Shown here in pieces: positions 1 through 64,000 of a stretch of 64,000 nucleotides of DNA. Position numbers and translations under genes: made by a program. Source of the stretch: an uncultured bacterium (lineage in GTDB: Bacteria > Hydrogenedentota > Hydrogenedentia > Hydrogenedentales > CAILVY01); contig CALEDJ010000031.1 in NCBI GenBank assembly GCA_937951485.1, positions 1-64,000 on the forward strand, read 5' to 3'. The notes beneath the pieces were generated by a model. That model saw only the letters and a list, made by a program, of their open reading frames with translations. It was not told the origin of the DNA and searched no databases. The stretch's first letter is position 1. The number at the start of each line of letters is the position of its first letter.

Positions 1-2
1 TG

Positions 3-131
3 GACAGCACTCACGCCAATACCAGGGCCGAGCGGCTCATGAACCGGGCGCGGATTGGGAACGACTTCCTGCAATTGCACCGATCTTCGCTCAAGGACGC
101 ATTCGCCGCATTACAGGCGTTGCCTGCATAA
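3..131 (+). CDS. 3' end of a protein gene cut by the window edge, family not certain
   Basis: An open frame runs from the first bases to a TAA at 129-131 and gives about 42 residues ending in LKDAFAALQALPA. The tail is amphipathic and helical. It loosely resembles the C-terminal helix of DUF294-type nucleotidyltransferase substrate-binding proteins, which often end in a 'LKEAFR..LQ' pattern, but this is too short to rely on. The rest of the gene lies outside the window. Confidence 0.4.
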   Translation, partial: DSTHANTRAERLMNRARIGNDFLQLHRSSLKDAFAALQALPA

Positions 132-476
132 AACCGGGGAGCACTGAGGACGGCGATCGGAAAGGCAGTTATTGGAGACTTGGCACACGCGAAACAAAGG
201 AATCTGGATATTGGGGGGAAAGAGAGGAACTCAGGTCGGGAATGCCGGGGATTTTCTGTGAGACGAAAAACCGGCAGGCCACTGCTGAAATACCTCTGGA
301 TGAGGCATTTGCGAAATGGCCTGTTTTTGCGTTTAAGAACACGAAATATCCGGGATTTTTGATGGAACTGTGGTCCGAAATGCCTATTTCATGAATGCCT
401 CTGGATACTTTCCTGTTGAATCTTGACAAGATGTCGGTTATCATCATTGTGTTGTTGAAAAGAGGGGGAGAATCTG
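132..476. other. 345-bp gap holding a dispersed repeat and a possible promoter
   Basis: No convincing gene is seen. Short frames (for example 242-394, 50 codons) lack family resemblance. The stretch 299-421 is a diverged copy of the sequence at 43128-43250 on the other strand. A TTGACA hexamer lies at 423-428, followed 16 bases later by CATTGT (445-450). This is a plausible weak sigma-70 promoter for the gene starting at 477. Confidence 0.5.
299..421 (+). repeat. 123-bp dispersed repeat, copy A
   Basis: Aligned without gaps to the reverse complement of 43128-43250. The first 72 positions match at about 83% (60 of 72) and the last 51 at about 59%. The homology begins sharply at GA(T/C)GAGGCA. 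Changes in the best half fall mostly at first and second codon positions of the longest open frame, so the element does not look like a selected protein-coding segment. Copy A lies just upstream of the gene at 477. Confidence 0.65.
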
Positions 477-1565
477 ATGTCGCCAGAACCAACGGAACAG
501 GATGCATTACGGCCCTGTCCCATCTGCCGTACGCCGATCAGCGTACTGGCGGTGCGGTGTCGGCATTGCGGGTCGGAAGTAGGGCGTCCGCGCAGAGAAG
601 CGGAGACCTTTACGATTCGAGACCTTGGGGGGGGATCCGAGACGACCTATACGGTGTCGGGCAATGTGCTGGATGCCCTGGAGATTTTCAGGGCGGAGGA
701 ACGTTCCGCACAAGAGAAACTGCGGCGCGCGCGCGAGGCTGGCCATTCATCGTGGTTTCGTCTTCGTCATCGGAAAGAGGACGAGGAAGTCAAGGAGAAT
801 CGCCTGGCGACCAATTTGCCGCAATTGGATGCCAAGCACCGGGAGTTGGCGATGCTGGGGAGGGACTCGCAAGGTCCCGGCAAGCCGGAGCCGGCATCCT
901 CGGCGGGGATGGAATTTGTGCGGCGGTGTTTTATAGGCGGTGGCGTCGTCGTCGGGCTTCTCGTGATCTATTTTGCAGGCGATTATGCTTGGAAAAATGT
1001 TTCGGCGTACATGAACCGATCGGGCGAGTCGGACGAGTTTGTGTACGTGAACCGCGCGCTCCAATGGCTCAAGGAGGGTCGTCCGACCATTGAGGCGCTT
1101 GAGGAGGCGCTTGAGGCGATCAAATTCAATAACACCCCTGAGAACCGCCGGATAGCCAATGAAGTGCGGGATCGGTTTGTCGCAGAAATAGAAGAACTGC
1201 TGGCCGAGTATCCCTGGCGTCGCAACACCCTGGATCGCGCCTCTACCGTGGTGAACAGGGCTGCACAAAAGGATTCTGACCGAAGTATCCGGGAATTACT
1301 TGATCGGGTGAATGCCGAGGTGGCGGCTTTTAAACTGGTGCTGATGTCGGTGGATGTGCGGGAAGGTACGGCCACGTTTCGACTGCATGATCCAAATTTT
1401 CCACTCACGGAACAGACGGTGCGTGAAGGGGACTATGTGCAGGGGCGCTTTCTGGTAAAGCGAATCACGGCTTCAAGCGTCCGCCTGGAGGACGCCAAAG
1501 TGGAGACGCCGCATGGATTCCGTACGCTTCTGGCGCGGCTGAGAACGCCTGTTGTGGGTGAGTGA
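477..1565 (+). CDS. Zinc-ribbon, single-pass membrane protein of unknown function
   Basis: A 362-residue protein starting at ATG 477 behind a GGGGGAG ribosome-binding site. The N-terminus is a four-cysteine zinc ribbon (C14, C17, C28, C31; CPIC and CRHC). A charged, probably coiled region follows (about 65-125). One transmembrane segment rich in Gly, Val and Leu (about 151-172) separates it from a roughly 190-residue C-terminal domain that is helical, then beta-rich. The layout suggests a cytosolic zinc ribbon tethered to the membrane with the C-terminal domain outside the cytoplasm. I do not recognise the C-terminal domain. It is followed 122 bases later by a lipoprotein gene on the same strand. 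Confidence 0.8.
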   Translation: MSPEPTEQDALRPCPICRTPISVLAVRCRHCGSEVGRPRREAETFTIRDLGGGSETTYTVSGNVLDALEIFRAEERSAQEKLRRAREAGHSSWFRLRHRKEDEEVKENRLATNLPQLDAKHRELAMLGRDSQGPGKPEPASSAGMEFVRRCFIGGGVVVGLLVIYFAGDYAWKNVSAYMNRSGESDEFVYVNRALQWLKEGRPTIEALEEALEAIKFNNTPENRRIANEVRDRFVAEIEELLAEYPWRRNTLDRASTVVNRAAQKDSDRSIRELLDRVNAEVAAFKLVLMSVDVREGTATFRLHDPNFPLTEQTVREGDYVQGRFLVKRITASSVRLEDAKVETPHGFRTLLARLRTPVVGE

Positions 1566-1687
1566 ATGCCGGGGGCGGGGCGATGTTCCTGATTGATGCG
1601 GCGATTGTGCTATGATAGCGCCTGTTTTCCGTACTTCAGGATGCTCGCGTCCCTTTTCACATCGGTTCATTGGAAGGAACACGCATT

Positions 1688-2302
1688 ATGCCGCAGAAAG
1701 TGGCCATAGGTTTGTTGATTGTCATGGCGGGGATTGTGGGGGTATCCTGCGCCGCCAAGCGGGAGAAAGGCCCTGCGCTTGATCTGTCTTCTCCGCAGTC
1801 TGCGGCGGAGTTCGAAGCGCAATTGCGTGAGGCGGTCAACCGATATATGGCGAGCGCCGGTCGCGACGAAGACATGACGCGGGCGCCCATCACCCGGCGC
1901 AGGCCGTATTATTTCAAGGAGTTTGTCATATATCCTTCGGATGCGTCCGAGGCGCAAGTCACGCTGCAGCAGCGGGAATCGCGCACCCGGCCCTATATTG
2001 CGGATGCAAAAGTGGATAAGCGCAGGTATTATACCGATCCGCACAAGAAGCGGAAGTCAGCGCAGCAGGATTTGAAATTCTACCGCGACACGGGTCATGA
2101 AACATTGACCTATGAGTATCGCGACAACCGCTGGTGGCGGGTGGGCAGTCTGTTCATTCCGGAGAAATCGGAGGAATATGTCAACGGCGAGTGGCTGCCC
2201 CGCCGGGAAGAGGTCAGGGTTTTTGTGGAACCGGAAGAGCCGGAAGGTTTTTGGCTCATCCGCAAATTCAGGCAGTGGTTCCGCAGGGACAGGGCCGAAT
2301 AA
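1688..2302 (+). CDS. Putative lipoprotein of unknown function
   Basis: A 204-residue protein from ATG 1688, preceded by a GGAAGGA ribosome-binding site about 8 bases upstream. The same frame is open from an ATG at 1670, but that start lies before the ribosome-binding site. The first 20 residues form a short lipoprotein signal ending in GVS before Cys21 (lipobox), so it is probably lipid-anchored. The mature part is rich in Arg, Lys, Glu and Tyr with a Trp-rich stretch near the C-terminus (RWWRVGSLF). No family is recognised. The next gene begins 30 bases downstream, so the two are probably co-transcribed. Confidence 0.75.
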   Translation: MPQKVAIGLLIVMAGIVGVSCAAKREKGPALDLSSPQSAAEFEAQLREAVNRYMASAGRDEDMTRAPITRRRPYYFKEFVIYPSDASEAQVTLQQRESRTRPYIADAKVDKRRYYTDPHKKRKSAQQDLKFYRDTGHETLTYEYRDNRWWRVGSLFIPEKSEEYVNGEWLPRREEVRVFVEPEEPEGFWLIRKFRQWFRRDRAE

Positions 2303-2331
2303 TCTCCACGACGCATGGATTCAGGAGCGCC

Positions 2332-3630
2332 ATGGAGCAACGGGAAACGTTGAACACCAGATTCGCCTGGCTGGAAGCGGTCGTGATAGTTGCGGCTGTA
2401 ACGCTGGCAGCATTGGGCGTACGCCATGTGATTGCCGGGGAGACGGTCAACAGCCGTATGGCCACGGTGTGGAGCCTGACCAAGCATGGCACATGGTACA
2501 TTGACCGTCCGGTTGAGGAGCCGAGGAATCCGTTTGAAGCGATGACGGTGGACAAGGTCGCTGTCCGGGGTCGCCTGATCTCCAGTAAACCGCCGATGAT
2601 ACCGTTGATTATGACAGGGGAATATCTGTTGCTGCGGGGGCTTTTCGGATGGGACTTGGAACATCGGGAGCATCTCAAGCCCATCCTGCAAGTGATGAAC
2701 CTGACGCTGGTGGTTTTTCCCTTTGCCATTGCTTTGATTTTTTTTGCAATGCTCTTGCGTCTGTTTGTGGAGAATCCATGGCGGCGGTTGTTCTGGGTGG
2801 CTTCGATGGCCTTCTGCACCCAGGTTTTCGGTTATTCCTCGCAACTCAACAATCACGTGCCCGCCGTCGGCATGCTCATGCCGATGCTTTATTTTGGCAT
2901 CGGGCTGGCCTCCGGCAAACTGCCGGCAAAGCCCTGGCGCTTTGTTGTGTTCGGCTTGTGCGGGGCGCTTCTCTTCACCTTTGATTTGCCCATCACCATT
3001 TTTGTCGCACTGACGGGTCTCTATTTGCTGTATTGTCACCCCCGAAACACCATGATTTGGACCACCCTTGGCGTTTTGGGGCCTTTGTTGGTTCATTTCG
3101 CGATTATGACGACGGTGACGGGAAGCCCCCTGCCGGTGCAAATGAACAAAGACTGTTATTTGTTCGAGTCTTCAATGTGGCGCAATCCCATGGGCCTGGA
3201 CAGCCTGAACGAGCCGAAGCCGGTTTATCTGTTCCATTTCACCTTGGGCCGCCACGGCGTGTTTCTGCTTTTTCCCATCCTGATCACGGGGCTATTGGGA
3301 TGCGCTCTGGCGTTGCTGCGTCGCGATGTTCCCGGGCGGGGCTATGTCTTGGGCGGTGCGGCGGGTTTTCTGCTGATAACTTTGTATTATTTGCTGAATA
3401 CCCATGGATATGGCGGAGAAGCCTACGGGTTCCGCTGGTACATCGGAGCGATGCCCGTGTTGCTTCTCATGGGCGCGTCGTTTCATGAACGGGTGCATCC
3501 GCGATGGTTTTGGGGGGTGCTGATTCTTCTGGCGGCGGTGTCCGCCTACTCCGCCTGGGAATGTCATCGGAATCCGTGGGGAGCCGACCTCGAATGGACT
3601 GCGCGCCTGGTGTTTGGCCCAAGCCATTGA
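2332..3630 (+). CDS. Polytopic membrane protein, possibly GT-C type glycosyltransferase
   Basis: A 432-residue protein from ATG 2332, chosen because AGGAG sits 5 bases upstream. The frame is open further upstream but has no ribosome-binding site there. About ten hydrophobic helices are visible, starting at residue 15 (AVVIVAAVTLAALGV). A loop after the first helix carries charged and Trp/Tyr residues (SRMATVWSLTKHGTWYIDRP), as in the first periplasmic loop of GT-C lipid-sugar glycosyltransferases and PMT-like proteins. The catalytic Asp pattern is not clear, so the assignment is tentative. It ends at 3630, directly against the convergent M20 gene. Confidence 0.7.
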   Translation: MEQRETLNTRFAWLEAVVIVAAVTLAALGVRHVIAGETVNSRMATVWSLTKHGTWYIDRPVEEPRNPFEAMTVDKVAVRGRLISSKPPMIPLIMTGEYLLLRGLFGWDLEHREHLKPILQVMNLTLVVFPFAIALIFFAMLLRLFVENPWRRLFWVASMAFCTQVFGYSSQLNNHVPAVGMLMPMLYFGIGLASGKLPAKPWRFVVFGLCGALLFTFDLPITIFVALTGLYLLYCHPRNTMIWTTLGVLGPLLVHFAIMTTVTGSPLPVQMNKDCYLFESSMWRNPMGLDSLNEPKPVYLFHFTLGRHGVFLLFPILITGLLGCALALLRRDVPGRGYVLGGAAGFLLITLYYLLNTHGYGGEAYGFRWYIGAMPVLLLMGASFHERVHPRWFWGVLILLAAVSAYSAWECHRNPWGADLEWTARLVFGPSH

Positions 3631-4836
3631 TCAGTCGGCAGCAGCATTTTCGAAGAACCGGATCGCCAGCGCGGCGAGCAACTCGACGGCCATGGGGATG
3701 GCGGCGTCATTGAAGTCAAAACGGGGATGATGCAGGGGGATTTGAGCGGTGTTATTCTTGTCGGTGTTTCCAAGGAAGATATAGGCGCCGGGGACTTTCT
3801 GGAGGTAGAAGGCGAAATCCTCGGAGGCCATGAATGGATGCTGCAACGCTTCGAGGGCCTGGGGGCCAAAGTGATCGGCGATGACGCCGCGCGCGAAGAA
3901 AGCCATCCCCGGATCGTTACAGAGGGGTGGATAGCCGTCGCCGTGAAGGGCAAATTGCGCCTCGGCGCGAAATCCCGCGGCAATCTGTGAGGCGAGGCGT
4001 GGAATGGCTTCGATGATATGATGGCGCACGTGCATTGACAAGGTGCGGAATCCGCCTTCCATTCTGGCCAGGGCGGGGATGATATTGGCGGCCGTTCCGG
4101 ATTTCACGCGGCCGATGGTAATCACCGCAGGGTCCCAGGGATTTAATTCGCGGCTGATGATGCTTTGCAGCGCCGTGATGATATGGGCTGACACGAGGAC
4201 AGGGTCCACGGCGTTTGCAGGGTCCGCCGCGTGGCCGCCGTGTCCGATGATATCAATGTGAAAAAAGTCCGCGCCCGCCATCACCGGCCCGTCGCCCGCA
4301 ACAGCAGCGCCTGCGGGAAGCGCGGGGCAGGCGTGCAGGGCGAAGGCGGCGGACACATCATCCAATATCCCCTCCTCCACGATTCTGCGTCCGCCTCCCG
4401 CCTGTTCCTCGGCGGGCTGGAATATCAGGCGGACCGCGCCGCGTATGCGATGGCGGTTCTGAATGAGTGTTTTGGCCGCCCCGCAAAGACAGGCGACATG
4501 GCCGTCGTGCCCACAGGCGTGCATACGCCCGGGCGTCTTGGAGGCATAGGGCAGGCCGGTCTCCTCTTGAATTTCCAAGGCGTCCATGTCGGCGCGGAGG
4601 ACAACGGTTCTGCGGTCGGACGGTTTTTGCCCTTTGATTTCCGCGACAATCCCCGTGCCGCCGGCGTGCCCTCTGGTATAGCGGATATCGTTTTCTTCAA
4701 GAAACTGCGCGATCCGGTCTGAAGTCCAGTGTTCTTCAAAGCAAATTTCCGGATGTTCATGGAGTTCGTGGCGCAAGGCGACGATTTCGGGAATGAGGTC
4801 GGCGACTTCTTGCCGGAGGAGGTTCTGCGTCATCAT
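3631..4836 (-). CDS. M20D-family amidohydrolase / metallopeptidase
   Basis: This 401-residue cytosolic hydrolase belongs to the M20D group (hippurate hydrolase, N-acyl-amino acid amidohydrolase, IAA-amino acid hydrolase). These use two metal ions to cleave an acyl or aminoacyl amide bond. Visible motifs are RHELHEHPE near the N-terminus, LRADMDAL, the metal-binding MHACGHDGH and EEQAGGG, and a C-terminal HPFMASEDFAF segment. The small lid (dimerisation) domain lies in the middle. I start it at ATG 4836, which has GGAAAG upstream. An in-frame ATG at 4869 would add 11 residues. It follows the lptD-like gene by about 50 bases and is probably in the same operon. The natural substrate cannot be told from sequence. 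Confidence 0.88.
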   Translation of the reverse strand: MMTQNLLRQEVADLIPEIVALRHELHEHPEICFEEHWTSDRIAQFLEENDIRYTRGHAGGTGIVAEIKGQKPSDRRTVVLRADMDALEIQEETGLPYASKTPGRMHACGHDGHVACLCGAAKTLIQNRHRIRGAVRLIFQPAEEQAGGGRRIVEEGILDDVSAAFALHACPALPAGAAVAGDGPVMAGADFFHIDIIGHGGHAADPANAVDPVLVSAHIITALQSIISRELNPWDPAVITIGRVKSGTAANIIPALARMEGGFRTLSMHVRHHIIEAIPRLASQIAAGFRAEAQFALHGDGYPPLCNDPGMAFFARGVIADHFGPQALEALQHPFMASEDFAFYLQKVPGAYIFLGNTDKNNTAQIPLHHPRFDFNDAAIPMAVELLAALAIRFFENAAAD

Positions 4837-4884
4837 GGGATGCGCTTTCCGTTGTTTCTGGGAATGCAAGTGGCCTCGAACGTA

Positions 4885-7800
4885 TCAGATGCGGATGCGG
4901 GTGCCCGGAAACGCGGTGATGCTGAATTCGATATTGAAGTCGGTGCCGCGTTCACGGTTGCGGATGCGCAGCGCGGTCTCCCAGCAATGGAGTGTGCGCC
5001 GGATTTCGTAAGTCTGGATGCGCAAGTCACCCCGGCTGATGTCAACGATATGCTCAAACCACAGACCCCAGTGGTCGCCCAGTTTGCATCCCAAACTGTA
5101 AAGAATATCACGGTTATACACCCGGCTTGCGGTTTCGGTGTAGATGAACCCCGCGCGTCCGTTAAAATAGCCGCCCATCGGAATGTCGTCATAGTAGAGA
5201 TGGGTCAGCACCCGGTTGAAATCGCCCAGCATGGTCTGGTACTCGATTTCAGGATTCAATCGCCAAGGCTGCCGGAAAATCAATTCATATGCCTGAAGGA
5301 ATCTCTCGTTCTGATAGAGGGGGACTCGCGGGAGAATGTCCCGATTGACCTTGTGGCGCTCTGCCGCCAGTTGAAATCCCCACCAGGGTCTCGGTCTCAA
5401 GTCAATTTCCGCTTCGTAATTTTCAGAGGCGCTGGTCTCGTTCCAGAGATCATTTCCCTGATACAGGGTGAAGCGCCCCACCTGCCAGACCTCGTTGGTA
5501 TAGGCGTCGCGGCCGTACAGCAGGTTATCGAGTTTGGATTCGATGCGGGCCTGCCCATAGACGCTGTCCCATGCGTCGTATCGGGGCGATTTCTCGATGC
5601 TGAGTGTTGACTTGGGCCTATAGGACATGGTCACTGAGGGAACGACCATGTGTTTGAATTCGGAAAAACCGAGGAAGCCGGGGTAGGTTTTGTGGAAGCG
5701 GCTTTGGGCCGTCACGCTGAGTTTGGTGGAAAGACGTGCCTGGGCGGTGTCGTCATGGTCTTCAGTGAGGTAAAAAGTGGCTTCGTTTTCCCAGTGGGGC
5801 GTAAGGGTGAATCCTTCCACAGGCGCCCAGGCATAGGACAGGCGGGCGATGTTGGTCTGGCGTCCGCCGGTATCGCCGTTCTGTTCGCGCTCGTTGTAGC
5901 CGAGGAGGGTGTCATAAGTGAAATAGAGGTTGGGCGCGATGCGGCGCTCGATAAGGTGGAAGGTCGCTTCGGGAAGGTATTCCGTTTCATAGACCCAGCG
6001 GTGCATGTTCAGTCGCGCGGTGGAGGTGGCGATATAGGAGGGTTGGCGATACGTGACGTTGACGAAGTCCCTTGGGGTGGTCCGATGCCGATAGAGTTCC
6101 CGGTGAAAATCTTTGTAAACGTCCCGATCGCGCCACATTTCGAGTTGTCCGCGCACTACCAGGTCTTCCGAGTATTCATAGCGGTGATACCATTCGCCGT
6201 AGCCTCGGCTTTCTGTGGTCATCAGGCCGTGCGCTTCGCCCTTGCTTCGGAAAAAGGGCGAGGCGGGATTGTCCATGAAATCGTATTTCACGTCTAATCC
6301 CAATCCGACGCCTTCTTTTTCCGTGGGATATAATCGCGGTCCCACGGTGATATCTCGGTTCACTTCAAACTGCATGCCGACATTGGCGTAGTAGCCCAAT
6401 TCGGCGGAGCGGCCGGAGCGGAAGTCAATGTACCAGGGGTTTTCCTCCTGGAGGTTGGCCCGCCAGCGCGGGAGGTACAGCGGGGTGGGCACTTTTCCGA
6501 ATTGAAGGCGGGCATGCGAACCGCGCAGCACCTGATCCTGGTCGGCGCTGAAGGTTTTCATGCGCAACCGATAGTGAGGGTTCTCCTGGTCGCAGGTGGT
6601 AACCCAGACCTCTTCGCCGTAAACTTGCTGGGGTCCTCGGATATACAGTTTGTCGGCATGAAAGTAATAGAGACCGGCGCGGCCCCTGACGTCTGTCAGT
6701 TCGCCTGTTTGACTGGCGAAGTCGAAGTGAACCTCGCTTGCGGTCATCTCGCGCGCAGGCTCAACGATATGCACGTCCTTGGCGTCCAGTTTTCCGACAC
6801 TCAGCCGCTGGCGGGCGCGTTCCTGATCGTCCAGTTCAGCGGTCAGCGGCGAGACCGCTTCGGGTGCCGCTTCAGGCGTCATTTCCTCCTCCATCGGCAA
6901 CTGGTAACGCATTTCCGAAGCAGTAAGGCGGGAAGATTCCTGCTCCACCTGCACATTTCCTTTGACGAAGATTTCGCCGGTGTCTTCGGAATGGGTGAGG
7001 GAATCAGCGCGGAACAGCATGTTTCCCATACGCAGGCGGACATTGTTTTCAAGATGCAACACACCGGTCTGTAAATCCCGGGTCATTTTTTCGGCCTCGA
7101 CATCCCGCAACGGCTCTGTCCAGTCGGGAGGTTCAAATCCCGCCTCCAACGAGCCGAATTCCGTTGGTTGTCGCAGGGCGTCTGTTATCGTACGCTTGGC
7201 GATTTGCCGCGTAGGCGCGGCGGCAGGTTTTGCCACATATCCCTCGGCGGTCCGGAGCGGATATCGCTTGAAGAGGCGCGCAAGAAACGATTTCTTTCTG
7301 GGCGTTTCTATTTCTGTCGTTTCCGGGGGTTCGTGGGGCAGTTCCGGCGGCGCTTCCGCGATGGCTGCCGACGGCGCTTCAGTAAGGGGGAGGAAGCGCC
7401 ATTCACGGTCCCGCGGACTCATGGCCAGCAAGGCGCCGGGAACTACTGAGATTCGCGTGGGCGCGAAATCCAGTGGAATGCGTTCACGCTCTGCAAGCGT
7501 GGCGTCCAGACGCACCAGGGTGCGTTCATAAAGAACAAATATTTCGTCCCGGTAAACGGTCATGGCTTCGACGGGGATTTCTTTGGCGCGGGTGATGCGG
7601 TGCGTTGCCGGGTCAACAATCAACAGTTTCGCCGCGCATCCCACGACAAAGCGGTCTCCGGACAAGGCGCCGAGGTGGTGGGGAATATCAGGGAGAGGCA
7701 CCTGGCTGCGCTCCGCCAGACGGTCGAGCCGGATGACGGTCAACTGGGGTTCGATGCGGCCAATCACGCCCAGAAATCGGCCGCTCGTCGTAACGCCGGA

Positions 7801-8277
7801 GGGGAAACCGGGCGCCTTTTCCAGGGTGGTGGTGAGGATGGGCGGTCCGGGATCAAGAATGGTGACGCTTTCGGAAAAGGTGTTGGTGACGACGAAGCGT
7901 CCATCGGGCATTGCGGCAAGCGTGGCGGGGCTTTCACCGACAGGGACGGTCGCAAGGAGGGTTTCATCGGGCAGATGGATAAGGGAAACGGTATTATCGA
8001 GGCGGTTGACGCACGCCAAGATATGGCCATCGGATGATAATGCCAACGCCACCGGCCCGCGGCCCACGGGAATCGTGCCGATGCGCGATTGATCATGGGG
8101 GTCGAAGACCCAAATCTCGTCGCGATTGTTCACTGCAAAATAGAGTCGGTTCTGGTCGGGGATCAGCAGGGCGTCGCGAAACTGCGCCTCCGCGTCGTAG
8201 GCGTCAAAAGGAGACGCCGCAGCGGACAGCATCCACAAGACAGTCAGGAGCCCGTATCCGATTGTCACATTGGACAT
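4885..8277 (-). CDS. LptD-like outer-membrane protein with N-terminal beta-propeller
   Basis: A protein of about 1,130 residues with a signal peptide at the start. Residues about 30-310 form YVTN-type beta-propeller repeats (RIGTIPVGRGPVALALSSDG, then LATVPVGESPATLAAMPDG). A Pro/Glu-rich linker follows (about 315-360). Next comes an OstA/LptA-like beta-jellyroll (NNVRLRMGNMLFRADSL, EIFVKGNVQVEQ). The rest is an LptD-type barrel domain (TTCDQENPHYRLRMKTF, GKVPTPLYLPRW) ending in alternating barrel strands. LptD inserts lipopolysaccharide into the outer leaflet of the outer membrane. The propeller is extra compared with the usual family. No good ribosome-binding site precedes ATG 8277 or the in-frame GTG at 8289, so the start is uncertain. 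It sits between a small secreted protein and an M20 hydrolase. Confidence 0.85.
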   Translation of the reverse strand: MSNVTIGYGLLTVLWMLSAAASPFDAYDAEAQFRDALLIPDQNRLYFAVNNRDEIWVFDPHDQSRIGTIPVGRGPVALALSSDGHILACVNRLDNTVSLIHLPDETLLATVPVGESPATLAAMPDGRFVVTNTFSESVTILDPGPPILTTTLEKAPGFPSGVTTSGRFLGVIGRIEPQLTVIRLDRLAERSQVPLPDIPHHLGALSGDRFVVGCAAKLLIVDPATHRITRAKEIPVEAMTVYRDEIFVLYERTLVRLDATLAERERIPLDFAPTRISVVPGALLAMSPRDREWRFLPLTEAPSAAIAEAPPELPHEPPETTEIETPRKKSFLARLFKRYPLRTAEGYVAKPAAAPTRQIAKRTITDALRQPTEFGSLEAGFEPPDWTEPLRDVEAEKMTRDLQTGVLHLENNVRLRMGNMLFRADSLTHSEDTGEIFVKGNVQVEQESSRLTASEMRYQLPMEEEMTPEAAPEAVSPLTAELDDQERARQRLSVGKLDAKDVHIVEPAREMTASEVHFDFASQTGELTDVRGRAGLYYFHADKLYIRGPQQVYGEEVWVTTCDQENPHYRLRMKTFSADQDQVLRGSHARLQFGKVPTPLYLPRWRANLQEENPWYIDFRSGRSAELGYYANVGMQFEVNRDITVGPRLYPTEKEGVGLGLDVKYDFMDNPASPFFRSKGEAHGLMTTESRGYGEWYHRYEYSEDLVVRGQLEMWRDRDVYKDFHRELYRHRTTPRDFVNVTYRQPSYIATSTARLNMHRWVYETEYLPEATFHLIERRIAPNLYFTYDTLLGYNEREQNGDTGGRQTNIARLSYAWAPVEGFTLTPHWENEATFYLTEDHDDTAQARLSTKLSVTAQSRFHKTYPGFLGFSEFKHMVVPSVTMSYRPKSTLSIEKSPRYDAWDSVYGQARIESKLDNLLYGRDAYTNEVWQVGRFTLYQGNDLWNETSASENYEAEIDLRPRPWWGFQLAAERHKVNRDILPRVPLYQNERFLQAYELIFRQPWRLNPEIEYQTMLGDFNRVLTHLYYDDIPMGGYFNGRAGFIYTETASRVYNRDILYSLGCKLGDHWGLWFEHIVDISRGDLRIQTYEIRRTLHCWETALRIRNRERGTDFNIEFSITAFPGTRIRI

Positions 8278-8357
8278 AACCACACCCACGCCGGCAGCGG
8301 CGTCTTTGTATGCATTTCAAGCCCTGTGTATCCTGAAGGCGACCACACTGATTTCGG

Positions 8358-8654
8358 TCATCGCCCGGGAAGTATGAACCAGAAGGCGGCGACGCGTTTG
8401 GATGATCTGTCTTCGGAGCGATGTATTTCCAAGGGACGATGAATTTCCGGCGGTCTGTCCTGGCTCGTCTTGGATTCAGCGGTGGGGACAGTAACCGGTG
8501 GCGCAGGGGCGGGCGACGGCGCATCGGTGGATGTGTCGCCAGCGGCATTTGCGGGCGGGGGCAAATCCCGTGTCTGCACTGTTGTTTCTCCCTGCTGCGC
8601 CCATGCGGCGCCCGCCGTGAGAGCGAACAAGACTGCCGGAAGTATTCTCAACAT
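8358..8654 (-). CDS. Small secreted proline-rich protein
   Basis: A 98-residue protein whose ATG overlaps the stop codon of the upstream sugar kinase by seven bases (ATGTTGA), suggesting translational coupling. The first 19 residues form a clear signal peptide ending in AWAQ. The mature part is rich in Pro, Ala, Thr and Ser (PSPAPAPPVTVP) and then charged, so it is probably disordered and lies in the periplasm. It precedes the lptD-like gene by about 80 bases. No family is recognised. A role in envelope assembly is possible only by position. Confidence 0.65.
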   Translation of the reverse strand: MLRILPAVLFALTAGAAWAQQGETTVQTRDLPPPANAAGDTSTDAPSPAPAPPVTVPTAESKTSQDRPPEIHRPLEIHRSEDRSSKRVAAFWFILPGR

Positions 8655-9586
8655 GTTTTGTTCTCCATGAAATTCACCGTGTCCTCCAATGAACGAATTG
8701 CCTCCGCGCCGCCCATCCGCTGCACGGTCAAGCCGCCGACCGCGTTGGCGAGTTGGCCGGAGCGTTTCAAGTCCCAGTTATTCAAGAAAGCATACAGAAA
8801 TCCGCCGCACGCCGCATCGCCGGCGCCCGTTGTATCCACTACCTTCACCCGGTGTGCGGGGATGTGGTGCTGTTCCTTGCCATTCTTGACGAACAATCCG
8901 TCTGCGCCCATTTTTACGACCACGGTCTCCACCCCGTAACTCCGGTAGAAATCCGCGATGGATTCCGGTTCCTGCCGTCCCGTGTAATGACGCGCCTCTT
9001 CGAGGCTGGAGAATACAATATCCAAGTGGGGCAATGAAGGTTCAATCAATGGAAGCCAGACGCCTTTGCCGTCGTAACAGGTGTCCATCGAGGTTTTTAC
9101 ACCGAGTTGATGTGCTTTTTCAAATATGCGACCCATCGGTGGTCCGTCCAGCATGGGCGTGATTGCCGGCCCCCCCCAATGCAGGATGCGCGCCCCGGAT
9201 ATCACCGTGAAATCCAGGTCGGCTTCACATGTCTGTGCGGTGGTGCCCAAGTGATGCAGAAAAGTCCGCTCGCCGTCGGCGCCAATCAGCACGACGGTGG
9301 CCGAGGAATGGCAGTCATCCACCCGCTTCACCCCATCGGTATTCACCCCCGCCGCATGCAATGCGCCCATAATGAAGTCGCCGAAACCATCGTTGCCCAG
9401 GCGCCCCACAAACGCGGCGCTGCCGCCCAGTCGCCGCATTACCACAGCGGTAACGGCCGCAAGGCCCCCCAGGTGCATTTCGAGTTGCGGCACCAGTGAG
9501 AGTGTTCCGCGAGGCGGCAACTCTTCCACCGGTCGCACCATGACATCCGCACATACCACACCTACCGTGACCACATCCACCGACAT
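8648..9586 (-). CDS. PfkB-family carbohydrate kinase
   Basis: A 312-residue ribokinase-fold enzyme that transfers phosphate from ATP to a sugar or nucleoside hydroxyl. The C-terminal PfkB signature DTTGAGDAACGGFLYA is present with its catalytic Asp (GAGD). The N-terminal substrate-binding Gly-rich segment (EMHLGGLAAVTAVVMRRLGG) and the Gly after it are also visible. The start at ATG 9586 follows a GGAAGGA ribosome-binding site; the frame is open further upstream but that part has no family similarity. The substrate (ribose, fructose or other) cannot be assigned. It heads a compact minus-strand operon with the secreted protein, lptD-like and M20 genes. Confidence 0.88.
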   Translation of the reverse strand: MSVDVVTVGVVCADVMVRPVEELPPRGTLSLVPQLEMHLGGLAAVTAVVMRRLGGSAAFVGRLGNDGFGDFIMGALHAAGVNTDGVKRVDDCHSSATVVLIGADGERTFLHHLGTTAQTCEADLDFTVISGARILHWGGPAITPMLDGPPMGRIFEKAHQLGVKTSMDTCYDGKGVWLPLIEPSLPHLDIVFSSLEEARHYTGRQEPESIADFYRSYGVETVVVKMGADGLFVKNGKEQHHIPAHRVKVVDTTGAGDAACGGFLYAFLNNWDLKRSGQLANAVGGLTVQRMGGAEAIRSLEDTVNFMENKTC

Positions 9587-9773
9587 GAATCCATCCTTCC
9601 AGTCAGCCCATTCGCGTCCGGGAATCAACAGGCGAAGTATAGCAAGTGTGTTTTGTATGCGCAAAGGAGGCTGGCGGGTTTGTCCGCGGGGATGGGTCTT
9701 CTTGATCGGGACTGGCACTTTGCGCCGATCATGCCGTATCATGGCGCGGCCTTGTCCAGCGGAAGGAAATGCA

Positions 9774-10466
9774 ATGCCCCCGAAACACAAAGAATCTTTG
9801 GAAAAACAACGCGCGCGCGCTATGGCCATCTATGACCGCCTCTATCAGCGCTATCCCGACGTTCGATGCACGTTGGACCGCAAGAACGCGTTTCAATTGC
9901 TCATTGCCACCATCCTTGCGGCGCAATGCACCGACGCGCGGGTCAATATCGTCACCAGGACCTTGTTCAAAAAATATCGAAAGCCTCAGGACTATCTGAA
10001 GGTCCCGGCGGAGGAACTGGAGCAGGACATTCGCAGCACCGGATTCTACCGCATGAAGGCGAAAAACATCCGGGGGCTATGCAGGATGCTGGTGGAGGAA
10101 TACGGCGGCAAGGTGCCGAACACGATGGATGCCCTGCTCAGACTACCCGGCGTCGGACGAAAGACCGCCAATGTGGTGCTGGGGGACTGTTTCGGCGTAC
10201 AGGGCGTGGTGGTGGACACGCATTGCGGTCGCCTCGCGCGTCGCATGGGATTCACGGAAAACACCGACCCCAAGAAAGTTGAGCAGGACCTTATGCGCGT
10301 CTGGCCGGAAGACCGCTGGTCCTTGTTCGGGCATCTGATGGTATTCCACGGCCGTGACGTGTGCATTGCGCGCAAGCCCCGATGCGGCGAATGCCCCGTG
10401 GCCGACCTGTGTCCCTACCCAAAGGTCATACACCAAACATCCAGGAGGTCCTTGCCGATGAAATGA
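9774..10466 (+). CDS. nth: Endonuclease III (DNA glycosylase/AP lyase)
   Basis: A 230-residue base-excision-repair enzyme that removes oxidised pyrimidines and cleaves the abasic site. The helix-hairpin-helix motif LPGVGRKTANVVLG carries the catalytic Lys, and VDTHCGRLARR carries the catalytic Asp. The C-terminal [4Fe-4S] cluster ligands are spaced C-x6-C-x2-C-x5-C (CIARKPRC, GEC, PVADLC). The start at ATG 9774 follows GGAAGGAAA. The stop overlaps the start of the next gene by four bases (ATGA). Confidence 0.95.
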   Translation: MPPKHKESLEKQRARAMAIYDRLYQRYPDVRCTLDRKNAFQLLIATILAAQCTDARVNIVTRTLFKKYRKPQDYLKVPAEELEQDIRSTGFYRMKAKNIRGLCRMLVEEYGGKVPNTMDALLRLPGVGRKTANVVLGDCFGVQGVVVDTHCGRLARRMGFTENTDPKKVEQDLMRVWPEDRWSLFGHLMVFHGRDVCIARKPRCGECPVADLCPYPKVIHQTSRRSLPMK

Positions 10467-11275
10467 AGCGGAAATCAACGAAGAAAATAAAGCGAACGAA
10501 TCAGGAATCTGAACGGAAATCGTCCATTGACTCCGGAACTGTTTCGCCATCAATCATTTCGGGATGGAAAAGTTGGCTGACTGTGATCTATGTGGCGTCG
10601 GCGCTTTCGGTGGATACCTTGGCTGTTTGGGGCATCAGACGGCCTTTCGATTGGACCTTTTTCCTGTGGGGTTCACATCGTATCCATGAATGGACATTGC
10701 GCCTGGGCGCGCCCAAGGGCATTGCTGATCTTGTCACTGGCTGGCCGTTCGGCCAACTGGACTATTTCAAACTTGTCTTCTGGTTTGTGATCCCGTTTGC
10801 AATGTGTTTGCGTGGAATGGACTGGGGTGCGTTGGGTGTCAAACGCTGGCGGCGCATTGATCTGGGTTTACTGGGCGGCCTCGCCATGTTGGGGTTGGCT
10901 GCTGTCCTTATTATTCCGTATTTCCCCTCGCTGCGGGCCTATTATCCCGGTCAGCGCGGCTTGTATGCCGTGCCGTGGGCGCAATTCTCCGTTCAATTGT
11001 TCTGGGTGCTGTCCTGGCTCTTGGGTTGGGAATTCATGCACCGCTATTTTCTATTGCGGCGGGTGTCGGCGCGGTGGCCGCGCTGGGGCTGGTGCCTCGT
11101 GCCGCTTTCAGAAACGGCATACCACCTGCAAAAAGCGGGTTTGGAAGCGGGCGCGATGCTGGTGTTTTCAATCATTCTGACCCGATGGACGCTACGTCGG
11201 AACAATGTGCTGCTGCCGTTTCTGGCGCATCTCATAGTGGAAGTGGAACTGATCCTTTTCCTGTTGTTGCGATGA
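10463..11275 (+). CDS. CPBP-like (CAAX protease family) membrane protein
   Basis: A 270-residue protein with a Lys/Arg-rich N-terminus and about six membrane helices. Three spaced motifs recall the CPBP/Abi family of glutamic intramembrane proteases. WEFMHRYFLL stands where EExxxR is usual, AYHLQKAG where FxxxH is usual, and LAHLIVEVE supplies the late His. The first motif has only one Glu, so activity is uncertain. The start overlaps the nth stop (ATGA), and AGGAGG lies at 10442-10447. Confidence 0.65.
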   Translation: MKRKSTKKIKRTNQESERKSSIDSGTVSPSIISGWKSWLTVIYVASALSVDTLAVWGIRRPFDWTFFLWGSHRIHEWTLRLGAPKGIADLVTGWPFGQLDYFKLVFWFVIPFAMCLRGMDWGALGVKRWRRIDLGLLGGLAMLGLAAVLIIPYFPSLRAYYPGQRGLYAVPWAQFSVQLFWVLSWLLGWEFMHRYFLLRRVSARWPRWGWCLVPLSETAYHLQKAGLEAGAMLVFSIILTRWTLRRNNVLLPFLAHLIVEVELILFLLLR

Positions 11276-11388
11276 GGCCGGGGCCGTGACGCCTTTCGAG
11301 ATTCCCTTTCCGTTTTGCGTTTCTTGTGTGGCATGATCTTATGATGCTTGGAATGTTCGTGCGGATGGAATTGTTTTCGGCGTAAGAG

Positions 11389-11487
11389 TGGCTTTGGTCG
11401 GGAAATATCGCTATACTGCCGTCGCCATGCGCGCGCACTTCCACGCGCATGTATTGGCTTTGCTCGGGGAATATCGCTATACTGCCG
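11389..11487 (+). promoter_or_regulatory. Duplicated promoter-like unit upstream of the DUF1858 gene
   Basis: Two 33-bp copies (11389-11421 and 11455-11487), 31 of 33 identical, lie 66 bp apart. Each carries a TATACT -10 box (11412-11417; 11478-11483). Eighteen bases upstream of each is a -35-like hexamer (GTGGCT at 11388-11393; TTGGCT at 11454-11459). The downstream copy ends 30 bases before the start codon at 11518. The core AATATCGCTATACTGCCG is shared exactly. Either tandem promoters or an operator duplicated with its promoter would explain this. Confidence 0.55.
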
Positions 11488-11517
11488 CAGGTTTGGAAAA
11501 AACAGCGAGGTGTTGCC

Positions 11518-11739
11518 ATGTCGGAAGTACAGGAAAAGCGTTTTCGTGCGGACATGCCGGTTGCGGAGGCCATGGCGGTGCATCCGCGCGTGGGCGAAGT
11601 GTTCGCGGCATTTCATCTGGGGGGCTGCGCCCATTGCGGCATCAGTCATTATGAGACCATCGAGCAGGTCTGCATGGCCTATGGCGTGGATGTGGATGTG
11701 CTGCTTGAGGTCTTGGAAGGGCTTTTTGAATCGGCGTAA
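11518..11739 (+). CDS. DUF1858-family putative redox-disulfide protein
   Basis: A 73-residue cytosolic protein with the DUF1858 / ScdA N-terminal-type fold. A helical start (MPVAEAMAVHPRVGEVF) is followed by the motif HLGGCAHCGISHYETIE, whose CxxC pair suggests a redox disulfide or metal site. The family occurs mainly in anaerobes, often near hybrid-cluster and iron-sulfur proteins. Length is normal. It follows the duplicated promoter-like unit, with AGCGAGGTG just upstream of ATG 11518. No partner gene is adjacent. Confidence 0.8.
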   Translation: MSEVQEKRFRADMPVAEAMAVHPRVGEVFAAFHLGGCAHCGISHYETIEQVCMAYGVDVDVLLEVLEGLFESA

Positions 11740-11751
11740 TGCGCGACTTTT

Positions 11752-13104
11752 TTATGGCGCGGGTTCCAGGTCAATCTGCGCATAGGAAAGGGTGTTGTCG
11801 CCGCCAAGCCCAAGCATGTCAATGGTGAATGACGGCATATTGCCGGCGCGCACGCTTGCCAGGCAGTAAGAAGCCATGGGGCGCTTCAGGGAAATGGGGA
11901 TCACTTGCGGCGTGGCGTTCTGAGGCGACAAACGCAGAAGCCGATTGCCAGCATCTCCGTTGCCGCAGTAGGCCACAACATACAACTGCCCGTCCGGCGT
12001 TGGATGGAATCGCGCGTGCCCCGGCCATTCCAGGGCGGAGCCTTCAATCAGCACGCGGCGTTCTATGATCGCGCCATCCTTTACAATCGCCAGATACAGC
12101 GAGTTGATGACGGACTTGCCGGGAAAGAACCTGTCCCGCAACAATTCGTTCTGCACCTCGCGTTCGAGATACATGATCCATGCCGCGCCATCCGGCGCAA
12201 TCCACAGGTCCTGGTTGCTGATGTGCCCTCCGGTGGCATCCACATTCGCAATTTCAATCGGCGCGGCGAAGGGCTTTTCCGCGATATTGGGCGTCCATGT
12301 GAAGTACAGGATACGGAACACATAGTCCCATTCGCGTTGGGTCAGTTCGAATTTGTATTCACGCCATTCCTTGATCGGCTCTACGATGTCTCCGATAGCC
12401 AGAACGTATGCCGCGCGATTGACCAGAGCGACTTGCGGATAACAGGACCTGATGGGAAATTCGATGGATCTTGTTGCGAGAGTGGCCCCGGAAGTGTTGA
12501 GCAGGCAGGCATGCTGCACCCCTGTATTGGCGTCTATGTTCAACATGAGTAACTCCCCGCGCGCGGGGTCCGCCGCATAGCCCCGGTAGGAATGATCGGT
12601 GAAATGTATTTTACCCGCCCATTGGGGATGCAACGTCGCGCGTTCCATCGCGCCCGGCAACATCCGGAAATGGATCAGGTGCGGTTCACAGGGGCCGTAG
12701 CGGGTTCCCGGTGGTTCCAGGGAATCGTTCACATAGAGGAACAGGTCCTGTTCGGAGGTTATTGCTACGGGACAGGGTTCGCGCTGGCGATAGGCGTCCG
12801 CCTCCGCGATCACGCGCCATGCGCCCTGCTCCCGCCGCAGCAGCCGCCAGCGGGTGTTGCAGAGCGGCGGCACATCCACGCCGGTTTCCATCGCACTCAC
12901 AACAACCCGATCTCCCATGCGCGCGATTTGCGTGCAGCCGTAGGACCATAGCGGCCCGGACCCGTTGTCTGGATTCTTGAAGGTATAGACCTCTTCTTCT
13001 GTGCGCACGACCGGAGTCCGCAAGCCAACCATATCCGCTGTGGCGGATGTGGCAGCCAGTGTGGACAGAACGGCAATGGCGAGAATCTTCGGCGTGTTTT
13101 TCAT
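11752..13104 (-). CDS. Secreted beta-propeller-like protein of unknown function
   Basis: A 450-residue protein with a clear signal peptide (KILAIAVLSTLAATSATA). The mature part is beta-rich with Trp/Asp-containing strands and fits a sialidase-like or BNR-type propeller, though canonical Asp boxes are not seen. Six or more cysteines could form periplasmic disulfides. The start at ATG 13104 was chosen because the signal peptide begins there; upstream in-frame sequence is unlike a protein start. The gene for a 41-residue protein (13249-13374) precedes it on the same strand. Confidence 0.65.
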   Translation of the reverse strand: MKNTPKILAIAVLSTLAATSATADMVGLRTPVVRTEEEVYTFKNPDNGSGPLWSYGCTQIARMGDRVVVSAMETGVDVPPLCNTRWRLLRREQGAWRVIAEADAYRQREPCPVAITSEQDLFLYVNDSLEPPGTRYGPCEPHLIHFRMLPGAMERATLHPQWAGKIHFTDHSYRGYAADPARGELLMLNIDANTGVQHACLLNTSGATLATRSIEFPIRSCYPQVALVNRAAYVLAIGDIVEPIKEWREYKFELTQREWDYVFRILYFTWTPNIAEKPFAAPIEIANVDATGGHISNQDLWIAPDGAAWIMYLEREVQNELLRDRFFPGKSVINSLYLAIVKDGAIIERRVLIEGSALEWPGHARFHPTPDGQLYVVAYCGNGDAGNRLLRLSPQNATPQVIPISLKRPMASYCLASVRAGNMPSFTIDMLGLGGDNTLSYAQIDLEPAP

Positions 13105-13248
13105 GTCCTTGGGTTTCCTTGGCTGTTTTCTGCTTGATCCGCAGTATAGCAGCACCCCACTCGAAACAGAAAAGGCCGCCGCGCCGGGGAGGGTCGAAGG
13201 AGGGTCTGTGAACAGCGCGGCGGCGCAGAACAACGGCGCAGGGGGTGA

Positions 13249-13374
13249 CTACGCCTGTTGGTGGGGACTGGCCAACTTCAGAAACATGATCAGGAGAGAA
13301 ACGGCCGCTTTGGGGCGTGCGAGAAGATAATCCACCACATTTTGAACCATATCGTATACGCCCAATCGAGCCAT
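13249..13374 (-). CDS. Small 41-residue protein with hydrophobic helix
   Basis: A 41-codon frame from ATG 13374 to TAG 13249. A strong ribosome-binding site, AGGAGG, ends eight bases upstream of the ATG. The protein is an amphipathic N-terminal half (MARLGVYDMVQNVVDYLLAR) and a C-terminal hydrophobic helix (AAVSLLIMFLKLA). It could be a small membrane-associated protein. It is divergent from nothing and lies 144 bases upstream of the secreted propeller gene. The strong Shine-Dalgarno sequence is the main evidence. No family is recognised. Confidence 0.5.
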   Translation of the reverse strand: MARLGVYDMVQNVVDYLLARPKAAVSLLIMFLKLASPHQQA

Positions 13375-13688
13375 TTTGCGGCCTCCTCTTCTGTCAGAAA
13401 CTACAAGCGAATCAGAAACCTGTTACGTTCTACTGTGGCCGGCGGCTGGACTGTTCCGTGCCGTTTCCGTAGATTCAGACGCAAATAGGGGGATTTTATT
13501 CACTGCGATGAAGAGGCCGGGCGAGAGACAGGAACGGAAGGGACAAGAGGGACGGCTGGGAAAAAGGGGATTGAAATACAGTGCGGGTGTTTCACCTGCG
13601 CCCACAGGCTGAAGCCTGTACTCCAGAACCTTATCCCGACAGGCTGAAGCCTGTACTCCAGAACTTTGTGCAGGCGTTGTGCCGTGAA
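13375..13688. other. 314-bp gap between the 41-residue gene and the DnaJ-like gene
   Basis: It holds the ribosome-binding site of the small gene at its left edge and a pair of palindromic repeats at 13604-13664. The remainder shows no gene I can support. Confidence 0.6.
13604..13664. repeat. Pair of 26-bp REP-like palindromic repeats
   Basis: Two identical 26-bp copies (13604-13629 and 13639-13664) start 35 bp apart. Each begins with the palindrome ACAGGCTGAAGCCTGT (seven-base arms around GA) followed by ACTCCAGAAC. A related copy with GGCTGAAGCCTGCATTCC lies at the end of ribF (43031-43054). This is the pattern of a repetitive extragenic palindrome family. Being between the 3' end of dnaJ-like (minus strand) and the small gene, it could also act as a transcript end. 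Confidence 0.8.
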
Positions 13689-14006
13689 TTATCGAATGCC
13701 ACGCGACTTTTTGATGAGGTTGTAGGCTTCGTTCAGGGCGCGCATCGCATCTTCATCGCCGCCACGGTCGGGATGATGCACCTTGGCTTTGCGGCGATAC
13801 GCCCGTTCGATTTCCTCCCAGGGCGCGGAGGGCGACAGTCCCAAGAGACGGTAACTGAGTTCGAGATCGGATTCGGTTGGGCGCCGGTCTTCGACATGTT
13901 CGCCGCGCAATTCGCGCAACCCGCGAATGACCACCGGCCAGAGGCCGGTCCAACTCAGGATCACGATGATGAGGATGATGATGATGAATTCCTGCATCCC
14001 AGGCAT
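13689..14006 (-). CDS. Membrane-anchored J-domain protein
   Basis: A 105-residue protein. Residues about 5-28 are a hydrophobic anchor (EFIIIILIIVILSW). Residues about 48-105 are a J domain with the HPD motif at 78-80 (KVHHPDRGG), preceded by the helix-II basic patch (AYRRKAK). J domains stimulate the ATPase of Hsp70 (DnaK), so this would recruit DnaK to the inner membrane. No Gly/Phe or zinc-finger region is present, so it is not DnaJ itself. It ends a run rhomboid-DnaJ on the minus strand, 21 bases after the rhomboid gene. Confidence 0.85.
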   Translation of the reverse strand: MPGMQEFIIIILIIVILSWTGLWPVVIRGLRELRGEHVEDRRPTESDLELSYRLLGLSPSAPWEEIERAYRRKAKVHHPDRGGDEDAMRALNEAYNLIKKSRGIR

Positions 14007-14027
14007 GAAATGAACGCCTCTCAGGAT

Positions 14028-14810
14028 TTAATGCCGGTTCCTGTCCTTGAATTTGAAAATATTATCCACCGCTTCACCGATTTTATCCATTTTGGGTTCA
14101 TGTTCGGATGGGGACTGTGCGGCGCGGCGTTGTCGGCGCCAGGCATTGATCATCGGGATAATCTTCATGCAGACATACCCCGCCGCCATGCCGCCGAAAT
14201 GGGTCGCCACGGATACGCTGCTGTCCCCCAGTCCGGAAATGATGTTCATCACCACCACGATCACGACCAGCCAAATGGCGGTGATGGGCACCGGCAAGGG
14301 AAAAAGATAGAACTGGCGATGCGGATCAATCATCGCAAAAGCCACCAGCACGCCCATGACGGCTCCGCTGGCCCCCATGACGGAGGGAGCAACGGCGCGT
14401 CCGCCCGGAAGCAGATATGAAGGGATGGTCGCGAGCACGGCGAGGGCGCCGCAGACCAGATAGAAGCGGTAGAACTGCCGTGTGCCGAGGGTGCGCTCGA
14501 CTTCCGGCCCGAAAAAGAAGAGCCAGAGCATGTTCATGAACAGGTGCAGCAACCCATTGTGCAGGAATTGATAGGTAACTGGCTTGTAAAGGTGGCCGCG
14601 GAGAAACAGGTCCGGCTGAAAAGACAACAGTTCTTCCATGCTGCCGCGCAGAAACCATCCGGAAAACATGGCAAGAAACGCCTGTGTCGGCGCCGCGAGC
14701 AATTGTATCGCAAACACGGCCACATTGACCAGGATAAGGCGTTGAACCGCCCAGGTGATCCGGGGCATGGCGAACCTGCGATGTTCCTGATAATACTGAT
14801 ATTGAGACAT
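14028..14810 (-). CDS. Rhomboid-family intramembrane serine protease
   Basis: A 260-residue membrane protein with about six helices. The catalytic Ser is in GASGAVMG (S148) and the catalytic His in ATHFGGMAAGY (H204). HNGLLHLFMNMLWLFFFG is the conserved helix-2 HxxxHxxxN segment. These enzymes cleave transmembrane helices within the bilayer. A roughly 40-residue charged C-terminal tail faces the cytoplasm. Its neighbours (signal peptidase I upstream, J-domain protein downstream) suggest a membrane-protein processing cluster. Confidence 0.93.
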   Translation of the reverse strand: MSQYQYYQEHRRFAMPRITWAVQRLILVNVAVFAIQLLAAPTQAFLAMFSGWFLRGSMEELLSFQPDLFLRGHLYKPVTYQFLHNGLLHLFMNMLWLFFFGPEVERTLGTRQFYRFYLVCGALAVLATIPSYLLPGGRAVAPSVMGASGAVMGVLVAFAMIDPHRQFYLFPLPVPITAIWLVVIVVVMNIISGLGDSSVSVATHFGGMAAGYVCMKIIPMINAWRRQRRAAQSPSEHEPKMDKIGEAVDNIFKFKDRNRH

Positions 14811-14914
14811 GCGTTACCCTTTGGGCGGGCGCCAAACCGCGCACACAGGACATTATGGTACCTGAATGGATGAACACCATCCAAGCAATGCGCCGGAAAT
14901 GGGAACGGTGCGCT

Positions 14915-15526
14915 TCACTCCTCTGCAAGATAACGCAGGGGATAGGAACGAATCAGCCCCATGCGCTCATATGGATAATAACGGAAGCAGACGCGTCCGA
15001 TGATGTCCGTCACCGATTCAGTATTCAATTGAACGTGACTGTCATCGCTGGCGTTCCGGTTGTCTCCCAATACAAATACGCGGTCTTTTTCGATGACAAT
15101 CGGCGGATCGATCACGTAGCGCATGGGTTCTGCGATATACGGCTCGGAGGCGTATTGGTCGTTGATGAAAAGGGCCCCGGACTTGACGCTGATGACATCG
15201 CCTGCCACGCCTGCGATGCGTTTTACCACGTATTCGTTGTTTACACGGTCGAGATAGACAATGATGTCGCCGCGTTTATAGACGCGTTCACGCAAAGTAA
15301 CGATGTAATCCCCTCGCATCAATGCGGGTTCCATGGACGCGGACGGCACCAGGAAAAAGCGCGCGCCGCGAAACACAAAAAAGTACACCCCTGCCAGCGA
15401 GAGCATGAGAAGCGCTATTGTGCCGCCCTGACGGCCCAGAATCACCGCGCCCATGCGTCTCACAAGACGTGGCTGTGCGGCTGTGCCATCTTGCATCTGT
15501 GATGGAGAAATATGGGAACCCCTCAT
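14915..15526 (-). CDS. lepB: Signal peptidase I
   Basis: A 203-residue inner-membrane serine protease that removes signal peptides from exported proteins. One N-terminal membrane helix (TIALLMLSLAGVYFFVF) is followed by the catalytic Ser in VPSASMEPAL. The general-base Lys is in VVKRIAGVAGD, and the conserved GDNRNASDDS box comes near the end. The start at ATG 15526 has AAGGAAA about six bases upstream. An in-frame GTG at 15562 and an ATG at 15496 are alternatives. It lies between the TPR and rhomboid genes on the minus strand. Confidence 0.93.
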   Translation of the reverse strand: MRGSHISPSQMQDGTAAQPRLVRRMGAVILGRQGGTIALLMLSLAGVYFFVFRGARFFLVPSASMEPALMRGDYIVTLRERVYKRGDIIVYLDRVNNEYVVKRIAGVAGDVISVKSGALFINDQYASEPYIAEPMRYVIDPPIVIEKDRVFVLGDNRNASDDSHVQLNTESVTDIIGRVCFRYYPYERMGLIRSYPLRYLAEE

Positions 15527-15563
15527 GGAGATTTTCCTTGGAGGACTGGTACGTCGCGACACG

Positions 15564-16550
15564 TCACCGGTTGGCCTGCTCCGGTTGGCTGCGGGTTCTG
15601 GCCCGTTGCAGCAGCGTCTGTGCCGTCTCGCTGTCGGGGCGCATACGAAGCGCCTCCTCGAGGCATGCCTCGGCTTTTGCGTATTTCTTGCCGTAGAGCC
15701 ATACCCGGCCTTCGTTCAGCCAGGTGTAGAACTGTTCCACGTCGTTGCGGGCCATTGCTCGGGCTTTTTGCCAGGCGTCGGCGGCGCGGGACCAACAAAC
15801 ATTCACGCCGAAACGCTCGCCCGCATAGAAATTGACCGCATAATCCACCAACAGATCGTAATCGTTCTGGGCGTATCTCGTTGCCGCCTTGGACATGCGC
15901 ATGGCCCGCCGGAATATCGCTTTCTTGCTGATGTTGCGTCGCGCCTGAATCTGCGGCCAGTGGATCAGGTAGATCTGCGCCATGTTGAATAGGAAGTCGG
16001 GATTCTTTTTCTCCAGGCGCAGCGCCTCTTCCATATGATTCAAGCCCAAGTCATACTGGCCGTTGTGGAAATAATGCAGCCCCAGATTGTTGTGCGCCGG
16101 CCCAAGTTTCGGATCAAAAGACAGCGCCAGATTCCAGTGGCGCAGCGCGCCTGGCTTCTCCCCGAACTCGTCATACAACAATTCTCCGTAGTAATTGTGC
16201 AAGCGCGCATTGCCGCCAAACAGGGCCAAACCGATTTCATAGCCCTTTCGCACCAGGACCATGCGCTCCCGCGCTGCGGTCGCCAATGCGCGCGCCTTTT
16301 CAGCATCGCCCTGTTTATGCGCCTCCTCTGCCGCTTCCCGCTCCCCGCGCGCCCGTGTTTTTTGCTCGTTGTGATAATCCCGGATGGTTTTCACAAACGC
16401 TTCTTCATCCGTCAGCAGCGGCGCAAGAAATGCCAGTTCCGGGGGTAGTTCCGCCCCCGCCGCCGGAAATGCATGCCCAAAGAATGCAATCCCCCCCGCG
16501 AGCAATGCGAAGGTTGCAGCGCACCTGAAGCGTTTTCGCAAAAGAAACAT
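15564..16550 (-). CDS. Secreted TPR-repeat protein
   Basis: A 328-residue protein with a signal peptide (residues 1-33, ending AAGA). It contains several tetratricopeptide-type helical repeats (for example PAHNNLGLHYFHNGQYDLGL and KKYAKAEACLEEALRMRPDS). These are protein-interaction modules, here probably in the periplasm. A charged coiled stretch (about 65-95) precedes them. The start has AGGAAGGA eight bases upstream. No specific partner can be named. It sits between glgC and lepB in a closely spaced minus-strand run. Confidence 0.8.
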   Translation of the reverse strand: MFLLRKRFRCAATFALLAGGIAFFGHAFPAAGAELPPELAFLAPLLTDEEAFVKTIRDYHNEQKTRARGEREAAEEAHKQGDAEKARALATAARERMVLVRKGYEIGLALFGGNARLHNYYGELLYDEFGEKPGALRHWNLALSFDPKLGPAHNNLGLHYFHNGQYDLGLNHMEEALRLEKKNPDFLFNMAQIYLIHWPQIQARRNISKKAIFRRAMRMSKAATRYAQNDYDLLVDYAVNFYAGERFGVNVCWSRAADAWQKARAMARNDVEQFYTWLNEGRVWLYGKKYAKAEACLEEALRMRPDSETAQTLLQRARTRSQPEQANR

Positions 16551-16613
16551 GGACGGCGTCCTTCCTGGTTCATGGTTAATGTCGCGTCACACAATGAGGA
16601 ATAAACAGGGGCA

Positions 16614-17825
16614 TCAGACAAGTCCGTTGGAGGACTCGACCACCACGATGCCCCACGGGGTCACCCTGTAGCGTTTGGCGTCTTCTTCCAGGTCATATCC
16701 AATCACAGTGTGATCCGGCAGGAACACATTTTTTTCGATAATGGCGCGTCGGATGCGGGAGTGTCGGCCAATGCTGCACCCATCCATCAGAATGGATTCC
16801 TCGACATAGGAATAACTGTTGATGCGGACATTGAAAGATAACACCGACCGCCGCGCCATGCCGCCGCTTATAATGCAGCCGGGGCTAACGATTGAATCCG
16901 TGGCCACCCCGAAGCGCTTGCCGATGTCCGCAAACACGAACTTTGCGGGAGGGGCCATGGGCAGATTCGTGCGCAGCGGCCATGCTTTGTCATAGAGGTT
17001 GAACTGCGGGTCCACCTCTACCAGGTCCATATTCGCCTCCCAATAACTGTCAATTGTTCCCACATCGCGCCAATAGGTCGTTTCCTTCTTGTTTTCATCT
17101 TCGAAGGCATAAGCATATACCCGATGCGTCTGGATCATCCGGGGAATAATATCCTTGCCGAAGTCATGCGAAGTTTTCCGCTCGGAATCTTCTATCACCA
17201 CCTGCTTCAGGACATCGGTATTGAATATGTACACGCCCATGGAGGCCAACGCCCGGTCCGGTTTGTCGGGCAAAGGCTTGGGGGTTTCCGGTTTTTCCTC
17301 AAATCCGATGACCCGCCCTTCGGCATCCACTTCAAGGATACCGAAGCGGGTTGCCTCCCGCAATTCCACCTCGATGGTGGAGATGGTGAGGTCCGCTTCC
17401 CGTTCTCGGTGGAACAACACCATCTTACGATAATCCATCTTGTAGATGTGGTCGCCGGACAGAATGAGGACTTCCTGCGGCGATTCCTGGTCAATTGAGT
17501 ATAGATTCTGATAAATCGCATCCGCCGTACCGAGATACCAATTGTCATTGACGCGCATCTGGGGCGGAATAATGTCAATGAATTCCCCCAGTTCGCTGTG
17601 CATGATGTTCCAGGCCGAACGCAAATGCCGGGCCAGTGAATTCGATTTGTATTGCACCAGCACCTGAATGCGCCGCAGGTCGGAATTGACGCAATTGGAG
17701 AGGGTGAAGTCAATGATCCGGTACATTCCTCCGAATGGGACGGCCGGTTTGGCGCGATTTCTGGTCAGGGGGTGCAGTCGTTCCCCTGCGCCGCCGGCCA
17801 AAAGAACAGTCAAGACGTTTTTCAT
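16614..17825 (-). CDS. glgC: Glucose-1-phosphate adenylyltransferase (ADP-glucose pyrophosphorylase)
   Basis: A 403-residue enzyme that makes ADP-glucose from ATP and glucose-1-phosphate for glycogen synthesis. The N-terminal nucleotidyltransferase signature LLAGGAGERLHPLTRNRAKP is complete, followed by PFGGMYRIIDFTLSNC and SGDHIYKMDY (catalytic Asp region). The C-terminal third is a left-handed beta-helix of hexapeptide-like repeats (SILMDGCSIGRHSRIRRAII). Length is normal. An extended -10 promoter lies about 115 bases upstream. No other glycogen gene is adjacent in the window. Confidence 0.96.
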   Translation of the reverse strand: MKNVLTVLLAGGAGERLHPLTRNRAKPAVPFGGMYRIIDFTLSNCVNSDLRRIQVLVQYKSNSLARHLRSAWNIMHSELGEFIDIIPPQMRVNDNWYLGTADAIYQNLYSIDQESPQEVLILSGDHIYKMDYRKMVLFHREREADLTISTIEVELREATRFGILEVDAEGRVIGFEEKPETPKPLPDKPDRALASMGVYIFNTDVLKQVVIEDSERKTSHDFGKDIIPRMIQTHRVYAYAFEDENKKETTYWRDVGTIDSYWEANMDLVEVDPQFNLYDKAWPLRTNLPMAPPAKFVFADIGKRFGVATDSIVSPGCIISGGMARRSVLSFNVRINSYSYVEESILMDGCSIGRHSRIRRAIIEKNVFLPDHTVIGYDLEEDAKRYRVTPWGIVVVESSNGLV

Positions 17826-17938
17826 GGCAGACTCCCTCCAGACCCCACGTCGTCACGGTACTCCCCATTTCGACTTTCTCACCCACCGCTTCCGACCCAT
17901 TTCAAACCCTCCTCGTTGGCGTAAATCACCCGCTCGGT

Positions 17939-17967
17939 ATTATACCATCTGGACAGCCTGTTTAAGA
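17939..17967 (-). promoter_or_regulatory. Probable extended -10 promoter for glgC
   Basis: On the minus strand the sequence TGGTATAAT (17947-17939) is a consensus -10 with the TGn extension. The -35 region (TCTTAA or TTAAAC near 17960-17967) is weak, as is common for extended -10 promoters. It lies between the Crp/Fnr gene and glgC and points at glgC. Confidence 0.55.
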
Positions 17968-17988
17968 AGTGTTGGTCCGGTCGCCTGT

Positions 17989-18675
17989 TCAACCGCCGCG
18001 TGCGACGTCTTCCAGGGCGGTTTGATTCTGAATCGTGATACGGCGGTTGGCAGTTCTTACAATGCCGGCCTTTTGCAGTCCGTGCAGGGTAGCCGTGGTG
18101 GTCTCCCGGCGCGCCCCCACGAGATTGGCCACTTCCTGGTGGGTAATACGCAAAACGGACCGATCAGCCTCGCCGACACGACGTTGCAGGCGGATCAATG
18201 CCGCCGCAACGCGGCTCCTGACAGTGTTGAAAACGGTTTCTGCGAGCACCTGTTCGACGTCCATCACGCGGGAAGAGAGACTCCGGGCCACGGCGCGGGC
18301 CAATTCGACTTCTTCCCCCATTAACCGTGTGTAATCCTCGGATCGCATTAAACAGAGCAGACTGGGCGTGAGCGCTTCCGCGTAGTCGTCCCGCCGGGAA
18401 CGTCCTGCCAGGCATTCCTCTCCAAGAATGTCGCCCGGAAAAAGATGCCGAAAACTGAGTTCCCGTCCGTCGCCGGAAACGCGGGTCACCCGGACGCGCC
18501 CCTCACGGACCCAATATACGAAATCGCAGGGATCGTCGGGGAAAAAGATGATTTGTCGGGAATCATACTGGCGGTGATGGACAAAAGATTCGATGCGGGC
18601 CACCACCGGCGCGCCCAGATTGCTGAAAAACGGCGCCTCTTTTAGAGAGAGGGACAATTGCACTGGCCGTCTCAC
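17989..18675 (-). CDS. Crp/Fnr-family transcriptional regulator
   Basis: A 228-residue regulator. The N-terminal cyclic-nucleotide-binding-like beta-roll (about 15-125) includes FFPDDPCDFVYWVREGRVRV and FPGDILGEECLAG. The dimerisation helix follows, then a winged helix-turn-helix (ITHQEVANLVGARRETTTATLHGLQKAGIV). The N-terminal four-cysteine Fe-S motif of Fnr is absent, so it is not a classic Fnr. The start is GTG 18675 with GGAAGGG about eight bases upstream. The effector is unknown. It precedes glgC on the same strand, so regulation of carbon storage is possible but only by position. Confidence 0.9.
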   Translation of the reverse strand: MRRPVQLSLSLKEAPFFSNLGAPVVARIESFVHHRQYDSRQIIFFPDDPCDFVYWVREGRVRVTRVSGDGRELSFRHLFPGDILGEECLAGRSRRDDYAEALTPSLLCLMRSEDYTRLMGEEVELARAVARSLSSRVMDVEQVLAETVFNTVRSRVAAALIRLQRRVGEADRSVLRITHQEVANLVGARRETTTATLHGLQKAGIVRTANRRITIQNQTALEDVARGG

Positions 18676-18808
18676 AGGAGGAAACCCTTCCAGGAAGTCC
18701 TGCTCAAGAAGATTCTTTACGGACCTGCGGGCATTTTTCGGTGCGGCAATGGATCATGCTTTTTTTCGCCTGAAAAATCAAATCATCCGGCGATTCCTTC
18801 AAATCAGG

Positions 18809-19000
18809 TTACGGGGCGATTCTCCGCAGCAGCGCATCCAACGCGGCCTGGTTGGCCGAATAGAATTCAAAAGAATAACGAAGGAAATAGGCGGCGGAAA
18901 CGCCAAATATCCACAGGCCCAAAACAATCAAACCAAATCTTGCATTGAGCAGGCGGCGGATATGCCCCCCACCCTGATCCAACCCATCCAAGTCGTCCAT
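18809..19000 (-). CDS. Small single-pass membrane protein
   Basis: A 63-residue protein from ATG 19000, with GGAGA about 10 bases upstream. The acidic N-terminus (MDDLDGLDQGGG) is followed by one transmembrane helix (ARFGLIVLGLWIFGVSAAYF) and a short amphipathic tail. It starts five bases after the stop of the 124-residue gene and is probably translated with it, downstream of lon. No family is recognised. Confidence 0.6.
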   Translation of the reverse strand: MDDLDGLDQGGGHIRRLLNARFGLIVLGLWIFGVSAAYFLRYSFEFYSANQAALDALLRRIAP

Positions 19001-19005
19001 TTCGT

Positions 19006-19380
19006 TTATGTCTCCTGTCCCCAATTCTGGATTTCGGCGCGGAAACGCCTCACTTCTCCTACAATATCATCTCCCTCATAAAAACGCAGTCGGCCGCGCG
19101 CAGCGACACGGGCGCCCGGAGCGGCATCGGGCAGAACGGGGTCGGAATGAATGCACGGGCAATGCTCGTTACCCCAAGTTCTGCCGCAATGATCGAATGC
19201 CAGAAGCATCCAGCGTTCAGCATCGCGTGATTTGACCATCACTACAGGCGTGTCAAAACGTTTCCGCCCGTTGTTCTGCGCGTTGAACCCAGACGCTCCC
19301 TTCAACATCAGGCAGATTTGGGTGCGCAATTCCGTCAAAGGCGCTTCAGAACCGTTTTCCAGCCATAATTCCAAATCCAC
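19006..19380 (-). CDS. Hypothetical beta-rich protein downstream of lon
   Basis: A 124-residue protein starting at GTG 19380, 22 bases after the lon stop, without a good ribosome-binding site. It probably relies on coupling to lon. It reads like a standalone beta-sandwich domain (ELWLENGSEAPLTELRTQIC, RGRLRFYEGDDIVGEVRRF). Four Cys/His positions (IC, DHC, EHCPCIH) might bind metal. It resembles domains seen in planctomycete-type hypothetical proteins, from memory only. Function is unknown. Confidence 0.6.
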   Translation of the reverse strand: MDLELWLENGSEAPLTELRTQICLMLKGASGFNAQNNGRKRFDTPVVMVKSRDAERWMLLAFDHCGRTWGNEHCPCIHSDPVLPDAAPGARVAARGRLRFYEGDDIVGEVRRFRAEIQNWGQET

Positions 19381-19402
19381 GCTCCGGAGGGGATTCAGGG
19401 CA

Positions 19403-21772
19403 TCAATCCTTGATGCCCAGGGCTATTTCGAGCACTTCGTGCATCCGGCTCACGAAATGGAAGGTGAGTTTTCGCTGTACGGATTCCGGGACTTCGTCCA
19501 CGTCGTGGCGGCATCGTTCTGGCAGGATGACGTGTTTGATTCCCGCGCGGGATGCCGCCAACACCTTTTCCTTGACACCCCCCACGGGCAGCACGTTGCC
19601 GCGCAAGGAAATCTCGCCGGTCATGGCCAGCGCGCTTTTCACGCGCTTGCCCGTCAGCAGTGACGCCATGGCGGCAAACATGCTCACGCCTGCGCTGGGG
19701 CCGTCCTTTGGCACCGCGCCTGCCGGGACATGCACGTGAATGTCGCTTTCCGCGAAAATCTTGTCTTCGATGCCGAAACGTCTGGCGTTGGCCCGGAGAT
19801 AACTCAGCGCGGCCTGCGCGGATTCCTTCATCACGTCGCCGAGTTGGCCTGTGAGAAAGAGTTGGCCTTTGCCGGGCATGCGGGTTGCCTCGATGAAGAG
19901 GATGTCGCCGCCGACAGCCGTCCATGCCAGGCCGATAACCACGCCCGGCAGTCGGGTCCGCTCCGCCATGTCATAGTGCACTTTTTCACTGCCCAGATAT
20001 TCGCGGACCTGCTGCGGCCCGACCACGATGGGATTGCGGCGTCCGGATGCGAATTTTCTGGCGCATCCGCGGCAGATGTTGGCGATCTCCCGCTCCAGAT
20101 TACGCACGCCCGCTTCGCGGGTGTAGTCCGAGATAATTTTTCGCAGGGCGGTAGGGGTGAATCGGAGCCGCTTGGAGTTCAATCCATGCGCCTCCAGTTG
20201 GCGCGGAACGAGGTATTTTCGCGCTATTTGCAATTTTTCTTCGAGGGTGTAACCCGAAATTTCAATGATTTCCATGCGGTCGCGCAAGGCCCAGGGAATG
20301 GTGTCGAGCACGTTCGCCGTAGCGATGAACATGACCTTGGACAAGTCGAAGGCCACATTAAGGTAGTTGTCCACGAAATTGGCATTCTGCGCGGGGTCCA
20401 GCACCTCCAGCAATGCACTGGACGGATCGCCCCGGAAATCCGCGCCGACCTTGTCAATTTCGTCGAGCATGAAGACCGGGTTGTTGGATTGCGCCTTGCG
20501 GATGCCCTGGATGATGCGTCCTGGCATCGCGCCGACGTAGGTTTTTCGGTGGCCGCGAATTTCCGCCTCGTCGTGGAGGCCGCCTAAGGCCATGCGTACG
20601 AAGTTGCGTCCCAAGGCCCGCGCAATGGACTGCCCCAGCGAAGTTTTGCCGACCCCTGGCGGTCCCTGAAAACACAGGATAGGCCCGTGGGCGTCGGGTT
20701 TCAGTTTTCGAACAGCGAGGTATTCAAGGATGCGCTTCTTCACCTTGTCCAGCCCATAATGGTCCTTGTTCAGAATGGATTCCGCGCGTTCTATGTCCAG
20801 TTGGTCCATTGTTGCAATGTTCCACGGCAACTCCAGCAGCGTGTCGAGATAGGTCGTCACGACATTGTAGTCGGCGCTGGCCTCGTTCATGCGTTCGAGG
20901 CGGCCCACCTCGCGCAGCGCCTCCTTCCTGGCCTCCTCCGGCAGCCCGGCGGCCTCTATTTTTTTTCGATACTCCTCGATTTCCGGCTGATCGCCCTCGC
21001 CCAGTTCTTCTCGAATGGCCTTCAACTGTTGCCGCAGGAAGAATTCCCGCTGGCCCTTGTCAATCGCCGCCTTTACATCCTGATGAATCTTGGTGGATGC
21101 CTGAAGCAGTTCGATTTCGCGCTGGAGCAACGGCATCAATATCTTCATGCGCTGGCGGCAGTCCGTTGTCTCAAGCAGTTTCTGCTTGTCCTCCAGAGGA
21201 ATGTTCAGATTTCCCGCAATCAGATCGGTCAGAAACCCCGGATTATCTATGTTGTCAATGATGCCTTGCGCGCCGTCGGGAATGTTTGGGCTGATGGCGA
21301 TCAGGTTCGACATCTGCATTTTGAGTGTCATCGCCATCGCCTCAGTCTCATCCGAGTGATCAATGATGTCTTCCAGCGGCATGATTTGCACCACCGGGTA
21401 AGGCGATTTCCGGACCAGACCAACGATGCGAAAACGTTGCTGGACCTGGATAAGGGTGTCGAAATACCCCTCCGGATGCTGGTGTACCTGAAGAATGCGT
21501 CCGATGCAGCCGACGCTGTAGGCGTCATTCAAGGTGCTCGCCTCACGCTGGGGGTTACGCAGGGTTACCATTGCCAGCAGCCGGTGCCCTTTGACCGCGT
21601 CTTCGATCAGCGCCTTGTCTTCCTTGCCCGCCCGGATGGGCGCCAGCGTGTTCGGGAAGACAACGATGCCCCGCAGCATCAGCAGAGGTAACGCATCTGG
21701 AAATTTCATGGAAGTCTGCGCAGGCAAATTTGGCGCTGCGTCGGACGCAGAATCATTCCTGTCGTTGCTCAT
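19403..21772 (-). CDS. lon: ATP-dependent protease Lon
   Basis: A 789-residue cytosolic AAA+ serine protease that degrades misfolded and regulatory proteins. The N-terminal LON substrate-binding domain begins at about residue 27 (LPLLMLRGIVVFPNTLAPI). The AAA+ module has Walker A GPPGVGKTSL and Walker B VFMLDEIDKVG. The C-terminal protease domain carries the catalytic Ser in KDGPSAGVSMF and the Lys in GGVKEKVLAA. Length matches the family. GGGGAAGAA precedes ATG 21772. Two small genes follow closely on the same strand. Confidence 0.97.
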   Translation of the reverse strand: MSNDRNDSASDAAPNLPAQTSMKFPDALPLLMLRGIVVFPNTLAPIRAGKEDKALIEDAVKGHRLLAMVTLRNPQREASTLNDAYSVGCIGRILQVHQHPEGYFDTLIQVQQRFRIVGLVRKSPYPVVQIMPLEDIIDHSDETEAMAMTLKMQMSNLIAISPNIPDGAQGIIDNIDNPGFLTDLIAGNLNIPLEDKQKLLETTDCRQRMKILMPLLQREIELLQASTKIHQDVKAAIDKGQREFFLRQQLKAIREELGEGDQPEIEEYRKKIEAAGLPEEARKEALREVGRLERMNEASADYNVVTTYLDTLLELPWNIATMDQLDIERAESILNKDHYGLDKVKKRILEYLAVRKLKPDAHGPILCFQGPPGVGKTSLGQSIARALGRNFVRMALGGLHDEAEIRGHRKTYVGAMPGRIIQGIRKAQSNNPVFMLDEIDKVGADFRGDPSSALLEVLDPAQNANFVDNYLNVAFDLSKVMFIATANVLDTIPWALRDRMEIIEISGYTLEEKLQIARKYLVPRQLEAHGLNSKRLRFTPTALRKIISDYTREAGVRNLEREIANICRGCARKFASGRRNPIVVGPQQVREYLGSEKVHYDMAERTRLPGVVIGLAWTAVGGDILFIEATRMPGKGQLFLTGQLGDVMKESAQAALSYLRANARRFGIEDKIFAESDIHVHVPAGAVPKDGPSAGVSMFAAMASLLTGKRVKSALAMTGEISLRGNVLPVGGVKEKVLAASRAGIKHVILPERCRHDVDEVPESVQRKLTFHFVSRMHEVLEIALGIKD

Positions 21773-22245
21773 AAACCAGTTCTTCCCCGATGTTCAGAAT
21801 GAATGCCGGATCATGTTTTCGAGACGATTTGGTACAGGACATTTTTACTTGCGGAGCGCGTCAGTGTTCCTGTATCCCGTCAGGTCGCACACAAAAAGTA
21901 TAAGGACGAAGATCAGCAAGCGCAAACCCATCCCGGAGGTCAGCGGAAATAATTCTTATTGTTGTATCAGTAACATCTAAGAAGATAGACATAGCCTTTG
22001 GAATCAAAACGCTCGACACGTTCTTTTCGTCATTGCGAGCGAAGCGGCACACCACGCCGCTGAGCGAAGCAATGGGGGAGTCATGCATAGTGATTGCTTC
22101 AGTCCGCTAAAATGTTGTCAGTATTTTTATTCCGATAGTACGATTGTATCGTACCGGGGAACAGAACTCTCCTCATACTTTTTTGACAACAACATTTTAT
22201 TGCACTACGATAAAAATGTCAGCAATCAAAAAGGACCTGTGCATC
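21773..22245. other. 473-bp gap upstream of lon and the oxidoreductase gene
   Basis: This divergent intergenic region must hold the promoters for lon (minus) and the Gfo/Idh/MocA gene (plus), but I cannot pick either with confidence. It is AT-richer than its neighbours and contains a GTCATTGCGAG-type repeat at 22029-22076. No gene is supported. Confidence 0.5.
22029..22076. repeat. GTCATTGCGAG-type palindromic repeat
   Basis: The element runs GTCATTGCGAGCGAAGCG, then a GCGGC/GCCGC hairpin with a seven-base loop, then GAGCGAAGCAATG. The ends are inverted (CATTGC and GCAATG). Partial relatives occur at 61969-61980 and 62076-62096. This sequence type is a known dispersed intergenic repeat in many unrelated environmental bacteria. 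Confidence 0.7.
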
Positions 22246-23532
22246 ATGTCAGACCATCCGAACCGTCGTCAGTTTTTAAGACGCGCCATGGTTGGCGGCG
22301 TGGCGTTGGCGGAGGGCATTGGCGGGCTCGCGCGGGCGGCCTCGCCGAATGAAAGTGTTGTCGTAGGCGTCGCCGGCATGAGCCGTGGACGCAGCCTCGC
22401 GCTCACCTTTGCAGTGAATCCCCACTGCCTTCTCAAGTATGTATGTGACGTAGACCGCAGACGCGTCGAGAACGGCGCCAAAGCGGTTGAAAAGGAGACG
22501 GGGCAATCGCCCGCTCCGTTGACCGACCTGCGCCGGATGCTGGATGATCCCGAAGTGGATGCGGTGGTGCTTGCTCTGCCTGTGCATTGGCATGCGCCCG
22601 CGGCTATTCTGGCCTGCCGGGCGGGCAAGCATGTATACGTGGAGAAACCCTGTTCGCACAATCCCCATGAAGGCGAACTCTTTATTGCGGCGGCCAGAAA
22701 GCATGATTGCGTGGTGCAGATGGGCAACCAGCGTCGCGCCTCGGAAGTTACCAGGGAAGCGATGACGAGGCTGCATGAGGGCGTTATCGGGCGCGCCTAT
22801 TACGCACGGGGATGGTACGCGAGCATGCGCGGTTCCATAGGCCGGGGCCGGGAAGCGCCCGTGCCCGAACATCTTGACTATGAAATGTGGCAGGGGCCGG
22901 CGCCGCGGCGCCCCTACAGAGACAACGTGGTGCATTACAACTGGCACTGGTTCTGGCACTGGGGTACGGGCGAAATAGGCAATAACGGCACCCATGGGTT
23001 GGACCTGTGCCGCTGGGGGCTTGATGTGGACTATCCCGTGCGGGTCAATTCCGCCGGCGGCAGGTTTCGCTACGACGATGACCAGGAAACGCCGGACACC
23101 CATATGGTCTCGTATGATTTTCCCGGTGGCAAAATGATTTCCTGGGAAGGACTCAGTTGCAATCATCCGGGCCCGGGAGGCTCCGATTTCGGAGTGACCT
23201 TCTTCGGTGAAAACGGCAACATGTCCGTCGGCGACAGTTTCTACCGCATTTGCGACAATGACGGGAAAGTGGTGGAGGAGAAAAGCGGCAATCGGGGCGA
23301 CATCGAGCATATCGCTGTCTTCCTGGAAGCCGTGCGAAGCAGGGATCGCACCATCCTGACATCCGAAATCGAAGAAGGGCACAAGAGTACCCTGTTATCG
23401 CATCTCGGCAATATCGCGTATCGGACCGGCCGGTCGCTCCATTGCGGCGAAAAGGGTCATATCCTGCATGACGCCGAGGCTAATGCCCTGTGGAAGCGCG
23501 AATACGAGCCCGGTTGGGAACCCGCTGTGTAG
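22246..23532 (+). CDS. Tat-secreted Gfo/Idh/MocA-family oxidoreductase
   Basis: A 428-residue NAD(P)-dependent oxidoreductase-type protein. The N-terminus has a twin-arginine signal (NRRQFLRRAM then a hydrophobic run to residue about 32), so it folds before export. A Rossmann fold follows (VVVGVAGMSRGRSLAL), then the conserved EKPCSHNPHEG (the usual EKP motif) and a C-terminal alpha/beta domain with GEIGNNGTHGLDLCRWGL holding the conserved His. Such exported relatives are frequent in PVC-type bacteria and are linked to sugar metabolism. The start at ATG 22246 has AAAGGACC upstream. Confidence 0.9.
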   Translation: MSDHPNRRQFLRRAMVGGVALAEGIGGLARAASPNESVVVGVAGMSRGRSLALTFAVNPHCLLKYVCDVDRRRVENGAKAVEKETGQSPAPLTDLRRMLDDPEVDAVVLALPVHWHAPAAILACRAGKHVYVEKPCSHNPHEGELFIAAARKHDCVVQMGNQRRASEVTREAMTRLHEGVIGRAYYARGWYASMRGSIGRGREAPVPEHLDYEMWQGPAPRRPYRDNVVHYNWHWFWHWGTGEIGNNGTHGLDLCRWGLDVDYPVRVNSAGGRFRYDDDQETPDTHMVSYDFPGGKMISWEGLSCNHPGPGGSDFGVTFFGENGNMSVGDSFYRICDNDGKVVEEKSGNRGDIEHIAVFLEAVRSRDRTILTSEIEEGHKSTLLSHLGNIAYRTGRSLHCGEKGHILHDAEANALWKREYEPGWEPAV

Positions 23533-23602
23533 TCCTTGTGCCGACAGTATTTCATCCTGCGCAAACGTGTTTGGTGAAGGCTGCTTCTGAATTGAAATAT
23601 TG

Positions 23603-23723
23603 TTCCACATTCTTCCTTCTTGCGGCGGCCCCGACTGCGGCCGCCCTTGGCCATTGGGTGGATACCGGAGAGATCTTCGGCGTGCTGATGGCCAACGCCG
23701 TTATCGGGTTTATTCAAGAATAG
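23603..23723 (+). pseudogene. Relic of a cation-transporting P-type ATPase
   Basis: A frame ending at TAG 23723 reads LLAAAPTAAALGHWVDTG, EIFGVLMANAVIGFIQE. This matches the first transmembrane hairpin of PacL/Ca2+-ATPase-type pumps, where LLGHWVD..VIFGVV..NA.IGF.QE is conserved. The preceding piece FHIL (23603-23614) is in a different frame, which suggests an old frameshift. No phosphorylation (DKTGT) or ATP-binding region follows. The remnant is about 40 residues of a roughly 900-residue protein. Confidence 0.65.
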
Positions 23724-23884
23724 TGCTTTCCAAAACAGGAGGTTAAGGAAACGAAAGGCTATGACCGGAACCCTCTGAAAATCCTGTGGAATAAAGATGA
23801 TGTGGCGGGCTTGTTCTATGCGGAAACCACTGCTTGGGGATTTCTGAGATTTCATTGACCCCTTTACCAAGGTGTCCCGTGTTG

Positions 23885-24095
23885 TTTCCCCTCACCCCAC
23901 CCCTCTCCCAATGGGAGAGGGTGTATATGGCGAAACTCGAGTCATGCTGTTGCTCCCTCTCCCGGTGAGAAAGGGTTTATGGCGAAACTCGAGTCATGCT
24001 GCTGCTCCCTCTCCCGGTGAGAAAGGGTTTATGGCGAAACTCGAGTCATGCTGTTGCTCCCTCTCCCTCCGGGAGAGGGGTGGGGTGAGGGGAAA
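23885..24095. repeat. Perfect 25-bp inverted repeat enclosing 52-bp tandem repeats
   Basis: The ends 23885-23909 and 24071-24095 are perfect 25-bp inverted repeats, built of CCCTCACCCC and CCCTCTCCC blocks. Inside, a unit beginning ATGGCGAAACTCGAGTCATG repeats three times with an exact 52-bp period (starts 23927, 23979, 24031; the third is shortened). Copies 1 and 2 differ at one base. The outer arms match a very common bacterial intergenic palindrome. No transposase is present. Confidence 0.9.
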
Positions 24096-24293
24096 AGTTG
24101 ATATGATAAAAGGCTTTTTTCAGAACTCAGCATATTCTGAACAGCGCTGTTGTCGGATGTCAATCAGAAAAAGGCACAAAACGACAACCTCCGGTAATCA
24201 TGGATGGTGGACAAAATCGTCGGATAATTGGGCGAAGAATCCCGCCGGAGCATCGCTTCCGAATATCGGGAAATATGCCGCCCCCAGACGCAA

Positions 24294-26453
24294 CTATTCG
24301 CCGATAAATCCGTGGGCGCGGCCCATGTAATAAGCGAGCAGATAGGGAACGCCCTCGCGAAGGCGCTTGCCGTTGCCGTTGCAGGTGAGCGCCCAAGGAT
24401 CCAGGCCCCAGTAAATCTCATGTCGTTCGTCAACAGGGAAAACCTGTCCGTCATGTCGTCCCCCGAGGCTGGACGACTGGCCGAGTCCTTTCCCAAGAGG
24501 CTTCATGTCAATCCGATGTGCATTGGACATGGGCCAGTCTATAAGGTCGAGCGGAAAGCGTTTCAAAGTATCTATGCCGTCCTCAATACAGGACTTTGGC
24601 GGGGAGAGGTCTGTATCACCCCAATGATCCGTACGCACCTTTCCGAGACAACAGGCGGCATATACAAAGTTTGTGAAAGGGTTGCGCTCCAGTCTTTCAT
24701 ACTGCCAGTGGACATGAATTGCGTGATAATACATGCTGAGAAGTTTGGGATCGGTCTCATAACGGATCAAGTGATAGTAATTCATAAAGGCCATATTATC
24801 GTCGGGCTGGTGGCCCGCGCTGTTCGGCCCTGGCAGGCATTTAGGCTGGGTCATGCCGTTCATGCCGTAGCCGTGATCGAGTGCGAGTTCGAGGTAGGCT
24901 TCCCGGTATTTTTGATCGCCCGTGATGTGGTGGGCTATCGAAAGGTAGGTTAGAATGCTGAATGAATTCAGCCCGCGCTCGTCGCACCAGGCTTCGTTCC
25001 GATTCAGGTCATCGGGAGAAAAACGCGCCCAGCGGGTGGGTTGGCCGTCGTGGTCAACGAGGTTGTAGCCGTGCGCGAGGATATGTTCGATAATGCGCCG
25101 GACAACTTTGCGCACGGCGTCTTTTTCGGCCTCGGTTTCGCAGACACGGTCGTAATAGATGGCGTATCCGAAAAAATGGCCGTCGAGTTCGTCTGAACTG
25201 GAATCGTTTTTCCAATACCATTCACCTGATTCGTCAACAGGCCAGCGGGGTTGGATGATTTTCCAGAGGGCGTCAACCGCGTTGCGTCGGAGGTCATAGG
25301 CCAGGTCATACTGAGGATTGGGGTCCGGTTCGGAAGTTGGCAATACAGCCCGTGCAATGAATCCTTTCGGTGCAGGATGGCTGCCGCCCTGGGGCACTTC
25401 GCTTAGAAAGGCGAGGGCGCGAAAAGCATTGTCGGCATCCTTTTTCAGTTTTTCACTTCCGGTAACCGAATAGCCGAGACTCACCGCGCCGAGATAGAGT
25501 CCCATGAAATGACCGTCATTATCGGTGTATACGGGCACGGCAGTGCTCTTGTCGCCCGAAACGGAGAGTTCAGCCGGATTGACATAGCCAAACGCCGTGC
25601 GCCGGTGATATTTTTCGATTTCCTCCTCGTAAAACGTGGCTTTTGCATCCAGCGTTATCGGCTGGAAGGCGATGCATGAGACGCCGTGTGTCGTCGCAAT
25701 CCATGCACTGCCGCTGTCATCCACCGCAATATCCCGCACGTGGTTGTCGAGCAGCCAGCGTCTGCCCTGGCGGAACATCCACGAACCATCGCAGTAATGG
25801 ATTGCGCCGTTTGTCGTGCCGAACCAAATCCCCTCAGGCCCTGGAGCCATACAGGTGAAGTCGTTATAAGGCAATCCATCGTCGCCGGTGAAGAGATGCC
25901 ATTCTTCATCTGTTACGCGGTATCCCACGCCCTGCGGAGAGGCGAACCACAGATTTCCGGATGTGTCATAGGCGACGGCGCGCACATCCACGGGAGCCCA
26001 CCTCTCCGATCCCTTTCGGGGAAGGAGCATCTGCCAATCTGCACTTTTTCCGATATAAAGTCCCGTGTCAGCCGCAACGGCCCATTCCCCCTTGTTTTCA
26101 GCCACCGATCGAATCTGCACGCAGTCACCCGCCAGTTTCTTCAGACGCGAAATCTGTCGTTTGTCAAGTTCTGTTCGGTAAACCGCAACCGGAGACTCCT
26201 TTGTCCTTGGCCTCCAACGGTCACCGTCGAAAACAGCCGTTCCCTTCGCCGTTTCCACGACGATGGCGCCATGGACATCCCTGCCGATCCGGCGCACGTC
26301 ATTGTCCGGCAGACCCTGATCCGTCGTATATGCCCTGTGTACCTGTTGCTTGAAAGCACCTGTGGCAATCGGCAATTCATAGTCGGTTTTCGGGTTTTGG
26401 TCCACACCGCCCGATGCCAATAACAGGGCCGTCGTAAAAAATATTGAGTGCAT
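24294..26453 (-). CDS. Secreted two-component-type propeller protein with C-terminal alpha/alpha domain
   Basis: A 719-residue protein with a short hydrophobic N-terminal leader (HSIFFTTALLLASGG). Residues about 35-290 have Reg_prop-type propeller repeats (TTDQGLPDNDVRRIGRD, AVAYDTSGNLWFASPQGVG, IAVDDSGSAWIATTHGVSCI), normally found in hybrid sensor kinases. The C-terminal 400 residues are helical, rich in Trp, Tyr and His, and fit an alpha/alpha toroid such as a glycan lyase or glycosidase. There is no kinase or DNA-binding domain. CAGGAGC precedes ATG 26453 by eight bases. The C-terminal catalytic residues are not identified. Confidence 0.7.
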   Translation of the reverse strand: MHSIFFTTALLLASGGVDQNPKTDYELPIATGAFKQQVHRAYTTDQGLPDNDVRRIGRDVHGAIVVETAKGTAVFDGDRWRPRTKESPVAVYRTELDKRQISRLKKLAGDCVQIRSVAENKGEWAVAADTGLYIGKSADWQMLLPRKGSERWAPVDVRAVAYDTSGNLWFASPQGVGYRVTDEEWHLFTGDDGLPYNDFTCMAPGPEGIWFGTTNGAIHYCDGSWMFRQGRRWLLDNHVRDIAVDDSGSAWIATTHGVSCIAFQPITLDAKATFYEEEIEKYHRRTAFGYVNPAELSVSGDKSTAVPVYTDNDGHFMGLYLGAVSLGYSVTGSEKLKKDADNAFRALAFLSEVPQGGSHPAPKGFIARAVLPTSEPDPNPQYDLAYDLRRNAVDALWKIIQPRWPVDESGEWYWKNDSSSDELDGHFFGYAIYYDRVCETEAEKDAVRKVVRRIIEHILAHGYNLVDHDGQPTRWARFSPDDLNRNEAWCDERGLNSFSILTYLSIAHHITGDQKYREAYLELALDHGYGMNGMTQPKCLPGPNSAGHQPDDNMAFMNYYHLIRYETDPKLLSMYYHAIHVHWQYERLERNPFTNFVYAACCLGKVRTDHWGDTDLSPPKSCIEDGIDTLKRFPLDLIDWPMSNAHRIDMKPLGKGLGQSSSLGGRHDGQVFPVDERHEIYWGLDPWALTCNGNGKRLREGVPYLLAYYMGRAHGFIGE

Positions 26454-27029
26454 ATGATTCGCTCCTGTCACCAGAAAAAGTCAGGTCACGGGCCGTTGAG
26501 ATATTCTTTTTCGCTCTAAGGACATGTCGCTTTCAACGTACTCCCCCCCATCGATCCGGCATCTCCCGCAGGGGCCGGGCGGGAAATACTCCGTTGATCC
26601 ACCCTTGTGGAAAATCTATCTCATGGCGGCGCTGTCAATACAGGCCGCCGGGTATCCATGCGTTTGAATCGGCGTACGAACCCGGATACAAGGCTCCTGG
26701 CATTCTTAGCCCGAAACCCCTTCGGAAACGCAGATTATGACAGAACTTTCCACGGGCGGCGAGAAATCATGGTATCTGCATTTGTTTTTCACATGCACAA
26801 CAGAGGGTAAACATATGGTACGATGCGCCACTTTCTTCCGTCAATTTTCTGAATGATGCCCACTCAACAGGTTCGCGGAATCGCTGAACAAGCGAGCCAC
26901 GCCGCACGGCCACTTCGCTTTTCATGCATCCTTCTGGTAAACTCGGGGGTGATGCCGTTCAATCGGCTGCAAGAGAGCCAATTTCGCGCTTGGAGCGTTT
27001 CGGCGGTTACGCTGGAAATGGAGACGTGC
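26454..27029. other. 576-bp divergent gap
   Basis: It separates the minus-strand propeller gene from the plus-strand C-terminal protease, so both promoters should be here. Candidate -10 boxes (for example TACGAT near 26817) lack good -35 partners. The frame of the protease extends back to 26853, but this part shows no protein-like features. No gene is supported. Confidence 0.5.
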
Positions 27030-28679
27030 ATGTCGAAGAAGAATTATCGTTCGGAGTTTTTCGGAATTGTCCTCTTTTTTGGGGCGATGACGCTGTTGTT
27101 GACCAACGGTTTCGTGGCCCGCATCGCGGCGCAGGACAGTCAGGTGGACGTATACCAGGCGGTGGAGCCGGTGGGGGTGGTGCTGGAGACAATCCTGTCT
27201 CAGTATGTACGGGATACGAATCTGGACCGCGTGGTGCAGGGTGCGCTTATCGGGATGATGAGTTCGCTGGACCGGCATAGTTCGTTCATTACGGCGGAGG
27301 AATTGACCGCGATGCGGGAGGATACCAAGGGGGAATTCGAGGGTATCGGGGTGTCCATCCGCCTGGACGAAAACAAGAACATCGTCGTGTTCAAGCCGGT
27401 GCCGGACTCCCCGGCGGAAACGGCGGGCATCCGTCCCTTCGATATCATCGTCAAGATTGATGACATCTCAACGGAGGGCATGAGCCTGAGTGACGCCGCT
27501 GACAGAATCAGGGGACAGCGCGGCACTACAGTCAAACTGACCATCCGGCGCAAGAACGAACTCGGCGTGGAGGAGGAACACGAGTTCAACGTCAAGCGCG
27601 CCAAAGTGCCCTTGGAGAGTATTGTCGAATCGCGCATGATTGACGGTGATATCGGTTACGTGCGGATCAGCGACTTCAAGGACAACACTTCACGGGACCT
27701 CCGCAGGACCCTTCGCAATTTCATGGATGCTGGAATGAAGGGTTTCATTCTGGACTTGAGATGGAACCCGGGCGGTCTGCTCTCGGCGTCCCAGGAAGTC
27801 TGCGAATTGTTCCTTCCCCGGAACTCGCTGGTAACCTACACGCGCGGGCGCGCATCGGCGGAGGGCATGCCTGCCAAGGATGACATGCGACTGCACACCG
27901 AAGGACGCCCGGTGATTCCGCTGCAACTGCCCATGATTGTGTTGGTTAACGGCCAGACGGCCAGTTCTGCGGAGATTGTCACCGGCGCCCTCCAATACCA
28001 CCAGCGCGCGATCGTCGTCGGCCAGAAGACCTTCGGCAAGGGAAGCGTGCAGACCATTATCCCGTTGGAACGCCCTAAAATGACAGCCCTGAGACTTACC
28101 ACTGCCCTTTACTACACCCCCGCCGATGTGTCTATTGACCATCAGGGCATACTCCCCGACGTGGAAGTGGTGATGAGCACCGACGAGGAGAGGACATTGC
28201 TCGCGCAGATGTATCGCTCCTATGAATCAGACCCGTCCAAGGTCAATGAGCAGAATCACGGCGCCGTCACCGGGGACGAGGTAAGCGATGTGCCACACGA
28301 AGCCAGTGAGGCCGAACGACAGTTGCTGGAAGAAATCCGGGCCATATACGGCGAGGAGGCCCATAACCTGTTGCAGGAATTTGTCTCGCGACTCAAAATT
28401 GTGTCCGCCACGGTCCAGGATCGTCCGCTGCAACGCGCCGTCGAAATTTTGCGCGAAGACACCGTATGGGAGAATCTGTTGCGGAAATACCACAAGGATG
28501 TCAAAGAAACGCAAGTGGCGGCCAATCCGGAAATCGTGGGAAAACTTCCTGAGACAGAACGTGAATTGCTCGCTCCGGGGCAAGTCGCCCCCCAAACCCT
28601 GCCGCCGCTTCCAGAACTCCCGGATGCCGAACCCCCTGATTCCGCCCCTCAGGAAGAGGAACTCATCCCCATTCCCTGA
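27030..28679 (+). CDS. C-terminal processing protease (S41 family, CtpA/Prc type)
   Basis: A 549-residue periplasmic serine protease. A signal/anchor (residues about 10-33) is followed by an N-terminal helical region, a PDZ domain (about 100-190, GVSIRLDENKNIVVFKPVPD) and the S41 core. The catalytic Ser is in NGQTASSAEIVTGAL and the Lys in GQKTFGKGSVQ, about 25 residues later. The C-terminus has an acidic helical extension and a Pro/Glu-rich tail. The start at ATG 27030 has GGAGA five bases upstream. Such proteases trim or degrade envelope proteins, and some regulate peptidoglycan hydrolases. Confidence 0.94.
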   Translation: MSKKNYRSEFFGIVLFFGAMTLLLTNGFVARIAAQDSQVDVYQAVEPVGVVLETILSQYVRDTNLDRVVQGALIGMMSSLDRHSSFITAEELTAMREDTKGEFEGIGVSIRLDENKNIVVFKPVPDSPAETAGIRPFDIIVKIDDISTEGMSLSDAADRIRGQRGTTVKLTIRRKNELGVEEEHEFNVKRAKVPLESIVESRMIDGDIGYVRISDFKDNTSRDLRRTLRNFMDAGMKGFILDLRWNPGGLLSASQEVCELFLPRNSLVTYTRGRASAEGMPAKDDMRLHTEGRPVIPLQLPMIVLVNGQTASSAEIVTGALQYHQRAIVVGQKTFGKGSVQTIIPLERPKMTALRLTTALYYTPADVSIDHQGILPDVEVVMSTDEERTLLAQMYRSYESDPSKVNEQNHGAVTGDEVSDVPHEASEAERQLLEEIRAIYGEEAHNLLQEFVSRLKIVSATVQDRPLQRAVEILREDTVWENLLRKYHKDVKETQVAANPEIVGKLPETERELLAPGQVAPQTLPPLPELPDAEPPDSAPQEEELIPIP

Positions 28680-28704
28680 GTGCACCGACCCAAGAGGGAT
28701 GCGT

Positions 28705-29415
28705 ATGCGCAAAGATGGACGACCAGTGGATGCCTTGCGCGCGATAAGCATTGATCGCCATTTCATCAAATCTGCCCCCGGTTCCGTAATGATTGCTTTT
28801 GGCGAAACTAAGGTGCTCTGCACGGTCATGTTCGAAGAACAGCCCCCGGCCTGGTTGCGGAATTCCGGTCAGGGCTGGCTCACCGCCGAGTACAACATGC
28901 TGCCGGCATCCTCGCCGGAACGGGTAACGCGCGATGCGGCCCGCAAGGGACGATCGCTCGAAATCGGTCGCTTGATCGGACGGGCATTACGCGCGGTGGT
29001 GGACCTGAAAGCCATTGGTGAGTGTCAGATCATTGTGGATTGCGATGTGATCCAGGCGGACGGAGGCACTCGAACCGCCGCGGTCACCGGCGCTTTCATT
29101 GCGCTGCATGACGGCCTCAGCAAGGCCGTGACCGATGGCAGGATCGGCGCATTGCCCATTCGGTCCTGCTGCGCCGCGGTGAGCGTTGGGATTGTTGACG
29201 GCACGCCAATGCTGGACCTCTGCTACGAGGAAGATGCCCGCGCCTCGGTGGACATGAATCTGGTGATGGATGGGGAAGGGCGTTTTATCGAGATTCAAGC
29301 CACAGGCGAGCAGGCCGTCTTCAGTCGGGACGAGGCGCTTGAAATGATACGCTTGGGCGAACAAGGCATCCGTGAACTGGTCGCCATGCAGAAGGGGATT
29401 CTGAATATTGCCTAA
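28705..29415 (+). CDS. rph: Ribonuclease PH
   Basis: A 236-residue phosphorolytic 3'-5' exoribonuclease that trims tRNA and other RNA 3' ends. It begins with the conserved RKDGRPVDALR and contains LTAEYNMLPASS, ARKGRSLEIGRLIGRALR (phosphate-binding loop), and CDVIQADGGTRTAAVTGAF. Length is normal for the family. The start is ATG 28705, six bases after AAGAGGG; the ATG at 28699 overlaps that site. The rdgB start overlaps its stop. The gene pair rph-rdgB is common in bacteria. Confidence 0.97.
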   Translation: MRKDGRPVDALRAISIDRHFIKSAPGSVMIAFGETKVLCTVMFEEQPPAWLRNSGQGWLTAEYNMLPASSPERVTRDAARKGRSLEIGRLIGRALRAVVDLKAIGECQIIVDCDVIQADGGTRTAAVTGAFIALHDGLSKAVTDGRIGALPIRSCCAAVSVGIVDGTPMLDLCYEEDARASVDMNLVMDGEGRFIEIQATGEQAVFSRDEALEMIRLGEQGIRELVAMQKGILNIA

Positions 29416-30004
29416 GCAATTGCTGATAGGGTCCGCCAACCAAGAGAAGGCGCGTGAACTGGCCGAGTTGCTGCACGGTCTGCCTTGGGAGGTGAAGAGC
29501 CTCGCCGATTTTCCACCCGTGCCGGAACCTGAGGAAGACGGTGTAACTTTTGAGGAAAACGCTGTCAAGAAAGCGCGTTACTACAGCGAGCGCTTCGGAA
29601 TTGCCTGTGTCGCCGACGATTCGGGGCTGGAAACGGATGCCCTCGGCGGCGCGCCGGGCGTTTATTCCGCCCGCTATGCCGGGCTGCCCGCCGATTACGA
29701 CAGGAACAACGCCAAACTTCTGAAAGAACTGGGAGATACGCCCTGGCATGAACGCACGGCGCGTTTTGTCTGCTGCGCGGCATTTGTCGAGCCGGGCGGC
29801 GAACCCCATGTGGAATACGGAACCGTGGAAGGGCATATCGCCACGGCGTGCTTCGGCAGCAACGGTTTCGGCTACGATCCCCTTTTTGTGCCCAACGGCC
29901 ACGACCGGACTTTCGGCGAAATGCCCCCGGAAAAGAAACATTCGTTGAGTCATCGGGGCGAAGCCTTTCGCAAAATGCGCACATACCTGGAGGGACTGGC
30001 GTGA
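29408..30004 (+). CDS. rdgB: XTP/dITP diphosphatase (HAM1/RdgB family)
   Basis: A 198-residue house-cleaning enzyme that hydrolyses non-canonical purine nucleotides such as dITP and XTP to monophosphates. Motifs: IGSANQEKARELAELL at the N-terminus (usually S/T-N-N-x-K), FEENAVKKARYYS, VADDSGLETDALGGAPGVYSARYAG, FGYDPLFVP and SHRGEAFRKM. The start is TTG 29408, which overlaps the rph stop by eight bases, with AAGGGG about 10 bases upstream. The stop overlaps the next GTG start. Confidence 0.95.
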   Translation: MPKQLLIGSANQEKARELAELLHGLPWEVKSLADFPPVPEPEEDGVTFEENAVKKARYYSERFGIACVADDSGLETDALGGAPGVYSARYAGLPADYDRNNAKLLKELGDTPWHERTARFVCCAAFVEPGGEPHVEYGTVEGHIATACFGSNGFGYDPLFVPNGHDRTFGEMPPEKKHSLSHRGEAFRKMRTYLEGLA

Positions 30005-30606
30005 TCCGCCTCGCGGCAGACCCGGAGGGCATTCAGCGCGCCGTGGGAATTCTCCGAGATGACGGCGTTGTCGCATATCCCACTGAGACCGTTTATGGCT
30101 TGGCGGTCAATCCACTCTCCCATGCTGCGCTTCACGCGCTGTTTCTGGTTAAGGGACGCCCGGAAAACAATCCCATCCTGTTGGTGGTGTCTTCAGAACA
30201 ACAGATGCTTCCGTTGGTGCGGGAAATCACCTCCGCGCATCGCGCGTGCATGGCGGCATTCTGGCCCGGCCCCTTGTCTTTGCTTTTTGATCCCTCGGAC
30301 GTTCTGCCCGCGCCCATCACTGCCGGCTCCGGAAAAGTCTGTATCAGACACACTGCCCACCCCGTCGCCCGGAAATTGTGCGACGCCTGGGGCGGCGCAG
30401 TCACCTCCACCTCCGCCAATCGCTCTGGTCGGCCGCCGGCGAGATCCCCTGAAGAAATGAAACTGGCTGGCGTCGCCCTTGTTCTGGACGGCGGCTTGTT
30501 GCCGCCTTCGCCGCCTTCCACGGTTTATGATCCAACTACGCGCCGGATACTGCGCCAAGGCGCCATTCCGGAATCAGAGATAGAAAGCGCCTTGAATCGG
30601 TCATAG
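30001..30606 (+). CDS. YrdC/Sua5-family threonylcarbamoyl-AMP synthase (TsaC type)
   Basis: A 201-residue protein of the YrdC fold that makes threonylcarbamoyl-AMP from threonine, bicarbonate and ATP for the t6A modification at tRNA position 37. The core motifs are visible: VAYPTETVYGLAVN, KGRPENNPILLVV, FWPGPLSLLF and TSTSANRSGRPPARS. It lacks the extra C-terminal Sua5 domain, so it is the short TsaC-like form. The start is GTG 30001, overlapping the rdgB stop (GTGA). Confidence 0.92.
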   Translation: MIRLAADPEGIQRAVGILRDDGVVAYPTETVYGLAVNPLSHAALHALFLVKGRPENNPILLVVSSEQQMLPLVREITSAHRACMAAFWPGPLSLLFDPSDVLPAPITAGSGKVCIRHTAHPVARKLCDAWGGAVTSTSANRSGRPPARSPEEMKLAGVALVLDGGLLPPSPPSTVYDPTTRRILRQGAIPESEIESALNRS

Positions 30607-30666
30607 AGCAGTCGGAATCCGGACTGGGGAGGGTTCAGTTTCCGGCCGCAAGGATATTGTCGAACC

Positions 30667-31962
30667 ATGATGGACGTTGTGAAATTCGTCGTGTGCATTT
30701 TATCTGTGCTGGTGACGTTGTTTGCTGCATCAGCGGAATTGGCGCCGATTTCAGTGATATGCGTGGATGCCGAGGCGACGGGCTATGCCACGTTTCAAAG
30801 CCACAACCAGAAGATTGTCGCCAATACGCGGGGAATCTTTTTGACCTATCTGCGTTCCCGCAATGAAGACTTTACCGCCCAGGAATGGCGGCTGATGCAC
30901 AGCAAGGACCGAGGAGCAACGTTTGTTGCCCTGTTTCAGGGCGTTCATGCCACCAATCCGCCGGTTCTGGAAACTGACTCCAAAGACAATCTCTATCTGA
31001 TTCACTCCGACTTCGTGGGCGGCGATGCATACCTTTGTCGTTTCATGGCAGACCAGGACTATGTCAACCCCGCCATAACGGTTTTGCCCAAGGGCGCGGC
31101 GGGCAAATACGCCATGGCGATTGACGAAACACGAAACCGACTCTATTACATGGCGCACAATGGCCGTTTTTTCCGTCTCGATTTGGATGGAAACCTGTTG
31201 TATGACGGACGGATTCTGGTGGATGGTCCCAACGCGGCCCTGCAGTACCCATCCCTGTGCGTTGATGACAGTGGCAGCCTCTTTTTTGCCTGGACCACCG
31301 TGAAACATCAGGAATATCTTTATTGGGATATTCACGCCATGAAATCAAAGGACCAGGGGCAGTCTTGGCAGACCCTTGCCGGCAGCGGCATATCCATCCC
31401 TTCCGTCTCGGACGATACAGGCATGACGACGCGAATCTCTTTGGATGATGAATTCATTTCGCACACATGGCTGTCGAACATGCTGGAACACGGCGGCAAA
31501 CTTCACTTTCTCTATCTTGCCCGCACCAGTCCGGCGCGACAACATTATGTTCGGTATGACATCGCAAGCGGCCGTGAGGATGTCCGTATTTCTCCCTCTT
31601 TCGCGGGAAACGGTCTGCGCATCGAATCGCTCGACGGTTTCTTTGCATCAACAGGCGGTGACGCTTCCCTTTTCTGCGTCGGGGCATATGAGGGACGAAT
31701 TGTATGCCTGGTCAGCAAAGACAACGGGGCCACCTGGCGCGGTCATGCCCTGAGTGATGATACATTCAACATCTATGCCATTGGCGGGTGCCGCCGCGTT
31801 ACGGACGAGGGCGACGTCATTGGCACATTTACGGATTTTCTGACCGCGGAAACCAACGAACCGCACTCCAAAGTTTTCTTTTTCAGAATTCCCGCCTTTT
31901 TCTTGAAAGCGTGCGCCGATTCCCTGGAGACTGAAGCGAAGCAAGGCATCATACTCCGGTAA
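30667..31962 (+). CDS. Secreted sialidase-like (Asp-box) protein
   Basis: A 431-residue protein with a signal peptide (residues 1-23, ending ASA). Three Asp-box motifs of the sialidase/BNR family are visible: SKDRGATF, SKDQGQSW and SKDNGATW. These lie in the strands of a beta-propeller. The N-terminal Arg triad expected for true sialidases is not clear (no FRIP), so it could instead be a non-enzymatic propeller. It begins 60 bases after the tsaC-type gene. A short hairpin (ACGGCG/CGCCGT) follows its stop at 31963-31981 without a T tract. Confidence 0.75.
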   Translation: MMDVVKFVVCILSVLVTLFAASAELAPISVICVDAEATGYATFQSHNQKIVANTRGIFLTYLRSRNEDFTAQEWRLMHSKDRGATFVALFQGVHATNPPVLETDSKDNLYLIHSDFVGGDAYLCRFMADQDYVNPAITVLPKGAAGKYAMAIDETRNRLYYMAHNGRFFRLDLDGNLLYDGRILVDGPNAALQYPSLCVDDSGSLFFAWTTVKHQEYLYWDIHAMKSKDQGQSWQTLAGSGISIPSVSDDTGMTTRISLDDEFISHTWLSNMLEHGGKLHFLYLARTSPARQHYVRYDIASGREDVRISPSFAGNGLRIESLDGFFASTGGDASLFCVGAYEGRIVCLVSKDNGATWRGHALSDDTFNIYAIGGCRRVTDEGDVIGTFTDFLTAETNEPHSKVFFFRIPAFFLKACADSLETEAKQGIILR

Positions 31963-32102
31963 CGGCGGATATACGCCGTATGACCAGAGAGTGATTCTCG
32001 GGATACTGAATTTCTCCCCCGCTTTTGGTTTGTATGGCGCGTCATGAATGTCTACAATTGACCCTTCAGGCACTTTGTTTTTGACAGACTGGAACGAACG
32101 TC

Positions 32103-32546
32103 ATGAAAATTGCTGTCGCTTCGGATCATGCGGGCTTTGAAGGACCTGAACCGCACTACAAACCGGAAATCATCAAGTATTTGCAAAAACGCGGCGTGGA
32201 AGTGCTGGACTGCGGGGCCTTCGGCCCCGAAGCGGTGGATTACCCGGACTACGCACAGAAAGCCTGTGACGCTATTCTGCGTGGCGAGGCCGACATGGGC
32301 GTGTTGATCTGCGGGACGGGCATTGGGGTGAGCATCGCGGCGAATCGCAACAAGGGCATTCGCGCCGCCACGTGCGTCACGCCTGATATGGCCGTCATGT
32401 CGCGGACACACAACAATGCGAATATCATCTGCCTGGGTCGCCGCATCCTTCGATTGGATGAATGCCTTAAACTGATTGACATTTTTCTGGATACGCCTTT
32501 CAGCGAAGGTGAACGGCATGTCCGGCGTATTCAAAAAATGGACTGA
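32103..32546 (+). CDS. rpiB: Ribose-5-phosphate isomerase B
   Basis: A 147-residue enzyme of the RpiB/LacAB family that interconverts ribose 5-phosphate and ribulose 5-phosphate in the pentose phosphate pathway. Motifs are [25 protein letters not shown], the active-site Cys in [15 protein letters not shown] and the [12 protein letters not shown] segment. A short insertion (GPEPHYKP) follows the first motif compared with the usual KEEIKKYL. The start codon is preceded by GGAACGAACGTC. It lies 20 bases before hslU and is probably co-transcribed with it. Confidence 0.96.
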
Positions 32547-32566
32547 GTTTTCAAGAAAACGAAACC

Positions 32567-33955
32567 ATGAGCGCATTAACCCCTCAAGAAATTGTCGAAG
32601 AACTGGACAAATACATCATCGGGCAGGCGGAAGCCAAGCGAAAAGTAGCCATTGCGCTGCGCAACCGGTGGCGCCGCCGGCATCTTCCGGCGTCGCTCCG
32701 CGATGAAGTCGCTCCGAAAAACATTATTATGATAGGCCCGACGGGCGTGGGCAAGACGGAGATCGCGCGGCGGCTGTCCCGATTGGCTGACGCGCCTTTC
32801 ATCAAGGTGGAGGCCTCCAAGTTCACCGAAGTCGGCTATGTGGGCCGCGATTGTGAGTCCATGATCCGCGAACTGGTGGAGGTGGGCGTCAATCTGGTGC
32901 GGGAAGAGATGAAAAAGGAATATGAGGAGCAGGCGCGGAAGAACGCTGAAAATCGCCTGCTGGATCTCCTCCTCCCGCCACAGCCGATGCGCCCCCGCGC
33001 CTATCGTCCAGGTGATCCCCATGGCGGGGATGAGCGCCCCGCGCCCGGCATTGAACAGGACCAGGCGGAAGCGCGCACCCGCGAGATTCTCCTTCGGAAA
33101 CTGCGCGCCGGCGATCTCGATGACCGGCAGGTGGACATCACGGTCCGCGATACCGGCAACGCTTCCATGATGCAGGTCTTTTCCAACGCCGGCATGGAGG
33201 AGATGGGCATCAACCTCCAGGAGGTTTTCGGGCGCATCCTGCCCCAGCGCACCAAGCAGCGCAAGGTCTCCGTGCGCGAAGCGCGCGGCATCCTCGAACA
33301 GGAAGAACTGATGAATCTCATTGACATGGATACTGTAACCCCTCGCGCGATTGAACGTGTGGAAAATGCGGGCATCGTATTTCTGGATGAGATAGACAAA
33401 ATCGCGGGACGCGGCTCCCCGGGGCATGGTCCTGATGTTTCCCGCGAAGGCGTGCAGCGCGATATTCTGCCGATTGTCGAAGGAAGCACCGTGATGACCA
33501 AGTATGGTCCGGTGCGCACAGACCATATTCTGTTCATTGCCGCCGGCGCTTTTCACATGACCAAAGTCTCCGATCTCATCCCTGAACTGCAGGGCCGATT
33601 TCCCATCCGGGTGGAATTGTCGAGTCTCAAAGCCTCCGATTTCACCAGAATACTTACAGAGACCGAGAATTCCCTCCTGAAACAATACACGGCCCTGCTG
33701 GAAACAGAGGGCGTCCATGTGGAATTCACACAGGACGCTGTCGTCACCATCGCCGAAATCGCGCAGCGGGTCAATGAGCAGAGCGAGGACATCGGCGCAC
33801 GCCGTCTGCACACCATCATGGAATACCTTCTGGAGGATATTTCCTTCAGCGCCCCGTCGCGCAGCGGCGAATCAATTGTCATTTCGGCGGAGATAGTGCG
33901 GGAACGCCTTGCCGACATTATTGAAGACCAGGATTTGACGCGTTATATTCTTTAG
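32567..33955 (+). CDS. hslU: HslU, ATPase subunit of the HslVU protease
   Basis: A 462-residue AAA+ unfoldase that feeds proteins to the HslV peptidase. Walker A is GPTGVGKTE (57-65), Walker B is [11 protein letters not shown], and the pore loop EVGYVGRD is present. An I-domain insertion (about 110-240) is seen. The C-terminal tail DLTRYIL retains the conserved residues that dock into HslV, so a partner is expected. In most bacteria hslV lies directly upstream. Here rpiB does, and no hslV is seen in the window. Confidence 0.97.
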
Positions 33956-33971
33956 ACGGGGAGGCTCGCCG

Positions 33972-34673
33972 GTGATTCGGTTCGACTTTCTGGAATCCCG
34001 GGGCGCGACAGTGGCGGCAATTTCCGGTAAAAACGAAGGGGATTGCGGCGCACATGCGCCATCCGCCAGAGCGCGGAAGGCGTTCCTCCGGACGCTGGGG
34101 CTGAACAGTGCGCGGCTGGTGTGTCCGCGCCAGGTCCATGGATGCGCAGTAGCGTGCGTGTCTGCGTCGGACAGGACTGAGGGGGTCTTCGGATTGGACA
34201 AGGCGCTGGCCGAGGCCGATGCCGTGATCACGAATGTGCCGGGACTCCCCTTGGGCATCACCGTTGCGGATTGCGTGCCGGTGTTTGTCGTGGCGGAAGG
34301 CGGCCGTGCCGCCGGCCTGGTGCATGGAGGACGGGAAGGAACCAAGACGGGCGTAACACAGAATGCAGTACGCGCCCTTTGCAGTCGCTATGCACTTCCC
34401 CCTGCAGACCTGTACGCGGTCATTGGTCCCTCTGCCGGGCCTTGTTGCTACGAAGTGAGTGCAGAGATGGCTGCCGATTTTCATGCCGCCGGTTACCCAG
34501 TCCGTGGTCGCAACCTGGACCTCTGGGAAGCCAATCGTATCCAACTGCTGCGCGCGGGCATTCCAGAGCAACACATCCTGGTTTCGGCGATATGCACCAT
34601 CTGTGGCCCACATTTCTTTTCCTATCGAACCAACAAGTCTCGGGAACGCAATCTCGCGGTTTTGGCAATTTGA
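33972..34673 (+). CDS. pgeF: PgeF/YfiH-family purine nucleoside phosphorylase / laccase-domain protein
   Basis: A 233-residue protein of the multicopper-like DUF152 family. Metal/active-site motifs are present: CPRQVHGCAV, GITVADCVPVFV, GLVHGGREGTKTG (His) and GPSAGPCCYEVS (two Cys). Family members act as purine nucleoside phosphorylases/adenosine deaminases and in peptidoglycan editing (PgeF). The start is GTG 33972, eight bases after GGGGAGG. It follows hslU by 16 bases. Confidence 0.85.
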   Translation: MIRFDFLESRGATVAAISGKNEGDCGAHAPSARARKAFLRTLGLNSARLVCPRQVHGCAVACVSASDRTEGVFGLDKALAEADAVITNVPGLPLGITVADCVPVFVVAEGGRAAGLVHGGREGTKTGVTQNAVRALCSRYALPPADLYAVIGPSAGPCCYEVSAEMAADFHAAGYPVRGRNLDLWEANRIQLLRAGIPEQHILVSAICTICGPHFFSYRTNKSRERNLAVLAI

Positions 34674-34780
34674 TCCACTTTTTCCCTTTTTTGCAATCAG
34701 TGTTGCGCAAGAGAGGTCTGACCGTCATAAAATCAATTCATTTATGAGGAGAGATCTGTTTTCTTCTCGTGCACTGCCTA

Positions 34781-34810
34781 TTGCATGTGAACGGGTTTTT
34801 ATGCTACACT
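34781..34810 (+). promoter_or_regulatory. Sigma-70-type promoter for the rimP operon
   Basis: TTGCAT at 34781-34786 and TACACT at 34805-34810 are separated by 18 bases. They lie 77 bases upstream of the rimP start and just ahead of the terminator-like hairpin. Confidence 0.6.
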
Positions 34811-34839
34811 TTTCGGTGTAATACTCTGACTTCTCGAAG

Positions 34840-34866
34840 GAGTGGGTCTTGGCCCACTCTTTTTAT
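34840..34866 (+). terminator. rimP-leader-like attenuator hairpin
   Basis: GAGTGGG (34840-34846) pairs with CCCACTC (34853-34859) over a six-base loop and is followed by TTTTTATT. This is a perfect seven-base intrinsic terminator between the promoter at 34781 and the rimP start at 34888. Such a terminator just before rimP is the hallmark of the rimP leader in other bacteria, where it is thought to control the nusA operon. A read-through or anti-terminator choice is inferred, not shown. Confidence 0.75.
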
Positions 34867-34887
34867 TGAAAGAAAAAGGTTGTTCTG

Positions 34888-35346
34888 ATGAACACGTCCG
34901 AGATAGTTGGACGCGCCTGGGCGGAGTTCGAACCGGAGTTGCGTGAGCAGGGCTATGAACTGGTCGAGGCGGAATATGTGGTGGAATATGGCAGGCGCAT
35001 TTTGCGCATTTATATTGACAGGGAAGTATCGGGAGTTACATTGGATGATTGCGCCTCGGTGTCTCAATTGTTGAGTCCACTATTGGATGCAGGAGATTTT
35101 ATCGAAGAACGATTCTATCTGGAGGTGTCGTCGCCGGGTTTGGAGCGTCCCCTGCGAAAGCCAGAGGATTTCAACCGCTTCGCCGGCGAGCAGGTGCGGA
35201 TCATAACGACCGCTCCGATTGCGGGTCGCAAGCGCTTTCATGGTATGCTGAAAGGCTTTGATGACGGACTCATCCAGATGGAATGCGATGGACAAATGAC
35301 GGCGATTCATATCGAGAATCTCAAGAAAGCGAACCTTGTCCGGTGA
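34888..35346 (+). CDS. rimP: Ribosome maturation factor RimP
   Basis: A 152-residue cytosolic factor for 30S subunit assembly. The N-terminal alpha/beta domain has GYELVEAEYVVEYGRRILRI and YIDREVSGVTLDDCASVS; FYLEVSSPGLERPLRKPEDF is the conserved central motif. The C-terminal SH3-like domain follows. AAAAAGG is about 9 bases upstream of ATG 34888. It is the first gene of the translation operon, and nusA begins 24 bases after its stop. Confidence 0.96.
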   Translation: MNTSEIVGRAWAEFEPELREQGYELVEAEYVVEYGRRILRIYIDREVSGVTLDDCASVSQLLSPLLDAGDFIEERFYLEVSSPGLERPLRKPEDFNRFAGEQVRIITTAPIAGRKRFHGMLKGFDDGLIQMECDGQMTAIHIENLKKANLVR

Positions 35347-35370
35347 AACCACTTGGAAAGGGACAGAGCA

Positions 35371-36537
35371 TTGAAACAGGACCTTCGGGTAATCTTGCAG
35401 CAGTTGGAAGCGGAGAAAAGTATAGACCGCGACACACTGCTTGAAGCAATTCGCAGCGCCATCGAAAGCGCGGCCAAGAAAAGCATGAACAAGAACGCCA
35501 ATATTACGGTGGATCTTGACCCGGAAACCCTGGCTTTTCAAGTTTTCGAGATACGGATTGTGACAGAAACGGTGACTGATCCGGCCACGGAAATGTCTTT
35601 GGAAGATGCACTCAAATTGAATCCCGATGTGGTGGTTGGCAATCGCCTGAAAGTGCCGGCCGCACCCAAGGATTTCGGGCGCATCGCCGCGCAGACGGCC
35701 AAGCAGGTCATTATCCAGAAAATCAAGGATGCGGAACGTGACCGTATTTTCGAGGAATTCAAACAGCGTGAAGGGGATTTGGTGACCGGAACGGTCAAGC
35801 GGGTCAGTCATGGGAATATCATCGTGTCCGTGGGACGGGCAGAAGCGATAGTGCCGCACCGCGAACAGTCCCCGCGGGAAAATTTCAAACCGGGCGACCG
35901 CATCCGCGCATATCTGCTTGAAGTGGAAAAATCGCAACGGGGCGCACAGGTGATTCTCTCCCGGACTTCCACGGAATTGGTTCGCGCCCTCTTTGAACTG
36001 GAAGTGCCGGAGATTTATGACGAAACGGTTGAAATCAAGGCGATTGCCCGCGAAGCGGGCAGCCGCACCAAGGTGGCTGTTAAATCCAATGATCCCAATG
36101 TGGACGCCGTTGGCGCATGCGTAGGCATGAAGGGGTCGCGTGTGCGCGCGGTTGTGGAGGAATTGTCCGGCGAAAAAATTGATATCGTGCGATGGAGTGA
36201 TAACCCGGTGGAATTGTGTGCAAACGCACTGAATCCGGCGGATATTCTCGATATTGAAGTGGATTCGGAAAATGGCGTCATTCGTGTGTTGGTGCCGCAG
36301 GACCAACTTTCGTTGGCCATCGGGAAACGCGGCCAGAACGCGCGACTGGCGTCGAAATTGATTGGATGGAGCATTGATATCCGGGGGGATGGCGCGCCTG
36401 AGCAGCCCATGCCGAATATCGAACCCGACAGACAGGGCATGGAAAGCCTGTCGGCGACCGATATGGAAGAGCATTCGTTCCCGGAAGCAGGCGACGCCGA
36501 CGCCGCATCAGACGAAGAGACCCACCCCGGGCAATAA
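35371..36537 (+). CDS. nusA: Transcription termination/antitermination factor NusA
   Basis: A 388-residue RNA polymerase-binding factor. The N-terminal domain (KQDLRVILQQLEAEKSIDRD) is followed by an S1 domain (GDLVTGTVKRVSHGNIIVSV) and two KH domains (VGMKGSRVRAVVEELSGEKI and LAIGKRGQNARLASKLIGW). The C-terminus ends in a short acidic tail without the AR repeats of E. coli NusA. I chose TTG 35371 because it aligns with the usual N-terminus and has AAAGGGA upstream. An in-frame TTG at 35353 is the alternative. Both are non-ATG. Confidence 0.95.
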   Translation: MKQDLRVILQQLEAEKSIDRDTLLEAIRSAIESAAKKSMNKNANITVDLDPETLAFQVFEIRIVTETVTDPATEMSLEDALKLNPDVVVGNRLKVPAAPKDFGRIAAQTAKQVIIQKIKDAERDRIFEEFKQREGDLVTGTVKRVSHGNIIVSVGRAEAIVPHREQSPRENFKPGDRIRAYLLEVEKSQRGAQVILSRTSTELVRALFELEVPEIYDETVEIKAIAREAGSRTKVAVKSNDPNVDAVGACVGMKGSRVRAVVEELSGEKIDIVRWSDNPVELCANALNPADILDIEVDSENGVIRVLVPQDQLSLAIGKRGQNARLASKLIGWSIDIRGDGAPEQPMPNIEPDRQGMESLSATDMEEHSFPEAGDADAASDEETHPGQ

Positions 36538-36598
36538 CACAGCGGCTTGCAGGTGAAGCAAAGGCGCAGACAAAGACGTTTCCTGGAGGAAGCAGTAA

Positions 36599-39514
36599 AT
36601 GCAGACAATCGCCAGCTTGGTCAAACGCCTCGACATGAGCGCGGAAGAAGCGGTCGAGACGCTTAGAAAGCTGCGTTTTAAGGTCGAAGGGGTTGACGCC
36701 GCCATTGACGACGCTCAGGTGGACATGCTCATCGAGATAGATGAAGACCCGAGGGCGATTGACGCCTATCTTGAGCAAATCGAAAAGAGAGAGGAAAAAG
36801 AACGAAAACGCAACGAACTGCTCAAGCAAGCAGCGAAAAAGGCTGCGGCCAAGCGCAAAGCCGAAGCCGAGGCACAGGAGGCCAAGAAGCAAGCCGCTGC
36901 AAAGAAAAAGCCCGCCTCAAAGAAAAAGCCGGCGGCAACCAGGAAAAAAACGACGAAAATCGCCGAGACAAAGGAAGGGGAAGAAGCGGTAGACGTCGAG
37001 GCGCCGGGTATCCAGGAGGGCATTCCTGAGGGGCTTGAAGCCGAAGCGCTTCCGTCCGAAATGGAAAAGCCGAAAAAAGCGACGGAGAAACCGTCCAGGA
37101 AAACCCCGGGAAAACCCGGGGTTGTGGCGGAGATAATCCAAGAAGAGGCGCCGCCAAAGCCAAGAGCCAAGAAAAAAGCAGAGGATGCCGCCGCGTCCAC
37201 CACGGCTATTGTAATCGGCTCTGCGCTGGAAAAAGATGAAAAGCCTGTTGAGATCGTTCGGGCGGACGGCACCATCGCGGGCGCCGAAGATATCGAACTT
37301 GCAGACACAACGTCGGCTCTCGACCTCGACGTCGAGGACCATGAAACGAACCTTGGTCTTCTGGCCGATGCGGAACGCCGCCAGGAAGAAGAAGAGCGCC
37401 GCCGCGCAAAACAAAAGGCGACACGCCCGCTTCCCGTTCCGGACCCGGACGTGGTGGCGAAGGTCATTCAGCAGGCCCATGAGCGCAGCAGATTGAAGAG
37501 CGCCAAACAAGGCGTGTTTCGCGGTGAGGTTATTGAAAAAGAAGCCCTGTTCAAAGGTCCGCAGAAGAAAGGGGCCAGTGGCAAGACTGCTCGAAAACGA
37601 CAAAAACGCGCGGAGCGCGCCCGATTGATAGAGGATGGTCTTCGGCGGGATGCGGCCGCCGCAGTGCGAGAGTTTCAGGCCGGCGGCACCTTTGGCATGC
37701 CGAAGCGGAAGAAACGGAAGCGGGTGCGTGGAGAAATCTCGGAAGACATGGAACAGGAATCCGGCGGCGTGATCGAAGTGGGTGACTCGATGACCGTGGA
37801 ACAACTGGCCGAGGCCATGAGCATGCCCGTCAACGAACTGATTCTGATGCTGATGGATGAAAACATCCTCGCGAACAAGAATCAGGTCTTGGATATTGAC
37901 ACCATCCGGCGTGTGGCGGAGAAAGAAGGTTTCGAAGTGCAGGCCGTGATTCCCGAAGAGGAAACCCTGCTCGCTGAGGAGCCGGATCATCCTGAAAATC
38001 TTGTGCTGCGCGCCCCTGTTATCACTGTTATGGGACATGTTGACCACGGAAAGACCTCGCTGTTGGACGTTGTGCGCAAGGCCAATGTCGCGGAAGGCGA
38101 GTTTGGCGGCATTACCCAGCATATCGCCGCTTATGACGTGGAAATGCCTTCGGGGCGTGTGGTTTTCCTTGATACGCCCGGCCACGAGGCCTTCACCCAG
38201 ATGCGGGCCAGGGGCGCGCAAGTCACGGATGTGGTGGTGCTTGTTGTGGCGGCGGACGACGGGGTGAAACCGCAAACCGTCGAAGCAATCAACCATGCCA
38301 AGGCGGCCAATGTGCCCGTGGTGGTCGCCATCAACAAGTGTGACAAGCCCGATGCCCAACCCGATCGCGTCCGCCAGGAACTGGCCCAGTACGACATGGT
38401 GGACGAACAGTGGGGCGGCAAGGTTATTATGAAAAATATCTCCGCCAAGACGGGGGAAGGCGTGGAAGAACTTCTTGAAATGCTCGTGCTTGAATCGCAA
38501 ATGCTTGAACTTAAGGCCAATCCCAACAAGCGAGCACGCGGCGTGGTCATCGAGTCAGAAATCAGCAGGGGCATGGGGCCTGTGGCGTGGGTGCTGGTGC
38601 AGGATGGCACGCTTAAAGTGGGCGACGTGTTTCTCTGCGGCACCACTTATGGAAGGGTGCGCAGCCTTATCAATTCGCGCGGCGATCATATTGAGGCGGC
38701 CAAACCTTCCACGCCTGTCGTGGTGACCGGTTTCAACGGTCTTCCCGACGCAGGGGACACCTTCATCGTGACGCCGGAAGAGCGCATTGCACGCACTATC
38801 GCCGAGAAACGCACCATCCTGAGCCGCAGAAAACTGAGCGGTGCCGTCAAGCACATGAGCCTGGAAGATTTCCATGACCGTATGCTGGCCGGCGAGAAGA
38901 AGGCGCTGCACATCATCCTGAAGGCGGACGTGCAAGGTTCCGCCGATGTCTTGAAGACCAGCCTGTCCAAACTCGGCAACCAGGAAGTGAGCGTGGAGAT
39001 TGTGCATGCGGGCGTGGGCGCCATCAATGAGTCTGATGTCCTTCTGGCCGGGGCCAGCGATGCCGTAATCATCGGTTTCCATGTGACGGCGAACGCGCGC
39101 GCGCAGAAACTTGCCGAGCAGGAAGGCGTGGAAATTCGCACCTACCGCATCATTTATGAGGCGATTGACGAGGTGAAGCATGCCCTCGAGGGTCTGCTGG
39201 CGCCGGAGCGGAAAGAAGTGGTCATCGGCCATGCCGAGGTGCGCCAGGTTTTCCGGTCTTCCGCCATCGGCAACATCGCGGGATGCTACCAGGTAGATGG
39301 GGAAAGCCAACGCGGCGCGCGTGCGCGCCTCATCCGGGATGGCGTTATTGTGCATGACAGCCGCATTGCTTCCGTGCGTCGCGGCAAGGATGACGTCCGC
39401 AGCGTAAGCGCGGGTTTCGAGTGCGGCATCAAACTGGAAAACTTTGAAGATATTCAGGCCGGCGACATTATTGAGAGTTACCGGATCGAGGAAGTCGCCA
39501 AGACCTTGAATTGA
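36599..39514 (+). CDS. infB: Translation initiation factor IF-2
   Basis: A 971-residue GTPase that brings initiator tRNA to the 30S subunit. An N-terminal IF2_N module (1-55) is followed by a long Lys/Ala/Glu-rich disordered stretch (about 55-330). A second IF2_N region (EQLAEAMSMPVNELILMLMD) and the G domain follow: GHVDHGKTSLLDVV, GGITQHIAAYDV, DTPGHEAF and NKCDKPD. Domains II, III and IV complete the protein. AGGAGG-like CTGGAGGAAG precedes ATG 36599. Confidence 0.97.
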   Translation: MQTIASLVKRLDMSAEEAVETLRKLRFKVEGVDAAIDDAQVDMLIEIDEDPRAIDAYLEQIEKREEKERKRNELLKQAAKKAAAKRKAEAEAQEAKKQAAAKKKPASKKKPAATRKKTTKIAETKEGEEAVDVEAPGIQEGIPEGLEAEALPSEMEKPKKATEKPSRKTPGKPGVVAEIIQEEAPPKPRAKKKAEDAAASTTAIVIGSALEKDEKPVEIVRADGTIAGAEDIELADTTSALDLDVEDHETNLGLLADAERRQEEEERRRAKQKATRPLPVPDPDVVAKVIQQAHERSRLKSAKQGVFRGEVIEKEALFKGPQKKGASGKTARKRQKRAERARLIEDGLRRDAAAAVREFQAGGTFGMPKRKKRKRVRGEISEDMEQESGGVIEVGDSMTVEQLAEAMSMPVNELILMLMDENILANKNQVLDIDTIRRVAEKEGFEVQAVIPEEETLLAEEPDHPENLVLRAPVITVMGHVDHGKTSLLDVVRKANVAEGEFGGITQHIAAYDVEMPSGRVVFLDTPGHEAFTQMRARGAQVTDVVVLVVAADDGVKPQTVEAINHAKAANVPVVVAINKCDKPDAQPDRVRQELAQYDMVDEQWGGKVIMKNISAKTGEGVEELLEMLVLESQMLELKANPNKRARGVVIESEISRGMGPVAWVLVQDGTLKVGDVFLCGTTYGRVRSLINSRGDHIEAAKPSTPVVVTGFNGLPDAGDTFIVTPEERIARTIAEKRTILSRRKLSGAVKHMSLEDFHDRMLAGEKKALHIILKADVQGSADVLKTSLSKLGNQEVSVEIVHAGVGAINESDVLLAGASDAVIIGFHVTANARAQKLAEQEGVEIRTYRIIYEAIDEVKHALEGLLAPERKEVVIGHAEVRQVFRSSAIGNIAGCYQVDGESQRGARARLIRDGVIVHDSRIASVRRGKDDVRSVSAGFECGIKLENFEDIQAGDIIESYRIEEVAKTLN

Positions 39515-39525
39515 GGGGGCGACAC

Positions 39526-39807
39526 ATGACAATCGGCGTGCTGCAGATGGAATTCCTCATTCCCGGGGCGCGTTCTCTTAAGGAGAAGCGGCGCGTGATC
39601 AAGAGCCTGAAAGACCAGTTGCGGAATCGCTTCAATTGTTCTGTGTCGGAGACGAACCATCTGGATCTCTGGAGCCGCGCGCAAATTACCGTATGCGTCG
39701 TGTCGAATGAAAGCGCGCATGCAAACACCCAACTCAACGAAATCGCCCGTTTCGCCATGAACAAGCACGGCGCTGAATTGGCGGACTACCGGATTGAGAT
39801 GCTATGA
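39526..39807 (+). CDS. DUF503 family protein
   Basis: A 93-residue protein starting with TIGVLQMEFLIPGARSLKEK, the DUF503 signature, followed by KRRVIKSLKDQLRNRFNCSV. The family is small, cytosolic and almost always between infB and rbfA; its function is unknown but translation-related by context. The stop overlaps the next start by four bases (ATGA). GAGGGGGC lies upstream of ATG 39526. Confidence 0.93.
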   Translation: MTIGVLQMEFLIPGARSLKEKRRVIKSLKDQLRNRFNCSVSETNHLDLWSRAQITVCVVSNESAHANTQLNEIARFAMNKHGAELADYRIEML

Positions 39808-41156
39808 AATCAAAGGGCAGGGCCGTTCGCGTTGCGGAATTGATCCGCGAGGAAATCGCAAAACTGCTGAATAAAGGAGTGAAGGACCCGCGCATCGGAT
39901 TCGTTTCCGTCATGTCGGTGACCATGTCGCCTGATCTGCGGTATGCCAATGTCTATGTCAGCCTCTACGGCGACGACAAAGCCCGGAAAAGTTCGCTCAT
40001 CGGATTGCAACATTCCGCTGGCTGGGTGCGCCGTGAAGTTGGCCGCTATCTGCGAATGCGCGTAACTCCCGAAATCCGTTTTTTCCCCGACGACACCCTG
40101 GATACGGTTTATCATCTTGAGGAGGTGTTCGAACAAATCCACGAAGAACAACGGAGTTCTCCGATGATACGCCTGACCCTGGAAGAAATCGTTGCGGAGT
40201 TACGGTCGGCCAATGCGCTGCTTTTGACCACGCATGCCAACCCGGACGGGGACGCGGTCGGCAGCCTGCTGGGCATGCGGTATCTGTTGAATGCGATCGG
40301 CAAAGACCAAGTGCATTGTGTCATGGTTGATCCCGTCCCCAGAATCTATCGTTCCCTGCCCGGAGCCAGGCAGATTCTCGCCCCGGGCGACGAAGCGCCC
40401 CAGTTTGATACGGCCGTACTGATCGATATTTCCTCCTTCGAACGCCTGGAGTCAGTCGCCGATTGGATTGGCCCGGATAAGCGCCTCATCGTCATAGATC
40501 ATCATCTTGGGGAAGGTCCCGGCGGCAGTGTCGGTTTCATTGATCCCTCTTACGCCGCAACGGGCGAGATTGTTGTGGAACTCTTTCATGCCGCCGGCGT
40601 GGAGATCCCCCAAGAAGTGGCTTATTGTCTGTATGTTGCGCAGATAACCGATACAGGCGCTTATCGCTTCTCAAACACCAATCCGCGATCGCATCGGATT
40701 GCGGCTGAACTGCTTGAGACGGGTCTGGATGTAGCCGCGATTTCCGGTGCGGTTTTCGACGTCATGAGCCGAAAAAAGGCGGAATTGATCAAGCGCGTAC
40801 TGGAGCGCATGGAATTTGGCGCGGACGGACGGCTTGCCTGGTCGCACGTGACCAAAGCGGACACGGAGGAAATCGGGGCCGTCAATGAAGACCTCGATGG
40901 GCTGGTCAACTTCACTCGCAATATCGAGGGGGTGTGGACGGGCGCACTTTTTTCCGAACCATCGCGTGGGGAAACGAAGGTCAGCCTGCGTTCAGACAAT
41001 CACCTGAATGCCGCCGATTTTCTTGCGTCGTATGGCGGTGGCGGGCATGCGGCGGCCGCCGGCGCCACAATCAGTATGCCGATGGACAAGGTGATGGGGG
41101 AAATGCTTCCCCGATTGGAAGAGGTGTTGAAGCATATCGAGAATGAGGAACAATAG
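39804..41156 (+). CDS. RbfA-NrnA fusion: ribosome-binding factor A plus DHH/DHHA1 nanoRNase
   Basis: One uninterrupted 450-codon frame. Residues 1-118 are RbfA (VRVAELIREEIAKLLNKGVK, DPRIGFVSVMSVTMSPDLRY, KARKSSLIGLQHSAGWVRRE), a KH-fold factor for 16S rRNA maturation. Residues 121-450 are a DHH phosphoesterase of the NrnA type (LLTTHANPDGDAVGSLLGM, IVIDHHLGEGP, DTGAYRFSNTN, and the DHHA1 GGGGHAAAAGATI). NrnA degrades short oligoribonucleotides and pAp. These are normally separate neighbours. GGAG (40153-40156) sits seven bases before an in-frame ATG at 40164, so a separate NrnA could also be made. Confidence 0.9.
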   Translation: MKSKGRAVRVAELIREEIAKLLNKGVKDPRIGFVSVMSVTMSPDLRYANVYVSLYGDDKARKSSLIGLQHSAGWVRREVGRYLRMRVTPEIRFFPDDTLDTVYHLEEVFEQIHEEQRSSPMIRLTLEEIVAELRSANALLLTTHANPDGDAVGSLLGMRYLLNAIGKDQVHCVMVDPVPRIYRSLPGARQILAPGDEAPQFDTAVLIDISSFERLESVADWIGPDKRLIVIDHHLGEGPGGSVGFIDPSYAATGEIVVELFHAAGVEIPQEVAYCLYVAQITDTGAYRFSNTNPRSHRIAAELLETGLDVAAISGAVFDVMSRKKAELIKRVLERMEFGADGRLAWSHVTKADTEEIGAVNEDLDGLVNFTRNIEGVWTGALFSEPSRGETKVSLRSDNHLNAADFLASYGGGGHAAAAGATISMPMDKVMGEMLPRLEEVLKHIENEEQ

Positions 41157-41158
41157 CC

Positions 41159-42049
41159 GTGTTCACGGGATTACTGTTGGTGGACAAACCGGCCGGCATC
41201 ACTTCCCACGACGTGGTGGACCGCATCCGACGTGTCGCCGGGATGCGCCGTATCGGCCACACGGGCACGCTGGACCCGGCGGCAACGGGGCTCCTGGTGC
41301 TTTGCCTGGGAAAGGCCACACGCCTCTCGGAACACCTGACCGGTCTTGACAAGACTTACGAAGGCGCCATGCGTTTGGGCCTGACCACCGATTCACACGA
41401 TTTGGACGGGGAGATATTGACCCAATCGCCGATTCCATCTCTGGACATGGCGGCGATCCAGTCCGTTTGCGACCGCTTTTCCGGGGAAATCGAGCAGGTT
41501 CCGCCGATGGTCAGCGCTGTCAAAGTCGGGGGCGAGCGCCTCTACCGAAAGGCGCGCAAAGGGGAAGAAGTGGATAGACCTCCGCGATGTATCACCGTCC
41601 ACGAATTCAGGGTTCTCGCCTATGACCCGCCCGATGTCTCCCTGCGGGTGCGGTGTTCCAGCGGGACCTATGTGCGCACCCTGTGTCATGATGTCGGTGT
41701 TGCGCTTGGATGTGGCGCGGCGCTCGCGTCGTTGCGCCGTACTGCGGTAGGGCGTTATTCCGTGGATCAGGCCATCGCCGTAAACGCCTTCCTGGGGCCG
41801 GACATGGTGAAGGACAGACTGATTCCCATGGATGATGCGTTGGATTTGCCCACGGTATATGTGCGCAATTCCAGCCAGTCGCTTATCGCCGAAGGCTCAT
41901 CACTGGGCATTTCTGATCTGCGCGATCCGTGTCCCGTCCGGGAGGGCTGGGTCCAACTGAAGAACGCAAGAGGAAAACTGCTGGCCCTTGGCGTAGCGCA
42001 GGCTACGCTGGTGGGTGCGCGCATTCATCCCAAGCGGGTTTTCATCTGA
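41159..42049 (+). CDS. truB: tRNA pseudouridine-55 synthase TruB
   Basis: A 296-residue enzyme that forms pseudouridine at position 55 of tRNAs. It opens with the family LLVDKPAGITSHDVVDRIRR, and the catalytic Asp is in GHTGTLDPAATGLLVLCLG. The C-terminal PUA-like domain is visible. The start is GTG 41159, three bases after the fusion-gene stop, with GAGGAA upstream. Confidence 0.97.
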   Translation: MFTGLLLVDKPAGITSHDVVDRIRRVAGMRRIGHTGTLDPAATGLLVLCLGKATRLSEHLTGLDKTYEGAMRLGLTTDSHDLDGEILTQSPIPSLDMAAIQSVCDRFSGEIEQVPPMVSAVKVGGERLYRKARKGEEVDRPPRCITVHEFRVLAYDPPDVSLRVRCSSGTYVRTLCHDVGVALGCGAALASLRRTAVGRYSVDQAIAVNAFLGPDMVKDRLIPMDDALDLPTVYVRNSSQSLIAEGSSLGISDLRDPCPVREGWVQLKNARGKLLALGVAQATLVGARIHPKRVFI

Positions 42050-42083
42050 TGTTGCGATGCCCTGTGCCTTGGAGATCTGTCTC

Positions 42084-43037
42084 ATGCGTATAATTGAGGA
42101 CGCACGACGGGCCATGGAGTTCTTTCCCAATGTGGCGCTGACCATCGGGAGTTTTGACGGGATTCACTTGGGGCACCAACGCATCATCGCGGAGGTGATC
42201 CGAGCCGCTCGGGCCATGAACGGCACAGCCGCCGTCATGACGTTGCGGCCACATCCCCGCGAATTTTTCGCGCCTGCGAACGCGCCGAACATTCTGATAA
42301 GCCACGCCAAGAAGGAGGAAATCCTCGCGCAACTCGGTGTGGATGTGCTCTATGTTCTGCCTTTTACGGCTGATGTCGCATCCATGACCCCGGACGCGTT
42401 TCTCCAGGAGATTTTGCTGGATCGTTGTCGCGCAAAGGCCTTGGTTGTGGGGCATGATTTTTCCTTCGGGAAAAACGCATCGGGAGATTTCACCTTCCTC
42501 CAGCAAAAAGCGGCGGAATACGGATTTGAAGTGCGTCAGGCGCCCCAGGTGGTCGTCCAGGGTGAGCGGGTGAGCAGTACCCTGATTCGCGAACGGATTC
42601 TCCAGGGGGAAGTGGACCGAGTGGAGGCGCTGCTCGGCAGAAAGTATTCCATCGTTGGCGAAGTAATACCCGGACGCGGCGTAGGCGCAAAACTTGGGGT
42701 GCCCACCGCCAACGTTTCCCCACATCACAATGCCGTGCCGGCGCACGGCGTCTATGTTGCGCACGCGGTGATCGAGGGAAGCGCCTTTCCAGCAGCGGTA
42801 AATATCGGCGTCGCGCCTACTGTTCGTAACGAAGACATCGTCATCGAGGCGCATTTGCTCGATTTTTCGAAGAATGTTATCGGCAAGCGCATTGAGATCG
42901 TTTTTCACAAGCGTCTCCGGCCCGAAAAGAAATTCCCTTCCATTCACGCACTCATAGAAGCCATTAACGCCGACATCGCCACCGTAAGGCGCCATTTCCT
43001 TGACGCAGGCGCCGCGCCTGCATTTCCAAGCGGCTGA
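42084..43037 (+). CDS. ribF: Bifunctional riboflavin kinase/FAD synthetase
   Basis: A 317-residue enzyme that phosphorylates riboflavin to FMN and adenylates FMN to FAD. The N-terminal FAD synthetase part has TIGSFDGIHLGHQRII and VVGHDFSFGKNASG; the C-terminal kinase has GVPTANVSPHHNAVPAHGVYV and the NIGVAPTVRNEDIVIEAHLLDF stretch. GGAGA precedes ATG 42084. The last residues (FPSG) and stop are encoded inside a palindromic repeat (43031-43054), so the natural C-terminus may have been replaced. Confidence 0.96.
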   Translation: MRIIEDARRAMEFFPNVALTIGSFDGIHLGHQRIIAEVIRAARAMNGTAAVMTLRPHPREFFAPANAPNILISHAKKEEILAQLGVDVLYVLPFTADVASMTPDAFLQEILLDRCRAKALVVGHDFSFGKNASGDFTFLQQKAAEYGFEVRQAPQVVVQGERVSSTLIRERILQGEVDRVEALLGRKYSIVGEVIPGRGVGAKLGVPTANVSPHHNAVPAHGVYVAHAVIEGSAFPAAVNIGVAPTVRNEDIVIEAHLLDFSKNVIGKRIEIVFHKRLRPEKKFPSIHALIEAINADIATVRRHFLDAGAAPAFPSG

Positions 43038-43054
43038 AGCCTGCATTCCGGAAC
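43031..43054. repeat. REP-like palindrome overlapping the ribF stop codon
   Basis: GGCTGAAGCC with flanking CTGCATTCCGGAAC is a diverged copy of the repeat pair at 13604-13664. The TGA of ribF (43035-43037) is the centre of the palindrome. Confidence 0.65.
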
Positions 43055-43127
43055 AGCCCCCCTGAAACCTTTTTGAATCGCCCATAGTCATGTTAAGAGA
43101 GGCATGGTACGTTTGCCGAAAAAAGTG

Positions 43128-43250
43128 GTTCATGAGGAGTATGTCTTCCGGCATTTGCGAAATGGGCGTTCCGCTTCTCGGTTCCATCTGAAATCCCTGA
43201 TATTTCATGATCTTATGCGCAAAAAGAGTCCATTTCGCAATTGCCTCGTC
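43128..43250 (-). repeat. 123-bp dispersed repeat, copy B
   Basis: This is the reverse-oriented partner of 299-421; the best half (43250 down to 43179) matches 60 of 72 positions. It lies between ribF and the TolC-like gene and just upstream of that gene's -10 box. Confidence 0.65.
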
Positions 43251-43281
43251 TTACGCCACACGGGAATGCAAGGGGGGAAAG

Positions 43282-43290
43282 TGCTATAAT
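43282..43290 (+). promoter_or_regulatory. Extended -10 promoter for the efflux operon
   Basis: TGCTATAAT is a perfect -10 hexamer (43285-43290) with the TGn extension. No convincing -35 is seen 16-18 bases upstream. It lies 109 bases before ATG 43399. Confidence 0.6.
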
Positions 43291-43398
43291 CTCCGGTGTT
43301 TATGAAAGATTGATAAAGCATTGATCATGAAAGTCTTCCGGTGGCGATTGGAAACCGCTGTTGTGGGAATGTGCGACGACACCAGCAGGGAAAAATGT

Positions 43399-45234
43399 AT
43401 GCCATTTCCAACCAGGCGGTTGCTTTTTCCGCTTGGCTTCCTTGCCGCGCTGCTGTTTGTTGTCGGGAGCGGCTGTACTGCGGCGCGATATGCCGAACGT
43501 GCAGACAAAGAAACCTACAGAATCATTGAGAGCAAGTCCGAAGCGGTGCCGGGTATGGAGGAAGAATTCACCATCGCCAAGGACGAGACATGGGACCCTC
43601 TTGAGGGTATCCCTGTACGGGAGGCCAGTGAGGAATTTCTGGGGGAGGATGCCGGCGGGGAGTCGGGATTTCAGGTGCTTTCACTGGAACGTGCGCTTGA
43701 AATCGCGGTGAAAAACAGCCGTATCTATCAGAACCGGAAAGAATCGGTGTATCTCCAGGCCCTTGCCCTCACCTTGGACCGGCACCGCTACACGCCGATT
43801 TTTTCGGGGGCGTTGCGGGGCGCGGTGCATCATTCCCCCCGGGACATTCAGAAGGCGTCCTCGTTCTCTGAAGTCATGGGGGCAGCCGGGCCGGTTATCC
43901 GCGAAATTGAGTCTATTACAGGAACTCCCGGGGAACTTTTGCGTCAGTATGCCGCGCTCGTGGAGGAAGTGGGCGACATTCTCGAATGGGACAAGCCGCG
44001 CTCGGAAATCAAGAATGAGCGAAGCCTGAGCGGCCAGACCAATATCGCCGTCAGCCTCCTGCTGCGCGGGGGTGGCCGCATTGCCTTCAATTTGAGTTCT
44101 GATTTCCTTCGCTTTGTCACAGGCGATTCACGCGCAGCCACCAGTTCCGTATTGACGGGAACCTTCACCCAGCCACTGTGGCGCGGGGCGGGGGCGAAGG
44201 TGAATCTGGAGCGGCTGACGCAATCCGAGCGCGATGTTTTCTACGCTCTGCGCGATTTCACCCATTTCAGGAAGCAATTCGTGGTGGACATTTGCTCCTC
44301 GTATTATGGCGTCCTGCAAAACCGGGACACGGTGCGCAACAACTGGCAGAGTCTGCAGAATTTCCGGCGCAGTGTGGAACGCGAGCGCGCCTTCGCGCGC
44401 GAAGGCCGCCGCACCCAGGCGGAGTTGGGTCGTTTGGAACAGGCGTTGCTCAACACCGAAAACCGGTGGATCAACTCCCTGCGACGTTACAGAGAAAGCC
44501 TGGACCAGTTCAAGATTCAACTCGGCCTATCCACGGATGCGCCGATTACGCTGGATGACGGAGAACTGGAACGGCTCCGGCAGGAAGGATTGATTCACCC
44601 GGATATCTCTGCTGAGGACGCAGTAGAGGTGGCGCTGGCTGCGAGGTTGGATTATCTGAATGAGATGGATCGCGTCGAGGATGCGGAGCGGAAAATCAAG
44701 GTGGCGGCCAACGCCCTGAAACCCGATATCAGCCTGTTTCTCACCAGCCGGACGGCCAGTCGCGGCCAGGATAATTTCCAGGAACTGGATTGGCGCCGTA
44801 CGCAGTTCACCGCAGGTGCAGATGTTGATCTCCCGTTTGACCGGAAGGCGGAACGCAACGCCTATCGCTCCACCTTGATCGCCTATGAACGCGCCCTGCG
44901 CGATTTTTCGCTTTCCGAAGACAATATCAAACTTTCGGTACGCACCTCCTGGCGCAACCTCGACCAGGCGCGCCGCAATTACGAAATTGCACTGATGAGC
45001 GTCGAACTCAATGAACGCCGCGTACGCGAGCAGGAATTGCTCGCCGAGTTAGGCCGCGCCACTGTGCTCAACCAGGTGGACGCGGAAAACGATTTGACCC
45101 AGTCCAGAAATGATTTGACCGCCGCATTGATCGCGCACACGTTGGCCCGCCTGGCCTTCTGGCGCGACATGGGCATTCTGTTCATCAAGAAAAACGGGCA
45201 ATGGGAGGAAATCTCCGATGCGATCGAACCCTGA
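43399..45234 (+). CDS. TolC-family outer-membrane efflux lipoprotein
   Basis: A 611-residue protein. From ATG 43399 a lipoprotein signal (LLFPLGFLAALLFVVGSGC) leads to a lipobox Cys. Two outer-membrane efflux protein repeats follow with long coiled helices (for example ENRWINSLRRYRESLDQFKI; LNERRVREQELLAELGRATV). TolC-family trimers form the outer-membrane channel of tripartite pumps. The length exceeds typical TolC (about 470) because of N-terminal acidic and middle insertions. AGGGAAAA is upstream. The next gene overlaps its end by 17 bases. Confidence 0.88.
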   Translation: MPFPTRRLLFPLGFLAALLFVVGSGCTAARYAERADKETYRIIESKSEAVPGMEEEFTIAKDETWDPLEGIPVREASEEFLGEDAGGESGFQVLSLERALEIAVKNSRIYQNRKESVYLQALALTLDRHRYTPIFSGALRGAVHHSPRDIQKASSFSEVMGAAGPVIREIESITGTPGELLRQYAALVEEVGDILEWDKPRSEIKNERSLSGQTNIAVSLLLRGGGRIAFNLSSDFLRFVTGDSRAATSSVLTGTFTQPLWRGAGAKVNLERLTQSERDVFYALRDFTHFRKQFVVDICSSYYGVLQNRDTVRNNWQSLQNFRRSVERERAFAREGRRTQAELGRLEQALLNTENRWINSLRRYRESLDQFKIQLGLSTDAPITLDDGELERLRQEGLIHPDISAEDAVEVALAARLDYLNEMDRVEDAERKIKVAANALKPDISLFLTSRTASRGQDNFQELDWRRTQFTAGADVDLPFDRKAERNAYRSTLIAYERALRDFSLSEDNIKLSVRTSWRNLDQARRNYEIALMSVELNERRVREQELLAELGRATVLNQVDAENDLTQSRNDLTAALIAHTLARLAFWRDMGILFIKKNGQWEEISDAIEP

Positions 45235-47038
45235 AAATCCCGATAGCGCCGGCTCATCCTTGACCAAAAGGCATTCAAAGCGCCGGCGTTCCCCGCTTCT
45301 CAAGGTAATGGTGACCGGACTGCTGGTTTTCGCGCTTTACTATTTCTTCCTGCGCGGCGGCCAGGGTGAGATCAGTGGAGCCACCTTCACGGCTGTCCGC
45401 GGTCCCATGGAAATTCTCGTTCTGGAAGGCGGCAGCATTGAGGCACGCGAATCGTACACCATCAAGTCTGAAGTTCAAGGGCAAACCAAGATTCTCAGCA
45501 TCATCGAGGAGGGGTACTACGTAACACCGGAAGACGTGGCCAATGGTTTGATTCTGGTCGAACTCGATTCAAAGGAACTTGTAGAGCGACAAACGGAGCA
45601 GGAACTGCAGTACCAGAACTCGAAGGCAAGTTTCACCGAGGCGCAAAAGCAGTTTGAAATCCAACTCAATCAGAATGCGAGTGACATCAAGACGGCGGAA
45701 CTGGAGGCGAAATTCGCGCGAATGGACTTTGAGAAATACATGGGCGAGAAAGTCGCCAATGAGATTATACGAGAACTGAAACTGGATGTCCCCCTCGATA
45801 CCACTCCGGAAGACCTGTTGCGTGCCATTCGCCGGCAGAACGCCGCATCGGAAAACACGACACTGGAAAACGAAAGATCAGTCGTCGTCGAGGTTCCGCC
45901 GCGTCCGACCATTGATTTTATTCAGTACGCAGCCAAAGACCTTCTTGGTGACGGACAGGCCAGACAGCGCCTGCGCAGCCTGGACAACACCCTGGTGCTC
46001 TCACAGGAAGAAGTGGGACTGGCCGAAACAGACCTGGAAGGAACGAAACGCCTCTTGGAACAGGATTTCGTCACGCGAAATCAATACGAAAATGACATGC
46101 TGGGGTTGCGTCGGAAACAGATTTCTCTTGAGACCGCTGAAACCAGCCGGGAATTGTTCATTCGCTATGAATTTCCCAAGGAAGCGGAAAAACTGCTGTC
46201 GGACTATGAGGAGGCCCTGCGTAAACTGGAACGGGCCAAGAAACTGGCCGAATCGAAAATGGCGCAGGCGGAAGCGAAACTGAACTCCGCCGAAGCCACT
46301 TTTCAACTGCAAACCCGCCGTCGGCGGGAAATCCAGGAGCAAATCCAGAAATGCACCATCCGAGCCGAAAGGCCCGGCCTGGTGGTCTATGGGTCGGAGG
46401 ATTCCGGTTGGCGCCAGGAACGCATCGAAGAAGGCGCGACGGTCCGCGAGCGTCAGGTCATCATCACCATACCCGACACCACGCATATGAACGTAAACGT
46501 GAAAGTGCACGAGTCCGTGGTGCAGCGGGTGCAGCGGGGCCAGCAGGCGCGTATTCGGGTGGACGCCAACCCCGAAATTCTACTGACGGGGGAAGTCAAC
46601 CGGATTGCCGTACTCCCGGACTCGCAGAATCGCTGGATGAATCCGGACATGAAAGTCTATCCAACCACCGTCCACATCCACGGCACCCACGATTGGCTCA
46701 AGCCCGGAATGAGCGCCCAGACGCAAATCATTATTGACCAACTTGATGATGTGCTGCAGATTCCCTTGCAGGCGGTTTTTCCCGACAATGGACAACAGGT
46801 TTGCTATGTAGCCAAAGCCACCGGCTATGAACGTCGCGTGATAGAGACGGGTCAGTTCAACGATTCGCTCATCGTTGTCAAGAACGGTTTGAAGGAAGGC
46901 GAGTCGGTGTTGCTGCGCGCACCGGTCCAGCCTGATGTCCGAACGCGGGAACAGGAGCGAATGGCGCCGGAGGAGCGAATGCAGGAATCAGAACCCGCCC
47001 CGAGAAACCGGAGAGCCGCACGGGAGGCGGCATCCTGA
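45218..47038 (+). CDS. MacA/HlyD-type periplasmic adaptor with long coiled coil
   Basis: A 606-residue membrane-fusion protein. One N-terminal anchor (about 28-46) is followed by a barrel-sandwich half (GSIEARESYTIKSEVQGQTK), a long coiled-coil hairpin (about 120-380) and the second half plus beta-barrel (VRERQVIITIPDTTHMNVNV). It would link the inner-membrane ABC unit to the TolC-family channel. It is about 200 residues longer than MacA, mainly in the hairpin, including an insertion at about 165-250. GGGAGGAAAT precedes ATG 45218. It overlaps the upstream and downstream genes. Confidence 0.88.
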   Translation: MRSNPENPDSAGSSLTKRHSKRRRSPLLKVMVTGLLVFALYYFFLRGGQGEISGATFTAVRGPMEILVLEGGSIEARESYTIKSEVQGQTKILSIIEEGYYVTPEDVANGLILVELDSKELVERQTEQELQYQNSKASFTEAQKQFEIQLNQNASDIKTAELEAKFARMDFEKYMGEKVANEIIRELKLDVPLDTTPEDLLRAIRRQNAASENTTLENERSVVVEVPPRPTIDFIQYAAKDLLGDGQARQRLRSLDNTLVLSQEEVGLAETDLEGTKRLLEQDFVTRNQYENDMLGLRRKQISLETAETSRELFIRYEFPKEAEKLLSDYEEALRKLERAKKLAESKMAQAEAKLNSAEATFQLQTRRRREIQEQIQKCTIRAERPGLVVYGSEDSGWRQERIEEGATVRERQVIITIPDTTHMNVNVKVHESVVQRVQRGQQARIRVDANPEILLTGEVNRIAVLPDSQNRWMNPDMKVYPTTVHIHGTHDWLKPGMSAQTQIIIDQLDDVLQIPLQAVFPDNGQQVCYVAKATGYERRVIETGQFNDSLIVVKNGLKEGESVLLRAPVQPDVRTREQERMAPEERMQESEPAPRNRRAAREAAS

Positions 47039-47730
47039 TGGCCTCCCGCCCCATTGCGATACTCGACCATGTCGGCAAGACTTACCAGATGGGCCCAGTC
47101 CGGGTAGATGCGCTGGTTGAAATCAATCTGGTCTTCGAAGCAGGTGAATATGTGAGCGTCATGGGCCCCTCTGGTTGCGGCAAGTCTACGTTGCTGAATT
47201 TGCTTGGCTGCCTCGATCGCCCCAGCACGGGCCGCTATGTACTGGGCGGCGTGGACGTGTCGCAGATGAACGATGATGAACTGTCGGAAATCCGGGGTGC
47301 GCGTCTGGGGTTTATCTTTCAATCCTACAACCTGATACAACAGTTGACCGTATTGGAAAACATCGAGGTGCCTTTGTTCTATCAGGGGACGCCGCCGGAG
47401 ATGAGCCGGGAAATCGCCGCGGAATATGCGAGGCGGGTGGGTCTTGGCGACCGGTTGAAACATAAGCCCTTTGAACTTTCGGGGGGCCAGCAGCAGCGGG
47501 TGGGTATTGCCCGCGCTTTGGTGAATGACCCGCTGGTTCTGCTGGCGGATGAACCCACCGGCAACCTGGACTCCCATTCCGGCGCGGAGATTCTTGAATT
47601 GTTTGAGGCGTTGCACGAACAAGGAAAGACTATCATTCTCGTAACCCATGACGACGATATTGCCAAACGTTCGTCGCGTGTGATTCGCCTGAGGGACGGA
47701 CAAATGGAAAGCGACATGCGTCATGGATAA
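47038..47730 (+). CDS. ABC transporter ATP-binding protein (MacB/LolD type)
   Basis: A 230-residue ATPase. Walker A GPSGCGKSTLL, Q-loop FIFQSYNLIQQ, signature LSGGQQQRVGIARAL, Walker B VLLADEPTGNLDS and switch His in VTHDDDIAK are all present. It resembles the MacB and LolD nucleotide-binding domains. The start codon shares one base with the adaptor stop (TGATG), and it overlaps the permease gene by eight bases. Confidence 0.94.
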   Translation: MASRPIAILDHVGKTYQMGPVRVDALVEINLVFEAGEYVSVMGPSGCGKSTLLNLLGCLDRPSTGRYVLGGVDVSQMNDDELSEIRGARLGFIFQSYNLIQQLTVLENIEVPLFYQGTPPEMSREIAAEYARRVGLGDRLKHKPFELSGGQQQRVGIARALVNDPLVLLADEPTGNLDSHSGAEILELFEALHEQGKTIILVTHDDDIAKRSSRVIRLRDGQMESDMRHG

Positions 47731-49057
47731 TTTCCTGACACGCACGGCCCAGAACCGTTTTATGAGCGTCGGATTTGCACGTGTCAACCGCACGGTCCGG
47801 CTCGGCTTCAAAAGCCTGTGGCTCCACCGGCTGCGGTCGCTGCTCACCGTCCTGGGCATTGTGTTCGGTGTGTGCTCGGTGATCGCCATGCTCGCGGTGG
47901 GCGAAGGGGTGCGCCACGAAGCCCTGGAACAAATCCGGCGCCTGGGGAGCAACAACATCATTATCCGGAGCATCAAGCCCGAAGAGGAACGCAGCAGCGC
48001 CGTGGAACGCAGTTATGTGCTCGAATACGGATTGACCTATGCGGACATCCGCCGCATTCGCGACACCATTCCGGGGGTCACCCTGGTCGTCCCAGGCAGG
48101 ATTATTCGTGACTTTCTCTGGAACGGGCGGTGGCGGATTGACGCGGAGGTGGTGGGAACGGTTCCCTGGTACCATGAGATGCGTCTGCAGGCGCTTTCGG
48201 AGGGGCGCTATCTGAATGATTTCGACATGGAAGACAGCAAAAACGTCTGCGTATTGAGCCGCGAAGCGGCCGACAGGCTGTTTCCGCTCACGCCGGCCGT
48301 CGGTTCCAACCTTCGCATCGGCGGCGATTACTACCATGTGGTCGGCGTACTCGCGCGGGAGGCCCCCGTGGTCGCCCCGGGCGGCGGCAATTCCTCCGGC
48401 CAGAACGCCGCGCAGACGCTGGCGCGCGCCTTCATTCCCCTCACCACGGCCAAGGCGCGCTTTGGCGAAGTTCTTGTGCGGCGGCGCAGTGGCAGTTTCG
48501 AAGCGGAACGAGTGCAGTTGCATGAAGTCACCGCTCAGGTGCACCGCCAGGAAGAAGTCGAAGAAATTGCCAAGATCATCGTGGATATTCTTGATAAGAA
48601 TCGCAAGAAGAAGGATTACGAAATCATCGTTCCGTTGGAACTGCTGCGCCAGAGCGAACGCACCAAGCGCATTTTCAATATCGTGCTTGGATCCATCGCC
48701 GCCATTTCCCTCATTGTCGGCGGCATCGGCATCATGAACATTATGCTCGCCAGCGTCACAGAACGCACCCGCGAAATCGGCATTCGCCGCGCCCTGGGCG
48801 CCAAGCGGCGCGACATCATTTTTCAGTTTCTTGTTGAAACGGTCATTCTTTCCGGGTCCGGTGGTTTGATAGGCGTGGTGCTCGGTGTGGCGATACCCTT
48901 CTTTATCACCCTGTTCGCCGATATGACCACCATCGTCACCCTTTGGGCGCCGATGATCGCCTTCTCCATCTCCGGATTGGTGGGCGTCGTCTTCGGCATT
49001 TACCCCGCGCTTCGCGCCGCCGACATGGACCCCGTAGAGGCGTTGCGCCACGAGTAG
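47723..49057 (+). CDS. MacB-type ABC transporter permease
   Basis: A 444-residue inner-membrane protein with four membrane helices: one at the N-terminus (SLLTVLGIVFGVCSVIAML) and three at the C-terminus. A periplasmic MacB_PCD-like domain of about 220 residues lies between. The FtsX-like core includes VGGIGIMNIMLASVTERTRE and IGIRRALGAKRRDI. With the separate ATPase (47038-47730), the adaptor and the TolC-like lipoprotein, it forms a complete split-MacB tripartite export system. The substrate is unknown. Confidence 0.92.
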   Translation: MDNFLTRTAQNRFMSVGFARVNRTVRLGFKSLWLHRLRSLLTVLGIVFGVCSVIAMLAVGEGVRHEALEQIRRLGSNNIIIRSIKPEEERSSAVERSYVLEYGLTYADIRRIRDTIPGVTLVVPGRIIRDFLWNGRWRIDAEVVGTVPWYHEMRLQALSEGRYLNDFDMEDSKNVCVLSREAADRLFPLTPAVGSNLRIGGDYYHVVGVLAREAPVVAPGGGNSSGQNAAQTLARAFIPLTTAKARFGEVLVRRRSGSFEAERVQLHEVTAQVHRQEEVEEIAKIIVDILDKNRKKKDYEIIVPLELLRQSERTKRIFNIVLGSIAAISLIVGGIGIMNIMLASVTERTREIGIRRALGAKRRDIIFQFLVETVILSGSGGLIGVVLGVAIPFFITLFADMTTIVTLWAPMIAFSISGLVGVVFGIYPALRAADMDPVEALRHE

Positions 49058-49186
49058 TCGTCTTGCAGGGCCGGGCATCTGATGCAACAAATCTTGCATT
49101 TTACGTCACAAATGCCAGATGCTTTCTGATATTCTTCGCGCACAAAGGCGCGATGAGGCGGTTGAATCGCGGAAACATTGTTTTTT

Positions 49187-50395
49187 ATGCCCGGACTGGT
49201 GGTAAGAGGCGCGGAAAGCGCCGAGGAAACACGCCAGGCCATTGAATTGATGGCCAAGGCGCAGTGGAACTATTTCGACGCCATTCGGTGGATGGAAACC
49301 ACCGGTGACGGCTATCCGGGCTATGCGCGCGAGCACACGCGGATGGCATGGCTGCAGGGGGAACTTGCCGGCGCATTGCGTCTTACCACAGACACCATCC
49401 GGATCGGTGAGGCGCGCCTGAAAATGGGCGGACTTGGTTGGGTGACCACCTCATCACGTTACCGGCACCTGGGCGTTGCGCGGGAACTCATCGGCGATGC
49501 GCTCCACTACATGAAGTTGCACGGTTACCATGTCGCCATGCTTTTCGGAATACCCAATTTCTATCACCGCTTTGGTTTCACCACTTCCTTGGCCGAGTAT
49601 TCAACCACAGTCACCGTGGCTGAGGCGATGGAAGTGCCTCATGCTCCATTTCGGATTCGCCCTGGAAAACCTGGAGACATTCCCGCCATCCAACGCATTC
49701 ACATGGGAAACGACGCCGATGTCGCCTGTTCGCTCCTCCGCAGCGCCGCGCACATCACCAATAAATGGGGACGCTGGAAGCCTGTCCAGGCCATTACCAA
49801 TCCCGATGGGAGAGTGACCGGCTACCTGCTGCCACGTGGCGCGGATGACACCCTGCACGTCGAGGATTTGGGCGTTGCGGAAAGGGCATGCTGCGGCGCA
49901 CTGCTGAAAGCCTGTGCAGATATTGCCGCCGCAGACTACCGGTCGCGTATTCGCTTCGCCGGACCTCCCTCCCATCCCTTTCTCCAGTTTCTGCATCAAT
50001 ACAAGTCCATACATGAAACCGAAATCACCCGCAACCAGGGCGGTATGATGGCCTTCATTGACACGGGTGAAGCCCTGGAGTCCATGATCCCGGAATGGGA
50101 AAATCTTCTTTCCCGCTCCGCGGCCCGCACCCTGAAAACCGAGGTTACCCTGCTTGTGGACAAGAGGCCCTACCGCATCCGTGCATACCGGGGCGTTGTT
50201 GATATCGCTCAAACAAGCGGCGCCAACAAAGTGTCTTTAAGTGCTGCGGAGTTGATGCATCTCACAACTGGATACCGTTATCTTGACGAGATTCTGTCGC
50301 AGCGCCGACGCATTCTCAACGCCGAAGGCAAAAGCCTCTTGGCCGCCATATTCCCCAAACGAACGCCCTATGTCTGGGTTATTGACAGATTCTAA
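49187..50395 (+). CDS. GNAT acetyltransferase, Eis-like with C-terminal SCP2-type domain
   Basis: A 402-residue protein. The N-terminal GNAT domain has RMAWLQGELAGALRLTTDTI and acetyl-CoA-binding VTTSSRYRHLGVARELIGDA. A second GNAT-like half follows, then a C-terminal sterol-carrier-like domain as in Eis-type proteins. Eis proteins acetylate amino groups such as those of aminoglycosides. Whether this one does so is unknown. ATG 49187 was preferred over a TTG at 49178. Confidence 0.8.
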   Translation: MPGLVVRGAESAEETRQAIELMAKAQWNYFDAIRWMETTGDGYPGYAREHTRMAWLQGELAGALRLTTDTIRIGEARLKMGGLGWVTTSSRYRHLGVARELIGDALHYMKLHGYHVAMLFGIPNFYHRFGFTTSLAEYSTTVTVAEAMEVPHAPFRIRPGKPGDIPAIQRIHMGNDADVACSLLRSAAHITNKWGRWKPVQAITNPDGRVTGYLLPRGADDTLHVEDLGVAERACCGALLKACADIAAADYRSRIRFAGPPSHPFLQFLHQYKSIHETEITRNQGGMMAFIDTGEALESMIPEWENLLSRSAARTLKTEVTLLVDKRPYRIRAYRGVVDIAQTSGANKVSLSAAELMHLTTGYRYLDEILSQRRRILNAEGKSLLAAIFPKRTPYVWVIDRF

Positions 50396-50440
50396 AGGAG
50401 TTTTCCAATCTGGGGCGCAGAAAGGCAAGCGGAGAAGTGG

Positions 50441-51094
50441 CTATTGTAGATGGCCATCCCGGAGGGTGAATTCCAGGTCGGGGCAAATGTGGTTCACGGG
50501 GTGATGACTGACGAGCAGGACCGTCGCTCCCTCGGCGCGGGAAGCGTCGATCATGTCGAGGACCAGACGCGCGCTTTCCTCATCCAAGTTACCGGTGGGT
50601 TCATCCGCGAGAATGATTTCCGGGCGATGCAAAAGCGCGCGCGCCAGGGCGCAACGTTGCCGTTCCCCCGCGCTCATTTCATGGGGGCGATGAGATGTGC
50701 GATGACGCAGTTGCAGGGCGTCCATCAATTCCAGCGCGCGCGCGCGACAGTCGTCGGGCCTGCGGGCCAGCATCGGCAAGAGCACGTTCTCGATTGCCGT
50801 GAGATAGGGGATGAGGTGGAACATCTGGAAGACCACTGCGATGCGCTGCGCGCGGAGGGCGGTGCGGCGTCGCCCGTCCAGTCCGTTCACACACTCTTGC
50901 CCCGCAAACACATTGCCGCGGGTGGGCAGTGTCAGGCCGGCACAGAGGTTGATGAGGGTGGTCTTGCCGCTGCCGGAAGGTCCGCGCAACAGCGCCAGTT
51001 TCCCCCGGGGCACTTCCAGCGAAACGCCGTCCAACGCGCGCACGATCTCGCGGCCCCGCCGATAGTGTTTTTCAACCTGTTCCAGGCGGATCAT
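50441..51094 (-). CDS. ABC transporter ATP-binding protein (LolD/MacB type)
   Basis: A 217-residue ATPase with Walker A GPSGSGKTTL, Q-loop FQMFHLIPYL, signature MSAGERQRCALARAL (Ser-Ala-Gly rather than Ser-Gly-Gly), Walker B IILADEPTGNLDEE and a switch His in VSHHPVNH. The start overlaps the permease stop (ATGA). It is the last gene of the second ABC operon. Confidence 0.92.
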   Translation of the reverse strand: MIRLEQVEKHYRRGREIVRALDGVSLEVPRGKLALLRGPSGSGKTTLINLCAGLTLPTRGNVFAGQECVNGLDGRRRTALRAQRIAVVFQMFHLIPYLTAIENVLLPMLARRPDDCRARALELMDALQLRHRTSHRPHEMSAGERQRCALARALLHRPEIILADEPTGNLDEESARLVLDMIDASRAEGATVLLVSHHPVNHICPDLEFTLRDGHLQ

Positions 51095-52236
51095 GGAGCG
51101 CCCTCCCCTAATGTGTCCGCCGGCTCGCGCAGGAGCCTGCCGGCGATGGGCGGCAGTCCGAAAATCATGGCCAGCAATGGCGTAACTACAATGAGCAGCA
51201 TTATGGTGGTCGGCGGGGTCATCGTGGTCGGCGGGGCAACACGGCTGCAGAGAAAGAAGATGCGGCCAATGACGCAGCCGAGCGCCGCGCCGATCAAAGC
51301 ATAGGCGGCGATCTTGGCGAGAAACGCCACCAGGATCATTTCCTCGCGCATACCGAGCGCACGAAGCGTACCGATTTCCTGGCGGCGACTGACGACGTTC
51401 TGATAGGTCAGCCCCCACACGGCGGCGGCCGCCGCCGCCAGCGCTGCCGCCAGCGCCGCCATCTGGAGCCGCCGCATCATTACGCGCTGTTCATGGCGCG
51501 CCAGGAGAATGGAATAGTACGGTTGCACCGCGACATCAGGCAGCACCGATTCGATGCTTTCCCGGACCAATCCGACGATGTCTCTAACATCTGCCGGACA
51601 TTGGCAGGCCAACGCGTCAATGCTGTTTATGCGGCCGGGCCGGTTCAACAGCGCCTGCACATCATGCAGGCGCGCATAAACACGAATATCCTCCGGAATG
51701 GCCCCATACTCGTCGAGCACGCGCCCAACCTCAAAGGTTCTGGACAGTATCTGGAATGCGTCTCCGGGTTTCTTTCCCGTAGCGCGGGCGATCGCGGCTC
51801 CCAGATACACTTGTCCTTCCGGCACGGCGTAGGCCGTGGGCATCGGCGTCTTTTCCGTTCCCGTACGCACCGTTTCCGGGAGCACTCCGGTAAGTACGAG
51901 AGTGCAGCCTTCCGCCTGCACGGTGTGCTGCAACTTGCCGACGAAATGCTGCGCCATGATCTGCCGCTGTCGGGTGAGCCGGTGCACATATTCCTCAGGC
52001 ATGTCCGGCCCGACGAAATCCAGCGCCTGCCAACGTGCCTGGTCAGCACCTGCGGGGGTGATCTGCAGGTTGAAGCCCATATCGCGCATCAGGAGGCGCG
52101 TGGCGTCCACCGAGGATGCGCCGATATCCATCATCGCCAAGAAGAGAGCCGTTGCGGCGGCGACCACTGCCATACAGGCCAGCGTATTCCAGCGGGAGTA
52201 GGCCATTTCCCGAAGCACCATGCGTGTCCAAGTCAT
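51091..52236 (-). CDS. FtsX-like ABC transporter permease
   Basis: A 381-residue permease with one N-terminal helix (TLACMAVVAAATALFLAMM), a periplasmic domain of about 180 residues and three C-terminal helices with RRQEIGTLRALGMREEMIL, the FtsX/MacB_PCD hallmark. It would work with the ATPase at 50441-51094. The upstream secreted or lipid-anchored gene (52262-53281) ends 25 bases before. Confidence 0.9.
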   Translation of the reverse strand: MTWTRMVLREMAYSRWNTLACMAVVAAATALFLAMMDIGASSVDATRLLMRDMGFNLQITPAGADQARWQALDFVGPDMPEEYVHRLTRQRQIMAQHFVGKLQHTVQAEGCTLVLTGVLPETVRTGTEKTPMPTAYAVPEGQVYLGAAIARATGKKPGDAFQILSRTFEVGRVLDEYGAIPEDIRVYARLHDVQALLNRPGRINSIDALACQCPADVRDIVGLVRESIESVLPDVAVQPYYSILLARHEQRVMMRRLQMAALAAALAAAAAAVWGLTYQNVVSRRQEIGTLRALGMREEMILVAFLAKIAAYALIGAALGCVIGRIFFLCSRVAPPTTMTPPTTIMLLIVVTPLLAMIFGLPPIAGRLLREPADTLGEGAP

Positions 52237-52261
52237 TCAGGCAATCCCTCTCAGGGTGATT

Positions 52262-53281
52262 TCATGGGCTGCGCCGCAAGCGAATGATCATTGCGGCCAC
52301 GGATGCAATGGCCAGGGCACCCAGGAGTGCCAGCGGCAACAGCACCACCACGCCGATGCGCGCATCATCCGGGGGCAAGTCGGCCATCAAGGGCGCAACC
52401 TTCTGATCCAAACTGATTTCTGTGTAGCCCGCCGTCCCGGTCAGCGCCGTGTAGCCCGCATCGAGGGCGGAGTCCCAATGCAACGGCAAGTCCAATCCCG
52501 GCGCCATGGCCTGCTGAAGGCAGGTGCATGGCACAGGCAGCCGCTGAAGTAACCCGTCCAGATGCTCGACGGATATATCGTCGCCGGTCAATGTCGGCAA
52601 CAGCAGTTTTCCTTTTCCATAAACGATCCCGGCCCAGTCGGGACTGTCGGATAATACGCCCGCAATCGCGCAAAACAGCGCTTCGCGGGGATCATGGCGG
52701 TCCAGATGCACCACGGCGATTCCCGGCGGATGCTGCTCTGCCCAGTTCCGTGCAACCTGCGTCACAACGGGTGCGCGATCCGGGCCTTCTCCCCGCGCAA
52801 AAATCAGCACCGCCCAATGGTCGAGCAGCGCCTTACGGGCTTTTGCAAGCGATGGGGTCGCGCGCAACGCCTCCAGCGCATCCTCTGACGGAATGCCGGG
52901 CCAGTGATAGGCGGCATAGGGCGCCCGGCGAACAGGGTGCCAGCCACACAACCACGCGGTGGGCAGGTCCTCCGCTGAGGACTGAATGCCGTATTCCACC
53001 AACGCAGCCGGGTCACCGGACTCAACCCAGTCCAACCTTACATTCAGTGCCAGGCGTTGCTCCACGAACCATGCCTCCAGCGCGGCTTTGCTTGCCTCCG
53101 CATTTTCAGCCGCTGGCGGGGTAACGACAACCAGCCTGTAATTGTCACGTTTGGCATGAAACGCCGCGTCACGCACCGTGCCCGTATCACAAGCAGAAGC
53201 AATCCTGAAGAACAGCGCCACGAACAGAGCCGTAAATGCGCAATATCGCAAGGTATTATGTTTTTGCAATCTCTTTCTCAC
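52262..53281 (-). CDS. Exported or lipid-anchored protein with C-terminal membrane helix
   Basis: A protein of about 339 residues whose natural start is uncertain. A signal peptide (RYCAFTALFVALFFRIASAC) fits a start at GTG 53281 or TTG 53269. The mature part has an alpha/beta segment and CTC (PVPCTCLQQAM). A single C-terminal helix (IGVVVLLPLALLGALAIASV) would anchor it. The same frame continues upstream into a DUF2283 remnant (53341-53479). It heads the second ABC operon, so it may be its substrate-binding or partner protein. Confidence 0.6.
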   Translation of the reverse strand: MRKRLQKHNTLRYCAFTALFVALFFRIASACDTGTVRDAAFHAKRDNYRLVVVTPPAAENAEASKAALEAWFVEQRLALNVRLDWVESGDPAALVEYGIQSSAEDLPTAWLCGWHPVRRAPYAAYHWPGIPSEDALEALRATPSLAKARKALLDHWAVLIFARGEGPDRAPVVTQVARNWAEQHPPGIAVVHLDRHDPREALFCAIAGVLSDSPDWAGIVYGKGKLLLPTLTGDDISVEHLDGLLQRLPVPCTCLQQAMAPGLDLPLHWDSALDAGYTALTGTAGYTEISLDQKVAPLMADLPPDDARIGVVVLLPLALLGALAIASVAAMIIRLRRSP

Positions 53282-53831
53282 TGAAAACGAAACTAGAAAC
53301 AGGCAACGAAAAGACTGCCAGACGCGACAGACCAATCCATTCCCCCGCGTCTTCAATTTTATGCCAGCCACCCGGTTGTGTTCATCAAAGTCGAGCACAA
53401 TTCCAGGCCCGATCTCCTCAGATACAGTGTTCGCCACATCGGCCAATTCAATGTATAGCATGTCTGAATCCTTGAGATATTAAAAAAACATGTTGGCACT
53501 CCTTATTCTTGAGGGTGGAAACGTCGATCAAAAAAACATTGTGGCCAGTTTCTCCGTCTGATTCTGTGCCAACACGCAATTATTTTTTCGTTCAATCAAT
53601 GCCCGAAAACGTATTCTCCCGTTGGATTGAGTCGTTTTACAAGGATGCTTGATTGCGTATTCTATCCACTCTTATTTCAAGCAGGGCCTGCGCTTCATGA
53701 CGCTGTTTGAGAAATAATACGTGGCTTTCATCGCAGTTTTTTGTGCCCATCGCCTCTTCTGTCTGCAAAAACTGTATGCTACGCGCATCGGGTTGCCGAT
53801 TCAATCGTGTGACGGCTTTACACATGCCCCG
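53282..53831. other. 550-bp gap with relic and inverted repeat
   Basis: Beyond the DUF2283 relic, the stretch 53480-53831 is AT-rich and no gene is supported. A 9-bp inverted repeat, TGTTGGCAC (53491-53499) and GTGCCAACA (53566-53574), encloses 66 bases. It could be an operator for the second ABC operon or a scar. Confidence 0.45.
53341..53479 (-). pseudogene. Relic of a DUF2283 gene
   Basis: The minus-strand frame reads YLKDSDMLYIELADVANTVS, then EEIGPGIVLDFDEHNRVAGIKL, matching DUF2283 small proteins (YD.EADALYIRL.., PG.IVDLDEDG.IVGIEI). The N-terminal start is blocked by an in-frame TAA next to a run of seven T (53482 region), suggesting a slippage frameshift. It runs on in frame into the next gene, so a chimeric product is conceivable but unlikely. 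DUF2283 genes are often mobile and near toxin-antitoxin genes. Confidence 0.6.
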
Positions 53832-55016
53832 CTATTTCCGCAGCATATCGTCTATCGCATCAACAAGCGTTTTTCCCTCCACCTCGTAACAGTAGCGGTC
53901 GCGGGCGAGGCGCAAGGCGTTTTCGGCCATCCGGGCGCGCATGGCATCGTCTTCGACCAGGCGGTTCATGGCTGCCGCGATTTCCTCGACGCTTTCCGGG
54001 TTGACGCACAGCCCGACCTCGTTCTTCTCTATAATCTCCAGCATACCGGGAAAATTCGATCCGATGACCGGCAAGCCGACCGACATGTACTGAAACAGTT
54101 TTATCGGCGCGCAATAGTAACTGTTCAAACCCACGTTCAGTTGGGCCTGGAGTCCGATATCCGCTGAGGCGGCGAGGTCCATCAGTTCCTGGCTGGAGAC
54201 CATGGGATGAAACACCACGCGGCGTTCCACGCCCAGTTCCCGCGCCATTCGCTGCAATTCGTCCCTGAAAGCCGGTTCGCAGGGGCCGATGAAAAAGAGC
54301 ACCGCATCTTCGCGCACCGACGGCAGCGCCTTCACGAAAGCGTCCGCGCAGCGCGCGCGGGAAATCCACCCGTGAAAATACAACACCTTGCCGGAGGGCA
54401 AACCCTGTTCCTTAAGGAATTGTTGGATGCGGTCGCTTCTGGGCCGCGCCTGCGCGCGCGGCGGCACATTCAGCACCGTCATGGGGCATTCACGCAGGCC
54501 GTATCGCCGTTTCAGTTCAAGGGACCGGTTCGGTTCACAGGCCACCACGAGGTCCGGGCGCTTGATGAAGCGCCGCTCCAGCCAATTCCAGAATGGTTTC
54601 ATGGGAATGCCGGGGCGGTCGGTGTAGAGTTCATAGGAGTAGAAAATCAGTCGGGCGCGGCAAATGCGTGCAATCAGCCAGGCTGCCGGCAGCATGTCCA
54701 CATCTATGCCGATAACGACGCCAGGCCGCGCCTGGATGCCTGACCAGGCAAAGCGCGCCCACAATTCGAGCAGTGTGAGCATCTGAAAAAACGGACGCAA
54801 CAGCGGCGTTTTCGTGAATTGTTTGAAGAACAGCGGTACAAGACGGCAATCTGCGCGGGGATGAATTTCTTCGCCCTTGCCCAAGTCTTTACGCGCGACG
54901 GATTTCAAGAGCGTCACCTGGATGTCCCGCGCGTCCAAGGCGTCAATGAGGTTCCATAGTGGGCTATCAATGAATGGCTGCCATCCCATCCGCAGAATGC
55001 ACACGCGTCGTTTCAT
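53832..55016 (-). CDS. Family-4-type glycosyltransferase (GT-B)
   Basis: A 394-residue enzyme with two Rossmann-like domains. The C-terminal half has VLYFHGWISRARCADAFVKA, FHPMVSSQELMDLAASADIG, and the nucleotide-sugar motif around APIKLFQYMSVGLPVIGS followed by E (EIIEKNEVGLCV). The N-terminal domain has hydrophobic amphipathic patches that may touch the membrane. It would transfer a sugar from a nucleotide donor to an envelope glycan. No companion sugar genes are nearby. Confidence 0.88.
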   Translation of the reverse strand: MKRRVCILRMGWQPFIDSPLWNLIDALDARDIQVTLLKSVARKDLGKGEEIHPRADCRLVPLFFKQFTKTPLLRPFFQMLTLLELWARFAWSGIQARPGVVIGIDVDMLPAAWLIARICRARLIFYSYELYTDRPGIPMKPFWNWLERRFIKRPDLVVACEPNRSLELKRRYGLRECPMTVLNVPPRAQARPRSDRIQQFLKEQGLPSGKVLYFHGWISRARCADAFVKALPSVREDAVLFFIGPCEPAFRDELQRMARELGVERRVVFHPMVSSQELMDLAASADIGLQAQLNVGLNSYYCAPIKLFQYMSVGLPVIGSNFPGMLEIIEKNEVGLCVNPESVEEIAAAMNRLVEDDAMRARMAENALRLARDRYCYEVEGKTLVDAIDDMLRK

Positions 55017-55139
55017 CGTTGCTCCCGGCGTTGTCGTTTACCGCGTCCTGGCGGATGGTAACAGAATAACCCGAAAAGACTCATCCCGTGCCGATGCATC
55101 ATTCTGACGACGAAGAACCCGGAATGTGCATGCCTTATA

Positions 55140-55559
55140 TTACAGGTATGCGTGACCGGCGGTCTCAGGTTGATAGACCACATCCATGATGCGCACGTGG
55201 CGGACTTGGTCGCCGATGGGGTAGGCTATTTCATCTCCGATGCGCTGTCCCAGCAGGGCCGTGCCTTTGGCGCTCATCACCGATGTCTTGCGTTCGCCGA
55301 TATTGGCGCAGGAAGGATAGACCAGCGTTACGATATGTTCTTCAGCCGTGTCCACATCCCGGATCAGCACGATGGAGTTCATGGTAACCGTGTCTGCGGG
55401 GATTTTGGAGGCAGGCATCACCCGGGCGTGGTCAAGTTTTTCATGCAGGCGTTTGATGGACTCCCAAGTGCGTCCGGCATCGCCGCCGCCCCACAGTTCC
55501 ATCTGCATTTCCAGTTTCGTGCGATCGGCATCGGTGACAAGAACCTCGTGTGTCTCCAT
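55140..55559 (-). CDS. rnk: Rnk-type nucleoside diphosphate kinase regulator (GreA/GreB C-terminal fold)
   Basis: A 139-residue protein close in length to E. coli Rnk (136). The conserved core is DTVTMNSIVLIRDVDTAEEH, VTLVYPS, KTSVMSAKGTALLGQRIGDE and a C-terminal VVYQPETAGHAYL. Rnk-type proteins bind RNA polymerase near the secondary channel and affect nucleotide metabolism. The start at ATG 55559 has AAAGGG about eight bases upstream. Confidence 0.88.
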   Translation of the reverse strand: METHEVLVTDADRTKLEMQMELWGGGDAGRTWESIKRLHEKLDHARVMPASKIPADTVTMNSIVLIRDVDTAEEHIVTLVYPSCANIGERKTSVMSAKGTALLGQRIGDEIAYPIGDQVRHVRIMDVVYQPETAGHAYL

Positions 55560-55807
55560 CTTCCGGCCCTTTCTTGCGATGTTGACAATCCCGGCGTTTG
55601 CACTGGTTTGCATCGTGGGGCGCGTAGCAGCGCCTCCATCTCCGTTTCCCCGGTCGCGCGTCCCCAAGGAAACGCTATGATTCGTTCTGTTTCTCTGATG
55701 GCTTACCTCCTGCGTTTTTGTCTTGTACCCTGTCTTTCATCCATTATAACGCTAATCAGATGCCAAAACATCCCACCGTATGTTGTTCACGCTTCAGCGT
55801 GTGTTTT

Positions 55808-58800
55808 TCATTTCTCGCCCGGTCGCTGCGGCGCTTCGACATATAATACCCGTCCATTGGCCGCCAATTTCGCCACGGCCCATGTCGTCGCCTTGGGGTC
55901 GGAAAACCGGAACAGGACGTCCTGGCTGCCGAATGCGGGTATCGAAATCGCCGCACGGCGTGGAAAAATGCTGATTTCAGGAATATCACCGATTTCCGAC
56001 CAGAATTCACTGGGCACAATCAAATCCAGGAAACCCTCCGCTGCAATGCCGCTTCGGTTCACAACGGTCACCTTTACTTGTGATTCGTTACGCAAAGTCT
56101 GGATGGTAAAGGGGCTTTCCATCGGCATCAGCACATCGCGATACACTTGGCCGTCCAGGATGGTCCAGGCGGCTATCGCGTTCGTTTCAGGACTTCCCGT
56201 GACGGCCATGGCATTTATCTCTTTTTGAAAGAATGTGTTCGGTTTTGTGTGGAAGGCGAACTGACCTGGTCCGATGCTCCAATCCTTTGAGGCTTCGACA
56301 TACACCACCCCTTCCAAGGTCCGGTCCACGGTATTGTTCGCCACAATGACCTCGATTTTAGGGTTTTCTGTCGCGAGGGTTCCCTGAATCAGTAGGGAAA
56401 TCGGATGGTTGCCGATGGGCGCGGCCCCAGTATTGTGAAGCCAATGGCGCGTGTAAACGGGACTGTGGGGATCGCTTGTCCCGGCAAGGGTGCTTGGCTT
56501 GCCTGGAGCGGTTCTGTTGGAGGTCAAAATCCACACAGAAGTCACCCCAAAGCCGGGGAAACGACACGGCAAATCGGAACCGCTTACAGTTAATGCTTGC
56601 CCCGGCCATTCCCTGTGGTCGCAATGCGCGGCCTTAAGCAATGGCGCGAAGAAGCGCAGATTGCCGTCCCATGTCTCGCCGGTGCTCTGCCAGCCGCGCA
56701 CGATAAATCCGTTGCGGGGATGCTCTGATGCTGGGGAGAACTCCATCGCTGCATGGGGATACCCCGGGCCTTTGACCGCGCTTACAATGAATCCCGGACG
56801 GTCCACTTCGAGGAATCCGTGTCTGCTGGAAAGACGACCGGGCCGGACCTCGACCGTCGCCACACGAAAGGCTTCATTGAATGCAGCGGCCGCGCCCGGC
56901 ACATCCGCCGCTCGCCAGTTTCCCTCAAATGGAAACAGGGAATAGCGAAAACGCTGGACGGGGCCGGGGGATAAGCCGAAGGGTTCCTCGTTCCGCGCCA
57001 GCACCATGGTCAATGTGCCGTCTTTGGCCGCGCTGCACAGGCTTGTTCCCGGAAAGACGAGTGCAAGTCCCCGGGATGCAGGCGATACAGGCCGGCCATT
57101 CAGATAAGCGGACGGCGCCAAAGGATATGTGCCGTGTCGCGCCACCGCCGCCGCAAAATCCTCGGCCAGCGCGGCGGCGCGTTCAGGAAGCAACGCAGCG
57201 AATACAAGCGTCGGGACAGCATCGTCATCGGACGCTGTCCATGAATGACGCAGCAACATCGTCGCACCTTGTTCGATGCGCTGTGAAAAAACGCTCAATG
57301 CCTCACCTGTCAAACCCTGCGCTACCGCACCGCTGACGACATTGTGCGCAGGGCCGCCAATAAGGATGGCCATGCCCATGCCCTGACGGAATTCGTCGGC
57401 GATATCGGCGAGTTCAGTGGAATCCGACCAAAGGAAATCGGGCTTCGGCGGCGTGTCCGAGCGGATGGCTGCGGGAATGCCGCGTTTTGCGAGTGCCTGA
57501 AGTATTTCGCGCGCGGCGCGTTCGAGAATCGCATCGCTGCCATGTACGATGATTGCCGGGGCCAGGGGAACCACGCCGTCCGCGCCAATCAAGAGATGGT
57601 CGTCGGGGGTGATGGCGGCCCATTGTGCGGCGGGATAAATGCCTTTGCCGGAAGCCGCGTCGCGGCCATCTGAACGGAATAGAAGGGGATCATGGGAGCA
57701 TGTGCCGGCGATGGCGGCGAAACGTTCGCCAAAGCGCGGGGTGCAGCCCTGCGCGTCGGTCCGGAACGTGGCTGCCAGCATCCGGTCTTTCAATGAAACA
57801 TTTTCCAGACGGACTTCACAGTCCACGCGCGGCACCCCATGATACAACGTCACCTCCCTGATCAGGCGGCCCCCGGCGAAGGACGTTTCGATCCGTAATT
57901 GCTGCATGCATCCGGTGACGATGGAGCGCAACGATGCCCCGCCCGATGCGGTTGACGCCGCCGCGCCTGTTGTCCAGAGTTCCCAACCGCCATCTGTGCG
58001 CGCCGCATCTTCATTCAACAAAATCATCCGATTCGCCGCGCCCGCAAGATATTCCACGCCGGTGTCTTTGTTTTTTATGCTGACCAGATCGCCTGTGGCG
58101 GGGTCGGCGCGGACGATAAACGTGTCGTTTTCGATTTGGGCGTCGCGTTGTTCCGACACACGCGGGATTAGACCTTCCGGCACCAAATAGTACGTGCGGT
58201 AGCCCATCCCCGGGACATTTCCCGCCACGAATCGGATTCGCGCCGAGGTGATCAGGCGGTCGCGTTCCATTTGGATGCGGTCTGCGTAAAACGGTGTTCG
58301 ATTGCCGAATTCATCCACGATGGAGAAACCTTCCACGGCGGGGGGCGTTAGCACGGTTTCGCAGACATCGGTGCGCGGACGCGCGGTGGGATTGAAAACC
58401 ACCAATGCGCGAAGCCCCGGTGCATCGGGCGGCGCAGCCGCCCGTGTGTCGGCCTGCCGTGCGATGTATTCCATGGAACGCCGCGTGATTTCCGAAGCCA
58501 GTTCCAGCGCTTCGCGGCAACCCGACAGGGCATCAAAGTATGTGTGTTGATGGGTGGCCAGACCCAAGCGGTCCACGGCGCCCTGGTGCAGCAACTGCCG
58601 CCAGGCCAGGTCCAGCGCTGCGGTGGGATATTCAGCGCCGAGTAATGCGGCCAGTGTGGCGAAACGCTCCGCCACAGTCAGACGACTTTCGGCCGCGAAG
58701 AACGCGCGTTTCAGGTCCGACTGCGTGACGACCGCACCGAGACGGCGCTGCACCATCGGGCGTGCGCTGTGCGGAATGCGGTCCGCGATGTCCAGCGGCA

Positions 58801-60583
58801 GGCGTCGGATTGCGTCCAGAAACTCACTCGCGCCGCGTCCCATTACAGGATACGCGGGAACAGAACGCGCAAGGGCGGATGCCGCGCCGAAGAAAAACGG
58901 CTCAGGCGGCGGCATGAGATTCTCCAGCACCAGCACATCGGTGTTGATGCTCCATTCCAGCAATTCGCGTCGCCGCACGGCGGCCATGCCGCGCAATTCC
59001 TCGATACGCGCAGGACCGGGGGCGGACTGCCTGCGCCGGTGGAGCATTTCGCTGCCGTCCGGCGCGAAATGCCGGAAGAGTGGCGGCAGGCCGTAGTGCT
59101 CCAGATTGGACACGATGCCAGCCGCGCCCAGGCGCGCCAGCAATTGCGGCGTTTGCGGCGCGATGCCCGGTGCATCCCATACGTAATAGGTCATGTCGTC
59201 GTCACGCAGGATACTGCGCGCGGCGACCAGGCCGCAGGCGATGTTGCGAAGCAGTGTTTCGCCCCCGACGAGGCGATCATCCAACGGCGTGCAGGCAGCC
59301 TGCGAGGCGCAACGCCCCATGGCAACAGCGTGTAGTATTTCCTCGCGTATCGCGGGATGCGCGTCCAGTACAGGACGCCACTGGGCGACCGTACCCAAAT
59401 CAAAACCGTAGTCCGATTCCTGGCCCATCAGTACGACCTGTCGCAAGACGGACGCGTTACGGCGAAAGGTTTCCGCTCTTTGGTCTTCCGGCGCATCGGG
59501 GCGGTAGCGCTGTCCTGTCACGATGAAAACACGCCCCCCCTCCCCTCTCGCCTCCACCGTCACGTTTGCGGTGAATGTGGCGGCGCGAATTTCTCCGTCG
59601 GCATCCTCCATCGTCAGCCGCACTGTGACGGGCACCGCCCGCCCCGGCGTGGCATCGCCAGTGGGGATTGCGAAGGTTTCGCGCAGCACCGCACCCGGCG
59701 GGATGGGACGTGTGCGCCCCACGACGGGTTCGGGGAAATGCGCTCCAGTTATGGCCACACCAACCGGCGGCAAAACATTTTCGCCCGAATTGAACAGTGT
59801 CAGGATACAATCCTGGCGAACGTCCGTGTCGGTGCCGGAAAAAGTGCCCGCGCGCTGCAATCGCGGCGCATAATACAGGTTTCCCAACGGCTCCGCCGGA
59901 TACACCCGCAATCCCAGTTCATAACCGCTGTTGCCGCTGAGCAGCGGACGGTGCGCAAAACCGCGCACGCTCCATTCGCGCGCATTCATCCCCGCAGCCT
60001 GCGCAATTCGGTCAAACGACGCTGTCGGGAATTGAATCAACACCAGGTTTTCGCCTTGGCGAAATTCCAGGAGGAATTGGTCGCTGCCCGCCGATATGGC
60101 AGGCGCGGGCCGAACCTGCCGCAAGGGGAATCCGTTCAGCCACACCCGCGCACCTAACGGCGTCTGCAGGTCAAACAGGGCCGCGCGCGCGGTATCCGAT
60201 TGCACATAGAACGCCGCATAGGCCACGCCCTCCGGCATACCGCTGAAAAGGCCGGCCAAATCTATGGCGGGGCCCGTCGTAGCCATTTCCCGCCAGACGG
60301 CTTCACGCGCCATGCCCGGAACGGCCAAAAGCGGACGGGGACGGACCCGCGCCGCGCCGCCCAGCGACGCCAGGTAATCCCGGTCGCCCAATGGGGTTTC
60401 GCCACGGCGCAACGCGGCCACAATGCCCCCCGATACATCTGGTTCGAAGGGAGCACATACGAGCCATTGCGCGACATGGCCGCGGTCCAGCAACATGGTC
60501 AGGGGTTCGGGGGACTGCGCTATGGCGCTTCTCAGACAAAGCGTTGCGAGCACTACTGCATATATCGTTCGCTGCAATCCCAT
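55808..60583 (-). CDS. Giant secreted GH38-like protein (probable degenerate alpha-mannosidase)
   Basis: A 1,591-residue exported protein; the signal peptide is TIYAVVLATLCLRSAIAQS. An N-terminal beta region (about 30-370) precedes a GH38-like core: CTPLDDRLVGGETLLRNIAC, TYYVWDAPGIAPQTPQLLAR (the position of the GH38 nucleophile Asp), LAWRQLLHQGAVDRLG, and RALVVFNPTARPRTDV. The beta-sandwich ENDTFIVRADPATGDLVSIK follows. The usual zinc-binding H-x-D near the start of the core reads VTGQRYRPDA, and the late HD pair reads AVD. So activity may be lost. About 500 further residues are beta-rich. GGAG is seven bases before ATG 60583. Confidence 0.75.
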   Translation of the reverse strand: MGLQRTIYAVVLATLCLRSAIAQSPEPLTMLLDRGHVAQWLVCAPFEPDVSGGIVAALRRGETPLGDRDYLASLGGAARVRPRPLLAVPGMAREAVWREMATTGPAIDLAGLFSGMPEGVAYAAFYVQSDTARAALFDLQTPLGARVWLNGFPLRQVRPAPAISAGSDQFLLEFRQGENLVLIQFPTASFDRIAQAAGMNAREWSVRGFAHRPLLSGNSGYELGLRVYPAEPLGNLYYAPRLQRAGTFSGTDTDVRQDCILTLFNSGENVLPPVGVAITGAHFPEPVVGRTRPIPPGAVLRETFAIPTGDATPGRAVPVTVRLTMEDADGEIRAATFTANVTVEARGEGGRVFIVTGQRYRPDAPEDQRAETFRRNASVLRQVVLMGQESDYGFDLGTVAQWRPVLDAHPAIREEILHAVAMGRCASQAACTPLDDRLVGGETLLRNIACGLVAARSILRDDDMTYYVWDAPGIAPQTPQLLARLGAAGIVSNLEHYGLPPLFRHFAPDGSEMLHRRRQSAPGPARIEELRGMAAVRRRELLEWSINTDVLVLENLMPPPEPFFFGAASALARSVPAYPVMGRGASEFLDAIRRLPLDIADRIPHSARPMVQRRLGAVVTQSDLKRAFFAAESRLTVAERFATLAALLGAEYPTAALDLAWRQLLHQGAVDRLGLATHQHTYFDALSGCREALELASEITRRSMEYIARQADTRAAAPPDAPGLRALVVFNPTARPRTDVCETVLTPPAVEGFSIVDEFGNRTPFYADRIQMERDRLITSARIRFVAGNVPGMGYRTYYLVPEGLIPRVSEQRDAQIENDTFIVRADPATGDLVSIKNKDTGVEYLAGAANRMILLNEDAARTDGGWELWTTGAAASTASGGASLRSIVTGCMQQLRIETSFAGGRLIREVTLYHGVPRVDCEVRLENVSLKDRMLAATFRTDAQGCTPRFGERFAAIAGTCSHDPLLFRSDGRDAASGKGIYPAAQWAAITPDDHLLIGADGVVPLAPAIIVHGSDAILERAAREILQALAKRGIPAAIRSDTPPKPDFLWSDSTELADIADEFRQGMGMAILIGGPAHNVVSGAVAQGLTGEALSVFSQRIEQGATMLLRHSWTASDDDAVPTLVFAALLPERAAALAEDFAAAVARHGTYPLAPSAYLNGRPVSPASRGLALVFPGTSLCSAAKDGTLTMVLARNEEPFGLSPGPVQRFRYSLFPFEGNWRAADVPGAAAAFNEAFRVATVEVRPGRLSSRHGFLEVDRPGFIVSAVKGPGYPHAAMEFSPASEHPRNGFIVRGWQSTGETWDGNLRFFAPLLKAAHCDHREWPGQALTVSGSDLPCRFPGFGVTSVWILTSNRTAPGKPSTLAGTSDPHSPVYTRHWLHNTGAAPIGNHPISLLIQGTLATENPKIEVIVANNTVDRTLEGVVYVEASKDWSIGPGQFAFHTKPNTFFQKEINAMAVTGSPETNAIAAWTILDGQVYRDVLMPMESPFTIQTLRNESQVKVTVVNRSGIAAEGFLDLIVPSEFWSEIGDIPEISIFPRRAAISIPAFGSQDVLFRFSDPKATTWAVAKLAANGRVLYVEAPQRPGEK

Positions 60584-60650
60584 CGCTGCTCCGCGTCCCG
60601 CCTGGTTCATGGCCAGCATTGTGCCCGCCGTCTTCGCGCAAAGCAAATGA

Positions 60651-60694
60651 CCGGACGCAGTCATCCTCTCTCAAACACGCATCAGGGCGTCCGG
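60651..60694. promoter_or_regulatory. 8-bp inverted repeat upstream of the giant GH38-like gene
   Basis: CCGGACGC (60651-60658) and GCGTCCGG (60687-60694) are perfect inverted copies with 28 bases between them. They lie 68-111 bases upstream of the minus-strand gene start at 60583. An operator or hairpin is possible. Confidence 0.3.
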
Positions 60695-60814
60695 AAGGGT
60701 TGCACTTCGACGAAATTGAAGGCGATTTGTTGCCAGATGGGGCCGCCGGGCGTGGTTGTATCGCGCCACTGTCACGACCGCAGGTATCCAGACCTGTTTC
60801 CGACAGGGACGTTA

Positions 60815-61321
60815 TCACCATTTCAATCGGCGGGCGCCGACCGGATTGAAATGACTGGTTGCGGTACGTCGTCGCTTCTTTTCAAGCGCGGAGAAGACGG
60901 TCGGACTGCGGATACCCTTATCCATGACGATTTCCGTTTTCCCGAAGAGATCGCGGCTGGCTTCACCCAATGTCTTGTGGAGGTGCAAATGGCATTCCAG
61001 ACATAAGCCGGAATGTCCCAGGGCGGGGCGCTCGTTGCAACGATCGCAGGGGATGCCAATGCCTTTCTCCCGGGACGCAGTCGCTGCGTGGGCTTGGTGT
61101 TCATCCGAGAAGAGTCCGCGCCAGGATTCACGGGTAAGTTCGGGGGGAAGGGAGAAAAAGCGCATGGCATATTCTTCAGGGTTTGTGATTTCCGTGTCCG
61201 GCAACGGTTTTCCAGCCTTTTCGGCGGCGCATTCGGAGCAAAGGTCTCGCCCTGTTTTCTTCTGGATCAGTTTTCCACACTCTGCGCACCGCGCGATATC
61301 CATATCTTCAAACCGCGCCAT
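60815..61321 (-). CDS. Zinc-ribbon protein of unknown function
   Basis: A 168-residue cytosolic protein with two zinc-ribbon clusters. The first is CAECGK..CSEC near residues 12-31; the second is CDRCNERP..CLECHLH about residues 92-112. A Lys/Arg-rich C-terminus (EKKRRRTATSHF) suggests nucleic acid contact. It overlaps the end of coaE by 14 bases, so it is co-translated. It resembles uncharacterised zinc-finger proteins that follow coaE in other bacteria only loosely. Confidence 0.7.
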   Translation of the reverse strand: MARFEDMDIARCAECGKLIQKKTGRDLCSECAAEKAGKPLPDTEITNPEEYAMRFFSLPPELTRESWRGLFSDEHQAHAATASREKGIGIPCDRCNERPALGHSGLCLECHLHLHKTLGEASRDLFGKTEIVMDKGIRSPTVFSALEKKRRRTATSHFNPVGARRLKW

Positions 61322-61907
61322 GAATCACCTCGGCAATCGCATCCACCTGGGCGTGTAACGTCGCGATGTCACCGTTATTCTCGATGACCCAGTCGGCCAT
61401 ATCGTATTTTGCCTCCGGGGGCGTCTGCGCCGCAATGCGCCGCCATGCATCGTCTTCACTTAATCCGCGCATTGCCACCAGCCGCTTCACCCGCAGCGGC
61501 GCAGGGCACAAAACCAGAATCAACCCGGCCAGCCAGGAGTCTTTCACGCCATTTTCTCCCAGCAGCGCCGCTTCCACTATTACATTTTCAGCGCCGTCAT
61601 CAGCCAGTTGCGCGCAACGACGCGACACTGCTTCAATTATCAATGGATGCATGATTGCGTTCAGACGCGCCCGCGCGCCCGCATCGCCGAATACCAATGC
61701 GCCCAATTTGTCTCTATCAATTCTACCATGCGCGCAGACATCCCGCCCGAACGCCGCCAGTACTGCGGCTTCCGCCGCGCCGCCCGGGGCAATCGCGTCG
61801 TGTCCCGCCTGGTCCGCATCAATGACGGGAATACCGCGAGCGGCGAAACGTCGGGCCGCTTCTGTTTTGCCGCTGGCGATACCGCCGGTCAATCCATACA
61901 CATGCAT
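61308..61907 (-). CDS. coaE: Dephospho-CoA kinase
   Basis: A 199-residue P-loop kinase for the last step of coenzyme A synthesis, phosphorylating dephospho-CoA at the 3'-OH. The P-loop is GLTGGIASGKTEAAR; VIDADQAGHDAIAPGG, LNAIMHPLIIEAV and VEAALLGENG are the substrate-binding parts. A lid segment has AMRGLSEDDAWRRIAAQ. AAAAGGAAA is about 11 bases upstream of ATG 61907. It overlaps the zinc-ribbon gene. Confidence 0.96.
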   Translation of the reverse strand: MHVYGLTGGIASGKTEAARRFAARGIPVIDADQAGHDAIAPGGAAEAAVLAAFGRDVCAHGRIDRDKLGALVFGDAGARARLNAIMHPLIIEAVSRRCAQLADDGAENVIVEAALLGENGVKDSWLAGLILVLCPAPLRVKRLVAMRGLSEDDAWRRIAAQTPPEAKYDMADWVIENNGDIATLHAQVDAIAEVIHGAV

Positions 61908-62273
61908 GGCGTGAAGATTTCCTTTTCAGTAACGTTTTAGACGACTGAGGCAATCATTGCTCTTGCCCCGTCATTGCGAGTCTCCCACCGTCTTCTGCAG
62001 CGATTCGTTGAAGAAAGGAAACGCACTTTCTTCGCGATACAACGATTTGAATCTGTCCGCCAACCCTGAATCCTCGTCATTGCGAGTGAAGCGAAGCCGC
62101 GCTGTGCGCCGCAACGCCCGCAATAACGGGTGTAATAGCGGTGCCAAATCAGGCGCATCTCTTGCGCCATACGAGAAAACGTTACCGTTTTTATCACTGA
62201 GCATGTTGGTTGACAATCATACATGATTTCCGGGAAATGATGTTCCGCAACGGGTGCGTGCGGACGGCGTGGA
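61908..62273. other. 366-bp gap with GTCATTGCGAG-type repeats
   Basis: Partial repeats GTCATTGCGAG lie at 61970-61980 and GTCATTGCGAGTGAAGCG at 62076-62093. They are related to 22029-22076. No gene is supported. Upstream of coaE the region should carry its promoter, which I could not place. Confidence 0.55.
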
Positions 62274-64000
62274 TCAGGGATTGCGCGTCTTTTCCGTGAC
62301 GATCAGGCGCAACGGGCCGGATACATTGGCCCTGTGCGGCGTAATGAGCACCCGATTGCCGGAATCTTCCGGAAGCACCCGGACGGATATCGCGGCATCA
62401 CCGTCAGGTGTGACGCACCGCACGTCAATATCTCCAACGGTTTTCGGGGTGCGCAGTTCAATGCTGTTCAGCAACACGAGGCTGTTCAAGCGCACCTTGA
62501 TCCTCTGTTGGTAGTGTCCCTCGGATTCTTCCTCAAACCGGATTTGTCCCAGACAGGACGGAGTGAATATCGGCGCGGCAAGGCTTTCGAGGCCGGGCGG
62601 CAGATGGGGCGCAATGCGCAGATGCTGGTCCGGAATGTTGTACAGCAGCCCTTCCATCGCATACAGCACATGCCAGATGGCCATGGCGTCCGTGGGCATC
62701 TGGGCGGGGTGTGGCGCAGACATGACAATACGCCGCCAGGCGGATTCCGCATGGCGCAATCCTGCTTCCATCTCTCCGCGAAAGAGCAACAGACACGCCA
62801 ATTGGAGTTCCCACAAGGGCCGGGACGGCGTCCTGGCCTGGGTGACGGCGTTCCGCAGCGTATTCAATATCCCGTCATGCAGGAAGATGTTTCCCAAGCC
62901 CAGATAATCGGCGTGCCATTGCGCCGACAGTTGCCCAGCGTAATCCAAAGCCGTTTCATCGTCGCGGGAGAGATAACAGTGCCTCTCTTTACTCCAGAAA
63001 CGGCGATTAAAGTTTTCGATCGCGCGTTCGTATGCTGCATCGCGCCGCGCTGCAACATCTTCGCAATGCAGATGGCGCGCCATCAGCGCGTGCGCTTTCA
63101 TGGCGACACACCACAGCCCCGCTGCATCAGCAGTGCACAGTGATTCCGGCACATGTTCACCCGGGCGCAACCCCTGAAGCACTTCGTCCGTGGCGCGTGT
63201 CAGGATGGGGTGGAACTCCTGAAGTCGCGCCAGATTTTTCGTGAAGACGTAATTACGATACGCCGTGACCAGGCATGCCGCCAATCGTTCGGGGGTTTCA
63301 TCTCCCCCACGCTCGCCCTGGAGAATCTTGATCGATCCTGCGAGATCAGCATCCTCCAGACGTGGAAAAAACAACAGCAAGCCCAGGGACCCGTAGATTC
63401 TCGTGTCGAGTTCCTGCAGATGATTGCCTTCTGTGCTGGCGCGCAGGCAAAAGCGACCGTCGCGCGTGTAGTCCGCGTTCGCCGCAATCGCCTGGATGCT
63501 GTCCACAAGTGCGTGACGCATCCATCGAGGCAGAGTGGAATGCAGCAGGCGTTGTTGCCAATTTTCGATGGCGTGAAAGAAATAACGGACATGCCGGAGG
63601 GATTTCTGCGCCGTCTCTATTGCGTTGCGCGTTCGGGCCATATAGGCGCCCTGCGTTACGGGATCGGCTGTTTCCACGCTTGGGCAATGCCAGGTGAAGA
63701 TGAAATCGGCCCTTTGCTCTTCCCGGGGTTGCATCGAATATTCGGCGATAACGGCCCCACAGCGGGGAAATGTGCCCTGTGTGTGCAGACCCCTGGAGAA
63801 TATGCCCTCGGTGAGATACGTCCAGAACTGCTCGTGAGCGGACGGCGCCCGGTTGTCCCACTGCAGAAAAGAAAGGCGCAAGATTGGATCGTGCCGTATA
63901 GCCAGGCAAGCATGGTCCCCGATTTGTTCCGTTTCACTGTCTCCCTGCAGGAAAACCAGCGCATTATACGCCGGCTCGGTCGCTTCCCCCGATTGCTCCC
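62274..64000 (-). CDS. GH116-type glycoside hydrolase (DUF608), 5' end outside the window
   Basis: The minus-strand frame is open to the window edge, giving about 575 residues of the C-terminal part. It fits the GH116 (GBA2-like beta-glucosidase) family: an N-terminal beta-domain piece (LSFLQWDNRAPSAHEQFWTY), the helical linker RLLHSTLPRWMRHALVDSIQ, the (alpha/alpha)6 core with QELDTRIYGSLGLLLFFPRL and DYAGQLSAQWHADYLGLGNI, and a C-terminal domain. Catalytic acids could not be assigned. A TTG at 63881 is the first possible start seen but is internal. Confidence 0.75.
   Translation of the reverse strand, partial: EQSGEATEPAYNALVFLQGDSETEQIGDHACLAIRHDPILRLSFLQWDNRAPSAHEQFWTYLTEGIFSRGLHTQGTFPRCGAVIAEYSMQPREEQRADFIFTWHCPSVETADPVTQGAYMARTRNAIETAQKSLRHVRYFFHAIENWQQRLLHSTLPRWMRHALVDSIQAIAANADYTRDGRFCLRASTEGNHLQELDTRIYGSLGLLLFFPRLEDADLAGSIKILQGERGGDETPERLAACLVTAYRNYVFTKNLARLQEFHPILTRATDEVLQGLRPGEHVPESLCTADAAGLWCVAMKAHALMARHLHCEDVAARRDAAYERAIENFNRRFWSKERHCYLSRDDETALDYAGQLSAQWHADYLGLGNIFLHDGILNTLRNAVTQARTPSRPLWELQLACLLLFRGEMEAGLRHAESAWRRIVMSAPHPAQMPTDAMAIWHVLYAMEGLLYNIPDQHLRIAPHLPPGLESLAAPIFTPSCLGQIRFEEESEGHYQQRIKVRLNSLVLLNSIELRTPKTVGDIDVRCVTPDGDAAISVRVLPEDSGNRVLITPHRANVSGPLRLIVTEKTRNP

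Follow-up and report, generated by a model that had tools for sequence, protein, structure and literature searches.

Of the machines in the outer membrane, LptD is one of the two with the widest conservation; it is also a drug target and is known mostly from Proteobacteria. The window analyzed here, i.e. the whole stretch of 64,000 nucleotides, comes from a Candidatus Hydrogenedentota genome, and in it an initial annotation described an LptD homolog of odd composition, in which a YVTN-type β-propeller and a Pro/Glu-rich linker precede the OstA-like jellyroll and the LptD barrel. Is this composition of domains real, is it confined to a single protein, and what might a propeller do on the LPS translocon?

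Architecture of the predicted protein and identification of LptD

Translation of positions 4885–8277 on the minus strand yields one open frame of 1130 aa without a stop codon; an in-frame GTG is present at 8289, 12 bases upstream of the ATG. The following features were assigned to the locus:

4885–8277, minus strand: propeller-LptD fusion gene (1130 aa, ATG start, intact frame, complete in 29 genomes)
8212–8277, minus strand: putative Sec-type signal peptide, residues 1–22, predicted from the sequence (hydrophobic helix, then AAAS)
7387–8205, minus strand: seven-bladed YVTN-type β-propeller, residues 25–297 (TIGR02276, structural model, PDB matches, 38 genomes)
7111–7386, minus strand: flexible Pro/Ala/Glu-rich linker, residues 298–389 (92 aa; low pLDDT, length, composition)
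7078–7188, minus strand: conserved pre-jellyroll motif RTITDALRQPTEFG..GFEPPDWTEPLRD, residues 364–400 (sequences and alignments)
6457–7110, minus strand: OstA/LptA-like jellyroll (β-taco), residues 390–607 (PF03968, strands in the model)
4888–6456, minus strand: LptD outer-membrane barrel, residues 608–1130 (26 predicted long strands, matches to LptD structures, ortholog L099)
6592–6594, minus strand: Cys562 (VTTCD), jellyroll half of the predicted disulfide between the domains (Cys in 59 of the 61 rows aligned)
4984–4986, minus strand: Cys1098 (LHCWE), in the β24–β25 turn, barrel half of the predicted disulfide (Cys in 53 of the 57 rows that have a residue at this position)
8358–8654, minus strand: gene of a small secreted Pro-rich protein (98 aa, C-terminal RVAAFWFILPGR), directly upstream of lptD
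3631–4869, minus strand: M20-family amidohydrolase, directly downstream of lptD

The signal peptide region forms a helix (residues 2–19) in the AlphaFold model, and the N-termini of the relatives are also signal-like. The pre-jellyroll motif was found in most relatives, whether propeller-bearing or not. The jellyroll of the window protein is detected by PF03968 (27.5 bits, cut-off 20.4). The barrel profiles PF04453 and PF19838 score it below their cut-offs, and the ortholog L099 passes PF04453 (45.1 bits, cut-off 22.4). In the full-length model the LptD part matches solved LptD structures with a Foldseek E-value of 3e-27, and the DSSP analysis reveals 26 long strands between residues 617 and 1120. 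We infer that the product of the fusion gene is the outer-membrane LPS translocon LptD and that it functions as such.

The pair Cys562/Cys1098 is complete in 53 of 57 rows, and both of its members are missing from G045 and G067. According to DSSP, Cys1098 is located between the strands 1084–1096 and 1099–1107, i.e. in the same turn as Cys724/725 of E. coli LptD (PMC12644819), in which C173 of the β-taco pairs with C725 of the β24–β25 turn (PMC8423444; PMC12644819). Because the two residues are conserved, are lost together and agree with the C173–C725 geometry, they are predicted to form the usual LptD jellyroll-barrel disulfide, and the protein would be oxidized and closed like normal LptD. 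With the E. coli and Klebsiella LptD proteins (9kn3 and 5iv9 in the PDB) it shares the signal peptide, the OstA jellyroll, the 26-stranded barrel, an inter-domain Cys pair in matching positions, and the presence of LptE and the Lpt pathway in the genome. The identity to these proteins is low (about 10–13% in the structure alignment), and the Hydrogenedentota LptD exhibits one Cys pair (of the C173–C725 type), whereas the E. coli/Klebsiella type exhibits two. Neither the N-terminal seven-bladed propeller nor the long disordered linker has a counterpart in the E. coli and Klebsiella proteins.

The N-terminal propeller and the linker

The NCBIfam scan identified TIGR02276 YVTN repeats above the cut-off in two stretches of the N-terminus (31.4 bits, cut-off 27.85). 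AlphaFold modeling of the first 304 residues, with 22 relatives aligned, produced a model with mean pLDDT of 91.3, in which 28 strands make up seven four-stranded blades and the N-terminal strand (residues 25–28) closes the last blade. The top PDB match of the propeller in the Foldseek search is the YVTN surface-layer propeller 1l0q (E-value 6.7e-14), and the VIA-align superposition on YncE (3vgz) yields a Z-score of 31.8 and rmsd of 2.2 over 274 residues. Like these YVTN/YncE-type propellers, the domain has seven blades, a YVTN motif above the cut-off and a secreted location; it differs from them in being fused to an outer-membrane barrel and in scoring below the Pfam cut-offs for YncE (PF21783, 11.7 bits versus 27.1) and Lactonase (PF10282, 18.0 bits versus 21.7). 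The BamB model TIGR03300 is absent from the NCBIfam matches of the window protein at E-values up to 1.

Conservation within the propeller is sparse. Of about 270 columns, only 13 are invariant or close to it, and no catalytic or metal-binding set is evident among them; the near-invariant positions include R34-D35 (where strand A of blade 1 begins) and R174. In part, the best-conserved residues are those that determine the fold. A comparison of the conservation of the loop sets on the two faces revealed no clear difference (p 0.20) and thus no conserved patch for docking.

The linker is predicted to be disordered (pLDDT about 33 for residues 301–362 in the full-length model), and in 26 fusions it comprises 92–230 residues with 18% Pro, 17% Ala and 11% Glu. 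As it is disordered, long and Pro-rich, the propeller is likely to be tethered to the jellyroll rather than rigidly stacked on it. The full-length model (mean pLDDT 80.6, pTM 0.54) is good for each domain, and not for how propeller and barrel are placed with respect to each other. Judging by its signal peptide and the order of domains, the protein probably holds the propeller in the periplasm, as the initial annotation had proposed. The coordinates, the frame and the series of domains given there were all confirmed, including the propeller, whose absence from a predicted structure was to count against it; that propeller, linker, jellyroll and barrel are combined in one LptD protein is practically certain.

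Distribution of the fusion

The survey covered 68 genomes of the same class, of which 56 could be scored for the state of the propeller; G011, G038 and G061 (partial LptD only) and others with no clear match to LptD were left unscored. The propeller is present in 38 of the scorable genomes and absent from 18. The 38 include 29 with a complete fusion in one frame, 5 in which the frame runs off the contig end, and 4 with its parts at contig ends; the fusions aligned to the window protein exhibit 36–50% identity. That two genes had been joined by an assembly or base-call error, the other ground on which the annotation was to fall, can be dismissed, as the same domain order recurs in one frame in these 29 genomes, which come from independent metagenomes. 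The fusion is therefore confirmed as real; it is old, and it represents the majority LptD architecture of Hydrogenedentota. The annotation was right about the fusion and needs correction only in scale, having seen as a single odd protein what is the prevalent form in the phylum.

In the propeller-less genomes no full-length homolog of the propeller was found elsewhere, only short, generic YVTN matches (E-value 9e-19 or weaker), and a separate, split-off propeller gene was accordingly rejected. Outside the phylum, the LptD frames matched in about 318 genomes are about 600–1050 aa long and those inspected contain no propeller, which agrees with the view of the annotation that this composition is unusual; the sample takes in a single genome or a few from each family, and the profile is so weak for distant LptD proteins that a fusion elsewhere could be missed. 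Searches of viral contigs revealed no relatives. The plasmid matches, among those listed, fall only within the propeller and none covers 80% of the query. Full-text literature searches retrieved no paper that brings LptD and YVTN together and, judging by title and abstract, none that describes the fusion.

A separate observation concerns G017, G021, G022, G023 and G026, which belong to the same order, possess LpxC and LptE, and show no clear LptD match to the profiles used; their LptD may be divergent or unassembled.

The Lpt pathway and the genomic neighborhood

The Lpt pathway of the usual kind is present alongside the fusion. LpxC, tandem LptF and LptG, LptB, LptA-like and LptC-like genes were all identified in the genome from which the window derives, with the LptC-like, LptA-like and LptB genes forming a cluster on C20. 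LptE scores above the Pfam cut-off in 58 of the 68 genomes, among them the window's own, the majority of those with the fusion and each of the 18 without a propeller. The LptA-like proteins of the phylum are divergent and often fall below Pfam detection. Five fusion genomes (G046, G047, G048, G049 and G055) have LptD and no match to LptE, which may be divergent or missing there. The LptC-like protein of the window's genome (L077, 8705–9280) starts with a lipobox-like IAAAGC, which suggests a lipoprotein rather than a membrane-anchored LptC.

The small protein encoded directly upstream of lptD comprises a signal peptide, a Pro-rich middle part and a conserved C-terminus, (K/R)VAAFWxxLP. Of the 51 lptD loci with 500 or more bases of upstream sequence, 40 contain it, both with and without the propeller, and a profile search detected it in 40 of the 68 genomes, always at or beside the lptD locus and with no paralogs. 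Such distribution makes it a good candidate for a translocon factor, and not for a special partner of the propeller. In the propeller-less clade of f2 this protein carries an additional WEYDxxGxPVxR motif (loci L056–L059 and L064–L067, in G006–G009, G012, G013, G018 and G019), which is missing from the propeller-bearing f2 relatives; this amounts to one event and has no statistical weight.

The M20-family amidohydrolase gene neighbors lptD at 25 of 34 scorable fusion loci versus none of 18 propeller-less ones, a difference that reduces to about 5 independent pairs and is not significant. In every propeller-less genome with enough sequence upstream of lptD, the gene follows the same PfkB-family gene.

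Evolution of the propeller

The maximum-likelihood tree of the jellyroll and barrel parts contains 7 changes of the propeller state. The domain is spread throughout the ingroup and is missing from the outgroup; within the ingroup its absences fall at separate places (f5, the eight-genome f2 clade, G015/G016, G042, G025, G059 and G043). Since the outgroup lacks the propeller and the ingroup carries it throughout, one early gain followed by about six losses would be the simplest reading of these sequences, with the qualification that the tree alone does not tell gains from losses and that G043, which branches near the root, may have lost the domain or never had it. Pairwise identities of the propeller and of the LptD part are correlated (Mantel r 0.57, 0 of 5000 permutations), therefore the domain travels with LptD.

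The propeller is under purifying selection. In G051/G052, the closest pair with unsaturated synonymous sites, dN/dS is 0.12 for the propeller, 0.10 for the linker and 0.02 for the jellyroll and barrel. The mean identity of the propeller is 30%, versus 48% for the LptD part. The lineages without the propeller have smaller genomes (median 3.9 Mb versus 6.4 Mb), a difference that reduces on the tree to some 5 independent pairs and does not reach significance.

Possible function of the propeller

The likeliest reading, at about even odds, is that the propeller serves as a built-in accessory docking module, which would hold a periplasmic partner at the translocon. This reading rests on the fold, on the long flexible tether and on precedents among envelope proteins. 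LptD would work with LptE and the usual Lpt pathway, and after export the barrel and the jellyroll would insert LPS as in other LptD proteins, while the propeller would stay in the periplasm on its tether of 92–230 residues and would hold a candidate partner at the translocon, e.g. a protein of the Lpt bridge, a factor from the BAM or chaperone systems, or some other protein of the envelope. Its role would thus be akin to that of the separate E. coli proteins BamB, LptM and LptY. It would be useful and yet dispensable, since several lineages lost the domain and kept LptD.

The precedents resemble the propeller in different respects. Known propellers of outer-membrane biogenesis act as subunits within protein complexes. 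BamB is an E. coli β-propeller important for the biogenesis and assembly of the LPS translocon (PMC10567701; PMC13067283); it is likewise a periplasmic propeller tied to the assembly of outer-membrane proteins, of which LptD depends on it in particular in E. coli, but it is a separate lipoprotein and belongs to another propeller family, whose model TIGR03300 the fusion protein does not match. LptM and LptY bind LptD and stabilize its β-taco, on which LptY docks (PMC12644819); as extra periplasmic parts on LptD they illustrate how an added domain might act, although they are separate small lipoproteins and LptY is lipocalin-like rather than a propeller. BamI, the propeller subunit of the Bacteroidota BAM, is another case of a propeller recruited to a machine of outer-membrane biogenesis, but it is extracellular, acts on BAM, and is a separate protein with six blades (PMC12578637).

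Or perhaps the propeller acts in cis as an assembly factor, which would bind BAM or a chaperone and aid the folding of the LptD barrel and the formation of its disulfide, serving LptD alone in the manner of E. coli BamB? No Hydrogenedentota genome scores above the cut-off of the BamB model, which would agree with such a role, and many PQQ-type propellers appear below the threshold in fusion and propeller-less genomes alike. However, the propeller-less lineages, all but G025, keep LptD with the same Cys pair, so that assembly proceeds there without the domain, and the NCBIfam matches of the fusion protein do not include TIGR03300; we consider this explanation unlikely.

Small molecules and sugars are also among the ligands of propellers, and the domain could instead bind or sense a ligand (a small molecule, a glycan, peptidoglycan or a metal) and thereby anchor or regulate the translocon. 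Related secreted YVTN/lactonase propellers of these genomes are found on enzymes, namely a cytochrome c (G000, C35) and a phosphoesterase-like protein (G004, C39), and the near-invariance of R34-D35 and R174 also counts in favor of this reading. On the other hand, the Lactonase and YncE scores below the cut-offs and the few conserved columns with no evident catalytic or metal-binding set argue against it, and a ligand-binding domain appears improbable.

That the propeller is a passive spacer or a near-neutral relic, retained through history and not through function, would fit its faster evolution relative to the LptD part and its repeated absence, the lineages that lack it having the smaller genomes. 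Nevertheless, the dN/dS values of 0.12–0.30 and the preservation of the seven-blade fold at about 30% identity argue against it, and the link with genome size is not significant; this explanation is very improbable. The suggestion of the initial annotation that the propeller makes up for an altered LptA or LptE, extended here to a missing one, could draw on the five fusion genomes with no LptE match and on the divergent LptA-like proteins, but it fails to account for LptE being widespread with and without the propeller and for the LptA-like, LptC-like and LptB genes lying together in the genome of the window, with LptF and LptG also present, and has hardly any credibility left.

The prevalence of a dedicated propeller among the LptD proteins of one phylum shows that the translocon can gain periplasmic modules by fusion, and the 18 genomes without the domain offer a plus/minus comparison, available in nature, for the function of such modules. 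We would tentatively go further and speculate that the LPS translocon of Hydrogenedentota may be distinct, with LptD carrying its own propeller subunit and the VAAFWxxLP protein acting as a phylum-specific translocon factor. If true, the propeller-LptD and the VAAFWxxLP protein would constitute a non-proteobacterial way to assemble or regulate the LPS gate.
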